Of a stretch of DNA of 64,000 nucleotides, positions 1 through 64,000 are shown in pieces. Origin of the DNA: an uncultured Opitutia bacterium (lineage in GTDB: Bacteria > Verrucomicrobiota > Verrucomicrobiia > Opitutales > UBA953); NCBI GenBank assembly GCA_945957395.1, contig CAMFKE010000001.1:186001-250000 (forward strand), in the 5' to 3' direction. How positions within the stretch are numbered: the stretch's first letter is position 1; the number at the start of each line of letters is the position of its first letter. The position numbers and the translations under genes were made by a program. The notes beneath the pieces were generated by a model, which was given only the letters and a program-made list of their open reading frames with translations, made no database searches and was not told the DNA's origin.

Positions 1-19
1 CGGGAAGGTCCCGGCTTGC

Positions 20-499
20 TCACGGCCTTTCGCGCAGATGTGCCAGACATTCGCGCAACGCGGGGCCCAGGATGGCGAGGCACTCGCGCACCGCCTTGGG
101 GCTGCCCGGCAGATTCACGATAAGCGTGCGGCCCCGTATTCCCGCCGTGGCCCGGGATAGGATGGCGGTGGGGGCGATCTCGAACGACTTCAGCCGCATG
201 ATTTCGCCGAATCCGGGAAGCTCCTTGCCGATGACCGAGCGTGTGGCTTCGGGCGTGATGTCGCGGTCGGTGGGCCCGGTTCCTCCGGTGGTCACGATGA
301 GTTCGCATCGTTCGTCATCAGCCAGTTCGATGAGCGCGAGCTCGAGTTGCGCGCGATCGTCGGGCAGCAGCCGTATCGCATACTCGGCGGTCTCGCTCGG
401 GAAAATTTTCGCGAGCGACTCCTCTATGGCGGGCCCGCTCAGGTCAAGGTACACGCCGGCGCTGGCGCGGTCGCTGGCGGTGATGCGGCCGATTTTCAT
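20..499 (-). CDS. mogA: MogA/MoaB-family molybdopterin adenylyltransferase
   Basis: The protein has 159 residues, normal for the MoaB/MogA family. This family adenylylates molybdopterin before metal insertion, in the cytoplasm. The family motif [16 protein letters not shown] lies near residues 70-85 and the NLPGSPKAV segment near residue 128; both belong to the MPT-binding fold. Its ATG overlaps the moaC stop by 4 bases (ATGA), so the two are probably translationally coupled. It is the last gene of the minus-strand molybdenum-cofactor cluster visible here. MogA and MoaB cannot be told apart with certainty by eye. Confidence 0.9.
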
Positions 500-942
500 G
501 CCTTCTCCTTTCGGTCCACGCGGATGTCGCCGATGGTCATGCCCTTGTCCACGGCCTTGAGCATGTCATAGAGCGTGAGCGCTGCGACCGACACGGCCGA
601 GAGCGCCTCCATTTCGACGCCTGTTCTGGCGTCGACCGAGGCTTCGGCACGGATCAAGACGCCCTCCTCGATGTATTCGAAGTCCACCGACACGGCGTTG
701 AGCGGCAGCCCGTGACAGAGGGGGATGAGTTCTGCGGTGCGTTTCGCCGCCAGGATGCCCGCGATACGCGCAGCCGCGAGGGCGTCTCCCTTGGGCACTC
801 GGTTGCTGCGAAGGATTTCGAGCGTGTCGGGCGCACAGCGGAGCTTTCCGGTGGCGACGGCACGCCGGCGTTGCACCGGCTTTTCCCCGACATCCACCAT
901 GCGGGCGGCTCCGTGTTCATCGAGATGGGTGAGCTTGTTCAT
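496..942 (-). CDS. moaC: Cyclic pyranopterin monophosphate synthase MoaC
   Basis: MoaC acts after MoaA and forms cyclic pyranopterin monophosphate from the GTP-derived intermediate. The 148-residue product has the family hallmarks: MVDVGEKP near the N-terminus, [15 protein letters not shown] in the middle, and [20 protein letters not shown] followed by KAVDKGM toward the end. The open frame extends further upstream, but that part lies in the 3' end of moaE-moeA; the start [11 protein letters not shown] at 942 follows the upstream stop by two bases and fits the family length. Confidence 0.94.
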
Positions 943-944
943 GT

Positions 945-2615
945 TCAAAGCGGATTGCAGAAGGTCGGAAACACCAGCGCCGTGACGGTGTCGCCGGGGC
1001 GCGGCGCGGGAGAATCGGGGGCGATGCGCACCATCGCGTTGGCTCCGGCCAGCGCGCGCACATTGCCCGAGGCGCTCCACGGATAAAGTTGAACGCGCGG
1101 TTCCCCGTTCTCCCAAAACAGGAGCGCCGGGTGGTTCGTCGGGCGCGCGTCAGCCAGGTCGTCGGGGGCGCCCGCCAGCGTGGCCCGGATTTCGCGCACC
1201 AGTTCGGATTCGCCGCGCAGCCGGGCGATGGCGGGAATCACGAAGGTGTGGAAGGCCGCCCAGTGCGACAGGGGGTTGCCGGGCAAACCGAACGCGACGC
1301 CGCCGTTGCACGAGCCGAAGATGAGCGGTTTTCCCGGGCGCACATTCACGCCGCCGCGAATGGCGATGTCGTAGCCGAGGTCGCGCAGCAGCTTCTCCGT
1401 GAAATCTCCGGCACCGGGGCCGGCGCCGCCGGAGACGAGCAATAGGTCGGGTGTGTGTTTCGCGATATCCGCACGCACCGTCGCGAGCGCGGCATCGTAG
1501 TTTTCGCGCAGGTGAGCCTGGCGTACGGTTTCCCCAAGAGAGCCGAGCAACGCGGCGATGAGAGGTCCGTTGCTGTCGAAAATGAATCCGGCTTTCGCGG
1601 TCTCGCCCGGCGCTAGGATTTCGTCGCCGGTCGTATAATGCAGGATGCTCAGCGGGCGCGTGGTGCGCGCCGAGGCTTTCCCGAGGGAGGCCAGGAGGGC
1701 GACGCCTCCGGGCGAAAGGGGCGGTCCGGGTTCAATGAGCGTCTCGCCCTCGCGGGCGTCCGCACCGCGCGAATGCACATGCCGCAGCTCCGGAATTTTT
1801 CCGCAGGAAAGGGTGTCGCCGTCGCGCCGCACGCACTCGACGGGCAACACGCGCACCGGATGTCGGCAGAGCAGGGCGGTGCCCGTGGACACACGCACCG
1901 CCTCGTCCGGAGCAAGGTCGGTCACACCCGCGTCGTCCGTTTGCGCGGTGCGCGCGACTCGCCAGTCGTGCCGGTCTTCGTCGGCGCGCACGGCGAAACC
2001 GTCCATCGTGGCGCGAGCGGTGCGCGGCAAATCATGCGGGGCGATGACCGTTTCGCGCAGGGTGCGCCCGGCGCACCGGGAGAGAGGCGTGTCGACCGAC
2101 TCCGTCAGCGGGGTCTTTTCGCGAATGATGCGAACCGCATCGGAGACCTGCATTGCCGGTTGCGGATTGCTGCACGCGGATTGACGAGCGGACACGCCGT
2201 TCGAGCCGGACGCATCGGCGGCGCGTGATCCGCAATCCGCGAGCACTTCGGCCTTCCAGATTGGCACATCCTGCTTGAGGCGGTTCATCAAGGTTTCGAG
2301 GTATCGGATGCCTTCGCCGCGGTGCGCGCTCGCCACGCCCACATAAACGGCCGTCTCGCCGACGCGCACCAGGCCTTCCCGATGGATGAACAGGACGCCT
2401 CGAACCGGGTGCTGAGCTGCGATTTCCTCATGAATGCGGCGCAACTGCCGCTCGGCCATCGCATGATAAATCTCGTAGCGCAGCCCGCCGATTGACCGGC
2501 CCGACTCGAGCCCGCGAACCATGCCGCGAAACTCCAGCCAAGCGCCCATGCCGGGATCCTCGGGCGGCTCCGGCACGACGATGGGCGAGGAGGTGAAGGT
2601 GATGGAAAATGACAT
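945..2615 (-). CDS. MoaE-MoeA fusion protein (molybdopterin synthase large subunit + molybdenum insertase)
   Basis: This 556-residue frame joins two normally separate enzymes. Residues 1 to about 127 are MoaE, the catalytic subunit that takes sulfur from MoaD; the active-site lysine region PIWKAE is at 118-123. Residues 155-556 are MoeA, which inserts molybdate into adenylylated molybdopterin. MoeA motifs seen are [15 protein letters not shown] (near 195-209), [20 protein letters not shown] and GLPGNPLS. The linker, about residues 128-154, coincides with a degenerate 7-bp tandem repeat. The MoeA loop that usually reads TG.P.P.GADAVV is divergent ([12 protein letters not shown]), but the following VE is kept. 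It lies between moaD and moaC. No stop codon separates the two parts. Confidence 0.9.
2150..2184. repeat. Degenerate heptanucleotide tandem repeat in the MoaE-MoeA linker
   Basis: About five imperfect 7-bp units resembling GGATTGC (GCATTGC, CGGTTGC, GGATTGC, TGCACGC, GGATTGA) lie exactly where the MoaE and MoeA domains join. Similar units recur at 3339, 5492, 5594 and 31408. Confidence 0.5.
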
Positions 2616-2640
2616 GGGAATGTGATTTGTCTTCTCGTAT

Positions 2641-2883
2641 TCATCCGCCGGAGACAGGCGTGATGAACACCACCTCGTCGCCGTCGCGCAGGGGTGTGTG
2701 CTGCGGGGCGAACTCGCCGTTCACAGCGAGGCGAACGGAGACCTTCAGCGCACCGAGGGCGGGGAACTCGGATTCCAGGTCGTTCCAGAGGAGTTCGCCC
2801 GTGAGCCCCGGTGTCGCGGCCACGGCGCGCTCAGTTGCGCCGCAAAGGGTGCGCATCTGCGCGAAAAACAGGAGGCGTATCAT
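2641..2883 (-). CDS. moaD: Molybdopterin synthase sulfur carrier MoaD
   Basis: This is a small ubiquitin-like protein of 80 residues ending in the diagnostic Gly-Gly (PVSGG). The C-terminal glycine is thiocarboxylated and delivers sulfur to the MoaE active site. The N-terminal strand MIRLLFFAQMRTLCG and the segment AVNGEFA...PLRDGDEVVFITPVSGG are typical of MoaD/ThiS folds. It is immediately upstream of the MoaE-MoeA fusion with which it must work. No MoeB-like activating enzyme lies in the window, so that gene must be elsewhere. Confidence 0.93.
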   Translation of the reverse strand: MIRLLFFAQMRTLCGATERAVAATPGLTGELLWNDLESEFPALGALKVSVRLAVNGEFAPQHTPLRDGDEVVFITPVSGG

Positions 2884-2989
2884 GGGCGGTTCAGGCTTCA
2901 GGTTTGAGGTTTCACGAGGAGTTCGGCGCGTGGGAAAGACTTGGCCTTTTGCGCGCTCCCTCCGGAAATGAGGTTATGGCGAAGGTGGG

Positions 2990-3760
2990 TCAGATGGCGT
3001 TTATGAAGCATTTCGCTGCGGCCACGGAGAGCGCGGCACCCAGCGCACGGCGAAGGGCGATAGGTGAGGCTTTGCGCGCGCCGACCTGTGCGCCGAGCGC
3101 GCCCGCGATGACCACGATGCCGATGAGCACGGGGGATGGTGACCAGCCCGAAGGCCACCGGGCGGCGGAGAGACCGGCGGCGGAGTTCACGAAGATGTAG
3201 GCGGCGGATATGCCGGCGGATTCGAACGGTGCGGCCGCTCCGGCGAGGATGAGCGCGGGCCCGAGGAAGACGCCGCCTCCGATGCCACAGGCTCCGGCCA
3301 CGAAGCCGAGCGCCGCGCCGACGGGAATCCACAGGAGGGGAATGCGGATTGCCGTATGCGGATTGCGGAGGTCTGAAGGTGATTCGGAGTCCGGGGCGCT
3401 TTTCTCTAAGACTCCGGGGAACGCCGTGCGGAATGCCGCGAGCAGGATGGCGAGCCCCACGACGGCCCAGAAGAGGGGGGCCGGCGCGCCGAGTCTGCCG
3501 CCCAGCCATGCGGCGGGCATGCCGCCGAGCGCGCAACAGGCCCAGAGTCGCCAGCGGAATCCGCCGCGGGACAGGAATGTAAGCCAGGCGATTCCGGCGA
3601 CCGCTATGTTCAGCGAGAGCGCGGTGACACGCATATCGTCCTGCGGCCAATCGGTCATGCCCATGATCGCCAGGTAGGCCGAGCCGCCGCCGTGCCCCAC
3701 CAACGCGTAGAGAAACGCGGCGGCGGCGAACAGCAGGAGCGTTGGCAGGGAGGTTGGCAT
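2990..3760 (-). CDS. TSUP (TauE/SafE) family membrane permease
   Basis: This is a 256-residue integral membrane protein with roughly eight hydrophobic segments and the duplicated glycine motifs of the TauE/SafE family (VGHGGGSAYLA near the N-terminus and GACGIGGGVFLGPALIL near residue 160). TSUP proteins move sulfite, sulfonates or other organosulfur anions across the inner membrane. It sits between moaA and moaD. The central loop (NPHTAIRIP) is encoded by a degenerate 7-bp repeat tract. The substrate cannot be read from the sequence; a link to sulfur supply or to a sulfite-handling molybdoenzyme is only suggested by context. Confidence 0.85.
   Translation of the reverse strand: MPTSLPTLLLFAAAAFLYALVGHGGGSAYLAIMGMTDWPQDDMRVTALSLNIAVAGIAWLTFLSRGGFRWRLWACCALGGMPAAWLGGRLGAPAPLFWAVVGLAILLAAFRTAFPGVLEKSAPDSESPSDLRNPHTAIRIPLLWIPVGAALGFVAGACGIGGGVFLGPALILAGAAAPFESAGISAAYIFVNSAAGLSAARWPSGWSPSPVLIGIVVIAGALGAQVGARKASPIALRRALGAALSVAAAKCFINAI
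3339..3366. repeat. Degenerate heptanucleotide tandem repeat inside the TSUP gene
   Basis: Four 7-bp units (GGAATGC, GGATTGC, CGTATGC, GGATTGC) encode the cytoplasmic-type loop between the two halves of the permease. The tract is 28 bp, not a multiple of three, yet the gene is open across it. Confidence 0.6.
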
Positions 3761-3864
3761 GGCTGCGAGCGTGATTCGGTTTCAGCGGTCCTGTGATTCG
3801 GGGCCGCGCAGCGATGTGCTCACGGAAAACCCAATATCGATAACTGAATCACCGTTGTTCATCG

Positions 3865-4938
3865 TCATCCGCCGATGGCGGTCATGGGGCGGTCCGGTCG
3901 GTAGTTTTCGCGGAACGCATGCGCCTCGGGCTTGCGACGCAGCGCGGCGCGGAAGATTTCGGCGATGCTATTGGGCGAAATCGAAGGGCGTAGGGCCGGC
4001 ATGAGGTCGGTTTCGTCGTGGTGACCGAGGCAGGGCCTCAGTTTTCCGTCGGCGGTCATGCGCATCTTGTTGCAGCCCGCGCAGAAACTGAGGTTGGTGA
4101 TGGCGCCGATGAAGCCGACCGAGGAGCCGAACACGGGCAGCCGGCGGTAGGTCGCCGGGCCGTCCCCGTGTCGGCGTTCGTCCGACTCCATCGGTGTGCG
4201 CGCGGCGATGGAGCGCATGACTTCGCCCGCCGGCAGAAAGTTTTTCTCGGTGAGCACGTCGGAGCGGGATACCGGCATGAGTTCGATGAAGCGCAGCAGG
4301 CAGTCGTTGATGGCGGCGTATTCGATGAGCGGGAAAATCTCCGTCTCGTTCAATCCGCGCATGAGCACGCAGTTGAGCTTTACGCGTAGGCCGGCGGCCC
4401 TGGCGGCGCGGATGCCTTCGAGCACGCGTTCCACCCGGCCGCCCGTGATGCGCGCGTAGGTGGCGGGGGTTAACGCGTCCAGGCTGACATTCACTGCGCG
4501 AGCGCCGGCGCGGGCGAGCCTGTCGGCGAGCGGCGCGAGGAGAAGGCCGTTTGTGGAAATCGAAAGGGTGTCGATGCCGCGCAAGGCGGTGAGCCGGGCG
4601 ATCAGCTCGGCGATACCTTCTCGCACTAGCGGTTCGCCGCCGGTGATGCGAAGCTTGGTGACCCCCTCGCGTGCGAATACGCCGGCGCAGGCGACCACCT
4701 CGTCGTCGGTGAGGATTTCAGCGCGTTGGCGCCATCCCTTGAATCCTTCCGGCAGGCAATAGAGGCAGCGCTCGTTGCACCGGTCGGTGACGGATATCCG
4801 CATGTAGTCGATGCAGCGTCCGAAAGGGTCGATGGAGGCGGGCGCGCCAAGCCCTCCTTGGGAAACGCCCGGGGTGATGTCGTTTTCGAAATTCACGGCG
4901 TCGGCGGTTTCAGCCCGCGGGTGCGGGCGGCCGGTCAT
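3865..4938 (-). CDS. moaA: GTP 3',8-cyclase MoaA
   Basis: This radical-SAM enzyme catalyses the first step of molybdenum-cofactor synthesis. The 357-residue product has the SAM-cluster motif CNERCLYC near residue 53, followed by TGGEPLVR, and a C-terminal cluster site FCAGCNKMRMTADGKLRPC. It ends in Gly-Gly (TAIGG), as active MoaA proteins do. The first 35 or so residues look unconserved and overlap the 3' end of mobA by 29 bp, so the real start may be internal. Both clusters appear intact. Confidence 0.94.
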   Translation of the reverse strand: MTGRPHPRAETADAVNFENDITPGVSQGGLGAPASIDPFGRCIDYMRISVTDRCNERCLYCLPEGFKGWRQRAEILTDDEVVACAGVFAREGVTKLRITGGEPLVREGIAELIARLTALRGIDTLSISTNGLLLAPLADRLARAGARAVNVSLDALTPATYARITGGRVERVLEGIRAARAAGLRVKLNCVLMRGLNETEIFPLIEYAAINDCLLRFIELMPVSRSDVLTEKNFLPAGEVMRSIAARTPMESDERRHGDGPATYRRLPVFGSSVGFIGAITNLSFCAGCNKMRMTADGKLRPCLGHHDETDLMPALRPSISPNSIAEIFRAALRRKPEAHAFRENYRPDRPMTAIGG

Positions 4939-5539
4939 CCGGCGAATTGCGGTTGAACAGTGCTACGACTGAGACCGGCGGCGCCGGAAGGATCCGCATG
5001 AGCCCCCTTTGCTCGGCTTCGCCTATCGCGTCGCGCATGCCGAAGTCGCCTCCTCTCACGCGGCGGCGAAGCAAAGCGGCGAAGTATTTGGGGTAGACGG
5101 CGGCGAGCGGTTCGACGCCCGTGACGGTCGCATACGCGACCCCGCGGCGAGGCTTGGCCAGGTCCAGAAGTTGCGCGAGGACGGGGCGGGACATGTCGGG
5201 CATGTCGGTGGCGAGCACGATCAGGTGAGTGGCTTCGGGCGCGGCGTCGAAGCCGGCAAGAATTCCGGATGCCGGACCTTCCCCTTCCCGGTCGAGGACC
5301 ACCAAGGTGTCTCCGTTTACCGGATACTCCACGCCCGGCCGTCCGCTGACGAGCACCCGGGCGCAACCCGCCTCGCGGAGCAGCCGGGCTTGCCGCGCGA
5401 CCATCGCTTCCCCGTCTTTGGCCAGCAGGGCCTTGTCCGCGCCCATGCGGGATGAACGCCCGCCCGCGAGGACGAGTCCGACAATGGAACTCGGAATGCG
5501 GAACGCGGAATGCGGAATGCGGAACGGTGTCGGCGCCAC
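4910..5539 (-). CDS. mobA: Molybdenum cofactor guanylyltransferase MobA
   Basis: MobA transfers GMP to molybdenum-molybdopterin. The nucleotide-binding signature VGLVLAGGRSSRMGADKALL is complete, and LATDMPDMSRP and GVEPLAAVYPK are further family motifs. The start is uncertain: a GTG at 5539 gives 209 residues, close to family length, while an ATG at 5665 lies deep in the MOSC gene. There is no start codon directly before the conserved core. The N-terminal lead (FRIPHSAFRIP) is translated from a 7-bp tandem repeat. The MOSC frame enters this gene in another reading frame, so a MOSC-MobA fusion in some cells or relatives is plausible. Confidence 0.85.
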   Translation of the reverse strand: MAPTPFRIPHSAFRIPSSIVGLVLAGGRSSRMGADKALLAKDGEAMVARQARLLREAGCARVLVSGRPGVEYPVNGDTLVVLDREGEGPASGILAGFDAAPEATHLIVLATDMPDMSRPVLAQLLDLAKPRRGVAYATVTGVEPLAAVYPKYFAALLRRRVRGGDFGMRDAIGEAEQRGLMRILPAPPVSVVALFNRNSPDDRPPAPAG

Positions 5540-6113
5540 TCGTGAGGGGCGAAATGGCAACCGCGGAAGCCGAAGGGGCACCCGATGTTCCAAGTTTCGA
5601 GTTCCGAGCTCCGATTTCGTTCGTTGGCTGCGCATCCGGGCTGACGACGAGCTCGTCTCCCGCACGAATCACGCCGTCGGTGAGGATTTTGCAGCGCAGG
5701 CCGCCGCGCCCCTTGAGCCAGGTTTCTGCGCCGGGGCCGACCGCTTCGTCCATCCAGGCGCAGGGGCGGCATTCCTCGACAGCGAGGAGGCGCACCGGGC
5801 CGACAAGGAATTCGCGTCCGATCAGGGCGTTGAGGTCGACGCCCTCGGTGAAGAGGTTGCGGCGCACCGCCGAAGGGGGCTTCGGAGCGAGGTTGTTCTC
5901 GGCGAGCAGCGCGCGAAAGACTTCGAGGGAGAACAGGGTGACCTGACCTTTGTAGTCCGGCTTGTGGTCGAGGAACCGGTCGCCGATCAGACCGCGCCCG
6001 GCCAGGCACTCCACGGCGTCCACCGGCGTGACGGCGTTTTCTCCGGCGGCGAATCCGTGACGGCCGAAGTAGTTGTGTCCGGGGGAGATGAAGATGTGGC
6101 GGACTGTTGGCAT
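4935..6113 (-). CDS. MOSC-domain protein whose open frame runs on through mobA
   Basis: The start MPTVRHIFIS at 6113 begins a MOSC domain (molybdenum-cofactor sulfurase C-terminal-like), with PVDAVECLAGRGLIGDRF, RRNLFTEGVDLNALIG and the cysteine segment EECRPCAWMD. The recognisable domain ends near GDELVV (about 5640). No stop follows: the frame stays open to 4935 through out-of-frame mobA sequence, giving low-complexity Arg-rich residues that look non-natural. In family members the protein normally stops soon after the domain. The 3' part contains two heptanucleotide tracts, and loss of one 7-bp unit would put MOSC in frame with MobA. MOSC proteins bind the cofactor or its sulfur; the exact job here is unknown. 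Confidence 0.75.
   Translation of the reverse strand: MPTVRHIFISPGHNYFGRHGFAAGENAVTPVDAVECLAGRGLIGDRFLDHKPDYKGQVTLFSLEVFRALLAENNLAPKPPSAVRRNLFTEGVDLNALIGREFLVGPVRLLAVEECRPCAWMDEAVGPGAETWLKGRGGLRCKILTDGVIRAGDELVVSPDAQPTNEIGARNSKLGTSGAPSASAVAISPLTSGADTVPHSAFRVPHSEFHCRTRPRGRAFIPHGRGQGPAGQRRGSDGRAASPAAPRGGLRPGARQRTAGRGVSGKRRHLGGPRPGRGRSGIRNSCRLRRRARSHSPDRARHRHARHVPPRPRATSGPGQASPRGRVCDRHGRRTARRRLPQILRRFASPPRERRRLRHARRDRRSRAKGAHADPSGAAGLSRSTVQPQFAG
5492..5526. repeat. Five-unit heptanucleotide tandem repeat at the MOSC/MobA junction
   Basis: The units are CGGAATG, CGGAACG, CGGAATG, CGGAATG, CGGAACG with no gaps. The length of 7 is not a multiple of three, so gain or loss of a unit changes the reading frame leaving the MOSC domain. 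Confidence 0.85.
5594..5614. repeat. Second short heptanucleotide tract, 3' end of MOSC coding region
   Basis: Three adjacent 7-bp units (GTTTCGA, GTTCCGA, GCTCCGA), related in style to the tract at 5492, lie just after the conserved MOSC domain. Confidence 0.55.
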
Positions 6114-6260
6114 CGGTTGTCCGGCGAGGGCGCGCGGGAATCGTTCGGAATTGAAATCGTCGCACCGCCGGACGGCCACCGCGAAGTGGTTCGCGCCGGG
6201 GCCGTCGGGCGCGATTCGTGAAAGTTTCAGCAGCGCCTCCCGCAGACCGGTTTCGGGCAC

Positions 6261-6290
6261 GAAAAAACCGCGCCGGTGACGGCGCGGTTT
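6261..6290 (-). terminator. Intrinsic terminator after der
   Basis: A 10-bp perfect stem (AAACCGCGCC / GGCGCGGTTT) with a 6-nt loop is followed on the minus strand by a T-run. It lies 23 bp past the der stop. Confidence 0.88.
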
Positions 6291-6312
6291 TCGATAAGCC
6301 GAAGCTGGTTGC

Positions 6313-7998
6313 TTACTTGCGCTTGCGCTGCTGGTCGGACTCGCCGCGTACCTTGAAGCCGCCGGATTTGCCGGCCTTGCGGGCGGGCCCGGCCTTGGCT
6401 TTGGAAATGCGCGGGCCCGCCGGCTTTTTCTTGGCGGGTGCTCCGGCCGCGGCGGCGCGGTTGGCCTTCTTGGGCTTGGCTTCGCCGGTGGCGTTGTACT
6501 TGCCCACGCGTCCTGCGGACGCCTTTTCCTGGCGCTTGGAGCCGACGACGGCGGTCTGCTGGTCCTTGAAGAAGGCGCGGTTGGGGTCGTCGTCCTTGGG
6601 CTTGCCGATGTAGCGCAGCTTGAGCGGGACGCCGGAGAGGTCGAAGGCTTCGTGCAGGCCCGAGTCGAGGTAACGCTCGTACTGGGTGTCGAGGCGGTCG
6701 TAGCTGTTGCAGTAGAAGCGGATGGTGAGCGGGCGCGTGTGCGTCTGCGTGGCGTAGTAGCACTTGAAGCGGCGGCCAGACACGAGGCGCGGCGGGTTCT
6801 TTTCGAAGAGCTTCTCGACGGCCTTGTTGAGCTGGCCGGTGGAGATCTTCTGGTACATGCGCCGGTGGATTTCGCGCGTCTCGGCCAGGATGGTCTCGGT
6901 GCGGAAGTCGGTCTTGGCGGAGGTGAAGAGGACGGGCGAATCGGGCAGGAAGAACAGCTCCGAGCGCAGGGCGGCCTTGTACTTGCGGCGGAACTCGGAT
7001 TCGTCCGAGTAGCCTTCGACAAGCTCGCCGGCGCGGAACTGCTTGTGCACGAGGTCCCACTTGTTGACCACGATGATGAGTCCGGCGCCGGATTCTGCCA
7101 CCTTGCCCGCGAGCTGCTTGTCCATGCGCGTCACGCCTTCCTCGGCGGAAAGCACGAGCACGACGACATCGGCCTGTTCGAGGGCCTCGTCGGAGCGCAG
7201 CTCGGAGAAGTAGTCGAGCACATCGTGCTTGGTGGACGCTCGGCGGCCCGCGGTGTCGACGAGCTCGAAGTGCCAGGTCTCGCCGGTCTCGGTGCTGTAA
7301 TCGAGGTTGCACTTCACCGGGTCGCGCGTGGTGCCGGCGATTTCGGACACGACGAGGCGGTCGCTCTTGAGCAGGCGGTTGCCGATGGAGCTCTTGCCCA
7401 CATTGGGACGACCGGCCACGCAGATCTTGATGCGCTCAGGGGCGGGCGCTCCGACCTGAAGGCCGGTGGCCTCGGGCTTGGGGCCCAGGATGCCGGCGAT
7501 TTTGGCGAGCAGGAAGCCCACGCCGGTGCCGTGTTCGGCGGACACCATGACGGGCGCGCCGAAGCCGAGCTTGAAGAAGTCGTTGGACGAGTAGGAGCGC
7601 TCCTCGTTGTCGCACTTGTTGGCGACGAGGATGACCTTCTTGCCGTACTTGCGCAGCTTGGTCGCCACGGTCTCGTCGAGCGGCACGCAGCCCTCGTTCA
7701 CATCGACCACGAAGATGACGATGCCGGCGGCCTGGATGGCGAAGTCGACCTGCTCCTCGATGGCGTTGGTGATCACCTTGGGCGTGAGCTTGGTGACCAG
7801 GCCGATGCCGCCGGTGTCCATGAGCAGGAAGCCCTGCTCCGGGCATTCCTCGGCGATGAGGTCGCGCGTCACGCCGGGCGCGTCGTGCACGATGGACACG
7901 CGCCTGTTGAGGATGCGGTTGAACAGACGGCTCTTGCCGACGTTGGGGCGTCCGACGATGGCGACGCTGCGCGGAATTTCCTGTGAGGAGGAAGACAT
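6313..7998 (-). CDS. der: Ribosome biogenesis GTPase Der
   Basis: This essential GTPase has two G domains in tandem and assists 50S assembly. Both P-loops read GRPNVGKS (near residues 16 and 196), with DTGG and DTAGR switch motifs and NKCD / NKWD specificity motifs. A KH-like domain follows. The protein has 561 residues, longer than the usual 440-490, because of a lysine/alanine-rich C-terminal tail from about residue 480 (KPKKANRAAAAGAPAKKKPAG), probably RNA- or ribosome-binding. It has its own terminator and sits alone between the molybdenum cluster and rlmN. Confidence 0.95.
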   Translation of the reverse strand: MSSSSQEIPRSVAIVGRPNVGKSRLFNRILNRRVSIVHDAPGVTRDLIAEECPEQGFLLMDTGGIGLVTKLTPKVITNAIEEQVDFAIQAAGIVIFVVDVNEGCVPLDETVATKLRKYGKKVILVANKCDNEERSYSSNDFFKLGFGAPVMVSAEHGTGVGFLLAKIAGILGPKPEATGLQVGAPAPERIKICVAGRPNVGKSSIGNRLLKSDRLVVSEIAGTTRDPVKCNLDYSTETGETWHFELVDTAGRRASTKHDVLDYFSELRSDEALEQADVVVLVLSAEEGVTRMDKQLAGKVAESGAGLIIVVNKWDLVHKQFRAGELVEGYSDESEFRRKYKAALRSELFFLPDSPVLFTSAKTDFRTETILAETREIHRRMYQKISTGQLNKAVEKLFEKNPPRLVSGRRFKCYYATQTHTRPLTIRFYCNSYDRLDTQYERYLDSGLHEAFDLSGVPLKLRYIGKPKDDDPNRAFFKDQQTAVVGSKRQEKASAGRVGKYNATGEAKPKKANRAAAAGAPAKKKPAGPRISKAKAGPARKAGKSGGFKVRGESDQQRKRK

Positions 7999-8120
7999 GC
8001 GGCGCAGGGTTCGGGCGTCGCGACGGAATGCAAGCGGGGAGACGGGGGATTTGCTGATTGCTCGGCCCCGGGGTCATCGGGCGACGGCCCGTCCTTGGCC
8101 GGGTCCGCGGGGAATTGCGT

Positions 8121-9191
8121 TCAGCGCGCGTGGCGTGCGGCGACCTTGGCGAGCTGGCCGCAGCCGGCGGCCACATCGAGGCCGCGGCGGGAGCGCACGG
8201 TGGCCGGTATGCCGGCTTCCTTGAGCAGGGCTTGGAAGCGTTGCACGCGGTCGGGCGGGGTGGGGGTGCCCGCGTAGCCGTCGGTAAGGTTGAGCGGGAT
8301 GAGGTTCACATGCGCGAAGCCGGCGCGCGGGGCGAGCAGCGCGGCGAGTTCGCGCGCCTGCGTATCCGAATCGTTCTTACCGCCGACGAGCGTCCATTCG
8401 TAGAAAATCTTTTCGCGGCGTGCGGCCGTGTACTCGTCGCATGCGGCCATGAGCTCGGCCAGCGGCCAGCGTCGCGCGGGGGGCAGGAGGGCCTGTCGGT
8501 CGGCGTCGTTGGCGGCGTGCAGGCTGAGCGCGAGGTGGGCGGGGAAATTTTCGCGGGCCATGCGCAGGATGCCGGGCACGAGGCCGACGGTGGAGAGCGT
8601 GGTGTGGGCGGGGGCGATGCCGATGCCGAGGTCGTCCTGCACGACGGCGAGGAAGTCGCGCACGGCGTCGTAGTTGTGCAGGGGTTCGCCCATGCCCATG
8701 AGCACGATGTTGCGCAGGCGTTCGCCGTCGGCGGCGAGGGTGCGCGCGACATGGCGGATCTGGGCGACCATCTCGCCGGTGGTGAGGTGGCGGCGGAACC
8801 CGCCCTGGCCGGTCGCGCAGAACACGCAGCCTTGCGCGCAGCCGGCCTGGGTGCTCACGCAGGCGGTGTGGCGGCCGGCCTGGCGCATGAGCACGGTCTC
8901 GATGGTCTGGCCGTCGTGCAGGCGGAAAAGAAATTTGCGCGTGAGCCCGTCGCCGCCGTGGGTCTGCGCGGCCACCTCGGGCGCGCACAGCGTGAAGTGC
9001 TCGCGCAGCGCGTCGAGTTTGCGGTCGCCGGAGGGGGCGTCGGAGAACGGGTCGGCCAGGTCGCGGTAGACGCGTTTCCAGAGGTCGCGCAGTTTGCCTT
9101 CGCCGAAACCGTGCGGACGCAGCCGCAGCGCCGCCTGTTCGCGGGTGAGTCCGGCGAAGTCGGTGAGCGTGTCGGAGGCGTGGGCGGGCAT
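8121..9191 (-). CDS. rlmN: RlmN-family rRNA/tRNA adenine C2-methyltransferase
   Basis: This radical-SAM methyltransferase makes 2-methyladenosine in 23S rRNA (and, in some species, tRNA). It shows the cluster motif CAQGCVFC, the upstream methyl-carrier cysteine in ACVSTQAGC, MGMGEPLHNY, and the second reactive cysteine in GCGQL near the C-terminus. The start MPAHASDTL at 9191 gives 356 residues, matching the family; the frame is open upstream to 9287, but that part overlaps the terminator of the next gene. RlmN is preferred over the resistance enzyme Cfr because this is a core-genome context, though motifs alone do not fully separate them. Confidence 0.9.
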   Translation of the reverse strand: MPAHASDTLTDFAGLTREQAALRLRPHGFGEGKLRDLWKRVYRDLADPFSDAPSGDRKLDALREHFTLCAPEVAAQTHGGDGLTRKFLFRLHDGQTIETVLMRQAGRHTACVSTQAGCAQGCVFCATGQGGFRRHLTTGEMVAQIRHVARTLAADGERLRNIVLMGMGEPLHNYDAVRDFLAVVQDDLGIGIAPAHTTLSTVGLVPGILRMARENFPAHLALSLHAANDADRQALLPPARRWPLAELMAACDEYTAARREKIFYEWTLVGGKNDSDTQARELAALLAPRAGFAHVNLIPLNLTDGYAGTPTPPDRVQRFQALLKEAGIPATVRSRRGLDVAAGCGQLAKVAARHAR

Positions 9192-9279
9192 GGGCGGAGT
9201 CGTGAAAAAAGGCGATTCGAGGGCGCGGGCAAAGCGGCAAAGGCTTTTTGAAGTCGCCCGTGTGTCGCTCAACAAAAGG

Positions 9280-9314
9280 AAAACCACCGGGCCGTGGGGC
9301 GCCGGTGGTTTTTC
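9280..9314 (-). terminator. Intrinsic terminator after the nitronate-monooxygenase-like gene
   Basis: An 11-bp stem (AAAACCACCGG / CCGGTGGTTTT) with an 11-nt loop has T-rich sequence on both sides. It lies 25 bp past the stop of the gene at 9339-10784 and in front of rlmN. Confidence 0.85.
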
Positions 9315-9338
9315 TAAGGGTCGCTTGTCGGTAGGGCT

Positions 9339-10784
9339 TTACTTGGCCTTGCCGAGCACGAGGGCCAGCACATCGGCGGCCGAGTAGCTGTCCTTGCCGG
9401 GCTTGGCGAACTGGGCGATGTTGGCCACTTCCTGCCCGGCGGTGAGGATGGGCTGCTCCACGCGGCCATCGGGGCGGCGCTGGCCGAGGCCGATCGCGGC
9501 GATGAGGCCGTTGCAGAGGCACTTGCGGCCGACGGTGTCCTCGGTTTTGCCGCCCTTCATGAGGTAGCGGTCGACCGGGGCGGCGGGGCACCAGTAGTCG
9601 ATCTTGCCTTCGGGTGTCATGACCGGGGTGCGCAGGTGGCCGATGTCGCAGATGCGGGTGCGGGCTTCGTAGACATCCTTGTCGTACATGGTGCCGGGGA
9701 GGCGGACGACCTTGAAGGGGAAGCCGGTGGGCGAGGCCTTCGGGTCGGTGAAGACGCCGGCTTTGCCGTCGCGAGACTGGGCGAGCACGCGCTTCTTAAG
9801 TTCCGGGTTCATGTCGGACTCTTCGCAGAAGGCGAAGGCGGTGCCGATCTGAACGCCCACGGCGCCCTTGGCCTGAGCGTCGGCGAGGGAGTCGGCTTTG
9901 GAGTGGGCGCCGGCCATCCAGTAAGGCAGGCCGAGGGCGGCGATGGCCTTGAGGTCGGCTTCGTCCTTGGGGCCGTAGATGGGTTCGCCGGACTCCGTGT
10001 ACTGCTTGGAACGCGGGGGCGAGTTGTGGCCGCCGGCGGGGGCGGTCTCGATCACGAAGCCGTCGACCTTGCCGGTCGATTTCTTGGCGAGCGTGGTGGC
10101 CAGGATGTGCGAACCCACGATGGCCAGGAACTTGGGCCTGTTAAGCTTCGGGGCCTTGCCGCCGAAGATTTCGTCGGGGACGAGGCGGGTGACCAGCGGC
10201 GCGGTGTCGGCCGGGGCGTTTTCAATCTCCATCACCAGTTCGGCGGGCTGGCCGGCGGCGAGGTTGTCGAGCACACCGGGGATGCGGCGCGGGATGCCGG
10301 CGCCCATGAGGACATAATCCACGCCGGCGAGCATGGCGCCGTACAGGGCGGGGATGCAGGTGAGGCGGATCTTCTCAAGAAGGTTGATGCCCACGACGCC
10401 GTTATGGCCCTCCTTGGCGAGGCGCACTTCGCAGAAGCACGCCGCCATGATGAGGTGGGCGAGGTCCTTGGGCGGGTTCGCGGTGCAAAGCGTGACGCCC
10501 TTGAAGAGGGCTTCCTTGGGTTTGCCGCCCTCGACGAAATACTTGTCCAGGATGTCCTTGGCGGCATCCCGCAGGGGGAATGCTTCCAGCGCCCGGCGCA
10601 GATGGCCGCCGATGTCGCCCAACTGGAGACGGCGCGCAAAGGCGACTTCCAGTGCGGTCCCGGAGACGACTCCGAGATGACCGGCTTCGGACACGGCGCG
10701 GGCGAGTTTCCAACCGGAAACGCCAATGCCCATGCCCCCTTGAATGATGACGGGTTGAGTCATGAGGGTGCGCAAGGTCATCAC
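9339..10784 (-). CDS. Nitronate monooxygenase / PfaD-like FMN oxidoreductase
   Basis: This is a 481-residue TIM-barrel flavoprotein of the 2-nitropropane dioxygenase family. Visible motifs are VIIQGGMGIGVSGWKLARAVSEAGHLGVVSG at the N-terminus (FMN/phosphate region), GFVIETAPAGGHNSPP, and GAVGVQIGTAFAFCEES. It is longer than simple nitronate monooxygenases (about 320-360) because of a C-terminal cysteine-containing extension (CPAAPVDRYL, GRKCLCNGL), which resembles the PfaD-like subgroup that includes enoyl-reductases of polyketide/PUFA systems. No polyketide genes are nearby, so the substrate is open. A second in-frame ATG (MTQPVIIQG) is a possible start. Confidence 0.82.
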   Translation of the reverse strand: MMTLRTLMTQPVIIQGGMGIGVSGWKLARAVSEAGHLGVVSGTALEVAFARRLQLGDIGGHLRRALEAFPLRDAAKDILDKYFVEGGKPKEALFKGVTLCTANPPKDLAHLIMAACFCEVRLAKEGHNGVVGINLLEKIRLTCIPALYGAMLAGVDYVLMGAGIPRRIPGVLDNLAAGQPAELVMEIENAPADTAPLVTRLVPDEIFGGKAPKLNRPKFLAIVGSHILATTLAKKSTGKVDGFVIETAPAGGHNSPPRSKQYTESGEPIYGPKDEADLKAIAALGLPYWMAGAHSKADSLADAQAKGAVGVQIGTAFAFCEESDMNPELKKRVLAQSRDGKAGVFTDPKASPTGFPFKVVRLPGTMYDKDVYEARTRICDIGHLRTPVMTPEGKIDYWCPAAPVDRYLMKGGKTEDTVGRKCLCNGLIAAIGLGQRRPDGRVEQPILTAGQEVANIAQFAKPGKDSYSAADVLALVLGKAK

Positions 10785-11105
10785 GGCCGCTTTTAAAGCA
10801 AATGCGTTACTCTTAAGTGACCCCTCTATTAGAGGAACTGTCTTTCCGATTCGTTTTTGTGATAAAACATTGCTAAGGGGTGCTGTTGGGGGCGCAGCGC
10901 CATTCCTGCGAAGGGCGCGCCGGGGGGGGGCGACAATCCGCTGGTTTCCGGGAAAATGAGGGGCGGATTCCTGTTCATTGCAAAATGAAGATGCGCGGGG
11001 CGATTGAGGCCGGGTGGTTTACCTGCATGAGCGCTCGGGCGGATGCCCGGAGGGTTTCCGCCTCGCGCGGAGGGCGACGGGCGCGTATGCGATGCGGGGT
11101 ACAAA
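10785..11105. promoter_or_regulatory. Intergenic region with a perfect CCTCTA-T-TAGAGG palindrome
   Basis: This 321-bp divergent gap is AT-richer than its surroundings near 10790-10880. A perfect 13-bp palindrome lies at 10823-10835, about 40 bp upstream of the minus-strand start at 10784, where a promoter or operator would be expected. The rest (10890-11105) holds short out-of-frame ORFs without conserved features. Confidence 0.4.
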
Positions 11106-11432
11106 ATGAAACTGGACCTCGCCCTGCCTCTTTTCTGCCTCGTCGACCGTGAGAAGGTCGACCCGGACTCCTCGGACCTGTCCGACCTTGCCCATCGGCT
11201 GGGCGCGCATCTTGAGGAGAGCTTCTCCATTCATCATGAGACGGTGTCGATCGAAGGCGGCGCACAGGCCGGCAAGACGCCCGTGCTGTATCTGGTGTTG
11301 CACGGCGTGCCGCAAAGCTCCTGGCCGGCCTTCGTGGCTTTGTGTCAGGCGCAACGCGCCGTGCCGCTGCACTTCCGGGCGGACGCCGAAACCGGGCGTT
11401 TCACGCTGACCCCCATCGGCGAACGCGGATAA
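11106..11432 (+). CDS. Conserved-looking hypothetical protein, 108 aa
   Basis: This is a small soluble acidic-to-neutral protein that I do not recognise. The open frame extends upstream to 11043, but MKLDLALPLFCLVD at 11106 looks like the natural start because the residues before it are Arg/Gly-rich shadow sequence. The predicted content alternates strand-like and helix-like stretches (TPVLYLVLHGVPQSSWPAFVALCQAQ), with no membrane segment or signal peptide. It has normal high-GC third positions, so it is probably a real gene. It precedes the DUF4010 gene by about 150 bp on the same strand. Confidence 0.6.
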   Translation: MKLDLALPLFCLVDREKVDPDSSDLSDLAHRLGAHLEESFSIHHETVSIEGGAQAGKTPVLYLVLHGVPQSSWPAFVALCQAQRAVPLHFRADAETGRFTLTPIGERG

Positions 11433-11585
11433 TCCGCGGGCGGGTCGGCTCGCCTGATTTCAAGGTTGCGGCGAGGGGCGCGGACGGGGGCAAGGTCCGC
11501 TCGTGCCGGTCGCACTCTTCGCATTTCCTTAAGCCGGGGCGTCTTTGACAAAGCGGCGGCGTTCCGGTGAAATCAGGGCATCGCC

Positions 11586-12878
11586 ATGCTCGACCCGATC
11601 ACGCCGGAAATGTTGCTGTCGCCCAAGAACGGCTGGGCGCTTTTGGCGGCGGCCAGCCTCGGAGGGCTGGTGGGCCTCGTGCGCCAATGGAACGAACGCG
11701 ACAGACCGGGGCTCGCGCCCGGATCGCGCGCCGTGGCCGGGGCGCGCACCTTCGCGCTTTGGAGCACCTTCGGGTTCGTCGCGGCGCAACTGGAGCGCAC
11801 CGGGCTGGAGTGGATGCTGCTGGCCGGCCTCGCCACGCTCACCGCCCTTCTCACCGCCGCCGCTTTCCGCCGTCCCGACGAATCCGGCGCGGGGCTCACG
11901 ACCATGACCTCCGGGGTGCTCACCTATGTGGCCGGCGCCCTGCTCGGCGCTGGGCTCACGCGATACGCCGTATGGCTGGCCATCATCCTCGCCGGCATCA
12001 TCGGCGTGCGCCGGCTCACCTCCGAGTGGAGCGGGCGGCTCAATGAGACCGATGTGCGCGCCGGCCTTCAGTTCGCCTTTCTTACCGGCATCATCCTGCC
12101 GCTTGTGCCCGACGAGAAGCTGTGGGGCGTTTTCAACCCCTATGACACCTGGCGCATGGTCATGCTCGTCGCCGGCGTGAACCTCACGGGTTACGCCACC
12201 ATGCGCTTTCTCGGCGAACGCGCCGGCACCGCGCTCACCGGGCTCGTCGGCGGCGTCGGGTCCAGCACGGCCGTCACCCTGGCGTTCGCGCGCCGCAGCC
12301 GGGAGCGGCCCGAGCGCGGCGCCACCTATGCGCAGGGCGTGCTCCTGGCGTGCGCGGTGATGGTGCCTCGACTGCTTTTCATCCTAGCGGCGATCAACCC
12401 CGACCTCGCGCGCGCGTTGCTGCCCGGCGGTGCACTCGTGTTTTTGGCCACGGCCGCCGTGCCGGCGTGGCTGTGGTTGCGCGAGCGCGACGAGCCGGTG
12501 GGCGAGGTGCCCCCGGTGGGCAACCCGTTGCGCCTGATGCAGTCCGCCAAATTCGCGCTGTTGTACGCGCTCGTCGTGTTCCTTCTCGGGTTTTCCCGCG
12601 ACTACGCCGGGGGCTCCGGCATTTACGCGCTGAGCTTCGTCTCGGGGCTTCCCGATATGGACGCCATCACTCTCTCCCTGGCCAATCGCACGAGCGAGGG
12701 CGAACTCGCGGCGAACACGGCGGCCCTGGCCGTGCTGGTGGCCATAGCGGCGAACACGCTGGTGAAGCTCGCCCTGGCGCTCGCGCTGGGGGCCGGCCGC
12801 TTCCGCAGGCTCATGACCGCCGGTCTGGCCCTGCCGCTGCTCGTGATCCTGGCGCGCGTTCTGGTCGAGTTCGTCTGA
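11586..12878 (+). CDS. MgtC/SapB-DUF4010 family membrane protein
   Basis: This 430-residue protein has about a dozen hydrophobic helices. The N-terminal part carries the MgtC/SapB-like segment (LGGLVGLVRQWNER, TFALWSTFGFVAAQL) and the C-terminal part resembles DUF4010 (GLVGGVGSSTAVTLAFARRSRE, SFVSGLPDMDAITLSLA, AANTLVKLALALALG). Members are inner-membrane proteins of unknown transport function. A signal for magnesium or regulation is not visible. It ends 70 bp before gltX. Confidence 0.85.
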   Translation: MLDPITPEMLLSPKNGWALLAAASLGGLVGLVRQWNERDRPGLAPGSRAVAGARTFALWSTFGFVAAQLERTGLEWMLLAGLATLTALLTAAAFRRPDESGAGLTTMTSGVLTYVAGALLGAGLTRYAVWLAIILAGIIGVRRLTSEWSGRLNETDVRAGLQFAFLTGIILPLVPDEKLWGVFNPYDTWRMVMLVAGVNLTGYATMRFLGERAGTALTGLVGGVGSSTAVTLAFARRSRERPERGATYAQGVLLACAVMVPRLLFILAAINPDLARALLPGGALVFLATAAVPAWLWLRERDEPVGEVPPVGNPLRLMQSAKFALLYALVVFLLGFSRDYAGGSGIYALSFVSGLPDMDAITLSLANRTSEGELAANTAALAVLVAIAANTLVKLALALALGAGRFRRLMTAGLALPLLVILARVLVEFV

Positions 12879-12948
12879 GCCGGCATACGCAGCGTGCGGG
12901 CGAATGTAGGCTTTTCAAAATCCGCCCCGGAGGTTTCCCTCTCGGGCC

Positions 12949-14376
12949 ATGTCGACACCCGTCCGCACCCGTTTCGCTCCCAGCCCGACCGGATTCTTCC
13001 ATATCGGAAGCGCCCGCACCGCGCTTTTCAGCTGGCTCTACGCCCGCCACACCGGCGGCACCTTCGTCCTTCGCATCGAGGACACCGACAAGGCCCGCAA
13101 CACCGACGAATTCCTGCAGGTCATCTACGACAGCCTCAAGTGGCTGGGCATGGACTGGGACGAGGGCCCCGAGGTCGGCGGCGACTACGGTCCCTACCTG
13201 CAGAGCGAGCGCAACGACATCTACAACCGCTACCGCGACCGGCTGCTGGCCAACGGCCGCGCCTACGAGAAGGACGGCGCCATCTGGCTGCGCCTGGAGG
13301 GCGAGCGGTACACGGAAACCGAATACAGCTATAACAACGGCGAGTTCTGGACCACGACGAAGAAGGCCGACAGCGCGGTCGAGCCGCTCACGCGCACCAT
13401 CGAGAAGGTGCGCGCCGAGCCGATGCGGCTGAACGACCAGGTGCGCGGCTATGTGGAGCGCGCCGAGGACCGCGACTTCATCCTCTTCCGCGCCAACGGC
13501 GAACCGGTGTTCCACTTCGTCAATGTCGTGGACGACATCGAGATGAAGATCACGCATGTCATCCGCGGCGAGGACCACCTGTCCAACACCTCCAAGCACG
13601 TCGAGATCTTCAAGGCGCTCGGCGCTCCCATCCCGCATTACGCGCACATCCCGCTAATCCTCAAGACCGACGGCCCGGGCAAGATGTCCAAGCGCGACCG
13701 CGGCGCGCTCATCGAGGAGTACCGTTCGCGCCACTATCTGCCCGCCGCCGTGCGCAACTACCTGTGCCTGCTGGGCTGGACGCCCAAGGACGGCAAGGAG
13801 ATGCTGCCCATCGCCGACATCATCGCGCAGTTCGAGCTCACCGACATCCATTCGGCCAACGCGCGCTTCGACGAGAAGAAGATGGCGCACATGAACCAGC
13901 TTCACCTGCGCTCGCTCAACCCCGAGTCGTTCGCCTCGCTCGCCGCGCCCGTGCTGGGCGAAGCCGGCATCGTTGACGAGGCCACGCCCGAGGACGACAT
14001 CCAGCGCGTGCTCGCCCTGGTGCAGCCCAAGTGCGTGTCGCTGGAATCCCTCCCGGGCTTCACCAAGTACTTCTTCTCCGAAGACTACGCGTTCGACGAG
14101 GCCGCCCGCGCCAATGTTTCCAAGAAGGCCGACCCCAAGGCGCGCTGCGCCGCCCTGATCCCGCACCTGGAGACCGTCGCCGACTTCGCCGACACCGCTT
14201 CCGTGGACGCCGCATTCGCCGCCGCCGGCGCCGCCGCCGGTTGCAAGGCGACCGACTTCTTCGCGCCCCTGCGCTTCGCGGTTTCCGGACTCGGCTCCGG
14301 TCCGGACATGCATCCGCTCCTGGCCGCCCTCGGCCGCGACAAGGTGCTTGCCCGCCTGCGCCGCTTCTCCGCCTAA
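12949..14376 (+). CDS. gltX: Glutamyl-tRNA synthetase
   Basis: This class I aminoacyl-tRNA synthetase attaches glutamate to tRNA-Glu. The ATP-binding HIGH motif appears as [11 protein letters not shown] near residue 18, and [10 protein letters not shown] lies near residue 244. The length of 475 residues is typical of bacterial GltX. A separate GlnRS gene exists at 43017, so this enzyme need not misacylate tRNA-Gln. The start [15 protein letters not shown] matches the family N-terminus. A bidirectional terminator follows. Confidence 0.96.
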
Positions 14377-14397
14377 GCGCGACAAGCAACGAAAGCG

Positions 14398-14436
14398 AAA
14401 GGCCGCCTCCCGAGTGATTCGGGCGGCGGCCTTTTG
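14398..14436. terminator. Bidirectional terminator between gltX and mpl
   Basis: AAAGGCCGCC pairs with GGCGGCCTTTT around a 17-nt segment that can itself pair (CCCGA/TCGGG). It lies between convergent genes. Confidence 0.88.
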
Positions 14437-14470
14437 TCTGGGTGTTCCGGCGTCTCGCGAGCGGCGGCGA

Positions 14471-15898
14471 TCAGCGGCGGGAGGCGTCCACGAATTTCTT
14501 GATGATGCCGCCGAAGGCGCCGTTGGAGAAGAAGACGACGAGCTGCGGCATCGCCTTCGCTGCGGAGCTCACATTCTCGCCGAGCGAGGCGAGCAGGTGC
14601 TCGTTCGAGGTCGCCGCCACGGCGTACAGCCCCCGGCGCGCGAGCTCGGCGGCCACCGCGCCGGTGTCCAGCCGGTCCTCGTCCTTGTAGGCTTCGGCGC
14701 GATGCACCGGGGCGAGGAATGCGGCGTCGGCGTGCGCGAGGGCGTCGCGGAAGGCGTCCTGCATGACCTTGCGCACGGCGGTGTTCGAGCGGGGCTCGAA
14801 GGCCGCGGCGATGCGGTGTTTCGGGTAGCGGCGGCGGAGCGATTCGAGGGTGAGCGCGATGGCGGTGGGGTGGTGGCCGAAGTCTTCCAGCACGACGAGG
14901 TCGGGCCGGTCGATATGCACCTCCTGCCGGCGCTTCACGCCGAGGAAGTCGCTGAGGTGGGAGAGTTCGAGGTGCGTGGGGTCCTCGGCGTTCGTCGCCA
15001 GGCCCGCGCCGACGGCCGCCATGGCGGCGTTGCGCGCGTTGAAAAGCCCGGGCAGCGACCAGCTGATTTTCGCCCACTCGCGTCCCTTCCAGAGCAGTCG
15101 GAAGGTGGCGCCCGCGGGCGTCTCGGCGAAGTCGACGATGCGGCAGTCGTTGCCTTCGCCCACGCCCACGCGCACGACCGGACACCATTTCACGCCGGCG
15201 ACCACGGTGGCGACATTTGCGTCGTCGCCGTTGGCCACGATGCGGCCGTTGCGGGGCACCACGCGCGTGACGTGCGTGAAGGTCTTCAGCACATCCGGGA
15301 GGTCGCGGAAGATGTCGGCGTGGTCGAACTCGACATTGTTGATGAGGAGCGTGCGCGGTAGGTACTGGATGAACTTGGAGCGCTTGTCGAAGAAGGCCGT
15401 GTCGTACTCGTCGCCCTCGATGACGAAGGGGGCGCCGTCCGGGCCGGGGTTCGAGCCGGAGGGCAGGTCGCGCGGCACGCCGCCCACGAGGTATCCGGGG
15501 TTCTTGCCGTTGCGCAGCAACAGGAAGGCGGCCAGGCAGGTGGTGGTGGTCTTGCCGTGCGTGCCGGACACCACGATGGGGTTGCGCCGGTTGAGCAGCT
15601 GCGTGCGGAACAGCTCGGGCAGGGAGACGAACGGGATCTCGTTGGTCTCCATCAGCCACTCCATCTCGGGGTGGCCGCGCGAGACGACATTGCCCACGAC
15701 CACCAGGTCGGGCTTGAGCGCGGCGAGGCGCGCCGGGTCCCAGCCCTCGAGGATGGTCACGCCGGCTTCGCGCAGCATGTCGGACATCGGCGGATACACG
15801 CCGGTGTCGGAGCCGCTCACGGTGTGGCCCATAGCGCGGAAGAGAAGTGCGGCGTTGCCCATGGCGGTGCCGCAGATGCCCATGAAGTAGAGATGCAT
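14471..15898 (-). CDS. mpl: UDP-N-acetylmuramate:L-alanyl-gamma-D-glutamyl-meso-diaminopimelate ligase
   Basis: Mpl recycles the murein tripeptide onto UDP-MurNAc in the cytoplasm. The 475-residue protein has the Mur-ligase layout: N-terminal Rossmann motif GICGTAMGNAALLFRAMGH, ATP-binding GTHGKTTTTCL, EGDEYDTAFFDKRSKF, FNARNAAMAAVGA and VLEDFGHHPTAIALTL. Mpl is preferred over MurC because of the YFMGICGTAMG start and the EYDTAFFDK block. The frame stays open upstream to 16285, but MHLYFMGICG at 15898 is the family start. Confidence 0.93.
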   Translation of the reverse strand: MHLYFMGICGTAMGNAALLFRAMGHTVSGSDTGVYPPMSDMLREAGVTILEGWDPARLAALKPDLVVVGNVVSRGHPEMEWLMETNEIPFVSLPELFRTQLLNRRNPIVVSGTHGKTTTTCLAAFLLLRNGKNPGYLVGGVPRDLPSGSNPGPDGAPFVIEGDEYDTAFFDKRSKFIQYLPRTLLINNVEFDHADIFRDLPDVLKTFTHVTRVVPRNGRIVANGDDANVATVVAGVKWCPVVRVGVGEGNDCRIVDFAETPAGATFRLLWKGREWAKISWSLPGLFNARNAAMAAVGAGLATNAEDPTHLELSHLSDFLGVKRRQEVHIDRPDLVVLEDFGHHPTAIALTLESLRRRYPKHRIAAAFEPRSNTAVRKVMQDAFRDALAHADAAFLAPVHRAEAYKDEDRLDTGAVAAELARRGLYAVAATSNEHLLASLGENVSSAAKAMPQLVVFFSNGAFGGIIKKFVDASRR

Positions 15899-15982
15899 GA
15901 CGGGCGCGCAGCGTGGGAGTCCGGGGCCGTCCCGTGAAGCGGAAAATCGGGCCTCCGGACGGTCTTCGACGCCCGGAAACGG

Positions 15983-16012
15983 GCGAGGGGCGGCCCATGG
16001 GCCGCCCCTCGC
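15983..16012. repeat. Perfect 30-bp palindrome between the LpxR-like gene and mpl
   Basis: Fifteen-base arms meet at CCATGG with no loop. There is no T-run on either strand, so it is not a standard terminator. A smaller hairpin (CGCCCG GAAA CGGGCG) lies directly beside it at 15969-15984. Confidence 0.75.
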
Positions 16013-16080
16013 TACGAAGCGTTTCCGGAGTGTGCGACTTGCGCGCTCCGGAGGCGCCTCAAGCCGGTTCCGGAGTCGGC

Positions 16081-17100
16081 TCAGAAGGCCACGTTGAGCG
16101 TGACGCCGCCGAAGGCGGACACGCCGTCCTGCCCTTTGTACTCCTCGGTCAGGAAGTATTCGCCGGCGGCGAGCTTCACGCCGGCCCAGTGCGCGGCGAG
16201 GCCGAAGCCGGCGCGGGCCACGAAGGTGTTGGTGGGCACGCCGTTGCCGCCGTGATACATGTTGCCGTCCAGGGGCATGTCCCACACGCGGCCTTCCACC
16301 TGCGCGTCGAGGAATCCGTAGAAGGCGTCGGGGGCGATGCTGAACGAGCCTTCGCGGTCAAACTTCACCGGCACGCCGTCCACGCCGCCGTCGCGCGTGG
16401 CGCGCACGCCGAAGTCGCGCGGAAGGTTTTTGCCGAAGCGGTACTGGAGGCCGCCGGCGCCGTAGTGGCGGACGGTGCCGAACTCGTATCCGACGCGGGG
16501 CAGCAGGTCGGCGCCGAAGCCGGAGTCGCCGGTGGTGCCGGCGAGGCGGATGCGCCAGGTGCGGCGCCATTCCACATCCACGCCGGGCTCGTCGCGCAGC
16601 TGGGTGTCCCAGCCTTTGGCGCGGTCAACGCCGGCGAGGTCATTGACGATGTTCTGTGACTGGCGGCCGCGGGCGGAGGGGCCGACGACGCCGGCGCGCA
16701 GGGTGACGAGGTCCAGTGTGGTTTCGTCCTCCCAGCCCATGCCGACCATGCCGTAAAGCCAGGAGGCGTAGGGGCGGTCGCCCGCGGGCGGGTTGGCGGA
16801 CTTGTCCTGCGCCGAGTAGATGTCCTGGGCCACGCCGAAGTGGGCGCGGCTGTTCCAAACCGAGGGGCTTTCGCTGAGCGAGGGCGTCACATACGCCACG
16901 CGAAGCGAGGTGGCTCGACCGCCGCCGAAACCGCCGAGGCCGAGCAGGTCGCTCTCGCCGGTCAGCTCGATCGAGGCGAGGTCCTTGTGGGCGCGGAAGC
17001 CGTAGTCGGCGTCGGCCTGCGCCGTGCCGGCGCAGAGCGTGGAGGTCGCGAGGGCGCTCAGGAGAAACAGCGCGGGGAGTTTGGGCATGCGGGGACCCAT
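16081..17100 (-). CDS. LpxR-like (DUF2219) outer-membrane lipid A deacylase homologue
   Basis: This is a 339-residue outer-membrane barrel with an N-terminal signal sequence (LPALFLLSALATSTLCAGTAQA) and a C-terminal aromatic residue (TLNVAF) suited to barrel assembly. The family signature GDRPYASWLYG and the block AKGWDTQLRDEPG are clear. LpxR removes the 3'-acyloxyacyl group of lipid A at the cell surface. In the usual block Q..xH...G...KGW the catalytic histidine position appears to be asparagine here (QNIVNDLAG), so activity is doubtful or altered. The start may be MPKLPALF four codons in. Confidence 0.82.
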   Translation of the reverse strand: MGPRMPKLPALFLLSALATSTLCAGTAQADADYGFRAHKDLASIELTGESDLLGLGGFGGGRATSLRVAYVTPSLSESPSVWNSRAHFGVAQDIYSAQDKSANPPAGDRPYASWLYGMVGMGWEDETTLDLVTLRAGVVGPSARGRQSQNIVNDLAGVDRAKGWDTQLRDEPGVDVEWRRTWRIRLAGTTGDSGFGADLLPRVGYEFGTVRHYGAGGLQYRFGKNLPRDFGVRATRDGGVDGVPVKFDREGSFSIAPDAFYGFLDAQVEGRVWDMPLDGNMYHGGNGVPTNTFVARAGFGLAAHWAGVKLAAGEYFLTEEYKGQDGVSAFGGVTLNVAF

Positions 17101-17151
17101 GTTCCCCGTCTTATGTTTGGCAAGGCCGCGTTGACCCTTCCGGTCGGAACA

Positions 17152-17179
17152 AAAAAAGCCCCGGCGCGCGCGGCGCCGG
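17152..17179 (-). terminator. Intrinsic terminator after the surface-repeat gene
   Basis: A CCGGCGC / GCGCCGG stem with a 5-nt loop is followed on the minus strand by seven T residues. It lies about 53 bp past the stop at 17232. Confidence 0.8.
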
Positions 17180-17231
17180 AGCTGCGGTGGAGCCCCCGGG
17201 CGGTTTCACCCTGGCGGGGCGCCAAAGGGAG

Positions 17232-17843
17232 TTACCAGCCCAGGTTGATGAACGGGAAGCCTCGGCCGAGGCCGCGGTTGCCGATGTCGCCCCAGCTGCG
17301 ATCGAGGACCATGTTCCACAGGCCCAGCTGCACGCCCTTGAGCTTGTCGGTGAAGTTCACGAAGCCCAGCTGCGCGCCGGTCACGGACTTGGCCTTGTTC
17401 ACGAAGCCCAGCTGCGCGCCCCAGATTTCCGTCTTGGAGCCCCAGGTGACGGCGCCGAACTGCGCGCCGCTGACCTCGGTGGAGGCGGCGGTGGAGTAGT
17501 TGACGAAGCCGAAGGTGGCGCCGTTGACCTCGCGGCCGTACTGGTTGACGACGGCGAACTGGGCGCCGTTGAGCTTGCCGCCCACATGGTTGTAGCAGGG
17601 GGGCAGGAAAATGCAGAACTGAAGGCCGGTCATGTCGCCGGTGACGGAGTTGCCCGTACCGAAGTCCACGCCTTTGACATTACGGTTTTCACCATAGATG
17701 TTGAGTCGAACGCCGCTGATGTCCTCCGAGGGGGGGACGACCTGCATATCCGGGGCCCAGAAGGCGGCGTTGAACCCCTTGGCCGCGAAGGCGGAGCAGG
17801 AGATCGCGCTGAAGGCGAGGGCGGTGAGTGCGAGTTTTTTCAT
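17232..17843 (-). CDS. Secreted protein with GAQLGFVN-type surface repeats
   Basis: This 203-residue protein begins with a signal peptide (MKKLALTALAFSAISCSAFA). From about residue 85 it has six or so repeats of roughly 15-20 residues with the core G.QfG.vn (GAQFAVVN, GATFGFVN, GAQFGAVT, GAQLGFVN twice, GVQLGLWN). This pattern matches the LA_2272-type surface repeat, which should form a stacked beta solenoid or barrel-like sheet outside the inner membrane. It ends in an aromatic residue (INLGW), consistent with an outer-membrane location. The function is unknown. It has its own terminator and is divergent from the radical-SAM gene. Confidence 0.75.
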   Translation of the reverse strand: MKKLALTALAFSAISCSAFAAKGFNAAFWAPDMQVVPPSEDISGVRLNIYGENRNVKGVDFGTGNSVTGDMTGLQFCIFLPPCYNHVGGKLNGAQFAVVNQYGREVNGATFGFVNYSTAASTEVSGAQFGAVTWGSKTEIWGAQLGFVNKAKSVTGAQLGFVNFTDKLKGVQLGLWNMVLDRSWGDIGNRGLGRGFPFINLGW

Positions 17844-17871
17844 GATGCGTGCGATGGTATTGGGTTATGTT

Positions 17872-17885
17872 TGTTCGGGGGAACG
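17872..17885. promoter_or_regulatory. Imperfect LexA-type palindrome (TGTTC-N4-GAACG)
   Basis: Nine of ten half-site bases match the TGTTC-N4-GAACA motif described for Verrucomicrobia LexA. It is 29 bp upstream of the surface-repeat gene and 132 bp upstream of the radical-SAM gene. One mismatch and a GC-only spacer make it weak. Confidence 0.25.
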
Positions 17886-18016
17886 CCCGTTGGTCTATCC
17901 GGGCGACCTCTCAGGTCAAAATTTCAATCGTCACAGGATTGGCAAAGTCCCCCGGGTTTGGCTAAGCGCAACGGCGCCTTGCCATGGGGGCGCTACCCCG
18001 TATTGCCTGCCGCGCG

Positions 18017-19459
18017 ATGAACAAAAACTCCCCCGGGAAGCGCGTCCTGTTGGTTAATCTGAACAAGTACGACCAACCCCATCCGATTTACCCGCTGGGC
18101 CTCGCGTATATCAACGGCGCCCTCCTGGAAGCCGGCTACGAGACGCGCATCTGGGATCATTTCGCCCATGGCGAGACGGCCACCGTCGCCGACTTCGTTC
18201 GCGATTTTCGTCCCGACTATGTGGGCCTTTCCCTGCGCAACATCGACAATGTGCAGAGCCACAATCCGCATTCGTTTGTCGAGAGCCTCATGGGCGCCTG
18301 CCGCGACATCCGCGCGCTCACCCGCGTGCCCATCATTCTCGGCGGCAGCGGCTACTCCGTTTTCCCCCGCGAAATCCTGAAGTTCTCCGACGCCGACTAC
18401 GGCGTCATGGGCGAGGGCGAAATCGTGCTGGTCGAGCTTCTTCGCGCGCTGGACGAGGGGCGTTCGCCCCGCGACATCCCCGGTCTGGTCTGGCGTGAGC
18501 CGGACGGCTCGGTGGGGTCGCTGGCGCGAGACGCGCGCAAGGTGTGTTTCTCGGCGCACCCGACGCACGACGCGGAGGTCATGAACGGTTACCTTTCCCG
18601 CGGCTCGCTGCCCGGCGTGCAGACCCAGCGCGGATGCCCGCTGGCCTGCTGCTACTGCACTTACCCGCTCATCGAGGGGCGTCGCAGCCGCGTACGTTCC
18701 GGAGAGGAGATCGCCGAGGAGTTGGCGAAGATGTCGGCCATGGGCGTGCGCGAGGCGTTCATCGTCGATTCCGTTTTCAACACCAGCGAGGAGCACGCCA
18801 CCGCCGTTTGCGAGGCGCTCATCCGCGCCGAAAACAAGGTCACCTGGGGCTGCTTCCTCAAGCCGCGCTTCCTTGGCAAGCCGTTGCTCTCGCTCATGAA
18901 GCGCGCCGGCATGAGCCACCTCGAGTTCGGTTCCGACAGTTTTTCCGATCCGGTGCTGCGCGCCTACAAGAAGAGCTTCAACTACGAGCATATCCGCCAG
19001 TGCAGCCACGACGCCTACGAGCTGGGCATCAAGTACGCTCACTTCCTCATCTTCGGCGGCCCGGGCGAGACCCCCGACACGCTGGAGGAGACGCTCGCGC
19101 GCGCCGCCACCCTGCCCGGCGCCATCTACTTCACGACCATCGGCATGCGCATCTACCCGGGCACGCCCCTTTGGAAGACCTCCGGCCCCGACGCCACCGG
19201 CGAGACCACCGAGGATTTCCTTTTCGAGCCGCGCTTCCACATCGAGAAGCCCCTGACCGTCACCGGCATCTACAATCGGCTCAACGAGGTCCGGCTCAAG
19301 TCCTCCAACTGGGTCGTCGGCGACCCGCCTCAGGAGTTCAACGAGACCATGGACAAGCTGCGTCGCCGCGGACGCACCGGCCCCATGTGGGAATACATCG
19401 AGGTGCTTCAGCGCCGCGCCCTTGAGCACGACCCCGAAAGCCTCGTCGTGCGCCGCTGA
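18017..19459 (+). CDS. B12-binding-domain radical SAM protein
   Basis: The protein has 480 residues. The N-terminal part (to about 150) is a cobalamin-binding-type Rossmann domain (RVLLVNLNKYDQ, YPLGLAYINGALLEAGYE, DYVGLSLRNIDN, ILGGSGYSVFPREIL). The radical-SAM domain follows with CPLACCYCTYPLIEG near residue 205 and GGPGETPDTLEETL near 350. The family includes enzymes annotated in lipid and hopanoid modification; the exact reaction is not readable. The start MNKNSPGKRVLLVN is chosen over an ATG 33 bases upstream because it directly precedes the conserved strand. It is a single-gene unit. Confidence 0.85.
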   Translation: MNKNSPGKRVLLVNLNKYDQPHPIYPLGLAYINGALLEAGYETRIWDHFAHGETATVADFVRDFRPDYVGLSLRNIDNVQSHNPHSFVESLMGACRDIRALTRVPIILGGSGYSVFPREILKFSDADYGVMGEGEIVLVELLRALDEGRSPRDIPGLVWREPDGSVGSLARDARKVCFSAHPTHDAEVMNGYLSRGSLPGVQTQRGCPLACCYCTYPLIEGRRSRVRSGEEIAEELAKMSAMGVREAFIVDSVFNTSEEHATAVCEALIRAENKVTWGCFLKPRFLGKPLLSLMKRAGMSHLEFGSDSFSDPVLRAYKKSFNYEHIRQCSHDAYELGIKYAHFLIFGGPGETPDTLEETLARAATLPGAIYFTTIGMRIYPGTPLWKTSGPDATGETTEDFLFEPRFHIEKPLTVTGIYNRLNEVRLKSSNWVVGDPPQEFNETMDKLRRRGRTGPMWEYIEVLQRRALEHDPESLVVRR

Positions 19460-19497
19460 GCGGTTTTGCCGCTCTCGTCGCCAAGTCCGAAACGAAC

Positions 19498-19526
19498 AAA
19501 CCCCGCGCCGTGAGGGCGCGGGGTTT
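19498..19526. terminator. Bidirectional terminator between the radical-SAM gene and pnp
   Basis: A perfect 12-bp stem (AAACCCCGCGCC / GGCGCGGGGTTT) encloses a short GTGAG loop between convergent genes. Confidence 0.9.
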
Positions 19527-19572
19527 GTCGTAGGTTGTCCGGGGCGGGCGTTTTCAGGCGCCCTAGCCGGGG

Positions 19573-21897
19573 TTACTCGGCGTCGGTGATGGGGTCGACG
19601 GGCTTGTCGTGGGCGCGGTTGTGGTGGCGGTCGCCACCTTCGCTGCGCTCGCGACGCTCGCCGCCTTCGCGACGGGGGCGGTCGCCACGCTCGCCGCGGA
19701 AGCCGCCGCGGTCGCCGTCACGGCGGGGGCGGTCGCCGCCCTCGGGCTTGGCGTTGGGGGTGTAGGGACGGCCTTCCTTCTCGGCGATGGCGGCGCGGCG
19801 CGAGAGGCGCACGCGGCCCTTGTCGTCGATGCCCACGCACTTGACGATGATCTCGTCACCGAGCTTGCAGACGTCCTCGACCTTCGCGACGCGGAAGTCG
19901 GCGAGTTCGGAGACGTGCACGAGGCCTTCCTGACCGGGGAGGCACTCGACGAAGGCGCCGAACTCCTTGATGGAGCGCACGATGCCCTTGTAGGTCTTGT
20001 TGATCTCGATCTGGGCGGCGAGGATGTTGACCTCGTGGAGGGCGCGCTGGAGCGATTCGGCGTTGGAGGCGAAGATGGACAGCCAGCCGGAGTCATCCTG
20101 GTCGATGTCGATCTGCACGCCGCAGAATTCCTGGATGCGCTTGATGTTCTTGCCGCCGGGGCCGATGAGGGCGCCGATCTTGTCGCCGGGAATCTTGGCG
20201 CGGTGGATGCGGGGGGCGGAGGGCTTCACCTCGGTGGAGGCCTCGGCCTTGGTCTCGGCCATAATGTCGAGGATGCGGTCGCGGGCCACCTTGTTCTGGG
20301 CGATGGCCTTCTTGGCGATTTCGAAGGGCAGGCCGTGGATCTTCAGGTCGAGCTGGAAGCCGGTGATGCCGGCCTTGGTGCCGCAGATCTTGAAGTCCAT
20401 GTCGCCGAAGTGGTCTTCGGCGCCGATGATGTCGGTGAGGATGACATGGCGCGCGATGGTGCCGTCCTTCTCTTCGGACACCATGCCCACGGAGATGCCG
20501 GCGACGGGGGCGAGCAGGGGCACGCCGGCGTCGAGGAGCGCGAGGGTGCCGCCGCACACGGAGGCCATCGAGGTGGAACCGTTCGACTCCATGATCTCGG
20601 AGGAGAGGCGGATGGAGTAGGGGAAGTCCTGCTCGGAGGGGAGCACGGGCAGCAGCGAACGCTCGGCGAGCGCGCCGTGGCCGATCTCGCGGCGGGACTG
20701 GGCGCCGAAGCGGCCGGTCTCACCCACGGAGAAGGGCGGGAAGTTGTAGTGCAGGATGAAGGACTTGTTCTTCGGGCCGCCGGTGATGCCGTCGAGCTCC
20801 TGCGAGTCCTTGGAGGTGCCGAGGGTGGCGATGACGACGCCCTGGGTCTCGCCGCGCTGGAAGAGCGAGGAGCCGTGCACGCGGGGGAGCACTTCGGTGG
20901 CGCAGGAGATGGCGCGGAGGGTCTGGCCGTCGCGGCCGTCGGCGCGCTTGCCGCCGCCGAGGATGGTGTTGCGGTAGACTTCTTCCTGAAGCTTTTCGAA
21001 GGCGAGCTTCACGTGGCGCGGATCGTAGGAGCCGGCGGCGAGCTTGGCTTCGCAGGCGACCTTGGCGTCGGCGATGACGGCGGACACGGCGTTGGCGCGG
21101 TCCTGCTTCTTTTCCTGGTAAACGGCCTTGGCGAGGGCGTTGTCCTTGTTGGCGACTTCGCGGCAGATCTCGACGACCTTGGCGTCGGCGACGACGAGCG
21201 GGTAAACACGCTTGGTCTTGGCGTACTTGGCGGCGAGCTCGCGCTGGGCGGCGATGATGGGCTGGATGGCCTTGTGGGCGAACTCCAGGGCTTCGACGAA
21301 GCGCTCGTCCGGAATCTGGTCGGCGGAGCCTTCGATCATCATCATGTCGCGCTCGTTGCCGACATAGACGAGGTCGAGGGTGGAGTCGAACATCTGCTCG
21401 TTCGTCGGGTTGGCGACGAACTCGCCGTTGATTTCGGCGATGCGCACGCAGCCGATGGGGCCGTTCCAGGGGATGTCGGAGCAGAGGAGGGCGGCGGAGG
21501 CGCCGTTCACCATCATCATATCCGGCTCGTTCTTGCCGTCGGCGGACATGAGCAGGCCGATGACCTGCACTTCATTCAGGAAGCCTTCAGGGAAGAGCGG
21601 GCGCAGGGGACGGTCGCACAGGCGCGAAGTGAGGATTTCCTTTTCGGAGGGCTTGCCTTCGCGACGGAAGAAGCCGCCCGGGAAGCGACCGGCGGCGGCG
21701 AACTTCTCGCGGTAGTCGACGGTGAGGGGGAAGAAGTCCTGGTCGGGCGAGCGGAGGCCTTCGGCGGCGGTCGCGGCGACGAACATGACGGTGTCGCCCT
21801 GGCGGACGGTCACGGCGCCATTGGCCTGACGGCCGATGCTGCCGGTGGAGATGGTGAAGCCGAGGCCGGGGACGGTCACGGAGAATTCCTGATTCAT
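19573..21897 (-). CDS. pnp: Polyribonucleotide nucleotidyltransferase (PNPase)
   Basis: PNPase is the phosphorolytic 3'-5' exoribonuclease of RNA decay. Two RNase PH domains are evident ([48 protein letters not shown]), followed by a KH domain ([19 protein letters not shown]) and an S1 domain ([28 protein letters not shown]). The 774-residue length exceeds the usual 700-710 because of a C-terminal Arg/Gly/Asp-rich tail ([20 protein letters not shown]), likely flexible and RNA-binding. rpsO, its common partner, is not adjacent. Confidence 0.97.
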
Positions 21898-22078
21898 AGG
21901 ATGTGTTTTGGGGGTGTTTCTTGGGTGCCAGGCGGGATTGCCCGGCGGGTTCTTTGCCTTTTGGAAGCGCTCGTCGTGATGAGGGAACGGGGGCCGGTTT
22001 CAAGTTTTCAATTGGCTCATTATGCACCGCCTGCTGCGCAAAAAAGGGGGGGCGGTGCGAGGTGGGCGGACAAAACGA

Positions 22079-22108
22079 AGCCCCCCGCACCGGTGGGTGC
22101 GAGGGGCT
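22079..22108 (-). terminator. Hairpin downstream of pilT
   Basis: AGCCCC.CGCACC pairs with GGTGCG.GGGGCT around a GGT loop. The T-content after it on the minus strand is moderate (CTTCGTTTTG), so termination is likely but not certain. Confidence 0.65.
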
Positions 22109-22141
22109 GTCGGGTCGGGGGGGGGGGCGAAGGTTGCCGGT

Positions 22142-23251
22142 TTATCCGACCACGCCGCCGCCCTGAAGGAAGATGCCCTTGAGGTTCATCTCCAGCGCCT
22201 TCGCGTTGGGCGAACGCTGCAGGCCGTCCTGACGCGAGATCATGCCGCTCTTGATGAGGCGCAGCAGGTCGGCGTTGAAGGTCTTGGAGCCCGATTCCTT
22301 GTTCGCCTCGATGACATCGCCGATCTTTTCGAACTGGCCGTCGATGATGATCTTACGGGCGAGCGAATCGATGACGAAGATCTCGACGACGGGCACGCGG
22401 CCTCCGCCTTCGAGCTTCGGGCAAAGTTGCTGGGAGATGATGGCGCGGAGGCTTCCGGCGATGGTGCGTCGCAGGCCCATCTGTTCCTCGGGGGGGAAGA
22501 AGTCGAAGAGGCGCTGGATGGCCTGCTGCGCATTCGAGGCGTGCAGCGTGCCGAACACGAGGTGACCCGTCTCGGCCGCGTTCAGGGCGGTCTCGAAGGT
22601 TTCGCCGTCGCGCATTTCTCCCACCAGGATGACATCGGGGTCCTGACGCATGGCGGACTTGAGGCCCAGCATGAAGTCGGGCGCGTCGATGCCGATCTCG
22701 CGCTGGCTGAAGACCGATTTCTTGTCGCGGAAGATGAACTCGATGGGGTCCTCGAGGGTGACCACATGCAGGTCGTACTGCTCGTTCATGTGGTCGAGCA
22801 TGGCGGCCAGCGTGGAGCTTTTGCCCGAGCCGGTGGCGCCGCAGATGAGCACGATGCCGTCGTTGGCCTCGCAGAGTTTTTTGAAGACTGCGGGTTCGTG
22901 ATTGAGCTCCTCGAAGGAGGGCGGGTGGCTCTTCACCACGCGGAAGACCATGCTGGGCGCGTTGCGCTGGAAGAAGGCGTTCACGCGGAATCGGCCCAAC
23001 CCGCGATGCGCGAGGTCGTACGAATAGTCGACCTGCCGGTTGTCATGCCACTTCGACGCAAATTGGTGCGGCAGCGAAACCTCGATGAACTCAATGATCT
23101 GCTGGGCGGTGATCGGCTCCATCTCGACCGGCTCCAGGTGCCCGGTGATGCGCAGGTAGGCGGGTTTTCCCGACTTGAGATGGATGTCGCTGGCACCGTT
23201 CTCAACCGCCAGCTGAAGCAGGCTGTCGAATAGATTTTGGGTTTCGGACAT
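22142..23251 (-). CDS. pilT: Type IV pilus retraction ATPase PilT
   Basis: PilT powers pilus retraction for twitching motility and DNA uptake. The 369-residue protein has the PilT/PilU layout: N-terminal PAS-like region (ASDIHLKSGKPAYLRITG), Walker A ICGATGSGKSSTLAAM, Asp box TLEDPIEFIFRDKKSVFSQREIG, Walker B ILVGEMRDGET and the His box TGHLVFGTLHASNAQQAI. The start MSETQNLFDSLLQLAV at 23251 is chosen; the frame is open far upstream, but that is antisense to dapA. The C-terminus is glycine-rich (LQGGGVVG). No other pilus gene is next to it. Confidence 0.94.
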   Translation of the reverse strand: MSETQNLFDSLLQLAVENGASDIHLKSGKPAYLRITGHLEPVEMEPITAQQIIEFIEVSLPHQFASKWHDNRQVDYSYDLAHRGLGRFRVNAFFQRNAPSMVFRVVKSHPPSFEELNHEPAVFKKLCEANDGIVLICGATGSGKSSTLAAMLDHMNEQYDLHVVTLEDPIEFIFRDKKSVFSQREIGIDAPDFMLGLKSAMRQDPDVILVGEMRDGETFETALNAAETGHLVFGTLHASNAQQAIQRLFDFFPPEEQMGLRRTIAGSLRAIISQQLCPKLEGGGRVPVVEIFVIDSLARKIIIDGQFEKIGDVIEANKESGSKTFNADLLRLIKSGMISRQDGLQRSPNAKALEMNLKGIFLQGGGVVG

Positions 23252-23348
23252 GGGGGTGGGGATTTGGGATTGTCTAAATGGCGGGGTGTCGGCAGGGATG
23301 ACCGCGTTTAATCGGACTTGTCCGGCCACCCTCCACAGGATTACCAGA

Positions 23349-24263
23349 ATGAACACCGGAAAAACCTTCGACACAACCCCTTTTTGCGGCGCCCACACCG
23401 CGCTGATCACCCCTTTCCGCGACGGCTCCGTCGCCTTCGACGAGCTGCGCAGCCTTGTTGATTTCCAGGTCGACGGGGGCATCGACGGCCTGGTGGCCGT
23501 GGGCACCACGGGCGAGTCGCCCACGCTCGACCACGACGAGCATATCGAGGTCATCGCCAAAATCGTCGAGTACGCCCGCAAGCGCGTGCCTGTCATGGCC
23601 GGCACCGGCTCCAACTCCACGGACGAGGCGGTGGACCTGACGGTGCGCGCCGACCGCGCGGGTGCCGACGCCTTCCTGATTGTCGCGCCCTATTACAACA
23701 AGCCGACCCAGGAGGGGCAGTTCCGCCACTTCGCGAAGATCGCCGAATCCACGGCCAAGCCCATCATCCTTTACTCCATCCCCGGCCGCTGCGGCGTCGA
23801 GATCGACACCGACACCGTCGTGCGTCTGCGTGAGAAGTTCCCCAACATCGTGGGCATCAAGGAGGCCGGAGGTTCCTGCGACAAGGTGTCTCGCCTCGTG
23901 CGCGCCCTCGACAAGGACTTCGTGGTGCTCTCCGGCGACGACAGCCTCACGCTGCCGTTCGTCTCGCTCGGCGCCCGCGGCGTGATCTCCGTGGCGTCGA
24001 ACTGGCTGCCCCGCGACATCGCCGACCTGGTGCGCTTCGCGCGCTCCGGGGACGCCGCCGGCGCGCTGCGCCTGCACAACCGTCTCGCCGACCTGTTCGG
24101 CAAGATGTTCATCGAGTCCAACCCGGCGCCCATCAAGCACATCCTCAAGCGCGCCGGCCTCATCTCCTCGGACTCCCTGCGCCTTCCCATGGTCGAGCTC
24201 AGTGATCGCGCCCGCCCCGTCGTCGACGCCGCGATGGACGCGTACCTGGCCGCCCGGGCGTAA
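23349..24263 (+). CDS. dapA: 4-hydroxy-tetrahydrodipicolinate synthase
   Basis: DapA condenses pyruvate with aspartate semialdehyde in lysine/diaminopimelate synthesis. The 304-residue protein has GTTGESPTLDHDEH, the tyrosine motif VAPYYNKPTQEGQ and the Schiff-base lysine in NIVGIKEAGG. The start MNTGKTFDTTPFCGAHTALITPF at 23349 fits the family; the frame is open further upstream but without similarity. dapB lies about 4 kb downstream on the same strand but not in the same operon. A strong terminator follows. Confidence 0.96.
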   Translation: MNTGKTFDTTPFCGAHTALITPFRDGSVAFDELRSLVDFQVDGGIDGLVAVGTTGESPTLDHDEHIEVIAKIVEYARKRVPVMAGTGSNSTDEAVDLTVRADRAGADAFLIVAPYYNKPTQEGQFRHFAKIAESTAKPIILYSIPGRCGVEIDTDTVVRLREKFPNIVGIKEAGGSCDKVSRLVRALDKDFVVLSGDDSLTLPFVSLGARGVISVASNWLPRDIADLVRFARSGDAAGALRLHNRLADLFGKMFIESNPAPIKHILKRAGLISSDSLRLPMVELSDRARPVVDAAMDAYLAARA

Positions 24264-24275
24264 GCTCGTTTTGAA

Positions 24276-24322
24276 AACGCCGCCGGCGCCGGGTTCACAG
24301 GGAACCGGTTCCGGCGGCGTTC
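24276..24322 (+). terminator. Long hairpin terminator after dapA
   Basis: AACGCCGCCGG and CCGGCGGCGTT enclose a second paired segment (CCGGGTTC / GGAACCGG), followed by CTTTTGGG. Confidence 0.85.
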
Positions 24323-24348
24323 TTTTGGGCATCCCCCTCCATCTTCTC

Positions 24349-24906
24349 ATGAAACGCCCCGTTTTCGTTTTGTTCGCCGCCATGGCGCTCGCCCCGTTCG
24401 CCGCTGAAGCCGCCACGCCGGTGAAGAAACCGTCGAAGAATCCGGCGCTGGCCCAGACCTGGGTGGCCAACGCCAAGACTTACGAGGGCAAGAAGGTCAC
24501 CACTTCCGTCATCGAGTATTCGGATTTGGGCAGTGTTTCCTCCGACGCCCCCTATGCCATTGTCCCGATTGTGACCGGCACCCCCGGGGGCGAGGCGGGC
24601 GATGAGATCGCCGCGGTCGTACCGACGGCCCGGCTCCGGTCTTTCGTCGAGTCGCTCGGCTCGAAAAAGGTAGGCAAGGGCGGCTCGTTCGGCGCCAAGG
24701 TGCAGTATGCGAGCGTCACCGGCACCTTTGTCACCCTCGGCGGCGAGCCCGCGCTGGTCATCGGCGAGGTGAGCGACGCCGTCAAGGCCATCAAGCCTTC
24801 CGCCCTGCTCGCCGAACAGCGCGCCGCTGGCGCAACCTCCGGTGAAAAGCCCGCCGAGGAGCCCGCCGCTCCCGCCGGCAAGAAAGAGAAAAAGAAGGGC
24901 AAGTGA
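24349..24906 (+). CDS. Secreted hypothetical protein with lysine-rich C-terminus
   Basis: The protein has 185 residues and begins with a clear signal peptide (MKRPVFVLFAAMALAPFAAEA). The mature part has one compact domain (about residues 35-150, rich in strand-like VTG.PALVIGEVSDAVKAIKPS) and an Ala/Pro/Glu/Lys tail ending KKEKKKGK. I do not recognise the family. It is probably periplasmic. It lies just behind the dapA terminator and is convergent with the helicase gene with only 28 bp between them and no clear terminator. Confidence 0.65.
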   Translation: MKRPVFVLFAAMALAPFAAEAATPVKKPSKNPALAQTWVANAKTYEGKKVTTSVIEYSDLGSVSSDAPYAIVPIVTGTPGGEAGDEIAAVVPTARLRSFVESLGSKKVGKGGSFGAKVQYASVTGTFVTLGGEPALVIGEVSDAVKAIKPSALLAEQRAAGATSGEKPAEEPAAPAGKKEKKKGK

Positions 24907-24934
24907 GCCTTTCGTCGGCCCTGCCGGATTCTCC

Positions 24935-27094
24935 TCAGCGCATGCGGCCGATGTGCAGGGTCTCGTAGACCCCGGGGGGGAGGGCGGCGACGAAGCGGGA
25001 GACCTCGGTCATGCGGGGCGGTCCGCCGGAGACGATAAGCTTGGGGTAGACGATGTAGAGTTCCTCCATGGCGCGCGTGGAGGCCACATAGAAGAGTCGG
25101 CGCTCCTCCTCGACGTCGCCGTCCTCGATGGCGCGTTTGATGGGGAACAGCTCGTCGGCGCAGCCGATGACGAACACGACCGGGAACTCGAGGCCCTTGG
25201 ACTGGTGGATGGTCGTCAATCGGATGGTGTCCTCGTCGGGGGCGGCGGATTTGTCGCTCGCCTCGGAGTTGAGCAGCACGAGCTGGGCGAGCAGTTCGTT
25301 CATGTCCTCGTACTTGGCGGCGAAGCCGATGAGGGAGTCGAGGTCTTCGCGGCGCTCCTGGTGGTTCGGGTAGACGTGCTTGAGGAAGTCGCCGTACCAG
25401 CCCTCGATGCCGATGCGGACGATCTCCGAGGGCGTCTTTTGCACATGGTGCGCGGCGGGCGCGGGGGCGGCTGGCGCCGTATCCGGCGTTTCCTCACGGG
25501 CGGCGAGGGAGAAGAGGTCGTCCTCGTCGTCGAAGAAGGATGAGGACGGAGCGGGCGAGGACGCCCGCGCTCCGGCGTTGGCGACGGGCGGCTTGGGGGC
25601 TTCGCGGCGGGGGCCGTGCATGCCCTCCTCCATGTCCTGGAGGGTGAGGATGAGGTCGCGGTAGTCGTCGCGGGCCTCCTCGGGAATCTTTGCGACAATC
25701 TTGTCGGCGAGCAGGGCGCCGAGCAGGGAGATGTTGCGCGAGGCGGATTCCTTGCGGCCCATCTCCAGAATCGTCTCGGCCTTCTTGGGGCCGACCTTGG
25801 GCAGGAGCGCGAGCACGCGCGTGAAGGCGACGGTGTCGGCCGGATTGTGCAGGAAGCGCAGCTGGGCGACGAAGTCGCGGATGTGCGCCTGCTCGAAGAA
25901 TCGCACGCCGGAGGTGATGACGAACGGAATCTGGGCGCGCGTGAGCTCCATCTGCAGCTCCATGGCCTGGTAGTGCGCGCGGTACAGCACGGTGATCTCG
26001 CCGGGGCGGCGGCCCTCGTCGCGCACGAGCGCCGTGATGCGCTTCACCACGAACAGCGCCTGCTCGGTGGTGTCCAGACACGGCACGAGGTAGGGCTTTT
26101 GGTGGCCGTGTTTCACGGCGCGCAGCTCCTTGGAAAAGCCCATGCCGGAGGGGCGCGTGTCGAGCACCGCGTTGGCGAAGTCCAGGATGGGCTTGGTCGA
26201 ACGGTAGTTGATCTCGATCTTGTGCAGGGTCGCGCCCGGGTGGCGCTCGTCGAAGCCCATCACATTGTCGTAGTCGGCGCCGCGCCAGGTGTAGATGCAC
26301 TGGGCGTCGTCGCCGACGGCCATGACCTGATGCTCCTGCGCGAGCGCCTCGACGATGGCGGACTGGAGCCGGTTGGTGTCCTGGAACTCGTCGACGAGGA
26401 TGTGTTTGAATTTGCGCGAGTAGTCGCGCGCGATGTCGGGGTGTTTTTCGAGCACCTCGAGCCAGAGTTCGAGGAGGTCGTCGTAGTCGCACACGCCGGC
26501 CTTGCGCTTGGCGTCCTTGTAGAGGTCCGCGAACTTCACGAGCTTGTCCACGCCGCCCTTCATCCAGCCGAGGCGTTCGCGGAAGATCTCCTCGGGCGGC
26601 CGGCGCGTGTTGCGCGCGTAGCTGAGGGCGTCGGCGATGACGCGCGCCTTGGGGTTGTCCTTGTCCTTGATGAACGCGCCGTCCACCTCCTTGACGACCT
26701 GCGAGAAGAGCGACTCGGCGTCCTGGGCGTCGAGGATGGTGAAGTTGCGGTCGACGCCCACGAGGGGGCCGTGCGTGCGCAGCACGCGCTGGCCGATGCT
26801 GTGGAAGGTGCCGCCCCAGAACTGGGAGCGGGGCTGGCCGGTGAGGTCCTCGACGCGTTCGAGCATCTCCTTGGCCGCCTTGTTGGTGAAGGTGAGCAGC
26901 AGGATCTCCCAGGGGCGCACGCCCTGCTCGAGCAGGTACGCCACGCGGTAGGTGAGCGTGCGCGTCTTGCCCGAGCCGGCGCCGGCGAGCACGAGGGCCG
27001 GTCCGCGCGGCGCGGTGACGGCGGCGAGCTGGTCCGGGTTCAACTCGGCGGCGAAGTCGATGGGCGGGTTTTGGAAATCGGGGCGGCTGGACAC
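24935..27094 (-). CDS. UvrD/PcrA-type ATP-dependent DNA helicase
   Basis: This is a superfamily 1A 3'-5' helicase for repair and replication-fork upkeep. The 719-residue protein has Walker A AGAGSGKTRTLTYR, ILVDEFQDTNRLQ, GDDAQCIYTWRGAD, INYRSTKPIL, TIHQSKGLEFPVVFVIG and ERRLFYVASTRA in the expected order. Between about residues 485 and 560 it has a proline/alanine/acidic insertion (ANAGARASSPAPSSSFFDDEDD) that interrupts domain 2B/2A; it is likely disordered. Close to PcrA/Rep/UvrD, with no way to choose between them from sequence alone. The start is MSSRPDFQNPP; it is divergent from the glycosyltransferase gene. Confidence 0.92.
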   Translation of the reverse strand: MSSRPDFQNPPIDFAAELNPDQLAAVTAPRGPALVLAGAGSGKTRTLTYRVAYLLEQGVRPWEILLLTFTNKAAKEMLERVEDLTGQPRSQFWGGTFHSIGQRVLRTHGPLVGVDRNFTILDAQDAESLFSQVVKEVDGAFIKDKDNPKARVIADALSYARNTRRPPEEIFRERLGWMKGGVDKLVKFADLYKDAKRKAGVCDYDDLLELWLEVLEKHPDIARDYSRKFKHILVDEFQDTNRLQSAIVEALAQEHQVMAVGDDAQCIYTWRGADYDNVMGFDERHPGATLHKIEINYRSTKPILDFANAVLDTRPSGMGFSKELRAVKHGHQKPYLVPCLDTTEQALFVVKRITALVRDEGRRPGEITVLYRAHYQAMELQMELTRAQIPFVITSGVRFFEQAHIRDFVAQLRFLHNPADTVAFTRVLALLPKVGPKKAETILEMGRKESASRNISLLGALLADKIVAKIPEEARDDYRDLILTLQDMEEGMHGPRREAPKPPVANAGARASSPAPSSSFFDDEDDLFSLAAREETPDTAPAAPAPAAHHVQKTPSEIVRIGIEGWYGDFLKHVYPNHQERREDLDSLIGFAAKYEDMNELLAQLVLLNSEASDKSAAPDEDTIRLTTIHQSKGLEFPVVFVIGCADELFPIKRAIEDGDVEEERRLFYVASTRAMEELYIVYPKLIVSGGPPRMTEVSRFVAALPPGVYETLHIGRMR

Positions 27095-27212
27095 GCGCCG
27101 GAGGTTTTGGGGAACGCCGGGCGTTTCAATAGGGAAACCGGGGGGCTGCGGGAAACGCCCGCGCGCTTTCGCTATCGCCAGCGGAGGGCGGGACCGTGTC
27201 TATGTCGTGCCC

Positions 27213-28238
27213 ATGCCGACCGCCACGCTCCTTGCCGTCATCGCCGGCGCCGCCCTGATCCCGGCGGCGGCGGTCGCCGCTCGGGCGATACTGGACGCCC
27301 GGCTGCGGCGCGAAAACCTGTTCCTCCTGCACATGCACAAGGGCGGGCTGGGGGACGCCTTCTGCCAGACCGGTCTCATGCGGGCGCTGCGCGCGAAGCA
27401 CCCCGGGCTGCGCTTCGTGGTGCTCACCCGGTATCCGGAGTTTTATGACAACCTGCCCGAGGTGGCGCGCGTGGCGGACCTGAGGCGCTTTTCGCCGGCG
27501 AAGGCGTGGTGCGTGCAGACGGCGCTGCGGCTGCTTCGCCCCGTGCGCGCGCATGATTTCGTCTACAAGCCGCAGCGGCAGACGTCCAAGGCGCTGCTGG
27601 AGGCGAGGCCCGGGTGGCGCCCGCACCTCGTGGAGCTGGCGTCGGAGCGACTGCGCTTGCCGGCGGATTTCTCGGATGTGCGCGGGCTGATCCGTTTTTC
27701 CCCCGAGGAGGAGTCGGAGTGGGCGGCGCGGCACGCCGGGCTCGGGCGCTTCGCGCTCATCGTGCCGGCCGGCAAGACGAGCTACACGCCCAACAAGGAG
27801 TGGGGCTTCGACAACTATCGGCGGCTCGTCGGGTTGCTGCCCGGTGTGAACTGGGTGCAGCCGGGCCTTCCCGAGAATCCGGCGCTGCCCGGGGCGCTCG
27901 ACCTGCGCGGACGCATCGGCCTTCGCGAGATGGCCTGGTTGCTCTCGCACGCCGAGTTCGCGGTATGCGGGGAGGGCCTGCACAACCACCTGTGCGGCGC
28001 GCTCGGCACGCCCTGCTTCGTCATCTTTTCCGGTTTCCATTATCCGGAAATCGCCCGGTACCCGTCGACCGTCCCCATGCTCGCCCCGAAGGCGCCGCCC
28101 TGCGCGCCGTGCTGGCTCAAGACGCCGTGTCCGGTGCCCGGAAAACCCTGCACCGGAGACATCACGCCCGAGTCGGTGGCCGAGCGCATACGCGTCCGGT
28201 TCGGCGACGGTCCGGGCCGCGGAAGCGCGGGCGTCTAA
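27213..28238 (+). CDS. Family 9 glycosyltransferase (heptosyltransferase-like)
   Basis: The 341-residue protein starts with a membrane-anchoring helix (LLAVIAGAALIPAAAVAARAIL), then the GT9-type MHKGGLGDAFCQTGLMRALRAKHP (the usual GLGD motif), ALIVPAGKTSYTPNKEWGFDNYRRLV (sugar-nucleotide region) and FAVCGEGLHNHLCGALGTPCFVIFSG. It ends with a cysteine-rich segment (PCAPCWLKTPCPVPGKPC) seen in several GT9 proteins. A role in lipopolysaccharide core assembly is the likely inference. The N-terminal helix is unusual for the family. The start at 27213 was chosen because the longer frame is antisense to uvrD. Confidence 0.78.
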   Translation: MPTATLLAVIAGAALIPAAAVAARAILDARLRRENLFLLHMHKGGLGDAFCQTGLMRALRAKHPGLRFVVLTRYPEFYDNLPEVARVADLRRFSPAKAWCVQTALRLLRPVRAHDFVYKPQRQTSKALLEARPGWRPHLVELASERLRLPADFSDVRGLIRFSPEEESEWAARHAGLGRFALIVPAGKTSYTPNKEWGFDNYRRLVGLLPGVNWVQPGLPENPALPGALDLRGRIGLREMAWLLSHAEFAVCGEGLHNHLCGALGTPCFVIFSGFHYPEIARYPSTVPMLAPKAPPCAPCWLKTPCPVPGKPCTGDITPESVAERIRVRFGDGPGRGSAGV

Positions 28239-28360
28239 GGGGGGGCCCCCCCGCCGGGGCGCCGGCGTCGGCGGGCCTTGGCCCTGCTTTTTGGCCCAAG
28301 GCGCGCCATGGGCTCAATTTAGCCTTTCGCAGCGGGGCATTACCGCTTCCCTCGCGGCCC

Positions 28361-29092
28361 ATGTCTCTCCGCATCCTCCTCAACGGTTCCAAGGGCCGCA
28401 TGGGCCAGGCCATCATCGCCGCCGCGCCGGAACAGCAGGCCGTCGTCTGCGCCCCGCTGGATGCCGGCGACGACCCGGCGGCGCATATCGCGGCTGTCGA
28501 CGCCGTCATCGACTTCTCCCACCATACCGCCACGCTGCCGCTGGCCCGTCTTTGCAACCTGCACCGCAAGCCGCTCGTCATCGGCACCACCGGCCACAAC
28601 GCCGAGGAACGCGCCGCCATCCTGGCCGCGATCCGTGACATACCCGTGGTCTGGGCGGGCAACTATTCCGTGGGCGTGAACGTGCTCAACTACCTCGTGC
28701 GACTGGCCACCGAGAAGCTCGACGAGGCCTACGACATCGAGCTCGTCGAGATGCACCATCACCACAAGAAGGACGCGCCGTCCGGCACCGCCGAGAAGCT
28801 TCTGGAAATCCTCAAGCAGGGCCGGGGCTACGGCGACGAGTCGCTGCGCCACGGGCGTGTCGGCATCGTGGGCGAGCGCCCCAAGCGCGAAATCGGCGTA
28901 CACGCGCTGCGAGGCGGCGATGTGATCGGCGACCATACCGTGATCTTCGCCGGCTTCGGCGAGCGCGTGGAGCTCACGCACAAGGCGTCCAACCGCGCGA
29001 TTTTCGCCACCGGTTCGGTGCGCGCGGCGCGATGGGCGACCGGCGCCAAGCCCGGCGTCTACGGCATGGAGGATGTTCTGGGCCTGCGTTGA
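28361..29092 (+). CDS. dapB: 4-hydroxy-tetrahydrodipicolinate reductase
   Basis: DapB reduces the DapA product with NAD(P)H. The 243-residue protein has the nucleotide-binding LLNGSKGRMGQAI, IGTTGHNAEE, and the substrate motif ELVEMHHHHKKDAPSGTA, which includes the catalytic His-His and the Lys. The N-terminus MSLRILLNGSKG at 28361 fits the family. The longer open frame upstream overlaps the glycosyltransferase gene in another frame and is a shadow. Confidence 0.95.
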   Translation: MSLRILLNGSKGRMGQAIIAAAPEQQAVVCAPLDAGDDPAAHIAAVDAVIDFSHHTATLPLARLCNLHRKPLVIGTTGHNAEERAAILAAIRDIPVVWAGNYSVGVNVLNYLVRLATEKLDEAYDIELVEMHHHHKKDAPSGTAEKLLEILKQGRGYGDESLRHGRVGIVGERPKREIGVHALRGGDVIGDHTVIFAGFGERVELTHKASNRAIFATGSVRAARWATGAKPGVYGMEDVLGLR

Positions 29093-29221
29093 GCGCCTGC
29101 GGCGAAGTGGGCGGTGGGAATGCTGAAGTGATAAGGTCGCCGGCGCCCGCGCCGACGCTCGTTTCCTCGGATTCCCACGCTCTCATTTCTGACTTCTTCA
29201 TTCTTCTTCTCACTTTCGCCC

Positions 29222-29824
29222 ATGATCACCTCCCTTAACGGCAAGCTTCTGGAAGCCGGGCTGCTGCGCGCCGTAATCGAGTGCGCCGGCGTCGGTTACG
29301 AGGTGGCCATCCCCGTCTCCACGGCGGAACGCCTTCCGGCGGTCGGGCAGCCCGTGCGACTACATATTCACCACGCCTTCCGCGAGGACGGCCAGTCCCT
29401 CTACGGCTTTTCCTCCTGCGAGGAGCGCGATTTCTTCCGCACGCTCGTCGAAAAGGTGTCAGGCGTGGGGCCCAAGATGGCCATCAACCTCTTCTCGCGC
29501 CTGAGCCTTCCGGACCTCCTTGAGGCCATCGCCCGCGGCGACATCAACCGGCTTTCCGAGTGCCCCGGCATCGGCAAGAAAACCGCCGAGCGTCTGGTGG
29601 TCGAACTGCGCGACAAGGTCACTTCCGGCATCGGATCTCCCGTGCGGCCGGCTCCCGGCGCGGCCGTCGGCAGCGATTCGGCGGCGCGGCAGGACGCGCT
29701 CGACGCCCTGGTGGCGCTCGGGATGAAGTCCGCCGAGGCGGAGAAGGCCTTGCGCGCGGCGGTGGCGAAGCTCGGGGCGTCGGCCCCGGCGGACAAGCTT
29801 ATCCGGGCCGCCCTCGGCAACTGA
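29222..29824 (+). CDS. ruvA: Holliday junction branch migration protein RuvA
   Basis: RuvA binds Holliday junctions and loads the RuvB motor. The 200-residue protein has the N-terminal OB fold (MITSLNGKLLEAG, VGYEVAIP), two helix-hairpin-helix motifs (VSGVGPKMAINLF and CPGIGKKTAERLVVELRDK) and the C-terminal RuvB-contacting domain (ALVALGMKSAEAEKALRAA). ruvB and ruvC are not in the window. No LexA-type palindrome is visible in the 129 bp upstream. Confidence 0.95.
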   Translation: MITSLNGKLLEAGLLRAVIECAGVGYEVAIPVSTAERLPAVGQPVRLHIHHAFREDGQSLYGFSSCEERDFFRTLVEKVSGVGPKMAINLFSRLSLPDLLEAIARGDINRLSECPGIGKKTAERLVVELRDKVTSGIGSPVRPAPGAAVGSDSAARQDALDALVALGMKSAEAEKALRAAVAKLGASAPADKLIRAALGN

Positions 29825-29854
29825 TCGCGTCCCCTCGGGCCTGTGGTGCGCCCG

Positions 29855-29908
29855 CAAAAAAGGCCGCCGAAAAACTCCCGTTGCGGAGTCTTTCGAGCGG
29901 CCTTTTTC
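29855..29908. terminator. Bidirectional terminator between ruvA and glgA
   Basis: AAAAAAGGCCGC and GCGGCCTTTTT frame an inner hairpin (ACTCC/GGAGT) between the convergent genes. Confidence 0.88.
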
Positions 29909-29933
29909 GCGACCCTGCCGGGCGCGTATCCGG

Positions 29934-31388
29934 TCAGGGGCGGGCGAGCCTGCGGATGTCGAGCGCCCAGCGGTAGACCTCCTCGTAGCGGCGGGCGGAT
30001 TCGCCCCAGCCGAAGTCGCGCTTCATGGCGTTGACGCGCAACTTTTTGAACTCGGACGGCGCGTCGTAGTAGAGGCGGAGGGCCTCCTCGACGCCCCAGC
30101 GCAGCCCGGCGTGGTTGGGCGTTTTGAACACGATGCCGGTGCCGGTGCCGCGGCCGGCGTACCAGGGCTCGACGGTGTCGGCGAGGCCGCCGGTGGCGCG
30201 CACGATGGGCAGCGTGCCGTAGAGCATCGAGTACATCTGGTTGAGTCCGCAGGGCTCGAAGCGGCTGGGCATCAGGAAGAAATCGCAGGCGGCCTCGATG
30301 CGGTGCGAAAGCGCGTTGTTGAAGCCGATGTGCGTGTGGAAGCGGCCGGGGTGGCGCGCAGCGAGGTCGAGGAAACGGCCTTCCAGCGCCTTGTCGCCGC
30401 TGCCCAGCAGCACGACCTGCAGGCGCGCGTTGCGCATCAGGTCGTCGGCGATGTCGGCGAATAGGTCCAGGCCCTTTTGGTCCCAGAGGCGCGAGACGAT
30501 GCCGAAGAGCGCGGTGTCGGGCTCGACGGCGAGGCCGAGCTCCTTCTGCAGTTCGGCTTTGCAGACGGCCTTGCCCTTCAGGTCGGTGGCGCTGAAGCGG
30601 GCGGGCAGATGCGGGTCGCCGGCGGGGTTCCAGTCGGCGGTGTCCACGCCGTTGAGGATGCCCACCAGGTCGGCGGCGCGGTGGCGCAGCAGGTCGGCGA
30701 GACCGCAGCCGAACTCCTCGGTGCGGATCTCTTTGGCGTAGGTGGGGCTCACCGTGGTGATCTTGGTGGAGTGCCACAGGCCGCCCTTCATCAGGTTGAC
30801 CCCGCCGAGCGCCTCCAGGTGGCCGGGCGAATCAAGCCATCCGGGCAGGCCGGCGTAGGCCAGCACGGATTTGTCGAAGAGTCCCTGGTGCAGCAGGTTG
30901 TGGATGGTGAACACCGACGCGGCGCGCCCCAGCGGGCGGTCGTAGTCGCGCGTGTTGAGGTACACGGGGGCGAGTCCGGCGGTCCAGTCATGCCCGTGCA
31001 CGATGTCGGGTATCCACTTGTCCTGTTCGCAGAAGTCCAGCGCGGCGCGCGAGAAGAACGCGAAGCGCCGGCCGTTGTCGGTGCGGTCGCCGTAGATTTC
31101 GGAGCCGCCGAAGTAGTCGTTGTACTCGAGGAAGAGCGCCGTGGCCTTGCCGAAGCTCTCGCGCCAGACGCGGCACTCGGGTCGGTCGGAAAGCGAGAGG
31201 TTCACCTGCACCGGCGTCGGGTGCGGGGTGCGCGCGGGCGAGGGTTTGATGGAGCCGTACAGGGGCGTGAACACGCGCACCTCGTGGCCGCGTTCGGCCA
31301 GGGCGAGCGTGAGCGAGGCGACCATGTCGCCGAGTCCGCCGGCTTTCGAGTACGGCGTGAGCTCGGGGGAGATCATCAGGATTTTCAT
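29934..31388 (-). CDS. glgA: Glycogen synthase (ADP-glucose type)
   Basis: GlgA elongates alpha-1,4-glucan from ADP-glucose. The 484-residue protein starts MKILMISPELTPYSKAGGLGDMVASL, with the KxGGL nucleotide-binding motif; further motifs are VHGHDWTAGLAPVYL, VFTIHNLLHQG and MPSRFEPCGLNQMYSMLYGTLPIV, which holds the catalytic E-x7-E. It is a GT5 enzyme of normal length. The upstream gap to the exosortase gene holds a 7-bp repeat tract. Confidence 0.95.
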   Translation of the reverse strand: MKILMISPELTPYSKAGGLGDMVASLTLALAERGHEVRVFTPLYGSIKPSPARTPHPTPVQVNLSLSDRPECRVWRESFGKATALFLEYNDYFGGSEIYGDRTDNGRRFAFFSRAALDFCEQDKWIPDIVHGHDWTAGLAPVYLNTRDYDRPLGRAASVFTIHNLLHQGLFDKSVLAYAGLPGWLDSPGHLEALGGVNLMKGGLWHSTKITTVSPTYAKEIRTEEFGCGLADLLRHRAADLVGILNGVDTADWNPAGDPHLPARFSATDLKGKAVCKAELQKELGLAVEPDTALFGIVSRLWDQKGLDLFADIADDLMRNARLQVVLLGSGDKALEGRFLDLAARHPGRFHTHIGFNNALSHRIEAACDFFLMPSRFEPCGLNQMYSMLYGTLPIVRATGGLADTVEPWYAGRGTGTGIVFKTPNHAGLRWGVEEALRLYYDAPSEFKKLRVNAMKRDFGWGESARRYEEVYRWALDIRRLARP

Positions 31389-31407
31389 GGGGCGGCGGGG
31401 GAGGGGA

Positions 31408-31435
31408 GATTCGGGATGCGAGATTCGAGATGCGA
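31408..31435. repeat. Four-unit heptanucleotide repeat upstream of glgA
   Basis: The adjacent units GATTCGG, GATGCGA, GATTCGA, GATGCGA lie in the 84-bp gap between the exosortase gene and glgA. The style is the same as at 3339 and 5492. Confidence 0.75.
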
Positions 31436-31472
31436 CGGGGCTGCGGGGCCGGCGGCTCGTGTCTCTTGGTTC

Positions 31473-32534
31473 TTATTTGCTTTGCGACGGGGGCTCGTCG
31501 TCGGCGCCTTTGGGCGCGTCGAGACCTTCGGGCGGCGGCGGCGGCTCCGGCAGTTTCAACTGCATGTTGATGACCGGGATGAGGGCGGCGAGCAGCAGGA
31601 AGGTCACGCCCATGGCGGCGTATCCGGCGAGGTCGTGCACCGTGCCCAGCGAGAACTCGGGGGAGTTTTTCGCGTGGCCGGCGAAGTCGAGGTCGAGGGA
31701 TTGCGAGCCGTGCCTGTAGGCCCACAGCGTGAGGAATGCGGTGCGCAGGAGGTTGAGCAGCACGGCGAACACGCCGGAGAGCAGCAGCATGAGCAGCTTG
31801 CGCAGGCGACCGTTCACGAAAAGGGCGGAGAGGAAGGCGCCCATGAACACGCACGCGGTGAGCGAGCGGATGCCGGAGCAGGCGTCGGCCACGCCGACAT
31901 GGTCGCCGCCGGGAAGCAGGATGACATTGCCGGAGTTGGAAACCGCGTAGTCGAAGGCGTTGAGCAGGGCGACGACGACGAGGGTCACCTTCTCCAGCAG
32001 CACATACTTGATGCGCGTGTCGACGAGGTAGAGGAAGGGGCCGGAGACGACCCAGACCAGGATGGGGAAGGTGAACTTCTCCAGCAAGAGTGCGCGGGCG
32101 CGCCCCCCGCGCACCACGCCGGCGGAATCCTTTTCCGAGAGCATCCACACGATGGCGGCGGCGACGCCGCAGAAGCCGAAGGTGTTGAGGAAGGTGCCGA
32201 TGATGTTGGGGCCGCCTATCGCGCGCATGGCGCCGCCGAGCAGAAAGCCCATCAGCGAGAGGAAGGCGCCTGCGGCGAAACAGAACTCCCAGAACTTCGA
32301 CGCGGGCTTCTCCTCCGCGCGGTTCTCATCCGGGGCGAAGTGCGCGGCGATGTCGGGGAGACGCTCGTAGAGCACATAGGCGGAGAAGAACGGCACGAGG
32401 TAGCCGAAGGTGTAGTCCTCCTTGGTGCTCCACTGGAACCACTGGTCGAACACGACCACGCCCGCCATGGGCACGGGCAGCAGCGTCAGCGCCTTCGTGG
32501 GCGCATCGAGTTTCTTCCAAAAATCCGGGAGCAT
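31473..32534 (-). CDS. Exosortase/archaeosortase family protein
   Basis: This 353-residue polytopic membrane protein belongs to the transpeptidase-like family that processes PEP-CTERM-type C-terminal signals for export to the surface. The proposed catalytic triad is visible: Cys in VADACSGIRSL, Arg in LNLLRTAF and His in GTVHDLAGY. About nine hydrophobic helices are predicted. The C-terminus is a Pro/acidic cytoplasmic-type tail (PEPPPPPEGLDAPKGADDEPP). No EpsI-like partner or PEP-CTERM protein is encoded next to it, so its substrates must lie elsewhere. Confidence 0.88.
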   Translation of the reverse strand: MLPDFWKKLDAPTKALTLLPVPMAGVVVFDQWFQWSTKEDYTFGYLVPFFSAYVLYERLPDIAAHFAPDENRAEEKPASKFWEFCFAAGAFLSLMGFLLGGAMRAIGGPNIIGTFLNTFGFCGVAAAIVWMLSEKDSAGVVRGGRARALLLEKFTFPILVWVVSGPFLYLVDTRIKYVLLEKVTLVVVALLNAFDYAVSNSGNVILLPGGDHVGVADACSGIRSLTACVFMGAFLSALFVNGRLRKLLMLLLSGVFAVLLNLLRTAFLTLWAYRHGSQSLDLDFAGHAKNSPEFSLGTVHDLAGYAAMGVTFLLLAALIPVINMQLKLPEPPPPPEGLDAPKGADDEPPSQSK

Positions 32535-32558
32535 GCGGCTGTCCTGGCGTGGGCGTGG

Positions 32559-33170
32559 TCAGGCGCGCTGGGCGCCGGAGGGGAACTGCGCGAGTCGCTC
32601 CACATACTTGGCGAGCAGGTCGAACTCCAGGTTCACCCGGTCGCCGGCGCGGCGCCGGTGCAGGTTGGTCTTTTCCAGCGTGTGCGGGATGAGCCAGATG
32701 TCGAAGGTGTCGCCGGTCACTTCCGCGACGGTGAGCGAGATGCCGTCCACGGCGATGCAGCCTTTGTACACGAGGTACTTGAGGAACTCGGCGGGCGGAC
32801 GCACGCGCAGCAGGTGGTTGGCGCCGCGTTGCTCGAACACGACGACCTCGCCGGTGCCGTCCACATGGCCGGAGACGAAGTGTCCGCCCATGCGCGTGGA
32901 CGGGGTGAGGCTGCGTTCCAGGTTCACGAGCGAGCCTTCGCTAAGGCCGGCGAAGGAGGTCTTGCGCATCGTCTCGTCCAGCAGGTCGAAGCGCACGCGG
33001 GTGCCGTCGATGGCCGCGGCGGTGAGGCAGCAGCCGTTGTTGGCCACGCTGTCGCCCAGGGCGAGGCCCACGGAGACGGTGGGCGCCTCGACGGTCATGC
33101 GCCAGAGTCCCTCGGGGGTGCGTTCAAGCCGCACGATGCGGCCGGTTTCTTCGACGAGTCCGGTAAACAT
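32559..33170 (-). CDS. ribE: Riboflavin synthase (alpha chain)
   Basis: This enzyme dismutates two molecules of 6,7-dimethyl-8-ribityllumazine to riboflavin. The 203-residue protein has the two internal lumazine-binding repeats, each with a GDSVAN/DGISLT-type block: [40 protein letters not shown] in the first and [17 protein letters not shown]-like ([17 protein letters not shown]), [14 protein letters not shown] in the second. The start MFTGLVEE at 33170 is the universal family start. No FMN riboswitch is seen upstream. Other rib genes are not adjacent. Confidence 0.95.
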
Positions 33171-33272
33171 GGGGAAGCGGGGCGAAATTGGTTCGCCCGT
33201 TTGTGCGCCGACGGCGGCGCGCTTCAACCCTGAAACTGTTATGACCGGCCGGCGCCGGGGGGCTCGCCGGGC

Positions 33273-33316
33273 AAAAAAAACGGGCGGACGAGGGAGCGAG
33301 TCCCCCGTGCCGCCCG
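33273..33316 (-). terminator. Intrinsic terminator after lpd
   Basis: CGGGCGG and CCGCCCG flank a partly paired core (GAGGG.../...CCCC), followed on the minus strand by eight T residues. Confidence 0.85.
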
Positions 33317-33336
33317 AAGTGCGACCGGTCGTGCGA

Positions 33337-34737
33337 TCAGAGCGAATGGATGGACATCTTGTCCACGGCCATCGCGGCCTCCTTGATGGACTCCGAGATG
33401 GTCGGGTGCGCGAAGCAGGTGCGCGCGATGTCCTCGGCGGAGCCTCCGTATTCCATGTGCGAGGCGACCGTCGCGATCATCTCGGAGGAGTTGCGGCACA
33501 CGATCTGCGCGCCGAGCACCTTGTCGGTCTTGGCGTCGGCGATGATCTTCACCACGCCGTCGGTGGCGTCGGAGGCGATGGCGCGGCCGTTGGCCATGAC
33601 ATTGAATTTGCCGACCTTCACGGTGAGTCCGCGCTTGGCGCAGTCGGACTCGGTGAGGCCCACGCAGGAGAGCTCGGGCTCGGTGTACACGACGCCCGGG
33701 ATGATGTCGTAGTTCACGTGGCCGTGCTTGCCGGCGATGTTTTCGACGCAGGCGACGCCCTCCTCCTCGGCCTTGTGGGCGAGCATGGGGCCGGCGATGA
33801 TGTCGCCGATGGCGTAAACGCCGGGCAGGTTGGTGGCGAAGTGCGCGTCGGTCGCGACGCGACCGCGCTCGTCGAGCTTCAGTCCGGCTTCGGCGGCGCC
33901 GAGGCCGGCGGTGTTGGGCTTGCGGCCGACGGCCACCAGGATCTTGTCGGCGGCGAACTCCACGGGCTTGCCGTTCTTCTCGGCCAGCAGCACGGCGCCT
34001 TCGCCGTCGAGGCGCGCACCGGTCACCTTCACGCCCAGTTCGAAATCGATGCCCTGTTTCTTGAAGGCGCGCTCGGCGACCTTCGACACATCCTGGTCGA
34101 ATCCGGGGCCGCCCACGGTGGTCATCATCTCGACCACGGTGACCTTGGAGCCCAGGCGGCTCCACACCGAGGCCATCTCAAGGCCGATGGCGCCGGCGCC
34201 CACGATGACGAGTCGCGCGGGCACGCTCTCGAGCGCAATGGCGTGGTCGGAGGAGATGACCTTGGCGCCGTCGTACTTGAGGAAGGGCAGCTCGACCACG
34301 GAGGAGCCGGTGGCGAGCAGGATGTTTTTCGTCTCCAGAATCTGCTTACCGTCGGCGGCTTCGACCTCGACCTTGCCGGGGCCGGCGAGGCGGCCGTGGC
34401 CCTGCACGAGCGTGATGCCGCGCTTCTCCACGAGGGTCTTCACGCCGGTGCGCAGGCGGTTCACCACCTCGCCCTTGTTCTTCATCATCGCGGCGACATC
34501 GAAGGTGAGCTTGTCGGCGCCGACCAGGCCGTGCTTGGCGCCGTGGCTGGCGGCATGGAAAAGCTCGGTGCTGTGCAGGAGGGCCTTGGAGGGGATGCAG
34601 CCCACATTCAGGCAGGTGCCGCCCAGGTGGGGCGATTTCTCGACGAGGGCGGTCTTGAGGCCGAGCTGGGCGGCCTTGATGGCGGCGACATAGCCGCCGG
34701 GGCCGGCGCCGAGGATGATGAGGTCGTATTGGGACAT
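33337..34737 (-). CDS. lpdA: Dihydrolipoyl dehydrogenase
   Basis: This flavoprotein is the E3 subunit of 2-oxoacid dehydrogenase or glycine-cleavage complexes. The 466-residue protein has the FAD motif [21 protein letters not shown], the redox disulfide [16 protein letters not shown], the NAD motif [39 protein letters not shown] and the C-terminal dimer-interface histidine-glutamate pair in [15 protein letters not shown]. The start [15 protein letters not shown] at 34737 is chosen over an upstream ATG at 34824. E1 and E2 genes are not in the window. Confidence 0.95.
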
Positions 34738-34939
34738 GGTGGTGGGGCTTAAGTTGTTCGGGGGAGTCTTGGCCGGGGCCGTGGTGTGCGGAAGGTGATG
34801 AGCGCCAACTTCGCTCCTCGGCAAGGGGCAAGTGCCCTGCGCGTCGGCGCTCCTCCCCCGGGTTCGGCCGGATTGGAGAATTTTTTAAAAATGCGCTTGA
34901 ACGCGAGGAGGGAAAAGGCATCTGTTCGCGGCCTCGAAA

Positions 34940-35014
34940 GGCGCGGTAGCCAAGTGGTAAGGCCGGGGTCTGCAAAACCCCTATGCGTCGGTTCAATTCC
35001 GACCCGCGCCTCCA
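34940..35014 (+). tRNA. tRNA-Cys (GCA)
   Basis: A full cloverleaf can be drawn: acceptor GGCGCGG / CCGCGCC, D arm AGCCAAGTGGTAAGGC, anticodon stem GGGGT/ACCCC with loop CTGCAAA (anticodon GCA), T arm GTCGG TTCAATT CCGAC, discriminator T and an encoded CCA. U73 is the identity base of tRNA-Cys. A strong terminator follows at once. Confidence 0.97.
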
Positions 35015-35025
35015 ACCTTTCCCCG

Positions 35026-35058
35026 AAAAACCGGAAGCTCAAAGCTTCCGGTTTTTTT
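35026..35058 (+). terminator. Intrinsic terminator after tRNA-Cys
   Basis: A nearly perfect stem (ACCGGAAGCT / AGCTTCCGGT) with a 3-nt loop is flanked by A-run and T-run, 12 bp after the tRNA. Confidence 0.93.
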
Positions 35059-35108
35059 ACGACCGGGCCTTGCCGTCCGGCCGCGCGCGGCGCATCGTGC
35101 GCGGCCTC

Positions 35109-36164
35109 ATGCCCACGCTTCGCCGTTTCGCCCTTGGCCTCTGCCTGCCGTTGTCCCTTCCCGCCGCCATGCAGGCGGCGTCGGAGCCGGCGGCGCATCC
35201 CGCGGATTCCGCCGAACCTCAGGCCGAGGTAATTCCGGCGCGTGGCGTGCCCGCCTATGCGGACGCCTCCGCTGATTCCGCAGCGGACGGCGAGGAGCGC
35301 GAGGACACCGCGCCGGTCGCCCCGCCGGCTCCCGTGCGCCCGGCGAGGCTGTACCGTTTCGGCCTCACGCTGGTGACCCCGCTTTCCGGCGTGGTGGAGC
35401 AGCGCGTTCCGGTCTCGATGAAGGACGGCGCGAGCGGCCGCATGGGCGCCTGGAGCTACGGCGGCGACGTGTCGGTGCGCCGCATCACCGAGGACTTCGT
35501 GGCGTATGGTAATTTTGACTACAGGCGCACCGACTTCGCCTTCGACGGCGTCTCGGGCGGCGCGCCCTGGGCGGACACGGACCGGTATCGTTTCAACCTT
35601 CACGCCGAGGGGGCGATGACCGAGGGCTGGTGGTGGTACGCCAACGGAGGCGTGAGCGCCGCGGCCGAGGAGGGCGCCTCGCTTTCCGACGCCTTCACGG
35701 GCCGTCTCACGCTGGGCGCCAAACGCCTGTTCTCCGATGAGTTTTCGCTCTACATGGGCCTGAGCGCGGTCACGCGCATGGACGATTCACCGATCGTCAT
35801 CCCCATGTTGGGATTGGACTGGCGCAGCGGGCGATGGAGCCTGCGCACGGTCAACGGCGTGGTCGTCTCGTTTGACACTTTCGGCGACAAGAGCCTAGTT
35901 TGGGACATCTCCGCCCTGTATGACAGCACCCAGTTCCGCCTGCGTGACGAGCCCGGCACGGGGCGCTCCCGCTCGGTGGAATTCCAGGAGGTGCCGGTCG
36001 CGTTCGGCGTCACCAAGAGCATCGGCCGGTTCAGCTTCGTGCGCGCCTATGTCGCGTGCATCGCGTGGAGCGATTACCGCTTCCGCACCGAGGGCGAGGG
36101 TGCCGGCGACTTCCAGACTTCGCCCGGCGCCCTTTTCGGCCTGAACGCCGGCATCCGCTTCTGA
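35109..36164 (+). CDS. Outer-membrane beta-barrel protein (DUF6268-like)
   Basis: This 351-residue protein has a signal peptide (FALGLCLPLSLPAAMQAA), an Ala/Pro/Glu-rich spacer to about residue 78, and then a domain of alternating amphipathic strands (FGLTLVTPLSG, YGGDVSVRRITEDFVAYGNFDYRR, RFNLHAEGAMTEGWWWYANGGV) ending in a terminal phenylalanine (NAGIRF), the usual barrel-assembly signal. The fold resembles the DUF6268 outer-membrane family; the function is unknown. The frame is open upstream through the tRNA region, but MPTLRRFALG at 35109 begins the signal peptide. Confidence 0.72.
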   Translation: MPTLRRFALGLCLPLSLPAAMQAASEPAAHPADSAEPQAEVIPARGVPAYADASADSAADGEEREDTAPVAPPAPVRPARLYRFGLTLVTPLSGVVEQRVPVSMKDGASGRMGAWSYGGDVSVRRITEDFVAYGNFDYRRTDFAFDGVSGGAPWADTDRYRFNLHAEGAMTEGWWWYANGGVSAAAEEGASLSDAFTGRLTLGAKRLFSDEFSLYMGLSAVTRMDDSPIVIPMLGLDWRSGRWSLRTVNGVVVSFDTFGDKSLVWDISALYDSTQFRLRDEPGTGRSRSVEFQEVPVAFGVTKSIGRFSFVRAYVACIAWSDYRFRTEGEGAGDFQTSPGALFGLNAGIRF

Positions 36165-36204
36165 GCCCCCGAGCCTCTCCCGGGAGTGGCTTTCGGGCCG
36201 AGGC

Positions 36205-37653
36205 TCACTTGCCGTCGCGCCCGCCGCGCTCGCGGCCCAGTAGGGCGAGTGGCGAAAGTCGGCGAGGGGCGAGGAAAGCGCCCGCGGCGGAGGCCAGCGC
36301 CATGGCCTCGGCGAGCACATCGGCGTACACCGCGCTGCGCTCGTGCTCGGCGGGCGCCGGCACGCGCTCCAGCCGGCGCATGGCGTAAAAGCCGACCAGG
36401 ATGGCCAGCGTGATCACGGCGGTCAGTCCGCTGACCGGGAGGTGCGGGTGCGCCATGCCGGCGAATCGCCCCTTGCCGTCGAGGAAGTCCGACAGCAGTC
36501 CGCCGAGCGCGGGGCTGGTGGCGGAGGCGGCGCCGATGACCAGCGAGTTGCACGCCACATAGGCGGCTGCCTTGCCCCGCGGGGCGAACTTCAGGCCCGT
36601 GTTGGTCACGCCCAACTGCATGCCGGAAAAGGCGATGCCGCACAGGAAGAACGCCGCTATCGCCACCGGCGCGCCCAGCGCCGCCGGAGCGAGTTCGGCG
36701 GCGGGCCACAGCGCCAGCCCCAGCAAATACAGCGGCAGCGCGGCGGTCAGCAGCGCGCGGTCGTCGCGGCGCACGGCGATGCGCCCCCAGAGTCGGAAGA
36801 ACAGGGCGTTGAGCAGGAGGCCGGCCATGCTCAGCGCCATCACGGTGGACAGCGGCATGGCGAAGCGCGCCAGAAGGAGTTTGGGCAGGAACTGCCAGGT
36901 CATGCCGAAGAGCGCGCCCCAGCCGGCGTTGAACGCCAGAAGGCGCACGAACGCCTTGTCCGCCAACGGTTCGCGCAGCAGGGAAAGCAGGGGCGTGTGA
37001 GGCCTTTCCGGCTGCACCGGTTCGGGGGCGCAGGCGATGAACCAGGAACTGGCCAGCCCGAACGCGCCGCCAATGGCGAAGCATATCGAGAGCAGGTTCA
37101 GCCGCGCCTCCGCGGGCGCCGTGGCGCCCGGCAGCACGAACCACACCGCCAGCAGCGTGAGCGCGCCGGCCGTCGTGCTCAGCGCGAGCCGTCGCCCGAA
37201 GTAGCCGCTGATGCGCTGTTCGGGCACCAGGTCGCGTATCCACGCGCTGATCGCGCATCCGGCGACATAGGTGCCCAGGTGATACCAGAATTGCACGGCC
37301 ACCAGCAGCATCGCCGCCGTCGCCTTGTCCTGCATCGACGCGATGAACGGCAGCGCGAACCAGCCCAGCCGGCCGGTCGTCGCCGCGATCACCGTGATGG
37401 CGCGCCGGTTGCGCAGCCTTTCCACCAGCGCGATGGTCGGCACCTGGATGAGCTGGCACAGCGGCGGCGTCGCCACGAGCAGGCCGATCAGCGTGTCGCT
37501 GTCCGGCGCCAGCCCGCGCGCGAAGTCCGTCAGGATGACGCCCGAGGTCAGCACCGTCATCATCTGGAAGAAGATGGTGTCGAACATGAGCAGGCGCATC
37601 CCGCGCTGCACCTGGGCGTCGTCGAGGCGGGGGGATTGTGGGAAGAAACGCAT
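36205..37653 (-). CDS. MFS transporter
   Basis: This 482-residue membrane protein has about twelve hydrophobic segments and a basic cytoplasmic loop (VERLRNRR after the second/third helix), the layout of the major facilitator superfamily. An internal loop reads APEPVQPERPHTP between the two six-helix halves. The C-terminus is soluble (RRLSPLALLGRERGGRDGK). The substrate cannot be predicted. The start MRFFPQSPRLDD at 37653 is chosen because the upstream extension is Arg/Pro-rich non-coding sequence. It is convergent with the barrel gene with no clear terminator in the 40-bp gap. Confidence 0.82.
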   Translation of the reverse strand: MRFFPQSPRLDDAQVQRGMRLLMFDTIFFQMMTVLTSGVILTDFARGLAPDSDTLIGLLVATPPLCQLIQVPTIALVERLRNRRAITVIAATTGRLGWFALPFIASMQDKATAAMLLVAVQFWYHLGTYVAGCAISAWIRDLVPEQRISGYFGRRLALSTTAGALTLLAVWFVLPGATAPAEARLNLLSICFAIGGAFGLASSWFIACAPEPVQPERPHTPLLSLLREPLADKAFVRLLAFNAGWGALFGMTWQFLPKLLLARFAMPLSTVMALSMAGLLLNALFFRLWGRIAVRRDDRALLTAALPLYLLGLALWPAAELAPAALGAPVAIAAFFLCGIAFSGMQLGVTNTGLKFAPRGKAAAYVACNSLVIGAASATSPALGGLLSDFLDGKGRFAGMAHPHLPVSGLTAVITLAILVGFYAMRRLERVPAPAEHERSAVYADVLAEAMALASAAGAFLAPRRLSPLALLGRERGGRDGK

Positions 37654-37868
37654 GCGTGCCGGGACGGGCCGTCGTCGGTGCGCGCGACCCTGTTCGTGGG
37701 GGACGACTTGGAAAGTGAAAACACGGCGCGACGCCGGTGTAAAAGCCGTGGGGCGGGAGGGCTTTGCCGTTGCGGGTCGCGGGTGAACATCAAGGCTCGC
37801 GCGCCGTGGCGGCGAAACCGAAACACGGTTGTCCCCGGTCACGAAAATCACGCCAACTCCCCACCAAG

Positions 37869-39404
37869 ATGTCCGTCAAAAAGACCTATGTTCTCGATAC
37901 CAACGTCCTGCTTCACGACGCGGACTCCATCTACAAATTCGAGGACAATACGGTGGCTTTGCCGGTCGAGGTGCTTTCGGAACTGGACCGGAAGAAGACG
38001 GCGCCGGGGCAGGTGGGCGCGAACGCGCGCCGCGTGAACCGCGAGCTGCGAGCGCTTTTTGAGAACCGCGAGTTGTCCGAGGTGCTGGAGGGCGGCGCCG
38101 ATCACCCGAGCGCGCTGGTGGCGGCGCTGGAACACGGCGGCACGCTCAAGGTGGTGATCAACGAATACCTGGTGAAGCACCACTTCACCTCCGAGGATTT
38201 CGAGCGGCTGCACGCCACGCTGCTCAACATCGACGAGCCCGACCACCGGATCATCGCCAGCTGCCTTTACCTGCGCGGCACCTGTCAGTGCCCGGTCATC
38301 CTGGTGACCAAGGACGCCTGCATGGCGCTGAAGGCCAAGGCGCTGGGCTTGGAGGTTCAGGATTACCGCAACGACCGAGTGGAGTCCGACGAGGTCGAGG
38401 ACGACTACGCGAGCGTGCAGCTGAGCATGCCGGCGCGCAAGGAGTTCGCGCAGGAGGGGCGTCTGCGTCTGGACAGCCTGACGAACGGGGACCTGTACAT
38501 GAACGAATATGTCATCCTGACGACGCCCGACGGCTGGAAGGAGCCGGCGCGATTCGTGGGGGAAAACACTTTCGTGGCGCTGCCGCTTTACCGTGAATAT
38601 TCGAGCGCCGAGCCGGGCGCGCGCAAGGGGCTGCAACTGCCCAAGGGCATGCGCGTGGTGCCCAAGAATTTCGAGCAGTGGGTGTTTTTGGACGCGCTGC
38701 TCAATCCGGACATCAAGCTCGTCACCTGCTTCGGTCGCGCCGGCACCGGCAAGACCTTCCTGTCCATAGCCGCCGCGCTCACCCAGGTGCTCAGCGACCA
38801 CACGCTGTACAAGAAGCTCTACATCTCGCGCCCGGTGGTGCAGGTGGGCAAGGACCTCGGCTTCCTGCCGGGAGACAAGGACGAGAAGTTGGCGCCGTAC
38901 ATCCAGCCGTACTTCGACAACCTCGAGGTGCTGTTCTCCCCGCGCAACGGGCGCGAGGACGACCATGCCAACTACGACGGCAACATGAAGAAGCAGCATA
39001 AGAAGAGCCCGGCGGAACGCGCCAAGGTGTTTGGCGGCGCGCATGTGGTGGGCGGTCCCTCCTCGCGCAAGCCGTACCAGTGGCTGATGGATTCGGGCTT
39101 CGTGGACATCGAGGCGATGACCTACATCCGCGGCCGCTCCATCTCCCGCTCCTTCTTCATCGTGGACGAGGCTCAAAACATGACGCCGCACGAGGCCAAG
39201 ACCGTGATCACGCGCATGGCGGAGGGCAGTAAGCTCGTGCTCATCGGCGATTTGGACCAGGTGGATACGCCGTACTTGGACAGCCGTTCGAACGGCCTCA
39301 TTCACACGCATGAGCGCATGAAGGGCCACGCCATCTCGGCGCATGTGCGTCTCATACAGGGCGTTCGCAGCGAACTTTCCGAACTTGCCTCGCATTGCAT
39401 GTGA
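37869..39404 (+). CDS. PIN-PhoH fusion ATPase (PhoH2-type)
   Basis: The 511-residue protein joins an N-terminal PIN-type nuclease domain (YVLDTNVLLHDADSIYKF, with further acidic residues in DEPDHRIIA and VTKDACM) to a C-terminal PhoH ATPase/helicase (CFGRAGTGKTFLSIAAAL Walker A; SFFIVDEAQNMTP Walker B; LIGDLDQVD). PhoH2 proteins of this layout are sequence-directed RNA helicase-ribonucleases in mycobacteria. Here there is no adjacent PhoAT-like antitoxin gene; the divergent gene is the MFS transporter. The start at 37869 directly precedes the PIN domain. Confidence 0.92.
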   Translation: MSVKKTYVLDTNVLLHDADSIYKFEDNTVALPVEVLSELDRKKTAPGQVGANARRVNRELRALFENRELSEVLEGGADHPSALVAALEHGGTLKVVINEYLVKHHFTSEDFERLHATLLNIDEPDHRIIASCLYLRGTCQCPVILVTKDACMALKAKALGLEVQDYRNDRVESDEVEDDYASVQLSMPARKEFAQEGRLRLDSLTNGDLYMNEYVILTTPDGWKEPARFVGENTFVALPLYREYSSAEPGARKGLQLPKGMRVVPKNFEQWVFLDALLNPDIKLVTCFGRAGTGKTFLSIAAALTQVLSDHTLYKKLYISRPVVQVGKDLGFLPGDKDEKLAPYIQPYFDNLEVLFSPRNGREDDHANYDGNMKKQHKKSPAERAKVFGGAHVVGGPSSRKPYQWLMDSGFVDIEAMTYIRGRSISRSFFIVDEAQNMTPHEAKTVITRMAEGSKLVLIGDLDQVDTPYLDSRSNGLIHTHERMKGHAISAHVRLIQGVRSELSELASHCM

Positions 39405-39751
39405 GGCGGGGCCGCGCGGCCTCGTCGACCCGGAGCGGCGGTTTTCACCGCCGCTCTTTTTTTTTGAGGGGGAGGCGTGTCGCCGTCAGGTTGATCCGGC
39501 GACAGATTGGGTGCGCAGTCGCGCAAGATCGCAGAGCGACCGGGCCGGAATGTAGGCGTGGGCTTCAAGCCCGGGTTGACCGGCGTCGTTTGTTGGCGCG
39601 TCGCGTCGGCGGCGCTTGAGAGACGAGGGGCGCCACGATGCATACCCGGTTTCTCCGGCGTCGCTCACGCGAGGTGCGTAGGCGAGCCATTGTCGGGAAA
39701 AAAGGCGCAGAATGTTGTGTCCTTTGTGGATTCCCCCTGAAATGGTGCGTT
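39405..39751. other. 347-bp gap holding the phoH terminator and the DEAD-helicase leader
   Basis: After the terminator at 39433 the rest has no convincing ORF or RNA gene. A small stem (GGGCTT/AAGCCC) near 39560 and a T-rich stretch before the helicase ATG are the only structures seen. Confidence 0.5.
39433..39466 (+). terminator. Intrinsic terminator after the PIN-PhoH gene
   Basis: A 10-bp stem (GAGCGGCGGT / ACCGCCGCTC) with a TTTC loop is followed by nine or more T residues. Confidence 0.93.
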
Positions 39752-41092
39752 ATGGAAAACACGCTTTTTACAGATCTGGGCATTTCCGAAGAGGTGCTTA
39801 AGGCGATCGCCGACATGGGCTTCGAGAAGCCCTCGCCCATCCAGTCCGCCGCTTTGCCGGCGTTGCTGGCGGGACGCGACCTCGTCGGCCAGTCGGCCAC
39901 GGGTTCGGGCAAGACCGCCGCCTTTGCCATCCCCGCCATCGACGCGGTGGATGTCGCGGTGCGCAAGCCGCAGGTGCTCGTGCTGTGCCCGACGCGCGAA
40001 CTCGCGTTGCAGGTGTTCGAGGAGTTCGGCAAGCTCTCCAAGTACAAGAAGGGCGTGCGCGGCGCGGTCATCTACGGCGGCGAGCCCTACGGCCGCCAGT
40101 TCCGCGACCTCGAGGCCGGCGCTCAGATCGTGGTGGGCACTCCCGGTCGCGTGATCGACCACCTGGAGCGAGGCAGCCTGGCGCTGGACGGCATCAAGAC
40201 GGTCATCCTCGACGAGGCCGACCGCATGCTGGACATGGGCTTCCGCGACGACATCGAGCGCATCCTGGAAGGCGCGCCCGAGGAGCGTCAGAGCGTGTTC
40301 TTCTCGGCCACCCTGCCCAAGCCCATTCAGGAGCTCATCAAGCGTTCCTGCAACGAGCCGGCGCATATCAAGATCCTGCCCCCCAAGGGCGAGGCGGGCA
40401 AAAACATCGAGCAGTTCGTGGTGGACTGCGACCGCGGCGCGAAGGCTTCGGCCATGCTGCGTCTCATCTCGTTCAACCGTTATCGCCGCGGCATCATCTT
40501 CTGCTCCACCAAGATCATGGTGGATGAGCTTTCCGAATCGCTCACCGAGCACGGCATCCCGTGCGACCGCCTGCACGGCGACATTCGCCAGCGCGACCGC
40601 GACCGCATCATGCGCCAGTTCCGCGAAGGCGCCTTCGAGTTCCTCGTCGCCACCGACGTGGCCGCGCGCGGCCTCGATGTGGACGACCTGGAGGTGGTGT
40701 TCAACTACGACGTGCCCAACGACGCCGAGGACTACACGCACCGCATCGGCCGCGTGGGCCGCGCCGGACGAACCGGCACCGCCTACACCTTCTTCAGCTC
40801 CAAGGGGGAGCGCTTCCACATGGAGCGCATCGCCTCGCACACGCGCTTCGCCATGACGCGCGCCCGCATCCCGTCCAAGGACGAGGTGGACAAGCAGCGT
40901 CAGGAGGCTTTCGCCACGGACGTGCTCGCCCTCATCGCTTCCGGCAAGTTCAAGAAGAAGGAGGCCGTCGCCGCCAAACTGCTGGAGTCGGGCCTGTCTC
41001 CCTCCGATGTGATTTCCGCCGTCATCCACTTCTACGAACACGGCGGCGTCGATGCCGAGCAGCCCGTGCCCGTCGCGCACCATCAGGTGTGA
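39752..41092 (+). CDS. DEAD-box ATP-dependent RNA helicase
   Basis: The 446-residue protein has all helicase motifs in order: Q motif (FEKPSPIQSAALPALL), motif I SATGSGKT, Ia PTRELALQ, Ib TPGR, II DEAD (ILDEADRMLDMGF), III SAT, then IIFCSTK, ATDVAARGLDVDD and HRIGRVGRAGRTG. A helical C-terminal part (about 385-430) follows. Family members unwind structured RNA in ribosome assembly or decay. The start at 39752 directly precedes the Q motif. Confidence 0.94.
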   Translation: MENTLFTDLGISEEVLKAIADMGFEKPSPIQSAALPALLAGRDLVGQSATGSGKTAAFAIPAIDAVDVAVRKPQVLVLCPTRELALQVFEEFGKLSKYKKGVRGAVIYGGEPYGRQFRDLEAGAQIVVGTPGRVIDHLERGSLALDGIKTVILDEADRMLDMGFRDDIERILEGAPEERQSVFFSATLPKPIQELIKRSCNEPAHIKILPPKGEAGKNIEQFVVDCDRGAKASAMLRLISFNRYRRGIIFCSTKIMVDELSESLTEHGIPCDRLHGDIRQRDRDRIMRQFREGAFEFLVATDVAARGLDVDDLEVVFNYDVPNDAEDYTHRIGRVGRAGRTGTAYTFFSSKGERFHMERIASHTRFAMTRARIPSKDEVDKQRQEAFATDVLALIASGKFKKKEAVAAKLLESGLSPSDVISAVIHFYEHGGVDAEQPVPVAHHQV

Positions 41093-41117
41093 GTGTGCCG
41101 GTCGATAAGGCCTGCCC

Positions 41118-41166
41118 AAAAGCGAAGAAGGAAGAAGTGCCTGCACTTCTTCCTTCTTTGCTTTTA
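41118..41166. terminator. Bidirectional terminator after the DEAD helicase
   Basis: Arms of more than 20 bp (AAAGCGAAGAAGGAAGAAGT... and its complement) meet at a tiny loop and are flanked by A and T runs. It separates convergent genes. Confidence 0.93.
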
Positions 41167-41179
41167 CGGGCCGGGCGGC

Positions 41180-41497
41180 TCAGGCGATTCTTTCGCCGTT
41201 CTCGTAGTAGTCGGATTTCGAGACGGGGATGAACATGACGACGGCCGCGGTCTCGCCGGCGGCGCGCGTGGCTTCATGAATCGCCCGTGCCGCCGCGTCC
41301 TGCACGGACTGGTCGCGCGCGAACCAGACGACTTCGACCGTCGGCAGAGCCGGTTTTGTGAGGAATCGCGTGTGCACGCACTCCGCGCTGAACCAGTCTT
41401 CGGGGCAGCCGATGATCTTCGAGAGTTCGGGCAGGAGCGCGGCGGTCGCCGCCTCGGTTTTGGCCTCGTCGAAACCGCGGAATCGCAGGTGTGGCAT
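41180..41497 (-). CDS. DUF1904 family protein
   Basis: The 105-residue protein begins MPHLRFRGFDEAKTEAATAALLPELSKIIGC and contains DWFSAECVHTRFL and EVVWFARDQSVQDAAARAI, matching the tautomerase-like DUF1904 family. The second residue is proline, as in tautomerases where Pro-1 acts after Met removal. It lies 8 bp downstream of the GntR gene, so the two are very likely one operon. The substrate is unknown. Confidence 0.8.
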   Translation of the reverse strand: MPHLRFRGFDEAKTEAATAALLPELSKIIGCPEDWFSAECVHTRFLTKPALPTVEVVWFARDQSVQDAAARAIHEATRAAGETAAVVMFIPVSKSDYYENGERIA

Positions 41498-41505
41498 GGC
41501 GTCGG

Positions 41506-42600
41506 TCAGTCCTGCGAGTCTTGGGGGACGGCGCCAATCGTGCCGCCCTTCACATACTCGGGCATGAGGCTGCGCGTCTCTTCCGGCTCCGCCAGGTGTT
41601 TGGTGGTGCGAAGGATCAGGCGCATGACCAGCGACACATACCGCTGCGTGTCGCGCCGGTAGTGGTTCACGGGGGGCACGACCATGTTCAGCGCCGGGTC
41701 GTCGCTGAGCGTGATGACCGAGAGCCGCTCGGGGATTTTCCAGCCATGGCCGAGGCCGAGTCGCGTGAGCAGGGCGATGGTCGTCTTCGGCCAGGCCAGG
41801 ATGGCGGCCGACGGGCATTTGGCGGTCTGTACGAAGCGTCGGTCGATCCATTCCGCAAGGCTGTCAAAGTCCACGGGGTGGCGCATGATCGTCGCGTCAT
41901 TGCCGCCTGATTCCAGGAATCCGGCGATCATGGCGCGGTGTCCGGGCAGGTCGATGTCCGGGAGTATCAGCGCGATGCGCTCCGGGGTGTGGCCGAGCTT
42001 GGACAGCTGCGTGACCGCGTGGCGCACCGTGGGTTTGAAATCGGTGTCGATGCCGGGCAGTTCGACGCCGAAGGCCGGCGTGCCCAGGATGATGGTCGGC
42101 AGCTTCTTGCGCCAGAACCACTCCTGCACCCCGGGGGGCGCCTGATGCAGCAGCCAGGCGTCCGCGGGGTCGTTGGAGACGAGGCGGTCCAGCCCGCGGT
42201 CGGGGTCGGCATGCAGGAAGGCGTGGCAGGCCTTGTGTTCCAGATGCAGCCCGCGCTCCTCCAGCTGCGTGCGAAGCAGGTCGATGGCCAGGAGCGTTGC
42301 GGGGGTCAGCTCGTGCAGAGGGCTCTTGGAAAGCAGAACGACGCGGCCGGTCGAGCGAGACGGGGCGGACTCGGTCGGCACGCTCATGATGCGGGTGCGG
42401 CGGCCCTGCTCGATGCGGATGTGCCCCTGCTTGGTGAGGATGCCCAGCGCCACGCGAAGGGTGGGTCGGCTTACGCCCAGAAGCTCGGCCAGACGGCGTT
42501 CCCCGGGGAGGAATTCTCCAAAGCGTCCTTCGCGCATCGCTTCGAGGAGCGCGGTTTCCACATTTTCGGCCAGGTAGCGGCGGGGGAGCAGCGGTTTCAT
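41506..42600 (-). CDS. GntR-type regulator with LacI-like sensor domain
   Basis: The 364-residue protein has an N-terminal winged helix (ENVETALLEAMREGRFGEFLPGERRLAELLGVSRPTLRVALGILTKQGHI), then a periplasmic-binding-protein-like domain (AWLLHQAPPGVQEWFWRKKLPTIILG, ERIALILPDIDLPGHRAMIAGFLES, AILAWPKTTIALLTRLG, LSVITLSDDPALNM). This architecture is common among sugar-responsive regulators of Verrucomicrobiota. It is followed by the DUF1904 gene. Repeated ACCGG-containing sequence just upstream may be its own operator. No sugar-uptake genes lie nearby. Confidence 0.87.
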   Translation of the reverse strand: MKPLLPRRYLAENVETALLEAMREGRFGEFLPGERRLAELLGVSRPTLRVALGILTKQGHIRIEQGRRTRIMSVPTESAPSRSTGRVVLLSKSPLHELTPATLLAIDLLRTQLEERGLHLEHKACHAFLHADPDRGLDRLVSNDPADAWLLHQAPPGVQEWFWRKKLPTIILGTPAFGVELPGIDTDFKPTVRHAVTQLSKLGHTPERIALILPDIDLPGHRAMIAGFLESGGNDATIMRHPVDFDSLAEWIDRRFVQTAKCPSAAILAWPKTTIALLTRLGLGHGWKIPERLSVITLSDDPALNMVVPPVNHYRRDTQRYVSLVMRLILRTTKHLAEPEETRSLMPEYVKGGTIGAVPQDSQD

Positions 42601-43016
42601 GACGGCTTTTTACCGGTCAAACCGGGGTTTCGCAATTCTTGTCGGGCCTGTCATTCCTGTTTACCGGGGTTTTTCTTAAAGATGCCTCTTCTACGCTTGT
42701 TTTAGTGGCGCCATGGCCTCGTTTTGGCGGCCTGTTTTTTGGGAAAGCAGGGTGTTTTTTTACCACCCGGGGACGCCCCTCGGCACGCGGCACGCGGCAG
42801 GCGCCGGTTGCCGGTGTTGGCCGGAGCGCAAGGGGGCTTCGAGTCGCGTATCCGGAAAACGCCTTACAGCGCATGGCGCCCAAAGGGGGGCGCTCGCCGT
42901 GTTGCCGCGCTCCGGGGTGTTTTCTCGCGAAAGAGGGGCGCTCGACCGTGTTTCCGCTCCGCGCTTGCCCTTGCGTCGCAGGCTCGTATCGCCCTTGGCC
43001 TTCAGTCTCCAAAGTC
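42601..43016. promoter_or_regulatory. 416-bp divergent regulatory region between the GntR gene and glnS
   Basis: Near the regulator start, two copies of a TTTACCGG-GGTTT element occur: TTTTTACCGGTCAAACCGGGGTTT at about 42607-42630 and TTTACCGGGGTTTTT at about 42660-42674. The first is internally palindromic (ACCGGT, and ACCGG repeated). These could be operators. The rest has an open frame in phase with glnS (from 42639), but it is Arg/Gly-rich and lacks family similarity. Confidence 0.45.
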
Positions 43017-44711
43017 ATGTCCGAAGCAGCCCCGGCACCCGCCGTACACAAGCATTTCATCCGTCAGATCATCGACGCCGACCTGGCGTCGGGTAAGGTG
43101 CCGAGCGTCGTCACGCGCTTCCCTCCGGAGCCCAACGGCTACCTGCACATCGGTCACGCCAAGTCCATCTGCCTCAATTTCGGCCTGGCCCTCGAGTACG
43201 CCGGGCAGTGCCACCTGCGCATGGACGACACCAACCCGACCAAGGAGGATGTCGAGTATGTGGACTCCATCCGCGAGGACGTTAAGTGGCTCGGGTTCGA
43301 CTGGGGCGAACACTACTACCAGGCCTCGGACTACTTCGACTTCATGTACGAGTGCGCGCTGAAGCTCATTCGCGCGGGCAAGGCGTACGTGTGCCACCTC
43401 ACTCAGGATCAGCTCCGCGAGTACCGCGGCGACCTCAAGACGCCCGGCAAGAACAGCCCCTGGCGCGACCGCTCGGTCGAGGAGAACCTCGCCGAGTTCG
43501 AGAAGATGCGCTCCGGCGCCTACGAGGAGGGCAAGGCTCTCCTGCGCGCCAAGATCGACATGGCCTCGCCCAACGTGCACCTGCGCGACCCCGCCGTCTA
43601 CCGCATCCGCAAGGTCGCCCACCACAACACCGGCGACAAGTGGTGCGTGTACCCGATGTACGACTTCGCGCACCCGCTGGAGGATGCGTATGAGAAAATC
43701 ACGCACAGCATCTGCACGCTCGAGTTCGAGGTGCACCGCCCCCTTTACGACTGGCTGATCGACAACATACCCGGCCTGCCCGGCCGCCCGCACCAGCACG
43801 AGTTCGCCCGCCTGAACCTCACCTACACCGTGATGTCCAAGCGCAAGCTGCTCGAACTCGTGCAGGAGAAGCGTGTGTCCGGCTGGGATGACCCGCGCAT
43901 GCCCACCATCTCCGGCCTGCGCCGCCGCGGCGTCACGCCCGCCGCCATCCGCAAGTTCTGCGAGACCATCGGCGTGACCAAGTTCAACTCGCTCACCGAC
44001 GTCGCCCTGCTGGAGCACGCCATCCGCGAGGACCTCAACAAGACCTCCGCGCGCGCCATGGCCGTGCTGCACCCGGTCAAGGTGGTCATCGAGAACTTCC
44101 CCGAAGGCCATGTCGAGTGGCTCGACGCGGTGAACAACCCCGAAGATCCCGCCGCCGGCACGCGCAAGGTGCCCTTCACGCGCGAGCTGTATGTCGAGGC
44201 CGACGACTTCATGGAGGTCGCCCCCAAGAAGTACTTCCGCCTCACGCCGGGCCAGGAGGTGCGTTTCCGTTGGGCCTACTTCGTGAAGTGCGTGGGCGTC
44301 GAGAAGGACGCCGACGGCAATGTGACCGTGGTGCGCTGCACCTACGACCCGGAGACCCGCGGCGGCGACGCCCCCGACGGCCGCAAGGTCAAGGGCACCA
44401 TCCACTGGGTGTCCGCCTCGCACGGCGGCAAGGTCGAGGTGCGCCTCTACGACCGGCTCTTCAACAAGCAGGACCTCAACGACGACTCCGACGGCAAGGA
44501 CTGGCGCGAGCACCTCAACCCGGACTCGCTCAAGGTCATCACCGGCTTCGTGGAGCCCGAACTGCTCAAGTCCGCGCCCGGCGCGCGCTTCCAGTTCGAG
44601 CGCGTCGGCTACTTCTGCGCCGACGCCAAGGACTCCAAGCCCGGCGCCCCGGTGTTCAACCGCACCGTCGCCCTCAAGGACTCCTTCGCCAAGGAGATGG
44701 CCAAGGCCTGA
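43017..44711 (+). CDS. glnS: Glutaminyl-tRNA synthetase
   Basis: This class I synthetase charges tRNA-Gln directly. The 564-residue protein has [24 protein letters not shown] (HIGH motif), [23 protein letters not shown] (KMSKS-like), and the C-terminal anticodon-binding barrels ([37 protein letters not shown]). Presence of GlnRS suggests the transamidation route may not be needed for Gln-tRNA. The start [19 protein letters not shown] at 43017 is chosen over upstream codons because of family alignment. Confidence 0.96.
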
Positions 44712-44726
44712 CGCCTTCGTTGCCGC

Positions 44727-44766
44727 AAAAAAAGCCCGCGCCGTGAAAGGCGCGGGCTTTTTTGCA
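44727..44766. terminator. Bidirectional terminator between glnS and lpxB
   Basis: AAAAAAAGCCCGCGCC pairs with GGCGCGGGCTTTTTT around a GTGAAA loop. Confidence 0.95.
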
Positions 44767-44793
44767 ACAGGTCGCTCACCTGGCGTCGCCGCT

Positions 44794-45993
44794 TCAAAGC
44801 GCTTCGGCCAGCCAGGCTTCCGGCGTGGGCGCTCCCGCGGCGGAGGTTTCGCCTCCGAGAAGACGGAAGAGTTCGCCGGCGTCGTCCTGGGCCGCGGCGA
44901 TGACGGCTTCGTCGCCCACGCAGGCTTCCAGGCGGGCGGCCAGCATGGCGGGCTCGGCCCGCCGCTGGAGGAATTCGGGCCAGGCGGGACGCTTCAGCAG
45001 GATGTTGGCGATGCCCAGGTACTGGATGCGGTCGCCGATGAGCTTTTCTCCTAGCCACCAGGTGATGGGGTTGGCGCGATAGACCACGGCTCCCGGGATG
45101 CCGGCAAGCGCGACTGACAGCGACATGGTGCCGGAGCTCATGAGGGCGGCGCACGCACGCACGGGCTCGCCGGATTCGCCGGTACCGGCGACGAGGTCCA
45201 CGCCGCGAGCCTCCTCGGGCCATTCGGTCATGATGCTATGCAGCACGCCGCGCACGGGCTCGCCCGGGTGGATGACCACGGCGCGCCGCTGCGGGTGCTT
45301 GGCGCGGAACTCCGCCCACGCCTGCAGCAGCACGGGGAAAATCTTGCGCACCGCCTTGGGGCGCGAGCCCGGCAGCAGCAGCACGGGCGCGTCGCGGTCG
45401 AACTTCACCGGGTCGGTGTGGCCGGGGGCGACGAAGGGGTGCCCCACGAAGCGCACGGGCAGCTTCGTGTCCTTGTAGCATTCCGTCTCGAAGGGGAAGA
45501 TGACGCCGAGGCTGTCGAGTGTATCCGCCATCTTGTGACGGCGTCCGCCCTTCCATGCCCAGATCTGCGGGCTGATGTAGAAATAAACGGCGATGTCACC
45601 GCCGCCGGAGCGGGAGAGGCCTTCCTTCTTGAGCGCTTCGGCCAGACGCAGGTTGAAGCCCGGGTAGTCCACGAGGCACACCGCCTTGGGGCGGTGTGTG
45701 CGGATCCAATCCAGCGTGCGCGCGAAGAGCTTCTTGTAGAACGGGTAGTTGGCCACGACCTCCACGAGCCCGACGGCCGAGAATACGGTCATGTCGTGAA
45801 GCACCTGTACGCCCGCCTTCTCCAGCGCGGGTCCGCCCAGCGCGGCCACCCGCAGGCCCGGCTTCAGTCGCCGCAACCCCTCGGTCACGCGCGCGGCGTG
45901 CTGGTCGCCCGAGTGCTCGCCGGCGATGACGAAGAGGTCGACGCCGCCGTGAACGGGCGTGTCAAAGGCGTCGGGCAGGGTGGGGGCGGACAT
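44794..45993 (-). CDS. lpxB: Lipid-A-disaccharide synthase
   Basis: LpxB joins lipid X and UDP-2,3-diacylglucosamine at the inner membrane. The 399-residue protein has the GT19 hallmarks: LFVIAGEHSGDQHAARV near residue 20, GLVEVVANYPFY, VCLVDYPGFNLRLAEALKK, VYFYISPQIWAWKGGRRHKM, FPFETECYKDTKLPVRFVGHPF and LLPGSRPKAV. It lies downstream of the Gfo/Idh/MocA gene, but a hairpin with a T-run sits between them. Confidence 0.95.
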   Translation of the reverse strand: MSAPTLPDAFDTPVHGGVDLFVIAGEHSGDQHAARVTEGLRRLKPGLRVAALGGPALEKAGVQVLHDMTVFSAVGLVEVVANYPFYKKLFARTLDWIRTHRPKAVCLVDYPGFNLRLAEALKKEGLSRSGGGDIAVYFYISPQIWAWKGGRRHKMADTLDSLGVIFPFETECYKDTKLPVRFVGHPFVAPGHTDPVKFDRDAPVLLLPGSRPKAVRKIFPVLLQAWAEFRAKHPQRRAVVIHPGEPVRGVLHSIMTEWPEEARGVDLVAGTGESGEPVRACAALMSSGTMSLSVALAGIPGAVVYRANPITWWLGEKLIGDRIQYLGIANILLKRPAWPEFLQRRAEPAMLAARLEACVGDEAVIAAAQDDAGELFRLLGGETSAAGAPTPEAWLAEAL

Positions 45994-46007
45994 GCGGGGA
46001 ACTTAAA

Positions 46008-46068
46008 AAGCCAAAAGAAAAAATCCAAACCGGGGGCCGCGCACAGTGCGGCCGGCCCAATTTGGATT
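46008..46068 (-). terminator. Terminator-like hairpin between the Gfo/Idh/MocA gene and lpxB
   Basis: AATCCAAA..GGG..CCGC pairs with GCGG..CCC..TTTGGATT with small bulges, and the minus strand continues TTTTTCTTTTGG. It begins about 10 bp after the oxidoreductase stop. Confidence 0.8.
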
Positions 46069-46077
46069 TTGGATTTC

Positions 46078-47040
46078 TTATTTCAGGTTTTCGCTGGCGG
46101 GCTTGCCCATGTTGGCGCGGATGAGCTCGGTCACGCGGATGGCGACCTCCAAGGCGGACTTGCCCAGGGCGGTGTCCACCTTCGGGGTGGCGCTGCGGCG
46201 CACGCATTCCGCGAACGAGGCGATTTCCAGGGCGAGCGGTTCGCCCTTCTCGATGGGCAGCTCCTCCTTTTTGATGTCGAAGATGGTCTGACCTTCGGGC
46301 ATGCGGATGAGGTGGCCCGACTGGTTCATGAAATCGATGGACAGGTAGGCGCCGCGCTGGAACACGCGCAGTTCGCGCACCTTCTTCAGGCTGATGCGGC
46401 TCACATTCAGGTTGGCCACCGCGCCGTTTTCGAAGGTGATGCGCGCGTTGGCGATGTCCTCGTAAGGGGAGATCACATTCACGCCCACGGCTTCAATTCG
46501 CGCGACGGGCGACTTCACGAGCTGGAGCACCACGCCGATGTCGTGGATCATGAGGTCGAGCACCACGCCCACCTCGGTGCCGCGAGGGTTGAACGGCGCG
46601 AGTCGCTCGGTCTCGATGAAGCGAGGGTCGTTCACCGCGGTCTCCAGGTAGCTCATCACCGGGTTGTAGTGCTCGATGTGGCCGACCTGCACCACGCGGT
46701 TCGCGGCGCGTGCTGCGGCCAGGATCTTCTCGGCTTCCTCCAGCGTGACGCAAAGGGGCTTCTCGATGAGCAGGTGGCAGCCGGCGGCCAGCAGGGGCAG
46801 CGCGACTTCGCAGTGGCGGTCGGTGGGCACCACGACGCTCACGGCGTCGCAGGCCTGGCCGAGAGCCTCGATGGAGTCGAAGCGTTTGCAGCCGTACTTG
46901 GCGCAGATTTCGGCCGCGCGGGCGTCGTTGACCTCGTAAATGCCGACGAGTTCGCAGTCGGGGAGGGTGGAATAGATGCGCGCGTGGTGTTGGCCGAGGT
47001 AGCCGACGCCTGCGACGCCGCAACGGAGTTTGGTGCTCAT
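46078..47040 (-). CDS. Gfo/Idh/MocA family oxidoreductase
   Basis: The 320-residue protein has an N-terminal NAD(P) Rossmann fold (RCGVAGVGYLGQHHARIY) and the family motif EKPLCVTLEEAEKI near residue 95, with GHIEHYNPV and DLMIHDIGVVLQL in the C-terminal substrate domain. It is next to lpxB. In bacteria with GlcN3N lipid A, GnnA is a related oxidoreductase that makes the 3-keto-UDP-GlcNAc precursor, so a lipid-A role is possible; no GnnB-type aminotransferase is adjacent. The start MSTKLRCGVAGVGY at 47040 fits the fold. Confidence 0.82.
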   Translation of the reverse strand: MSTKLRCGVAGVGYLGQHHARIYSTLPDCELVGIYEVNDARAAEICAKYGCKRFDSIEALGQACDAVSVVVPTDRHCEVALPLLAAGCHLLIEKPLCVTLEEAEKILAAARAANRVVQVGHIEHYNPVMSYLETAVNDPRFIETERLAPFNPRGTEVGVVLDLMIHDIGVVLQLVKSPVARIEAVGVNVISPYEDIANARITFENGAVANLNVSRISLKKVRELRVFQRGAYLSIDFMNQSGHLIRMPEGQTIFDIKKEELPIEKGEPLALEIASFAECVRRSATPKVDTALGKSALEVAIRVTELIRANMGKPASENLK

Positions 47041-47211
47041 GCCGATACGGTGAGGGCGCCGCCGGAGCGCGTCAAGCGGGCAGGTGGTCGCGAAGTCTTG
47101 CGGCGGCTGCGATGCGGCGTGTACGGACCTCGCCTCGCATTGCATTCAAAGGGTCCGTCGCCGGGAATTTGGCTACGGCACGCGCATTCGACAGGAATCG
47201 CGCACCGTTAC

Positions 47212-47286
47212 TGGTGCCCCCCCCGGGAATCGAACCCGGATCTTCGGTTTAGGAAACCAACGTTCTATCCGTTGAACTAGGGGGAC
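47212..47286 (-). tRNA. tRNA-Arg (CCT)
   Basis: On the minus strand: acceptor GTCCCCC / GGGGGGC (one T-G pair), D arm GTTCAACGGATAGAAC, anticodon stem TTGGT/ACCGA with loop TTCCTAA (anticodon CCT), T arm CCGGG TTCGATT CCCGG, discriminator A and an encoded CCA. All arms pair. Confidence 0.96.
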
Positions 47287-47432
47287 TGTCAGTTGCGGCC
47301 TCGGTACGCCGAGGTCGGGGCGCAACGGGGAGTACGGTGTCGCGTCTGCGTTTCAATCTGAATCGTGCGGCTGAGGACACTCGCGGCGTTCGCGACCAAG
47401 GCGTGTCTCTCGGGACGGATTCGCCGCTCGGA

Positions 47433-47870
47433 TCACTTCCTGGCGGCCAGATTCCTGAGGGCGAGCGAGTAACCGTCGAGGCCAAGTCCGGCGATCACAC
47501 CGACGCAGGCGCCGGCGGTGCGCGAGTGGTGGCGGAATTCCTCGCGGGCGTGCACATTGGAAATGTGCACTTCGATGACGGGGATGGGCGCGATGGAGGA
47601 GACGGCGTCGCGCAGGGCGATCGAGGTGTGGGTGTATCCGCCCGGGTTCATCGCCACGCCCGCCACGCCCGCATCGGCCCAGGCGTGAAGTTTGTCGATG
47701 AGCGCACCCTCGTGGTTGGACTGGAAGCATTCCACTTTCACGCCGAGCGCGGCTGCTTCGCCGGTCAGGCGCCGCTCGAGATCGGCCAGCGTATCGGCCC
47801 CGTACACGGAGGGCTCGCGCTTGCCGAGCCGGTTGAGGTTCGGGCCGTTGAGTATGCCGATGGTCTTCAT
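47433..47870 (-). CDS. aroQ: Type II 3-dehydroquinate dehydratase
   Basis: AroQ performs the third step of the shikimate pathway. The 145-residue protein has [19 protein letters not shown] (with the catalytic tyrosine), [54 protein letters not shown] (with the catalytic histidine) and [16 protein letters not shown]. The family start [11 protein letters not shown] at 47870 was used. Confidence 0.95.
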
Positions 47871-47978
47871 GGGAGGGGAACTGTTGCGTTGGCGGATTGT
47901 TCGGCGCAAAGGCGCGGCCGGTGCGTTGATGGCGTGCGGCTGTATCGGTTGAAAAGAGGCGGCTGAAAACCGAAAACT

Positions 47979-48326
47979 TCAGGCGACGCCCGAGGCCCAG
48001 GCGAGGTAATCCGGGGCCACGCGGTCGGCGCGCACGGCGAGCCATTGCGGCACGGCGTAAGGGTGGAGCGCATGAAGCCGCGTTTCCAGAGACACCGCAT
48101 TCGCCGAGGTGAACTTGAGAGTGAGCCGCCACTCTTCGTCCTCGTTGGCTTTCCCTTCCCAGTTGTAGAACGAGCGTATCGGCCCTTCAACCTGCGCGCA
48201 CGCCGCGAGGGCCTCGCCCACCAGGGTGCGTGCGAGGCGTTCGGCATCGTCGCGGGAGGGCAGTGTGGTCCATCCGACCAGCAGCGTGAGGGTGTTTTCG
48301 GAAGGCGTGGTTCTCTCGTCGTTCAT
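47979..48326 (-). CDS. cutA: Divalent-cation tolerance protein CutA1
   Basis: This is a small trimeric cytoplasmic protein of the CutA1 family, 115 residues long. Matching segments are TLPSRDDAERLARTLVGEALAACAQVEGPIRSFYNWEGKANEDEEWRLTLKF and LHPYAVPQWLAVRAD, which correspond to the family's S.YWW.GK...E.E blocks. A role in copper tolerance was proposed from E. coli but is not settled. It is about 100 bp upstream of aroQ on the same strand. Confidence 0.87.
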   Translation of the reverse strand: MNDERTTPSENTLTLLVGWTTLPSRDDAERLARTLVGEALAACAQVEGPIRSFYNWEGKANEDEEWRLTLKFTSANAVSLETRLHALHPYAVPQWLAVRADRVAPDYLAWASGVA

Positions 48327-48365
48327 GGGCGATGCGGGTGTGGTCGGCGTCTAGGATAAGGGAAA

Positions 48366-48391
48366 CGCGAGGCCGCCAGGGCCTCGCGTGA
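48366..48391 (-). terminator. Hairpin after the LOG gene
   Basis: ACGCGAGGC / GCCTCGCGT forms a 9-bp stem with a 7-nt loop. There is no strong T-run after it on the minus strand, so it may be a weak terminator. Confidence 0.5.
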
Positions 48392-48418
48392 AACAATACC
48401 GGGTTCTGTTGGAGCGTC

Positions 48419-49342
48419 TCAGTGGTCCATGCGCGCGGGCGGGCGATATCGGGGCTCGTCGTCGCGGTGCAGGTAGTGGTCGGTCATCTCACGGATGATG
48501 AAGTCGCGCGCCTCCTGCACGGTGTCGATGATTTTGAAGAGGTGGATGTCGTCCTCGGAGATGAGGCCCCATCGCACGAGCACATCGAAGTTGATGAGCT
48601 GGTTCCAGAAGGAGGAGCCGAACAGGATGATGGGGATGCTTTTCTTGGTTTTGCGCGTCTGCACGAGGGTGAGCATCTCGAACAACTCGTCCATGGTCCC
48701 GAAGCCACCGGGGAAAACGACCATGGTCTTGGCGAGATAGAGGAACCAGTATTTGCGGATGAAGAAGTAGTGGAACTCGAAGTTGAGGTCGGCGGGCACC
48801 CATGGGTTCGCCTCCTGTTCGAAGGGCAGGCTGATGCCCAGTCCCACGGACCGCCCGCCGGCCTCGGCGGCGCCGCGGTTGGCCGCCGCCATGATGCCGG
48901 GGCCGCCGCCGGAGCAGATGTAGAAGCGTCTCTCGGGTTTCTCGATCGTCTCCATCGACCATTTCGTAAGCTCGGCGGCGAGCTGTCGGGACGCCTCGTA
49001 ATAGGCCGATCCTGCGACCAGCATCTCGGCGCGCGCGATGCGCCGGGTCTTTTCATGAGGAGGGAAATCCCCGGCAGCCATCTCCGCGCGGACCTTTTCG
49101 AGGTTGGCCAGGGCGTCCGCCTCGGAGAGCGTGCGTGCGGATCCGAAGAAGACGATCGTGTTGCGCACACCCTGCTGGCGCAGACGCGACTCCGGCTCGG
49201 TCAGTTCGCACTGCACGCGGATGTTACGCGCCGCCGGGCTGTGCAGGAAGTCGAGGTTCTCGTAGGCCTTGGCGGATTTTCCCGGGCCGGAGGGGATGGG
49301 GTGACTGCCGTGAGCCGGGGGAGTGGGGAATGGGTCGCTCAT
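48419..49342 (-). CDS. LOG family protein (cytokinin riboside 5'-monophosphate phosphoribohydrolase-like)
   Basis: The 307-residue protein has the nucleotide-binding core FFGSARTLSEADAL, CSGGGPGIMAAANRGAAEAGGRSVGLGISLPFEQ and the family signature PGGFGTMDELFEMLTLVQT. LOG-type enzymes cleave ribose phosphate from nucleotide monophosphates; many bacterial members are annotated as lysine decarboxylase by mistake. It carries an N-terminal extension of about 65 residues before the core. The start MSDPFPTPPAHG at 49342 is taken as more likely than the ATG at 49546, which overlaps rpmH. Confidence 0.85.
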   Translation of the reverse strand: MSDPFPTPPAHGSHPIPSGPGKSAKAYENLDFLHSPAARNIRVQCELTEPESRLRQQGVRNTIVFFGSARTLSEADALANLEKVRAEMAAGDFPPHEKTRRIARAEMLVAGSAYYEASRQLAAELTKWSMETIEKPERRFYICSGGGPGIMAAANRGAAEAGGRSVGLGISLPFEQEANPWVPADLNFEFHYFFIRKYWFLYLAKTMVVFPGGFGTMDELFEMLTLVQTRKTKKSIPIILFGSSFWNQLINFDVLVRWGLISEDDIHLFKIIDTVQEARDFIIREMTDHYLHRDDEPRYRPPARMDH

Positions 49343-49472
49343 CGTATCTGCGTTGGGGGGATGGGGTGTGTCGCCATGCCGGGCGGGTATCCGAGCCTCG
49401 GATGCGCCGGCGGCCGCGCCATTATCGTGGCTGAAGGGCCGTCTGCCGATTTCAATTTTTTGGAAAAGCCCG

Positions 49473-49501
49473 TTGACAGGGCCGGTGTGAGTAACTTTTT
49501 T
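49473..49501 (+). promoter_or_regulatory. Possible rpmH promoter
   Basis: A consensus TTGACA lies at 49473-49478. The AT-rich GTAACTTTTTT follows at 13-18 bp, but no good -10 hexamer is at the ideal distance. It is about 60 bp upstream of rpmH. Confidence 0.35.
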
Positions 49502-49535
49502 GCGCCCCCTTCCCAACCCGAAAAGACTTTCAGTC

Positions 49536-49673
49536 ATGCAGCCCACCTACCGTCCTTCCAAACTCTGCCGCGCCCGCAAGTGCGGTTTCCGTGCCCGCAA
49601 CAAGACCGTTGGCGGCCGCAAGGTGCTCGCCGCTCGCCGTCGCGCGGGTCGCAAGAACCTCGTCACCAAGTAA
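49536..49673 (+). CDS. rpmH: 50S ribosomal protein L34
   Basis: This very short gene (45 residues) encodes [22 protein letters not shown] and continues [23 protein letters not shown]. The TYRPS start, GFRAR block and GR.VL..RR..GRK end are diagnostic of L34. rnpA begins 10 bp after its stop, the usual rpmH-rnpA pair. dnaA, often upstream of rpmH, is not present here. Confidence 0.95.
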
Positions 49674-49682
49674 TATTGCGCC

Positions 49683-50141
49683 ATGGGGATGAATCTCCCC
49701 AAGAAGCAAATTCTGCGGCGTCAGGAGGATTTCCTTTCGCTGCGGCAAAACGGCCTGCGCCTCGAGTGCGGGCCTTTTGTTTTCAACGCCTCGAAGGTCG
49801 GTCCGGAGGATCGCCCTGCGAGGCTTGGTGTGGTCACGAGCAAGCGCGCCGTGGGCGATGCGGTGAGGCGCAACCGGGCGAGGCGGGTGTTCAAGGAGAT
49901 TTTCCGCACGCACCCCGGCTGCCTGCCCGCCGGGTGGGACGCTGTGGTCATTGTGCGCGGCGATGTGGATCGCACGCCGCATGAAAAATTGACCCGAAAG
50001 TTTTTGCAGGCCTGCGAGGACGCCGTGGCCGGCAGGGTTCGTCCACGCGCTCCGAGGCCGCCGAAAGAAGGCGGCAAGCCTGCCGGGCGAAACCAAGGCG
50101 CCGCGCCGCCCGCGGCTGCTTCGGGGGAGAATCCGGCATGA
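49683..50141 (+). CDS. rnpA: Ribonuclease P protein component
   Basis: This is the basic protein subunit of RNase P, needed for tRNA 5' maturation. The 152-residue protein has [42 protein letters not shown] (the RNR RNA-binding motif) and [12 protein letters not shown]. It carries a Pro/Ala/Lys-rich C-terminal extension from about residue 115 that is not conserved. It overlaps yidD by 4 bases. The start could be the third codon (MNLPKKQ). Confidence 0.93.
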
Positions 50142-50440
50142 GCTGTGGCTGCTCGGGTCCGAACTGCGTCGCAGACGGCGAAAGTCAGCCCGGGCGGATC
50201 GCCCGAGGCGGAATAGCCTGCGTGCGGTTTTATCAGAGGTTTCTGTCGCGTCCGCTGCATTGGGTGATGGGCCCTTATTCCGGCTGCCGCTTCTCGCCCA
50301 CCTGCTCGGCGTACGCGATTCAGGCGATTCGCGAGCATGGATTCCTTCGCGGGTGCGCCTTGTCCGCATGGCGCATTTTCAGGTGCAATCCTTTCTTCCG
50401 CGGCGGGCACGATCCGGTGCCCCCTCGGCGCAAACCCTGA
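50138..50440 (+). CDS. yidD: Membrane protein insertion efficiency factor YidD
   Basis: The 100-residue protein has the family core [45 protein letters not shown]...[17 protein letters not shown]. It aids YidC-dependent membrane insertion. Its ATG overlaps the rnpA stop (ATGA). The N-terminus (SCGCSGPNC) has additional cysteines. yidC does not follow; instead a terminator and the convergent nuoN appear. Confidence 0.93.
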
Positions 50441-50540
50441 GGCTCGTTCGGTCGGACGCGACGGATCTCCGTAGATTTCCCCTGGCCTTGGTTATCCGGG
50501 CGCAGGGTGGGGGAGTGAGGAAGCGAAGTTACCACGAAAC

Positions 50541-50574
50541 GACGAAGGCCGCCCCGGTTGGGGCGGCCTTCGTG
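50541..50574. terminator. Bidirectional terminator between yidD and nuoN
   Basis: A 14-bp perfect stem (ACGAAGGCCGCCCC / GGGGCGGCCTTCGT) with a GGTT loop is followed by GATTTTCTCTT. Confidence 0.9.
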
Positions 50575-50598
50575 ATTTTCTCTTAACCGGGTGCGTGA

Positions 50599-52152
50599 TC
50601 AGAATTTGAACACGAACTGGGCTGCGAAGCCGAGGAGAAGGGTAATCGATATGACGGTGAGGATGATGCGCGAGCGGATGCCCACGACGATGGGCTTGGG
50701 CTCGGTTTCCGTGGTCAGGCGGTGGAATCCTTCGCGCAGCCATCCCAGGTAGTAGTACATGCTCATCACCAGGCAGACGAAGGCCACGGCGAGCAGGCCG
50801 AAGAGGCCGGCCTTGAACGCGGCGATAAGGATGAGGAGCTTGGCGACGAAGCCCAGCGTGGGCGGGATGCCGGCGAGCGAACCCACTCCGATGGCGAACA
50901 GGTACGCCACGAGGCGGTTGCGCAGGTAGAGGCCCTTGTAGTCCGTCACCGTCGAGCCGGCGTCGTCCTCGCCCGCCACATGCGTGATGACGGCGAACAC
51001 GAGGGTGGAGGCGAACAGGTAGGTGAACAGGTAGGTGACGATGGCGACGAGCGCGAGGTGGTGCGCCGAGTCGGTCTCGGCGGTGATCGCGGCGATCACG
51101 CCCATGAGCAGGAATCCGGCGTGCGAGATGCCGGAGAGGCCCATGAGGCGCTTCACATTGAGCTGGCCGAGGGCCGGGATGTTGCCGACGAGCAGGGTGA
51201 GCGCGGTGACCGGGATGAGGATCTTGACGACGGAGTCCTTCATGCCGGCGAAAGGCGCGCCTTCCACGGCGGTGAGGAGCACGAGCGAGAACACGCCGGC
51301 GGCCTTGGAACCGGTAGCCAGGAAGGCTGCGGTGGGGGAGGGGGCGCCTTGGTACACATCGGGAATCCAGACATTGAACGGGAAGGCGCCGATCTTGAAG
51401 GCGACGCCTCCGAGGACCAGGATGGCGCCGGCCTGAACCAGCAGGGAGCTTTGGTAGGTGTTCTCGATGAACTGCGAGAGGTGGTCGAAGCGCAGCATGT
51501 CCTGCGACGCGGCGTTCGGGTTGAGCGAGGAGCCGCCGAGGCCGTAGAGCAGCACGATGCCGGCGAGCAGCAGGGCCGAGCTGAGCGCGCCGCTCACGAG
51601 GTATTTCACGCCGGCCTCGAGGGAGGCGGGGCTGTTGCGGTTGTAACCGACCAGCACATACATCGTCACGGCGACGGTTTCCAGCGCCATGAAGAAGAGG
51701 ACGAAGTGGTTGGCCTGAACGAGCAGCATCATCGCCGCGGTGGCCACGAGGGTGAGGTGGTAGTACTCGTGGTGGGCGAGTCGGCTGGCGCGCAGGTACA
51801 CCGTGATGAGGTGCGTGACGCAGAAGGCCGTCGTCAGGAAGAAGAGCCGGGCCACATCGGTGAACCAGGTGTGCTGGCGGATCAGGCCGCCGAAGAGCGG
51901 CTCGTCGATGTAGTTGCCGCGGAAGAGCGTCGCGTAGGAGAGCCCGGCGATGAGCAGCAGGAAGAACTTGATCATGGCCGGCGTGAGCCAGGCCTCGCGC
52001 TTCTTCAGCAGCATCCCGTCAACCAGTGCGACGAGGGAGAGGAATCCGACAAGGATCTCCGGGGTGAGCGCCCACCAGGCGTTCGTGCCGGATAGGCTTT
52101 TGTAAATCGCGGGCACGGCGGCCACGGCGGCGGTTTGTTCGGCAAGGAACAT
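50599..52152 (-). CDS. nuoN: NADH-quinone oxidoreductase subunit N
   Basis: This is an antiporter-like proton-pumping subunit in the membrane arm of complex I, 517 residues long with about 14 helices. Motifs include FMALETVAVTMYVLVGYNRNSPASLEAGVKYLVSGALSSALLL (with the conserved glutamate and lysine), KIGAFPFNVWIPDVYQGAPSPTAAFLATGSKAAGV and GLSGISHAGFLLMGV. It is the last gene of the nuoJKLMN run, 9 bp after nuoM. Confidence 0.94.
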   Translation of the reverse strand: MFLAEQTAAVAAVPAIYKSLSGTNAWWALTPEILVGFLSLVALVDGMLLKKREAWLTPAMIKFFLLLIAGLSYATLFRGNYIDEPLFGGLIRQHTWFTDVARLFFLTTAFCVTHLITVYLRASRLAHHEYYHLTLVATAAMMLLVQANHFVLFFMALETVAVTMYVLVGYNRNSPASLEAGVKYLVSGALSSALLLAGIVLLYGLGGSSLNPNAASQDMLRFDHLSQFIENTYQSSLLVQAGAILVLGGVAFKIGAFPFNVWIPDVYQGAPSPTAAFLATGSKAAGVFSLVLLTAVEGAPFAGMKDSVVKILIPVTALTLLVGNIPALGQLNVKRLMGLSGISHAGFLLMGVIAAITAETDSAHHLALVAIVTYLFTYLFASTLVFAVITHVAGEDDAGSTVTDYKGLYLRNRLVAYLFAIGVGSLAGIPPTLGFVAKLLILIAAFKAGLFGLLAVAFVCLVMSMYYYLGWLREGFHRLTTETEPKPIVVGIRSRIILTVISITLLLGFAAQFVFKF

Positions 52153-52161
52153 GGCGGGTAA

Positions 52162-53706
52162 TTATTCGGCGTTGGCGGCGGTCACGGCGGGCTCGACGAT
52201 GGCGGCGGGCGCGGCGGTCTTGAACTTCTCCAGGGCGGCGTCAACCGGCTTGGTCACAAGGGAGGGCACGAAGCCGACGGCCACGAGCGCCACGAGCAGC
52301 ACTCCGGCGGCGAGGCGTTCGCCGAAGGCGATGTCGCGGGCGGGCGCGGCCTTCACGGTCTCGCTTTCGGGACCGAAGAAGACGGCGGCGGCGGCGCGAA
52401 GGCCGTAGATGGCGGAGATGATGATGCCGGTGAGCGCGGCGACGAGCACCCAGGGCTGGGACTTCACGAGGTGGGCCAGCGAGGCGAAGATGGTGAGCTC
52501 GCCCCAGAAGTTGGCGAAGCCGGGCAGCCCGACGGAGGCCATGGTGGCGGCCACGAAGAGAGCGGCGAGCACGGGGGCCTTGGTGGCCAGGCCGCCCATG
52601 TCGGCCATGACGAAGGTGCCGGTGCGCTTGAACACGGCCTGGGTGAGCACGAACAGCAGGGCCACGGAAAGACCGTGGGCGAACATCATCACGGCCACGC
52701 CGCCCAGTCCGGTCACCTTGCCGGAGGCGAAGGCGGCGATGCCCAGGAAGCAGGCGCCCATGTGCGCGACCGAGCTCCACGAGACGAGGAGCTTGAGGTC
52801 ACGCTGCACCATGGTGACGAGGCCCAGCAGCACGATGTTGCCCAGACCGAGCCAGAGCATCCAGGGGGCCCAGGCCTTCAGGCCTTCGGGCAGGATGAAC
52901 GCGCCGATCTGGATGAGTCCGAAGAGGCCGAACTTCTTCAGCACGCCGGCATGCAGCATGGACACCGGGGTGGGGGCCACGGCGTAGCCTTCGGGGGCCC
53001 AGCTGTGGAAGGGGAAGAGCGACACGAGCGTGCCGAGGCCGAAGAGCAGGAAGCCGAAGATGGATGACTGCGAGGTGGCGTCGAGCGTCGCGGCGGCCTC
53101 CTTGAGCTTCAGGATGTTGAAGCTGGTGGCGCCGGTGGTGTTGTAGAGGTAGATGATTCCCGCGAGGGAGATCATGGCGCCCAGGGTCAGGAAGACGGCC
53201 ATGAACACCGCCGTGGCGTAGCGTCCGTGTCCGCCCCAGCGCAGCATGAGGATGAAGGTGGGCAGGAACGCGAACTCGTGGAAGAAGTAGAAGAACGCGG
53301 CGTCCATGGAGGCGAACAGGCCGAGCAGGCCGCTCAGCATGAACAGCAGCAGGCCCAGGTAACGGTTCGGCTGCTCCACTTCCGTGGAAAGGGCCTGGAT
53401 GCCGGCCGCCACGCCCACGATGCCGGCCATCGCGAAGAGCGGGGCGGACAGGCCGTTGAGGCCGAGCGTGAGGGCGATGCCGAGGTCCTTGATGCCCACC
53501 GGCAGGGTGGTCACATAGTTGAAGCCGTCTGCCGTGGCGGAGGCGTCGAAGCCGTACCAGAGGAGAATTCCGGAGACGGCGGGGAAGAGGAAGGCGAAGG
53601 CGGCCAGGCCCTTGGCGAGGGCGGTGGGCACGCATCGGCCGGCCAGCAGGATCGTGCCCGCGATGAGCGGGACGAATATGGCCAGGGGAAGCAGGAGTGA
53701 GTTCAT
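52162..53706 (-). CDS. nuoM: NADH-quinone oxidoreductase subunit M
   Basis: This is the second antiporter-like subunit, 514 residues. Matching segments are FFYFFHEFAFLPTFILMLRWGG (conserved glutamate), LFPFHSWAPEGYAVAPTPVSMLHAGVLKKFGLFGLI and KLLVSWSSVAHMGACFLGIAAF. Helices total about 14. It lies 52 bp after nuoL and 9 bp before nuoN. Confidence 0.94.
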   Translation of the reverse strand: MNSLLLPLAIFVPLIAGTILLAGRCVPTALAKGLAAFAFLFPAVSGILLWYGFDASATADGFNYVTTLPVGIKDLGIALTLGLNGLSAPLFAMAGIVGVAAGIQALSTEVEQPNRYLGLLLFMLSGLLGLFASMDAAFFYFFHEFAFLPTFILMLRWGGHGRYATAVFMAVFLTLGAMISLAGIIYLYNTTGATSFNILKLKEAAATLDATSQSSIFGFLLFGLGTLVSLFPFHSWAPEGYAVAPTPVSMLHAGVLKKFGLFGLIQIGAFILPEGLKAWAPWMLWLGLGNIVLLGLVTMVQRDLKLLVSWSSVAHMGACFLGIAAFASGKVTGLGGVAVMMFAHGLSVALLFVLTQAVFKRTGTFVMADMGGLATKAPVLAALFVAATMASVGLPGFANFWGELTIFASLAHLVKSQPWVLVAALTGIIISAIYGLRAAAAVFFGPESETVKAAPARDIAFGERLAAGVLLVALVAVGFVPSLVTKPVDAALEKFKTAAPAAIVEPAVTAANAE

Positions 53707-53758
53707 GGCGCCGAAGTGTATCGGGAGGGTCAGCGTGAAGGTGTTGTCCGGTGGCGGC

Positions 53759-55663
53759 TTAGAGGACGACCGAGTAGAGGAAGTAGAGGATCACGCCGAA
53801 CACGAAGAACGCGGCGTAGTCGCTCATGCGGCCCGTGAACAGGAATCGGCGCACCAGGATGCCGCCCACGGCCGGGATACCGGCGAAGATGGCGCGGATG
53901 GTGAGGCCCTCGAGGAGGAACTTGTCCACGAAGAAGGCGTAGAACTCGGCGACGCGCTGCTGCACATTGGCGATGTACCAGTCGTAGGCGTTGTCGAACC
54001 AGCGGCGCTCCAGGGCGGCGTACAGCTTGGGGGACTTCACGCGCAGGGCGTCGTCGCCCGGCGTCTTCTTGTAGAAGGAGAGGGTGGCGCCGAGGCCGAC
54101 CACGAGGATGATGACGCCCAGGGCGAGCATCGGCAGCACGAGGCCCTTCTCGGCGGCGGTGTGGTGGAGTTCGTGGTAGCCGTGGGCGAGGAACTCGGTG
54201 GCCGAGGCGGGGAACAGGCCGTTCATCCGGGCGCCTTCGGCGGCGTGGGTGCCGGAGAGGAACCAGCCGGCGCCGAGGGAGAAGACGATGCCGAGCACGA
54301 CGAGGGGGATCGTCATCCAGGCGTTGGATTCGTGGGCGTGGCCGGCTTCGTCGGAATTGGCGTTGCCGAGGAAGACGAGGCGGAACATGCGGCCGATGTA
54401 GAGGGCGGTGCCCAGGGCGGCGATCGCCAGCAGCGCGAAGGCGCCGTAGTTGCCGTTAACGAGGGCGGCGGTGAGGATCATGTCCTTGGAGTACCAGCCG
54501 GCGAAGTAGGGGAAGGCGCAGATGGACAGGCCGGAGATGGCGAAGGCGGCGGCGGTCACCGGCATCTTCTTCAGCAGGCCGCCCATGCGGGTCATGTCCT
54601 GCTCGTGGTGGCAGGCGTGAATCACCGAGCCGGAGCAGAGGAACAGCGTGGCCTTGAAGAAGGCGTGCATCGACATGTGCAGCAGCGCGATCTCGGGGCG
54701 GCCCAGGCCGACGGCGGCGCCCATGAAGCCCAGGTGCGACAGGGTGGAGTAGGCGAGGCTCTTCTTGATGTCGGTCTGACCCAGCGCGCACAGGCCGCCC
54801 AGGGCGGCGAGGCCCGCGCCGGACCACAGCATCACATCCAGCGCGACGGGCGCGAACAGCCCGCACACGGAGAGTTTCACCATCAGGTACACGCCGGCGG
54901 CCACCATGGTGGCGGCGTGGATGAGGGCGGACACCGGCGTGGGGCCGGCCATGGCGTCCGTCAGCCACACATGCAGCGGGAACTGGGCGGACTTTCCGAT
55001 GAAGCCGCACATGAGCAGCAGGCCGATGGCGGCGGGCACGCCGGAACCGGCGAGCTTGGCGTTTTCCAGAACCTGGAAGTCGACGGTGCCGTAGTGGCTC
55101 CAGCACCAGAGGATGCCGAGCAGGAAGCCCAGGTCGCCAACGCGGTTGGTGATGAACGCCTTCTTGGAGGCGGCGGCGGCGTAGTCCTTGTCGAAGTAGT
55201 GGGCGATCAGCATGTACGAGCTGAAGCCGACGAGCTCCCAGAACACGAAGGTCATGAAGAGGTTGTCGGCGAGCACGATGCCCACGATGGAGAACATGAA
55301 GATGCTCAGGCCGGCGAAGAAGCGGCCGCGAGCGCTGTCGTCATCCATGTATCCGATGGAGAATACATGGATGAAGAACGCCACGAAGGAGACGGTGAAT
55401 AGCATGGGCGCCGCCGTCTTGTCCAAGAGGAAGCCCAGCTTGAACTCGAGGTCGCCCAGCTTGAACCAGGTGTAGCTGGTGTGCAGGGCCTCGTGCCCGT
55501 CCCACCCCAGGAGCAGCTGCAGGCTGACCCACAGGATGGTGCCGGCGGCGGCGAGCGAGAGCACGGGGGCTCCCCAGCGCGAGCGGCGGAAGAACAGCGC
55601 GGATATCGCGGCGGCGGCGAGCGGGGCGCCCAGCAGCGTCTGGAAGGCGGTTTCCGGAGTCAT
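53759..55663 (-). CDS. nuoL: NADH-quinone oxidoreductase subunit L
   Basis: This is the distal antiporter-like subunit, 634 residues. Motifs seen are FMTFVFWELVGFSSYMLIAHYF (conserved glutamate), KSAQFPLHVWLTDAMAGPTPVSALIHAATMVAAGVYLM and DIKKSLAYSTLSHLGFMGAAVGLG. The C-terminal part has the extra hydrophobic helix after the lateral-helix region (YAAFFVFGVILYFLYSVVL). It shares one base with nuoK's stop. Confidence 0.95.
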   Translation of the reverse strand: MTPETAFQTLLGAPLAAAAISALFFRRSRWGAPVLSLAAAGTILWVSLQLLLGWDGHEALHTSYTWFKLGDLEFKLGFLLDKTAAPMLFTVSFVAFFIHVFSIGYMDDDSARGRFFAGLSIFMFSIVGIVLADNLFMTFVFWELVGFSSYMLIAHYFDKDYAAAASKKAFITNRVGDLGFLLGILWCWSHYGTVDFQVLENAKLAGSGVPAAIGLLLMCGFIGKSAQFPLHVWLTDAMAGPTPVSALIHAATMVAAGVYLMVKLSVCGLFAPVALDVMLWSGAGLAALGGLCALGQTDIKKSLAYSTLSHLGFMGAAVGLGRPEIALLHMSMHAFFKATLFLCSGSVIHACHHEQDMTRMGGLLKKMPVTAAAFAISGLSICAFPYFAGWYSKDMILTAALVNGNYGAFALLAIAALGTALYIGRMFRLVFLGNANSDEAGHAHESNAWMTIPLVVLGIVFSLGAGWFLSGTHAAEGARMNGLFPASATEFLAHGYHELHHTAAEKGLVLPMLALGVIILVVGLGATLSFYKKTPGDDALRVKSPKLYAALERRWFDNAYDWYIANVQQRVAEFYAFFVDKFLLEGLTIRAIFAGIPAVGGILVRRFLFTGRMSDYAAFFVFGVILYFLYSVVL

Positions 55664-55968
55664 TAGTTTTTAAGGCTGGTGAGTTCGTCGGAGCGCACCG
55701 TGCCGCGCTTGCGGAAGAGGGCCACGATAAGGGCCAGGCCGACGGCCACTTCGGCGGCCGCCACGGTGATGATGAAGAAGACGAAGAGGTTGCCGTCCAT
55801 GGCGTTGTTCTGCTTGGAGAAGGCCACGAGACCGAGGGTGCAGGCCGTGAGCATGAGCTCCAGCGACATATACACGGCGATCAGGTTGCGGCGCACGAGG
55901 ACGCCCGTGAGGCCGATGGCGAAGAGCACGCCGGCAAGCACGAGGTGATGAAGTATTCCGACTGGCAT
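55663..55968 (-). CDS. nuoK: NADH-quinone oxidoreductase subunit K
   Basis: This is a small membrane-arm subunit of 101 residues with three helices: [47 protein letters not shown], then a third helix with [21 protein letters not shown]. The two buried glutamates (in SLELML and AAAEVAVGL) used for proton transfer are present. Confidence 0.94.
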
Positions 55969-56032
55969 GGGTGAAGGGGGGCGAGGGTGTATCGGTGGTT
56001 AGGTCCCGCGGGTGCGGACCGTCCGGGGCTCT

Positions 56033-56572
56033 TTATTCCTTGGGGCGGCGCACCAGGGTGACCACGCCGATCATGGCGGAAAGAAGGAGGAAGCCGGCGA
56101 GCTGCAGCGGCAGCATGTACTTGGTGAAGAGTCCGTAGCCGAACACCTTGGCGGTCGTGCCGTGCGGCAGCGGCGCTGCCAGCGCTTCCGTTCCCGTGGC
56201 GGGGGCGGCTTCGGCGGCGGCCTTGGCGGCGCCCAGGTCGGCGTGCGTCAGCGCGTAGGTGATGGCGCCGACGGTGGCTCCGAGGACGATGGCGCCCAGG
56301 ACCCACTTGGCCGCAGAGCGGCGCTCATGGGAGGTCTTGTCGACATCCAGCAGCATGATGATGAACAGGAACAGCACCATCACGGCGCCGGCATAGACGA
56401 GCACCTGCAGCACGCCCAGGAAGGGGGCGTCCAGCAGGAAGTAGTCTGCGGCGACCGCCACGAGCGCGGCGATCATGCCGAGGGCTCCGGTCACGGTGTT
56501 GCGCGAGGCCACCATCAGGGTGGCGGCCGCCACCGCGATGGCGGCGAAGATGTAGAAGAGGCAGTCCGACAT
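56033..56572 (-). CDS. nuoJ: NADH-quinone oxidoreductase subunit J
   Basis: This membrane-arm subunit has 179 residues and five helices. The conserved block FLGVLQVLVYAGAVMVLFLFIIMLLDV (with the pi-bulge-type tyrosine/glycine region) is intact. An Ala/Glu-rich segment (DLGAAKAAAEAAPATGTEALAAP) sits in the loop before the last helix. It heads the nuo portion; nuoA-I are absent from this window. Confidence 0.93.
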   Translation of the reverse strand: MSDCLFYIFAAIAVAAATLMVASRNTVTGALGMIAALVAVAADYFLLDAPFLGVLQVLVYAGAVMVLFLFIIMLLDVDKTSHERRSAAKWVLGAIVLGATVGAITYALTHADLGAAKAAAEAAPATGTEALAAPLPHGTTAKVFGYGLFTKYMLPLQLAGFLLLSAMIGVVTLVRRPKE

Positions 56573-56626
56573 GGGCGCGGGATGTTGAAAACGAGTGGTT
56601 GTTTGGGAAGTTCAAAAAAGGGCGTC

Positions 56627-56938
56627 TCAGCGGCCTGAGCGCCTGCGCAGGGAGGCGGTGCCTTCCGCGGGTTCGGCCGGGGTGTTGTTGTACGCCGGTT
56701 GCTCCGCGCTGCGGGGGGACTTGGGCGCAGGAACCGGGGCGGGAGGCGCGGCCCAGGGTATGGCGGGGAACAGGCAGGCTGCTGTGATAATCAGGGCGAG
56801 CTTGGCCAGGAAAAGCCGGTTGGCGTTACGCAGGGCGTTGCGCTCGTCGTTTTTGCGCGAACGGGATTTGCGGCGGCGCGGCAGCGGCGTGTTTTCGGGA
56901 GTGGCCACGGGGCGAAGGGGCTGCTCGTTGCTGCTCAT
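56627..56938 (-). CDS. Small membrane-anchored hypothetical protein
   Basis: This 103-residue protein has a strongly basic N-terminus (LPRRRKSRSRKNDERNALRNANR), one hydrophobic helix (LFLAKLALIITAACLFPAIPWA) and a Pro/Ala-rich tail ending RRRSGR. The layout suggests a single-pass inner-membrane protein. I do not recognise the family. Its ATG overlaps the stop of the ligase-like gene (ATGA), which argues for real translation and coupling. It lies 54 bp upstream of nuoJ. Confidence 0.6.
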   Translation of the reverse strand: MSSNEQPLRPVATPENTPLPRRRKSRSRKNDERNALRNANRLFLAKLALIITAACLFPAIPWAAPPAPVPAPKSPRSAEQPAYNNTPAEPAEGTASLRRRSGR

Positions 56939-58929
56939 CGGGCGGTGTCTCCGGCGTTCATGTTGGTGAGTGTTCGTAGCCGCACGGCCTCGCGGTTCAA
57001 CGGTTGCGCGCGCAAGATTTCCCCGATTATCGGCGCAGCCAAGTCGACGCGCCCGTTTTCGATGTGGTTTCTCGCCTGCTCAAGCGCCAGCGGGATGTTG
57101 CGGGGCGCCTTTGCCCTTATCGTCTCCAGCGTTTTCTCGGCACCTGCCTTGTCTCCATGGATGCGCAGGGCGGCCACCAGCGGCAGGCTCAGCGACGGTT
57201 CGAAGGCGGATTTCTCTGCGGCCAGCCGGGCCCATGAGAGGCATTCGCCCAGCGCCACCGGTTTGCCGGTGACCCGGTATCTGGCGGCATGGGCCTGGGC
57301 GAGCGCGGCGGCGGCGCGGGCGTTGTCCGGCACGGTGCGCAGCGCGTCGGTGGCGCAGCGTTCGGCGATGTCGAGGGCCGCCTTCCGGTACAGGAGCGTC
57401 ACCTTCGGGTTTTCCGACGCCGGCGCGGTTTCCTGCGCTTTGAGGGCGAAATCCTCGGCGCGACGGGCGTTGTCGGCGCTCTCGAACACGGGAAATACGA
57501 ACAGGACGAATGCGACGACCGGGGCGGCGCCCACCGGGGCGCGCAGCCACAGGCGCGGGTTGGGCTGCGGCGCCAGGGTTGTGCTGAAGCGTTTGCCGAA
57601 GACCTCGCGCGCCGCCACGGCCGCGCAAAGGGAGAAGCCCAGCGCGAGCGCCACGGACGGCCTGGGGTAGTCCATGCTCAGCGCGATGCCGGCGGCCAGT
57701 GTGCCGGCGAGGATTCCCGCGAGAGCCACGCGCGGTTCGGGGGCGAAGCTCCGGCTGACCTTGAACTGTTTGTCGTATTGGGAGATGCGAACGGGGATTC
57801 GCCAGCAAAGCGCCAGTGCGGCCAGCCACAGGGCCGCCGCCGGCAGCGCCAGCAGTACCAGTCCCGCCGCGCCGTTTTCCGCCGCCAGTTGGTGGAAGAA
57901 TCCGCCGGCGGTCAGCGGGTCGTGGTGCCAGCCCCAGGGGCGCACCGACTCAAACGCCGAGGGGAATGCGCCGGAGCCCACCCCGTTGAGCGGGTTGTCC
58001 TTCAGCATGCCCAGCGCGCTGTTCGCCAGGGGCGTCTGGGACTGCGCATCCATCGCGCGAGATTCCACCGTGCGGAAGAGTCCCGAGTCCAGCCGGGCGA
58101 TTTTGGGCACGAAGAAGGCCAGCCCGGCCAGGGCGGTGGCCACGATGAGCGCCTTGCGGCGGCTTTGCATGAGCAGCAGGGCGAGCAGCGCGCATCCTGC
58201 CAGGAAGCCGTACCAGGTGGGCGCATGATGCGCCGCCCACACGCCGATGTAGCCGAGCAAGACCGCATAGCCGGCGGCCACGCGCCGACGGTGTCGCAGC
58301 GCCGGAGCGGCGAGCACGGCTCCCGCAGGGAAAAGGCACAGCAGCAGGAAGGCGCCGAACTCGGCCGGCGTGCCGAAGGGGCCGGTCGCCTGTCCGGTGT
58401 ACACGGCGCTCACCACTCGCTTGGAAAGTTTGGCAGCCAGATAATGTTCGCCGCCCATGACCATCGCGCCGAACACCGCCGCTATCGCACCCATGGCGCC
58501 GAAAAGGATCCACTTGTGCGCCCGGTGGCGCAGGTGGTGAATCGTCACCCAGAAAGCCGCGGCGGCCGTCAGCGCGATCATGGCCTGCTCCCGCCCGCGC
58601 CAGGCGGCCGGGCTGTGGAATCGGCTGTCTAGCAGCAGCCACACCGCGAACGGCAGCAGCGCCGCTCCGGCCCACCGCAACCGCACGCCCTGCGCGGCCC
58701 GCGAGACTTGCGCGTAGGCGTGCAGCGCGAGTCCTGCGGCCAGCAGCCTGGGGGCGAGCACCGAGTCGTTCTGCGAGATGCCCCCCATCGTGAGCACCGA
58801 GGCCGCGAAGGCCCCGAGGACGAAGCCGAGCACGAGCAGGTCGTAGAAGTGCCCGGGGGTGAAGTCCACCTGCAGCGCTCTCACGAGCGTCGTGTAGGTC
58901 TTGGGGAAACGGACCGTCGATTTGTTCAT
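56935..58929 (-). CDS. O-antigen-ligase-like membrane protein with TPR-like C-terminus
   Basis: The 664-residue protein has about twelve hydrophobic helices to around residue 480, with a large loop containing NPLNGVGSGAFPSAFESVRPWGWHHDPLTAGGFFHQLAAENGAAGLVLL, the typical O-antigen ligase/Wzy-type periplasmic segment (G.G.G.F and H..f...E.G..G). The soluble C-terminal part (about 490-664) looks like helical repeats (CATDALRTVPDNARAAAALAQAHAARY, EKTLETIRAKAPRNIPLALEQARNHIENGRV). It may polymerise or ligate surface glycans. It lies 15 bp after folA. Confidence 0.75.
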   Translation of the reverse strand: MNKSTVRFPKTYTTLVRALQVDFTPGHFYDLLVLGFVLGAFAASVLTMGGISQNDSVLAPRLLAAGLALHAYAQVSRAAQGVRLRWAGAALLPFAVWLLLDSRFHSPAAWRGREQAMIALTAAAAFWVTIHHLRHRAHKWILFGAMGAIAAVFGAMVMGGEHYLAAKLSKRVVSAVYTGQATGPFGTPAEFGAFLLLCLFPAGAVLAAPALRHRRRVAAGYAVLLGYIGVWAAHHAPTWYGFLAGCALLALLLMQSRRKALIVATALAGLAFFVPKIARLDSGLFRTVESRAMDAQSQTPLANSALGMLKDNPLNGVGSGAFPSAFESVRPWGWHHDPLTAGGFFHQLAAENGAAGLVLLALPAAALWLAALALCWRIPVRISQYDKQFKVSRSFAPEPRVALAGILAGTLAAGIALSMDYPRPSVALALGFSLCAAVAAREVFGKRFSTTLAPQPNPRLWLRAPVGAAPVVAFVLFVFPVFESADNARRAEDFALKAQETAPASENPKVTLLYRKAALDIAERCATDALRTVPDNARAAAALAQAHAARYRVTGKPVALGECLSWARLAAEKSAFEPSLSLPLVAALRIHGDKAGAEKTLETIRAKAPRNIPLALEQARNHIENGRVDLAAPIIGEILRAQPLNREAVRLRTLTNMNAGDTAR

Positions 58930-58944
58930 TTCGGTTTTCTCCGC

Positions 58945-59442
58945 TCAGCGCGATTTCCGCGCGTGACGCATGATGGTGAACTGTTCGTTGCTCGAAATCA
59001 CCTCGCCGGCGTCGAAGAGGCTCTCGTACTCGGGGAAGAAGGCGTCGCCTTCCGGGGTCAGGTTGACATGGGTGAGGATGAGCTCCGTGCACCGCGGCAG
59101 AGCCTGCGCGTACAACTGCGCGCCTCCGGCGAGAAACAGCTGTTTTTCAGGGAAAAGGCTCCAGACCTCGTCGAAGTCGCGCACCACGGTCACCCCGGGG
59201 ATGTCGGCGGACGACCGGCTGAGCACGACCGTCTCCCTTCCCGGCAGCGGCCTCCCGATTTCCTCATAGGATACGCGTCCCATGACGAGTACGCCGCCCA
59301 TGGTCGTGGCCTTGAAGTGCTTGAAGTCCTCGGGCAGCCTCCAGGGAAGCCTGCCCCGAAGACCGATCACGCGGTTTCTGGCGAGCGCGGCGATGCCGAT
59401 GAGCGAGCGCGGTGCGCCCGGGGCGGGGGAGGTGGCGGACAT
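58945..59442 (-). CDS. folA: Dihydrofolate reductase
   Basis: The 165-residue protein has IGIAALARNRVIGLRGRLPWRLPEDFKHFKATTMGGVLVMGRVSYEEIGRPLPGRETVVLSR and the NADPH-site segment LFLAGGAQLYAQALP. It regenerates tetrahydrofolate after thymidylate synthase. thyA is 71 bp upstream on the same strand, the usual pairing. The N-terminus has about 12 extra residues (MSATSPAPGAPR). Confidence 0.94.
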   Translation of the reverse strand: MSATSPAPGAPRSLIGIAALARNRVIGLRGRLPWRLPEDFKHFKATTMGGVLVMGRVSYEEIGRPLPGRETVVLSRSSADIPGVTVVRDFDEVWSLFPEKQLFLAGGAQLYAQALPRCTELILTHVNLTPEGDAFFPEYESLFDAGEVISSNEQFTIMRHARKSR

Positions 59443-59513
59443 GGCGAAGGGTGTTCGGTGGTTCGGCTTTCAGCTTTCGGCACCGGGAAACGGGGTCACG
59501 GAAAACCTGGCGG

Positions 59514-60359
59514 TCACACCGCCACGGGCGCCTTGATCGCCGGGTGCGGATCGTAGCCGACCACCTCGATGTCCTCGTAGCGGAAGGCGAAAAGGTCCTT
59601 CACTTCGGGGTTCAGCCGCAGGGTGGGCAGGGGGCGCGGCTCCCGCGAGAGCTGCAGGTTCACCTGGTCGAAATGATTCAGGTAGATGTGCGCGTCGCCG
59701 AAGGTGTGCACGAAGTGTCCGGGTTTCAGGCCGCACGCCTGCGCCACCATGTGCGTGAGCAGCGCGTACGAGGCGATGTTGAACGGCACGCCCAGGAACA
59801 GGTCGGCGCTGCGCTGGTAAAGCTGGCACGAGAGGCGACCTTCGCCGCTGACATGAAACTGGAAAAGCGTGTGGCAGGGCGGCAGCGCCACGCGGTCGGC
59901 CTCCTTGGGGTTCCATCCCGTCACGATGTGCCGGCGGCCGTGCGGGTTCTTTTTGATCCCCTCGATGAGCGTGGCGAGCTGGTCGGCGCCGTCCTTCGCG
60001 TAGGAGCCGTCCGGGTTCATCGTCGCACCGAAATTACGCCACTGGTGGCCGTACACCGGGCCCAGGTCTCCCTCGCCGCGGCCGAATTTTGCGCACTGTT
60101 CCTTCGTCGCCCACTCGTCCCAGATGGTCACGCCGCGCTCATTGAGCCACGCGTTGTCCGTGCGGCCGGAAATAAACCAGAGGAGCTCCTGAATGATCGA
60201 CTTCAGGTGCACCTTCTTTGTCGTCACCAGCGGGAAGCCCTCGGCGAGGTCGAATCTGAGCTGGGCCCCGAAGATGCCCCGCGTGCCCACGCCGGTCCTG
60301 TCTTTGCGGGTTTCGCCGGATTCCAAGGTGAGTCGAAGCAGGTCGTGGTATTGGCGCAT
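59514..60359 (-). CDS. thyA: Thymidylate synthase
   Basis: ThyA makes dTMP from dUMP with methylene-tetrahydrofolate. The 281-residue protein has [45 protein letters not shown] with the catalytic cysteine, [25 protein letters not shown] and [13 protein letters not shown]. It begins the long minus-strand run that goes on through folA to nuoN. A LexA-type palindrome lies 134 bp upstream, nearer the divergent gene. Confidence 0.96.
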
Positions 60360-60492
60360 GGGGCCGGGCGGCGTTACGGTGAGACGGAGTGGCGCGGGAA
60401 TAGACGCGGCGCCTCCCGGGAGTTCAACCCCAATCCGGCGCGTTTCTTATTCGACAGCGCCAACCCGGTGAATCCGCCGCCCTTATATTTTT

Positions 60493-60506
60493 TGTTCGCG
60501 CGAACA
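60493..60506. promoter_or_regulatory. Perfect LexA-type operator TGTTC-N4-GAACA
   Basis: The site TGTTCGCGCGAACA is a perfect palindrome and matches all ten half-site bases of the LexA motif reported for Verrucomicrobia. An AT-rich TTATATTTTT directly upstream could be a -10 region, which would place the operator over the transcription start. The ATG of the coiled-coil gene is 64 bp downstream. Confidence 0.6.
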
Positions 60507-60570
60507 GTTAAAGGGGCGCGTCCTTGGACGTCGCCGTGCGCCGGCCCGTTTCCCGCACCGCAACCACGCC

Positions 60571-61011
60571 ATGAACCTCTCCCTTTTCGGATTTAGGCTG
60601 ATGAGCCCGAAGGCCCTGAAAGACCTCGAAGGGCGCGCCGACGAGCGTTGGCGCATCGCCCATGAGCGACGCAACGCCGAGGCGGCCCGGCGGCTGGAGC
60701 AGCTCGGTCGCGAGGCCGAGGCTGCGGGCGAGGCCTCCCGTCGGCGCTGTCGCGAGATGGAGGCCGAGTGCCGCCGCAGCATCCGCGAGCAATACGAGGT
60801 GTTCGACCGGCAATGGCGCAACCGCGAGGACATGTCTCAGGCCCGCGTGCAGGAGCTCCGGCAGGAACTGGACAGCCTCACCCAGTCCCTTTCGGCCTAT
60901 ACGGACAAGGGGCGCAAGCTGCTGGCCCTCGCCATCGACCGTCGAACCCCCGAGAACGAGTCCGTCGCCGCCTTCCTCAAGGCGCGCGCCCAGGGCATCC
61001 GGCTGGTCTGA
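60571..61011 (+). CDS. Coiled-coil hypothetical protein behind a LexA-type site
   Basis: The protein has 146 residues, nearly all helical and highly charged, with long Glu/Arg-rich heptads from about residue 20 to 115 (ADERWRIAHERRNAEAARRLEQLGREAEAAGEASRRRCREMEAECRR). There is no signal peptide or membrane helix. I do not recognise the family. Codon use matches the core genome. If the upstream LexA-type palindrome is functional, it would be an SOS gene. It is the last core gene before the tRNA-Leu remnant. Confidence 0.62.
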   Translation: MNLSLFGFRLMSPKALKDLEGRADERWRIAHERRNAEAARRLEQLGREAEAAGEASRRRCREMEAECRRSIREQYEVFDRQWRNREDMSQARVQELRQELDSLTQSLSAYTDKGRKLLALAIDRRTPENESVAAFLKARAQGIRLV

Positions 61012-61051
61012 CCGCAGCCCGGTCGCGAGCCCCGCGCCGTGGCCCCAAGAG

Positions 61052-61103
61052 TGCCGAAGGCGGGACTCGAACCCGCACGCCGTTAGGCAACCGATTTTAA
61101 GTC
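61052..61103 (-). repeat. 3' fragment of a tRNA-Leu (TAA) gene, probable attachment site
   Basis: On the minus strand the sequence runs from the anticodon loop (CTTAAAA, anticodon TAA) through a long variable arm, a perfect T arm (GCGGG TTCGAGT CCCGC) and the acceptor 3' strand CTTCGGC with discriminator A. The 5' half is missing: the sequence to the right (5' side) does not pair with the 3' anticodon stem beyond two bases and has no D arm or GCCGAAG acceptor. This is the pattern left at one end of an element that integrated in a tRNA gene. Confidence 0.8.
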
Positions 61104-61176
61104 CTTCCGGGCCCTTTTGGCGGCCAGAAAACCCGCATGAATACTAGAACAGTTCCGAAGGGTTGCGCAAAAAGAG

Positions 61177-61379
61177 GTGCAAAAATTGGCAGTCACTGCC
61201 AAGCGTAAGTCGTTGATAATCGTTTCCGTTTTTCGGCCGTTTTTCGGGGCGTTTTCAAGCGGGCGACAGATTTTCGGTTGGTGGCTTTCCCTCGCGCATT
61301 TTGGGCCGGTGCCAAAAAGCGATTTTGTGCGGTCGAGGGCGCAGCCACTGCCAACTTTTTGGCAGTGGAATTTTTGCAC
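61177..61379. repeat. Inverted-repeat pair flanking a ~200-bp AT-richer segment
   Basis: GTGCAAAAATT at 61177-61187 is repeated inverted as AATTTTTGCAC at 61369-61379. Just inside each copy is a TTGGCAGT/ACTGCCAA palindrome (about 61186-61201 and 61346-61368). This could be a miniature element or recombinase arm sites. Confidence 0.6.
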
Positions 61380-61419
61380 TGAAGAGGGGGCGCTTTTCCC
61401 CGTTGCGTCTCCTCCTTCA

Positions 61420-61454
61420 TCGCATAGGCCCGTCCTGAGGACGGGCCTATGCGA
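61420..61454. repeat. Perfect 16-bp hairpin with TGA loop
   Basis: TCGCATAGGCCCGTCC and its exact reverse complement are separated by TGA. There is no T-run on either side. It lies about 120 bp upstream of the Abi-family gene. Confidence 0.85.
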
Positions 61455-61574
61455 GGCGAGCCCCCCAATCTCGAATTTGTCTTGCGAATTCCGGCAAAGG
61501 CAGGACTTTCGTTTGCAACAGATCCCCACATGCCTCTGCCGCAAGGTAAGCGTGTGGGGCCGTTTTTTACCCGG

Positions 61575-62540
61575 ATGAAGCCTTTCAAGACCATTGAGGA
61601 GCAAATCGCGCAACTTCGGCAGCGCGGCATGGTGATTTCCGACGAAGCGAGGGCGCGGCACTGCCTCGAACACTACAATTACTACAGGCTCAGCATTTAC
61701 TGGCGACCGTTCACGCTTTGGCAGCAGACTCGCCGGAATGGGGACGACAACCGCTTTTTACCCGGGGCGACCTTTGAAAGGGCTTGGGAGCTTTACCATT
61801 TCGACCGCCGTTTACGCATGTTGGTCATGGAGGCGTGCAAGCGTGTCGAAGTCTCGTTGCGGTCGCGCTGGGCGTATCATTTTGCCCGGATTCACGGCGA
61901 ATTCGGCTATCTGGATTCGGCTAATTTCCGGGATTCCGATCATCATGACGAAAACATGGAGGATTTTCGGAAAGAGGTTCGCCGCTCGAAGGATGACTTT
62001 GTCCGCAAATACGACCGGTCTTCCGATTCTCGCATGGAGGTTTGGGTGGCGGTCGAAGTTATGAGCTTCGGCCTGTTATCCAAACTTTATGCCGACACGG
62101 CACGGCCCAGTGACCATCGGGTGCCAAGTGCGCCCCGGGCCGTGGCGCAAACCTACGGTTACATTGAAAGCGAGTTCGCGCCGATGGTGAACGCCTTGGT
62201 TCAGGTTCGCAACCGGGCGGCGCATCACGCGCGGCTCTGGAACTATACGGTGCCGGCAAAAGTGCCGCTGTCGCGCCATACGCCCCGGGCGGTTCGTGAG
62301 AGCGTTTGCCCAGATATGACACCGGCTTCCGGCTACACGCCCGGAACCCGCGTTGAACCTTCAGTTTACAACATGTTGGTGCATCTGGCGCATTTGGAAT
62401 CCATCATTGATCCGGATTCCGATTTGCCGGCTCGTATCGGCCGGCATCTTGCGCTGTTGCCTGCCGAACTTCGCGCTTTGGCTAGGATTCCCGGGGACTG
62501 GGAAACCCGCCCCGTCTGGTTGGCCGCGATGCGGGATTGA
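61575..62540 (+). CDS. Abi family (Abi_2/AbiD/F-like) abortive-infection protein
   Basis: The 321-residue protein opens MKPFKTIEEQIAQLRQRGMVI, then HCLEHYNYYRLSIYWRPF, ERAWELYHFDRRLRMLVMEACKRVEVSLRSRWAYHFA and, near residue 212, RNRAAHHARLWN. This last block is a HEPN-type R-x4-H motif, the proposed RNA-cleaving site of Abi_2 proteins. Such proteins stop phage spread by halting the infected cell. ATGs at 61530 and 61449 are alternative starts; no clear ribosome-binding site distinguishes them. It lies in the island next to the tRNA-Leu fragment. Confidence 0.85.
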   Translation: MKPFKTIEEQIAQLRQRGMVISDEARARHCLEHYNYYRLSIYWRPFTLWQQTRRNGDDNRFLPGATFERAWELYHFDRRLRMLVMEACKRVEVSLRSRWAYHFARIHGEFGYLDSANFRDSDHHDENMEDFRKEVRRSKDDFVRKYDRSSDSRMEVWVAVEVMSFGLLSKLYADTARPSDHRVPSAPRAVAQTYGYIESEFAPMVNALVQVRNRAAHHARLWNYTVPAKVPLSRHTPRAVRESVCPDMTPASGYTPGTRVEPSVYNMLVHLAHLESIIDPDSDLPARIGRHLALLPAELRALARIPGDWETRPVWLAAMRD

Positions 62541-62574
62541 GAGAAGCTCAGCTATTGGCCGCCCCGCCTCTGGA

Positions 62575-62781
62575 TCAGCGGAAATGGATAATCCCCGCCA
62601 TGCAGAACGAGAGCACTGCGGAGGTTGACGCGACGAAACGCCCCAGCTTGACGGCGAAAACCCGTTGGGCGGGGGCCTCCGGCGATTGTTCGGCCAAGGC
62701 TTTTCCGGCTAACCTCCATGCAATGGCTCCGAGAATGCCCATAAGGGCGAAGCAGACGGCGAGGGCGGTGTGGGTGGTCAT
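62575..62781 (-). CDS. Small two-helix membrane protein in the defence island
   Basis: The 68-residue protein has two hydrophobic helices (TALAVCFALMGILGAIAWRLAG and FVASTSAVLSFCMAGIIHF) joined by a short basic loop. I do not recognise the family. It lies 32 bp downstream of the methyltransferase gene on the same strand, so it may be co-transcribed with it, and is convergent with the Abi gene. Confidence 0.5.
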   Translation of the reverse strand: MTTHTALAVCFALMGILGAIAWRLAGKALAEQSPEAPAQRVFAVKLGRFVASTSAVLSFCMAGIIHFR

Positions 62782-62813
62782 GGTGACGAAATCTTATGCG
62801 GTTGGGGCGGCGC

Positions 62814-64000
62814 TCAACTGTCGCGGCGATAGGTGTCGGCGCGCTTGGCGTGGCGGGCGAAGCCGTAATCGACGAGCAGGGAGAGGTTTTTGCGCAGGGC
62901 GTCGTCGAGTTGTGCGCGGGTGCCGTCCTTGGTGGTGAACTTAGCGGCGATGGTGTCGAAGGTTACGGGGGAGCCGTCGCGAGGGAGCATGGCGCGCAGG
63001 GTTCGGATGCGTTGTGCGCGGGTGCCGCGAAGTTCGATGCGAGCCGGTGCGGTGTCCTTGGCGGGCTTGGCGGCGGGTGACTTCTTCGCGGGTTTGGCCG
63101 GCTTCGCGGGGGCGGCTGCTTTCTTGGCCTTGGGCGCTTCGGATTGCTTGGCCTGATAGTCCGGGCGCAGGTAGCGGATCAGGCCGCGTTTCTCCTCTTC
63201 GGCGCGTTCGGCATTCAGGTCGCAGAGGTGTACGAGCCAATCGGGCTCCGGCATGTCGGCGGGCACGCCGTAGGCTTCGGCGACGAGTTTATCGAGTTCG
63301 TCGTGAAGCTGTCGGAGCGTGGCAGTGCCGAGCGCTTTCAAGGCTTCCTGTTGCTTAGTCGCGAGAGGCTTGCCGGCGCGCAGGTCGGCAAGGGCATTGT
63401 ATTGCGATGTAATCCCTTCACCAGTTTCGGCGGTGACGCGCTTGCGGTGCGCATCAAGTGATTCGGCAATCTTGCCGATTTGGCCCCGTGTGGCGTCGTC
63501 GCAACCGGGGAACGGAAACGGCTCGAAACAGGCGGTTTTGTTGTAGCGGGGGTCGTTGCCCATGCCCATGCGCCCTCCGGCGGCGAGCGCCCAATCGACA
63601 TGCCAGCGCGAACTTAGCACGCCAAGCGCGAAGGCGTCGGGCAACGCGATGCAGACGAGCATGTTGTCCGACGCGATATCTCCGGGCAGGAACTGGAAAA
63701 CGCGGTGTTTCGAGACTTCGCCGGTGGCGATGTAGCGCGGCAGGCCGGCGAGGGCGGGGCGGAAGTCGCGCCGCGCCTCTCCGAATGTCCACCAGTTTGT
63801 CCGGTAGGTGTCGCGCTTGTTGGCGTCACGCTCCGGTTTCACGGTGCGCAGGACATGATCGTAAACCTCCGGATACCGTTCGCGCACCTCGTCGACGGTA
63901 AGGCCGAACAGGTCGATGACCATGACGCCGCGAGGCGATTCAGTGAGGTCGCGGTTGTTGCGGTAGGGGCGGATGTGGTTTTCGAGTCCTTTGCGGCAGC
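62814..64000 (-). CDS. MmeI-like class I DNA methyltransferase/restriction protein, C-terminal part (cut by window edge)
   Basis: The open frame reaches the window edge, so only the last 395 or so codons are seen. They match the C-terminal specificity part of MmeI/DISARM-like methyltransferases: [118 protein letters not shown]. After this come [22 protein letters not shown], a Lys/Ala/Pro linker ([21 protein letters not shown]) and a winged-helix-like end ([25 protein letters not shown]). The catalytic NPPY motif must lie to the right. The methylation target and any nuclease domain cannot be judged from this part. Confidence 0.85.

Follow-up and report, generated by a model that had tools for sequence, protein, structure and literature searches.

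Overall, we believe that the right-hand end of the 64,000-nucleotide stretch of DNA analysed here (the window, C1:186001-250000; coordinates without the C1 prefix are window positions) belongs to a 10.76-kb integrative element in a tRNA-Leu(UAA) gene, one that brings its own integrase and replication genes, carries defence genes as cargo, and would depend on a helper in order to move. We consider this explanation, taken as a whole, the likely one. The features that delimit the element are as follows:

61050-61103, minus strand: left attachment site, a displaced 3' fragment of tRNA-Leu(TAA) (54-bp match, composition analysis)
61104-64000, no strand: the part of the island that lies in the window; the whole island extends to C1:257812
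61186-61202, no strand: putative left inner arm-type site, two TTGGCAGT motifs face to face, 82 bp from the core
61347-61366, no strand: putative left outer arm-type site, two TTGGCAGT motifs in an inverted pair
C1:256543-257685, minus strand: tyrosine integrase, 380 aa (Pfam, PHROG)
about C1:257717-257738: putative right arm-type sites, two TTGGCAGT motifs, the inner site 76 bp from the core
C1:257814-257895, minus strand: intact tRNA-Leu(TAA), the partner of the left fragment, beyond the window; its 3' end is the second attachment copy

The sequence-only reading had placed the 3' part of a tRNA-Leu(TAA), lacking its 5' half, within 2 bp of 61050-61103. The fragment spans the anticodon stem to the discriminator base, and since ARAGORN calls no tRNA there, the 5' half is indeed missing. 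That reading had further proposed that the island would run from about 61104 past the right edge of the window to an intact tRNA-Leu(TAA) whose 3' end repeats the fragment, with an integrase gene close to it, and had set about 100 kb as the distance within which the second copy should lie. The second copy was found 10.76 kb away, at C1:257813-257866 (54 bp, 96%, E=3.6e-19), with the integrase gene 128 bp from the intact tRNA. This arrangement is shared without difference with the tRNA and tmRNA islands of Islander, which is silent on the mechanism of transfer: an intact tDNA and its cognate 3' fragment, with a common orientation and the fragment lying to the 3' side, both of which integration into the 3' end of a tRNA would produce, a tyrosine integrase inside, and a length within 2-200 kb (PMC4383910). 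We regard site-specific integration at tRNA-Leu(TAA) as practically beyond doubt.

Upon removal of the island in silico, with the flanks joined at the anticodon loop, a complete tRNA-Leu(TAA) that ARAGORN can call is restored. The two attachment copies differ at two variable-arm bases (GCC/GGC in the fragment, GCU/AGC on the island side) that pair with each other and amount to a single compensatory base pair, C-G versus U-A, so that the restored tRNA keeps its fold, and the island's copy therefore probably evolved in another host. Crossover by tyrosine integrases in the anticodon loop of tRNA genes is common; if it took place there, the host's original half survives as the fragment, while the half in the intact gene is the one that the island brought. 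A search of the genome for a second tRNA-Leu(TAA) gene found none. The island would thus have replaced half of what is apparently the sole tRNA-Leu(UAA) gene, and the compensatory change makes the rebuilt tRNA a clean example of such a replacement.

The integrase matches PF00589 with 27.9 bits against a cut-off of 27.1, a match that covers only half of the catalytic domain, and the PHROG integrase with E=3.7e-30. In an alignment with 18 relatives, its box I arginine, lysine, second arginine and final tyrosine coincide with theirs, and at one box II position it has N for H, as do most of the 18; its closest named relative (49%) comes from a Verrucomicrobia subdivision 3 MAG, which suggests a verrucomicrobial host. 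There are six TTGGCAGT motifs in 17 kb, against an expected 0.34, and all six lie at the island ends, four on the left and two on the right; these motifs look like integrase arm sites. The related island L085 has 21-bp direct repeats near both of its ends, 61 and 84 bp from the core.

Comparison with relatives places the junctions in context. Among the 20 family relatives whose surroundings were read, 16 have trpA and pyrB 5' of tRNA-Leu(UAA), as here, so that the right junction is the ancestral one; other genera have only this right flank (tRNA-trpA-pyrB) in common with the island locus, the left flank is shared by none of the 20 relatives read, and of 273 genomes of the order, this one alone shows the attachment pattern. 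G+C is 0.616 over the whole island, 0.578 in the AbiD region and 0.667 in window positions 1-61000, which bears out the AT-richer DNA that had been noticed on the 5' side of the fragment, and the tetranucleotide distance between island and host is 0.28, compared with a mean of 0.109 (sd 0.022, maximum 0.175) for 29 host segments of the same size. Just left of the fragment, a 146-aa reading frame (60571-61011) has no match in 56 relatives and is either lineage-specific or not a gene.

Within these limits, the island encodes the following in addition to the integrase:

61575-62540, plus strand: AbiD/AbiF-family (Abi_2) protein, 321 aa, likely start 61575
62814-64000, minus strand: C-terminal part of an MmeI-type single-chain (type IIG) restriction-modification enzyme, running past the window edge
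C1:252649-254088, minus strand: DUF3987 helicase-primase, 479 aa (PF13148 E=2.8e-8, above cut-off)
C1:254085-255287, minus strand: CHC2/Toprim primase-like protein, 400 aa
C1:255303-255545, minus strand: HTH_17 (AlpA-like) protein, 80 aa (PF12728 E=2e-7, above cut-off)
C1:255648-256538, minus strand: orphan gene between the HTH and integrase genes, 296 aa, G+C 0.494

Read leftwards from the intact tRNA, the order is integrase, orphan, HTH_17, CHC2/Toprim, DUF3987 and MmeI-type, followed by AbiD on the opposite strand. The name of defence island that had been given to this locus holds in so far as two defence systems are carried, and is incomplete in that a module for integration and replication takes up about half of the island; the whole is therefore a mobile, satellite-like element that carries defence genes as cargo. 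The PF13148 match of the DUF3987 protein aligns profile positions 2-62 only, and the protein is 36% to a homologue whose PF13148 alignment covers 146-356. The orphan, separated from the integrase gene by a 4-bp gap, has no relative in any library searched or in the 273 genomes of the order; its fold model is unusable (mean pLDDT 35), and a likeness to ubiquitin (weak matches, E 0.007, one 40-residue stretch) was judged to be chance. Pfam and PHROGs scans found no capsid, terminase, capsid-remodelling or packaging genes in the island, and domain scans of all island proteins turned up neither a relaxase nor a mobilization domain.

The nearest known likeness is to the phage-inducible chromosomal minimalist islands (PICMI), phage satellites of Vibrionaceae that are defined by an integrase, an AlpA protein (PF05930/PF12728) and a DUF3987/DUF5906 primase (PF13148/PF19263) (PMC10803314). 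In most subfamilies an uncharacterised gene overlaps or adjoins int, a single gene often separates alpA from prim, and the defence genes, restriction-modification cargo among them, lie between prim and the end (PMC10803314). The present island has a PF00589 integrase, a PF12728 AlpA-type protein, a PF13148 DUF3987 primase and a gene without assigned function contiguous with int, and the order in both is int, int-adjacent gene, AlpA-type HTH, one gene, DUF3987, defence cargo and att; both lack capsid genes and both carry restriction-modification cargo. In contrast to PICMIs, which average 6.7 kb, the present island measures 10.8 kb, belongs to another bacterial group, has a CHC2/Toprim primase-like gene between the HTH and DUF3987 genes, and would have a helper phage by inference only. 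Insertion at fis is considered a hallmark by the authors who described PICMIs, who located all of them at fis and reported no complete one outside Vibrio (PMC10803314); integration here is at tRNA-Leu(TAA), and the island is therefore PICMI-like and not a PICMI. We think it very likely that the element has a replication module of its own and a PICMI-like layout. It lacks the capsid-remodelling or packaging genes of PICI and P4-type satellites, as well as the relaxase of integrative mobilizable elements. It also resembles the Pseudomonas tmRNA islands I23, I44 and I55, of which I55 is moved by a jumbo phage, in having a tyrosine integrase, an AlpA-type gene, defence cargo that includes type II restriction-modification, and no transfer genes; the target there is tmRNA, and a primase goes unmentioned (PMC12595487).

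The cargo itself had been recognised correctly from the start as an Abi-family gene and an MmeI-like gene. The latter, in full, spans C1:248814-252488 and encodes 1224 aa, with an N-terminal nuclease (ID..ExK), a helical spacer, methyltransferase motifs I and IV, and an MmeI target-recognition domain (E=3.9e-8). It contains a simple repeat:

C1:250365-250408: (GCGAG)x8.8 tract within the MmeI-type gene, past the window edge, 44 bp with zero mismatches

The tract encodes SPRLASPRLASPR inside an insertion of about 25 residues, and both insertion and pentanucleotide repeat are absent from four homologues of 47-51% identity. No other repeats (units of 4-9 bp, at least five copies) were found in the window and the 30 kb beyond it, about 94 kb. 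The unit is not a multiple of three: gain or loss of one unit cuts the protein to 711 or 800 aa, ahead of the target-recognition domain, and in the one assembly the reading frame is open. Judged from the sequence, the restriction gene is somewhat more probably phase-variable than not, with repeat copy number as an on/off switch. Campylobacter has known type IIG enzymes that are phase-variable, such as Cj0031 of C. jejuni, likewise a single-chain restriction-modification enzyme whose gene contains a simple repeat that is out of frame (PMC4889913); the repeat there is a poly-G tract, whereas the present enzyme has the GCGAG pentanucleotide, belongs to the MmeI branch, lies on a mobile element, and would switch by inference.

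The AbiD protein has an Abi_2 domain (E=1e-47) and a motif, RNRAAH, that fits the RX4-6H site of HEPN RNases (PMC3710099). Its leader holds two further features:

61420-61454, no strand: perfect 17-bp inverted repeat with a 1-nt loop, found once in the genome
61517-61565, plus strand: hairpin with a T-run immediately before AbiD, putatively a diverged abiF RNA

The leader folds strongly (z=-5.4) and carries CAACAGATCCCCACATGCCTCT, a complementary arm and a T-run where relatives have the abiF motif; by motif score the site ranks second of about 128,000 window positions, in the expected place and on the expected strand. Twelve AbiD relatives were found in the class, eight of which have RF03085 directly upstream above the curated threshold (nine matches) and three more just below it, and a model built from the relatives' abiF RNAs finds the held-out twelfth, L148, with 32.7 bits. 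The present leader is matched neither by Rfam RF03085 nor by a covariance model built from the relatives' abiF RNAs. The present system shares with the AbiD/AbiF HEPN systems that have the abiF RNA an Abi_2 domain, an RX4H motif and a structured leader, and differs from them in that its candidate RNA lies below detection by either model (PMC12373285, PMC3710099). The hairpin is a candidate for a diverged abiF RNA, and we give this identification an even chance. The 17-bp palindrome was also considered as a microRNA and discarded, its matches to microRNA models falling far under the cut-offs. In L147, two tandem abiF RNAs (2432-2474 and 2561-2603) precede a single AbiD relative; tandem abiF RNAs have reportedly been described for RCd22 of C. 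difficile.

Taken together, a life cycle can be pictured. The element would enter the tRNA-Leu(UAA) gene by means of its tyrosine integrase, with an attP that carries the tRNA 3' half, so that the tRNA stays functional after integration, and the 3' half that the host had before would be left behind as the fragment at 61050-61103. Excision would be performed by the integrase with the AlpA-like HTH_17 protein, possibly joined by the int-contiguous 296-aa protein, and the element would be copied by the CHC2/Toprim and DUF3987 proteins. Having neither a capsid nor a relaxase gene, it would need a helper to move, and the gene order shared with PICMI makes a phage the likeliest helper. The cargo would guard the host against other phages, the MmeI-type enzyme probably being toggled by copy-number change of the 5-bp repeat and the AbiD HEPN RNase probably being under the control of its structured RNA leader. 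Integrase, DUF3987, primase and AbiD have no relatives in viral contigs, and the DUF3987 protein has none in the phages or plasmids searched, so that there is no direct sign of packaging; by analogy with PICMI, we lean slightly towards spread by a helper phage.

The lack of packaging and capsid genes would also suit transfer by conjugation. In that case the island would be an integrative mobilizable element with an oriT, would borrow its relaxase from a helper plasmid or ICE, and would use its primase and helicase for plasmid-like replication after transfer. Such elements with an oriT and without a relaxase exist (PMC11389934). However, the int-HTH_17-DUF3987 order is the satellite signature, and since the island proteins show neither relaxase nor mobilization domains, we consider conjugative mobilization unlikely. 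It is also rather improbable that the island is stranded or decaying, or an immobile prophage remnant in which only the defence genes were kept: a single copy is known, the DUF3987 match is limited to the first part of the Pfam profile and the orphan gene is low in G+C, but both attachment sites, the arm-type motifs, the integrase, the HTH and the replication genes are all present, with open frames and conserved order, and the absence of phage structural genes means that it is not a simple prophage remnant. Partial tRNA copies do occur in genomes, and the fragment might in principle have arisen by chance or by partial duplication of a tRNA in the host chromosome, with no mobile DNA at all; the common orientation, the position of the 3' fragment on the 3' side, the integrase inside, the arm motifs limited to the island and the foreign composition rule this out, and its probability is negligible.

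The preferred reading, a helper-dependent integrative element, draws on a wider family. Of 384 genomes of the class, 43 encode relatives of the CHC2/Toprim protein. A tyrosine integrase lies upstream on the same strand in 12 of the 20 primase neighbourhoods read, with a tRNA gene or fragment beside it in 8 of these 12, and of the remaining eight neighbourhoods, several stop close to the edge of a contig. With the present island included, similarity of the integrase, primase or DUF3987 protein led to seven elements that have tRNA repeats as their limits on both sides; they measure 6.0-10.8 kb, and their target tRNAs are Leu, Ser (two), Met, Lys, Arg and Tyr. In most related elements, the gene that comes after the primase gene encodes a helicase of the AAA_25, DUF3987 or DUF5906 type. 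The int-adjacent gene overlaps int by 4 nt in L085 and L122, and the int-adjacent proteins of the relatives are unlike each other, with the weak exception of L085 and L115. Restriction or methyltransferase cargo is carried by three other elements, namely L085 (type III restriction-modification and a CHAT protein), L123 (a type IIG enzyme) and L118 (a type III methyltransferase and AbiEii; ends not delimited); no known defence genes were found among the proteins scanned from L115 and L130.

We put forward only tentatively, as a doubtful though attractive extension, that these elements form a class-wide lineage of tRNA-targeting, PICMI-like satellites, and that restriction switched by slippage lets the satellite alternate between host defence and admission of its helper. 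If so, the GCGAG tract would offer a simple solution to the conflict between carrying restriction and needing a phage helper. Should phages indeed carry elements of this gene order within the class, minimal satellites would have a much broader distribution and would not be bound to a single site.

Two of the related elements depart from the usual attachment pattern. In L116, a 6-kb element lies between two apparently full-length tRNA-Ser(GCT) genes (7226-7295 and 13258-13327) with 70 bp in common, and in L123 the repeat (3755-3792 and 13694-13731) corresponds to the 5' half of tRNA-Lys; integration of this 5' type is the rarer one. The present genome also encodes a second integrase near tRNA-Lys(TTT) (C2:399140-399667, L135), which may mark a second island.
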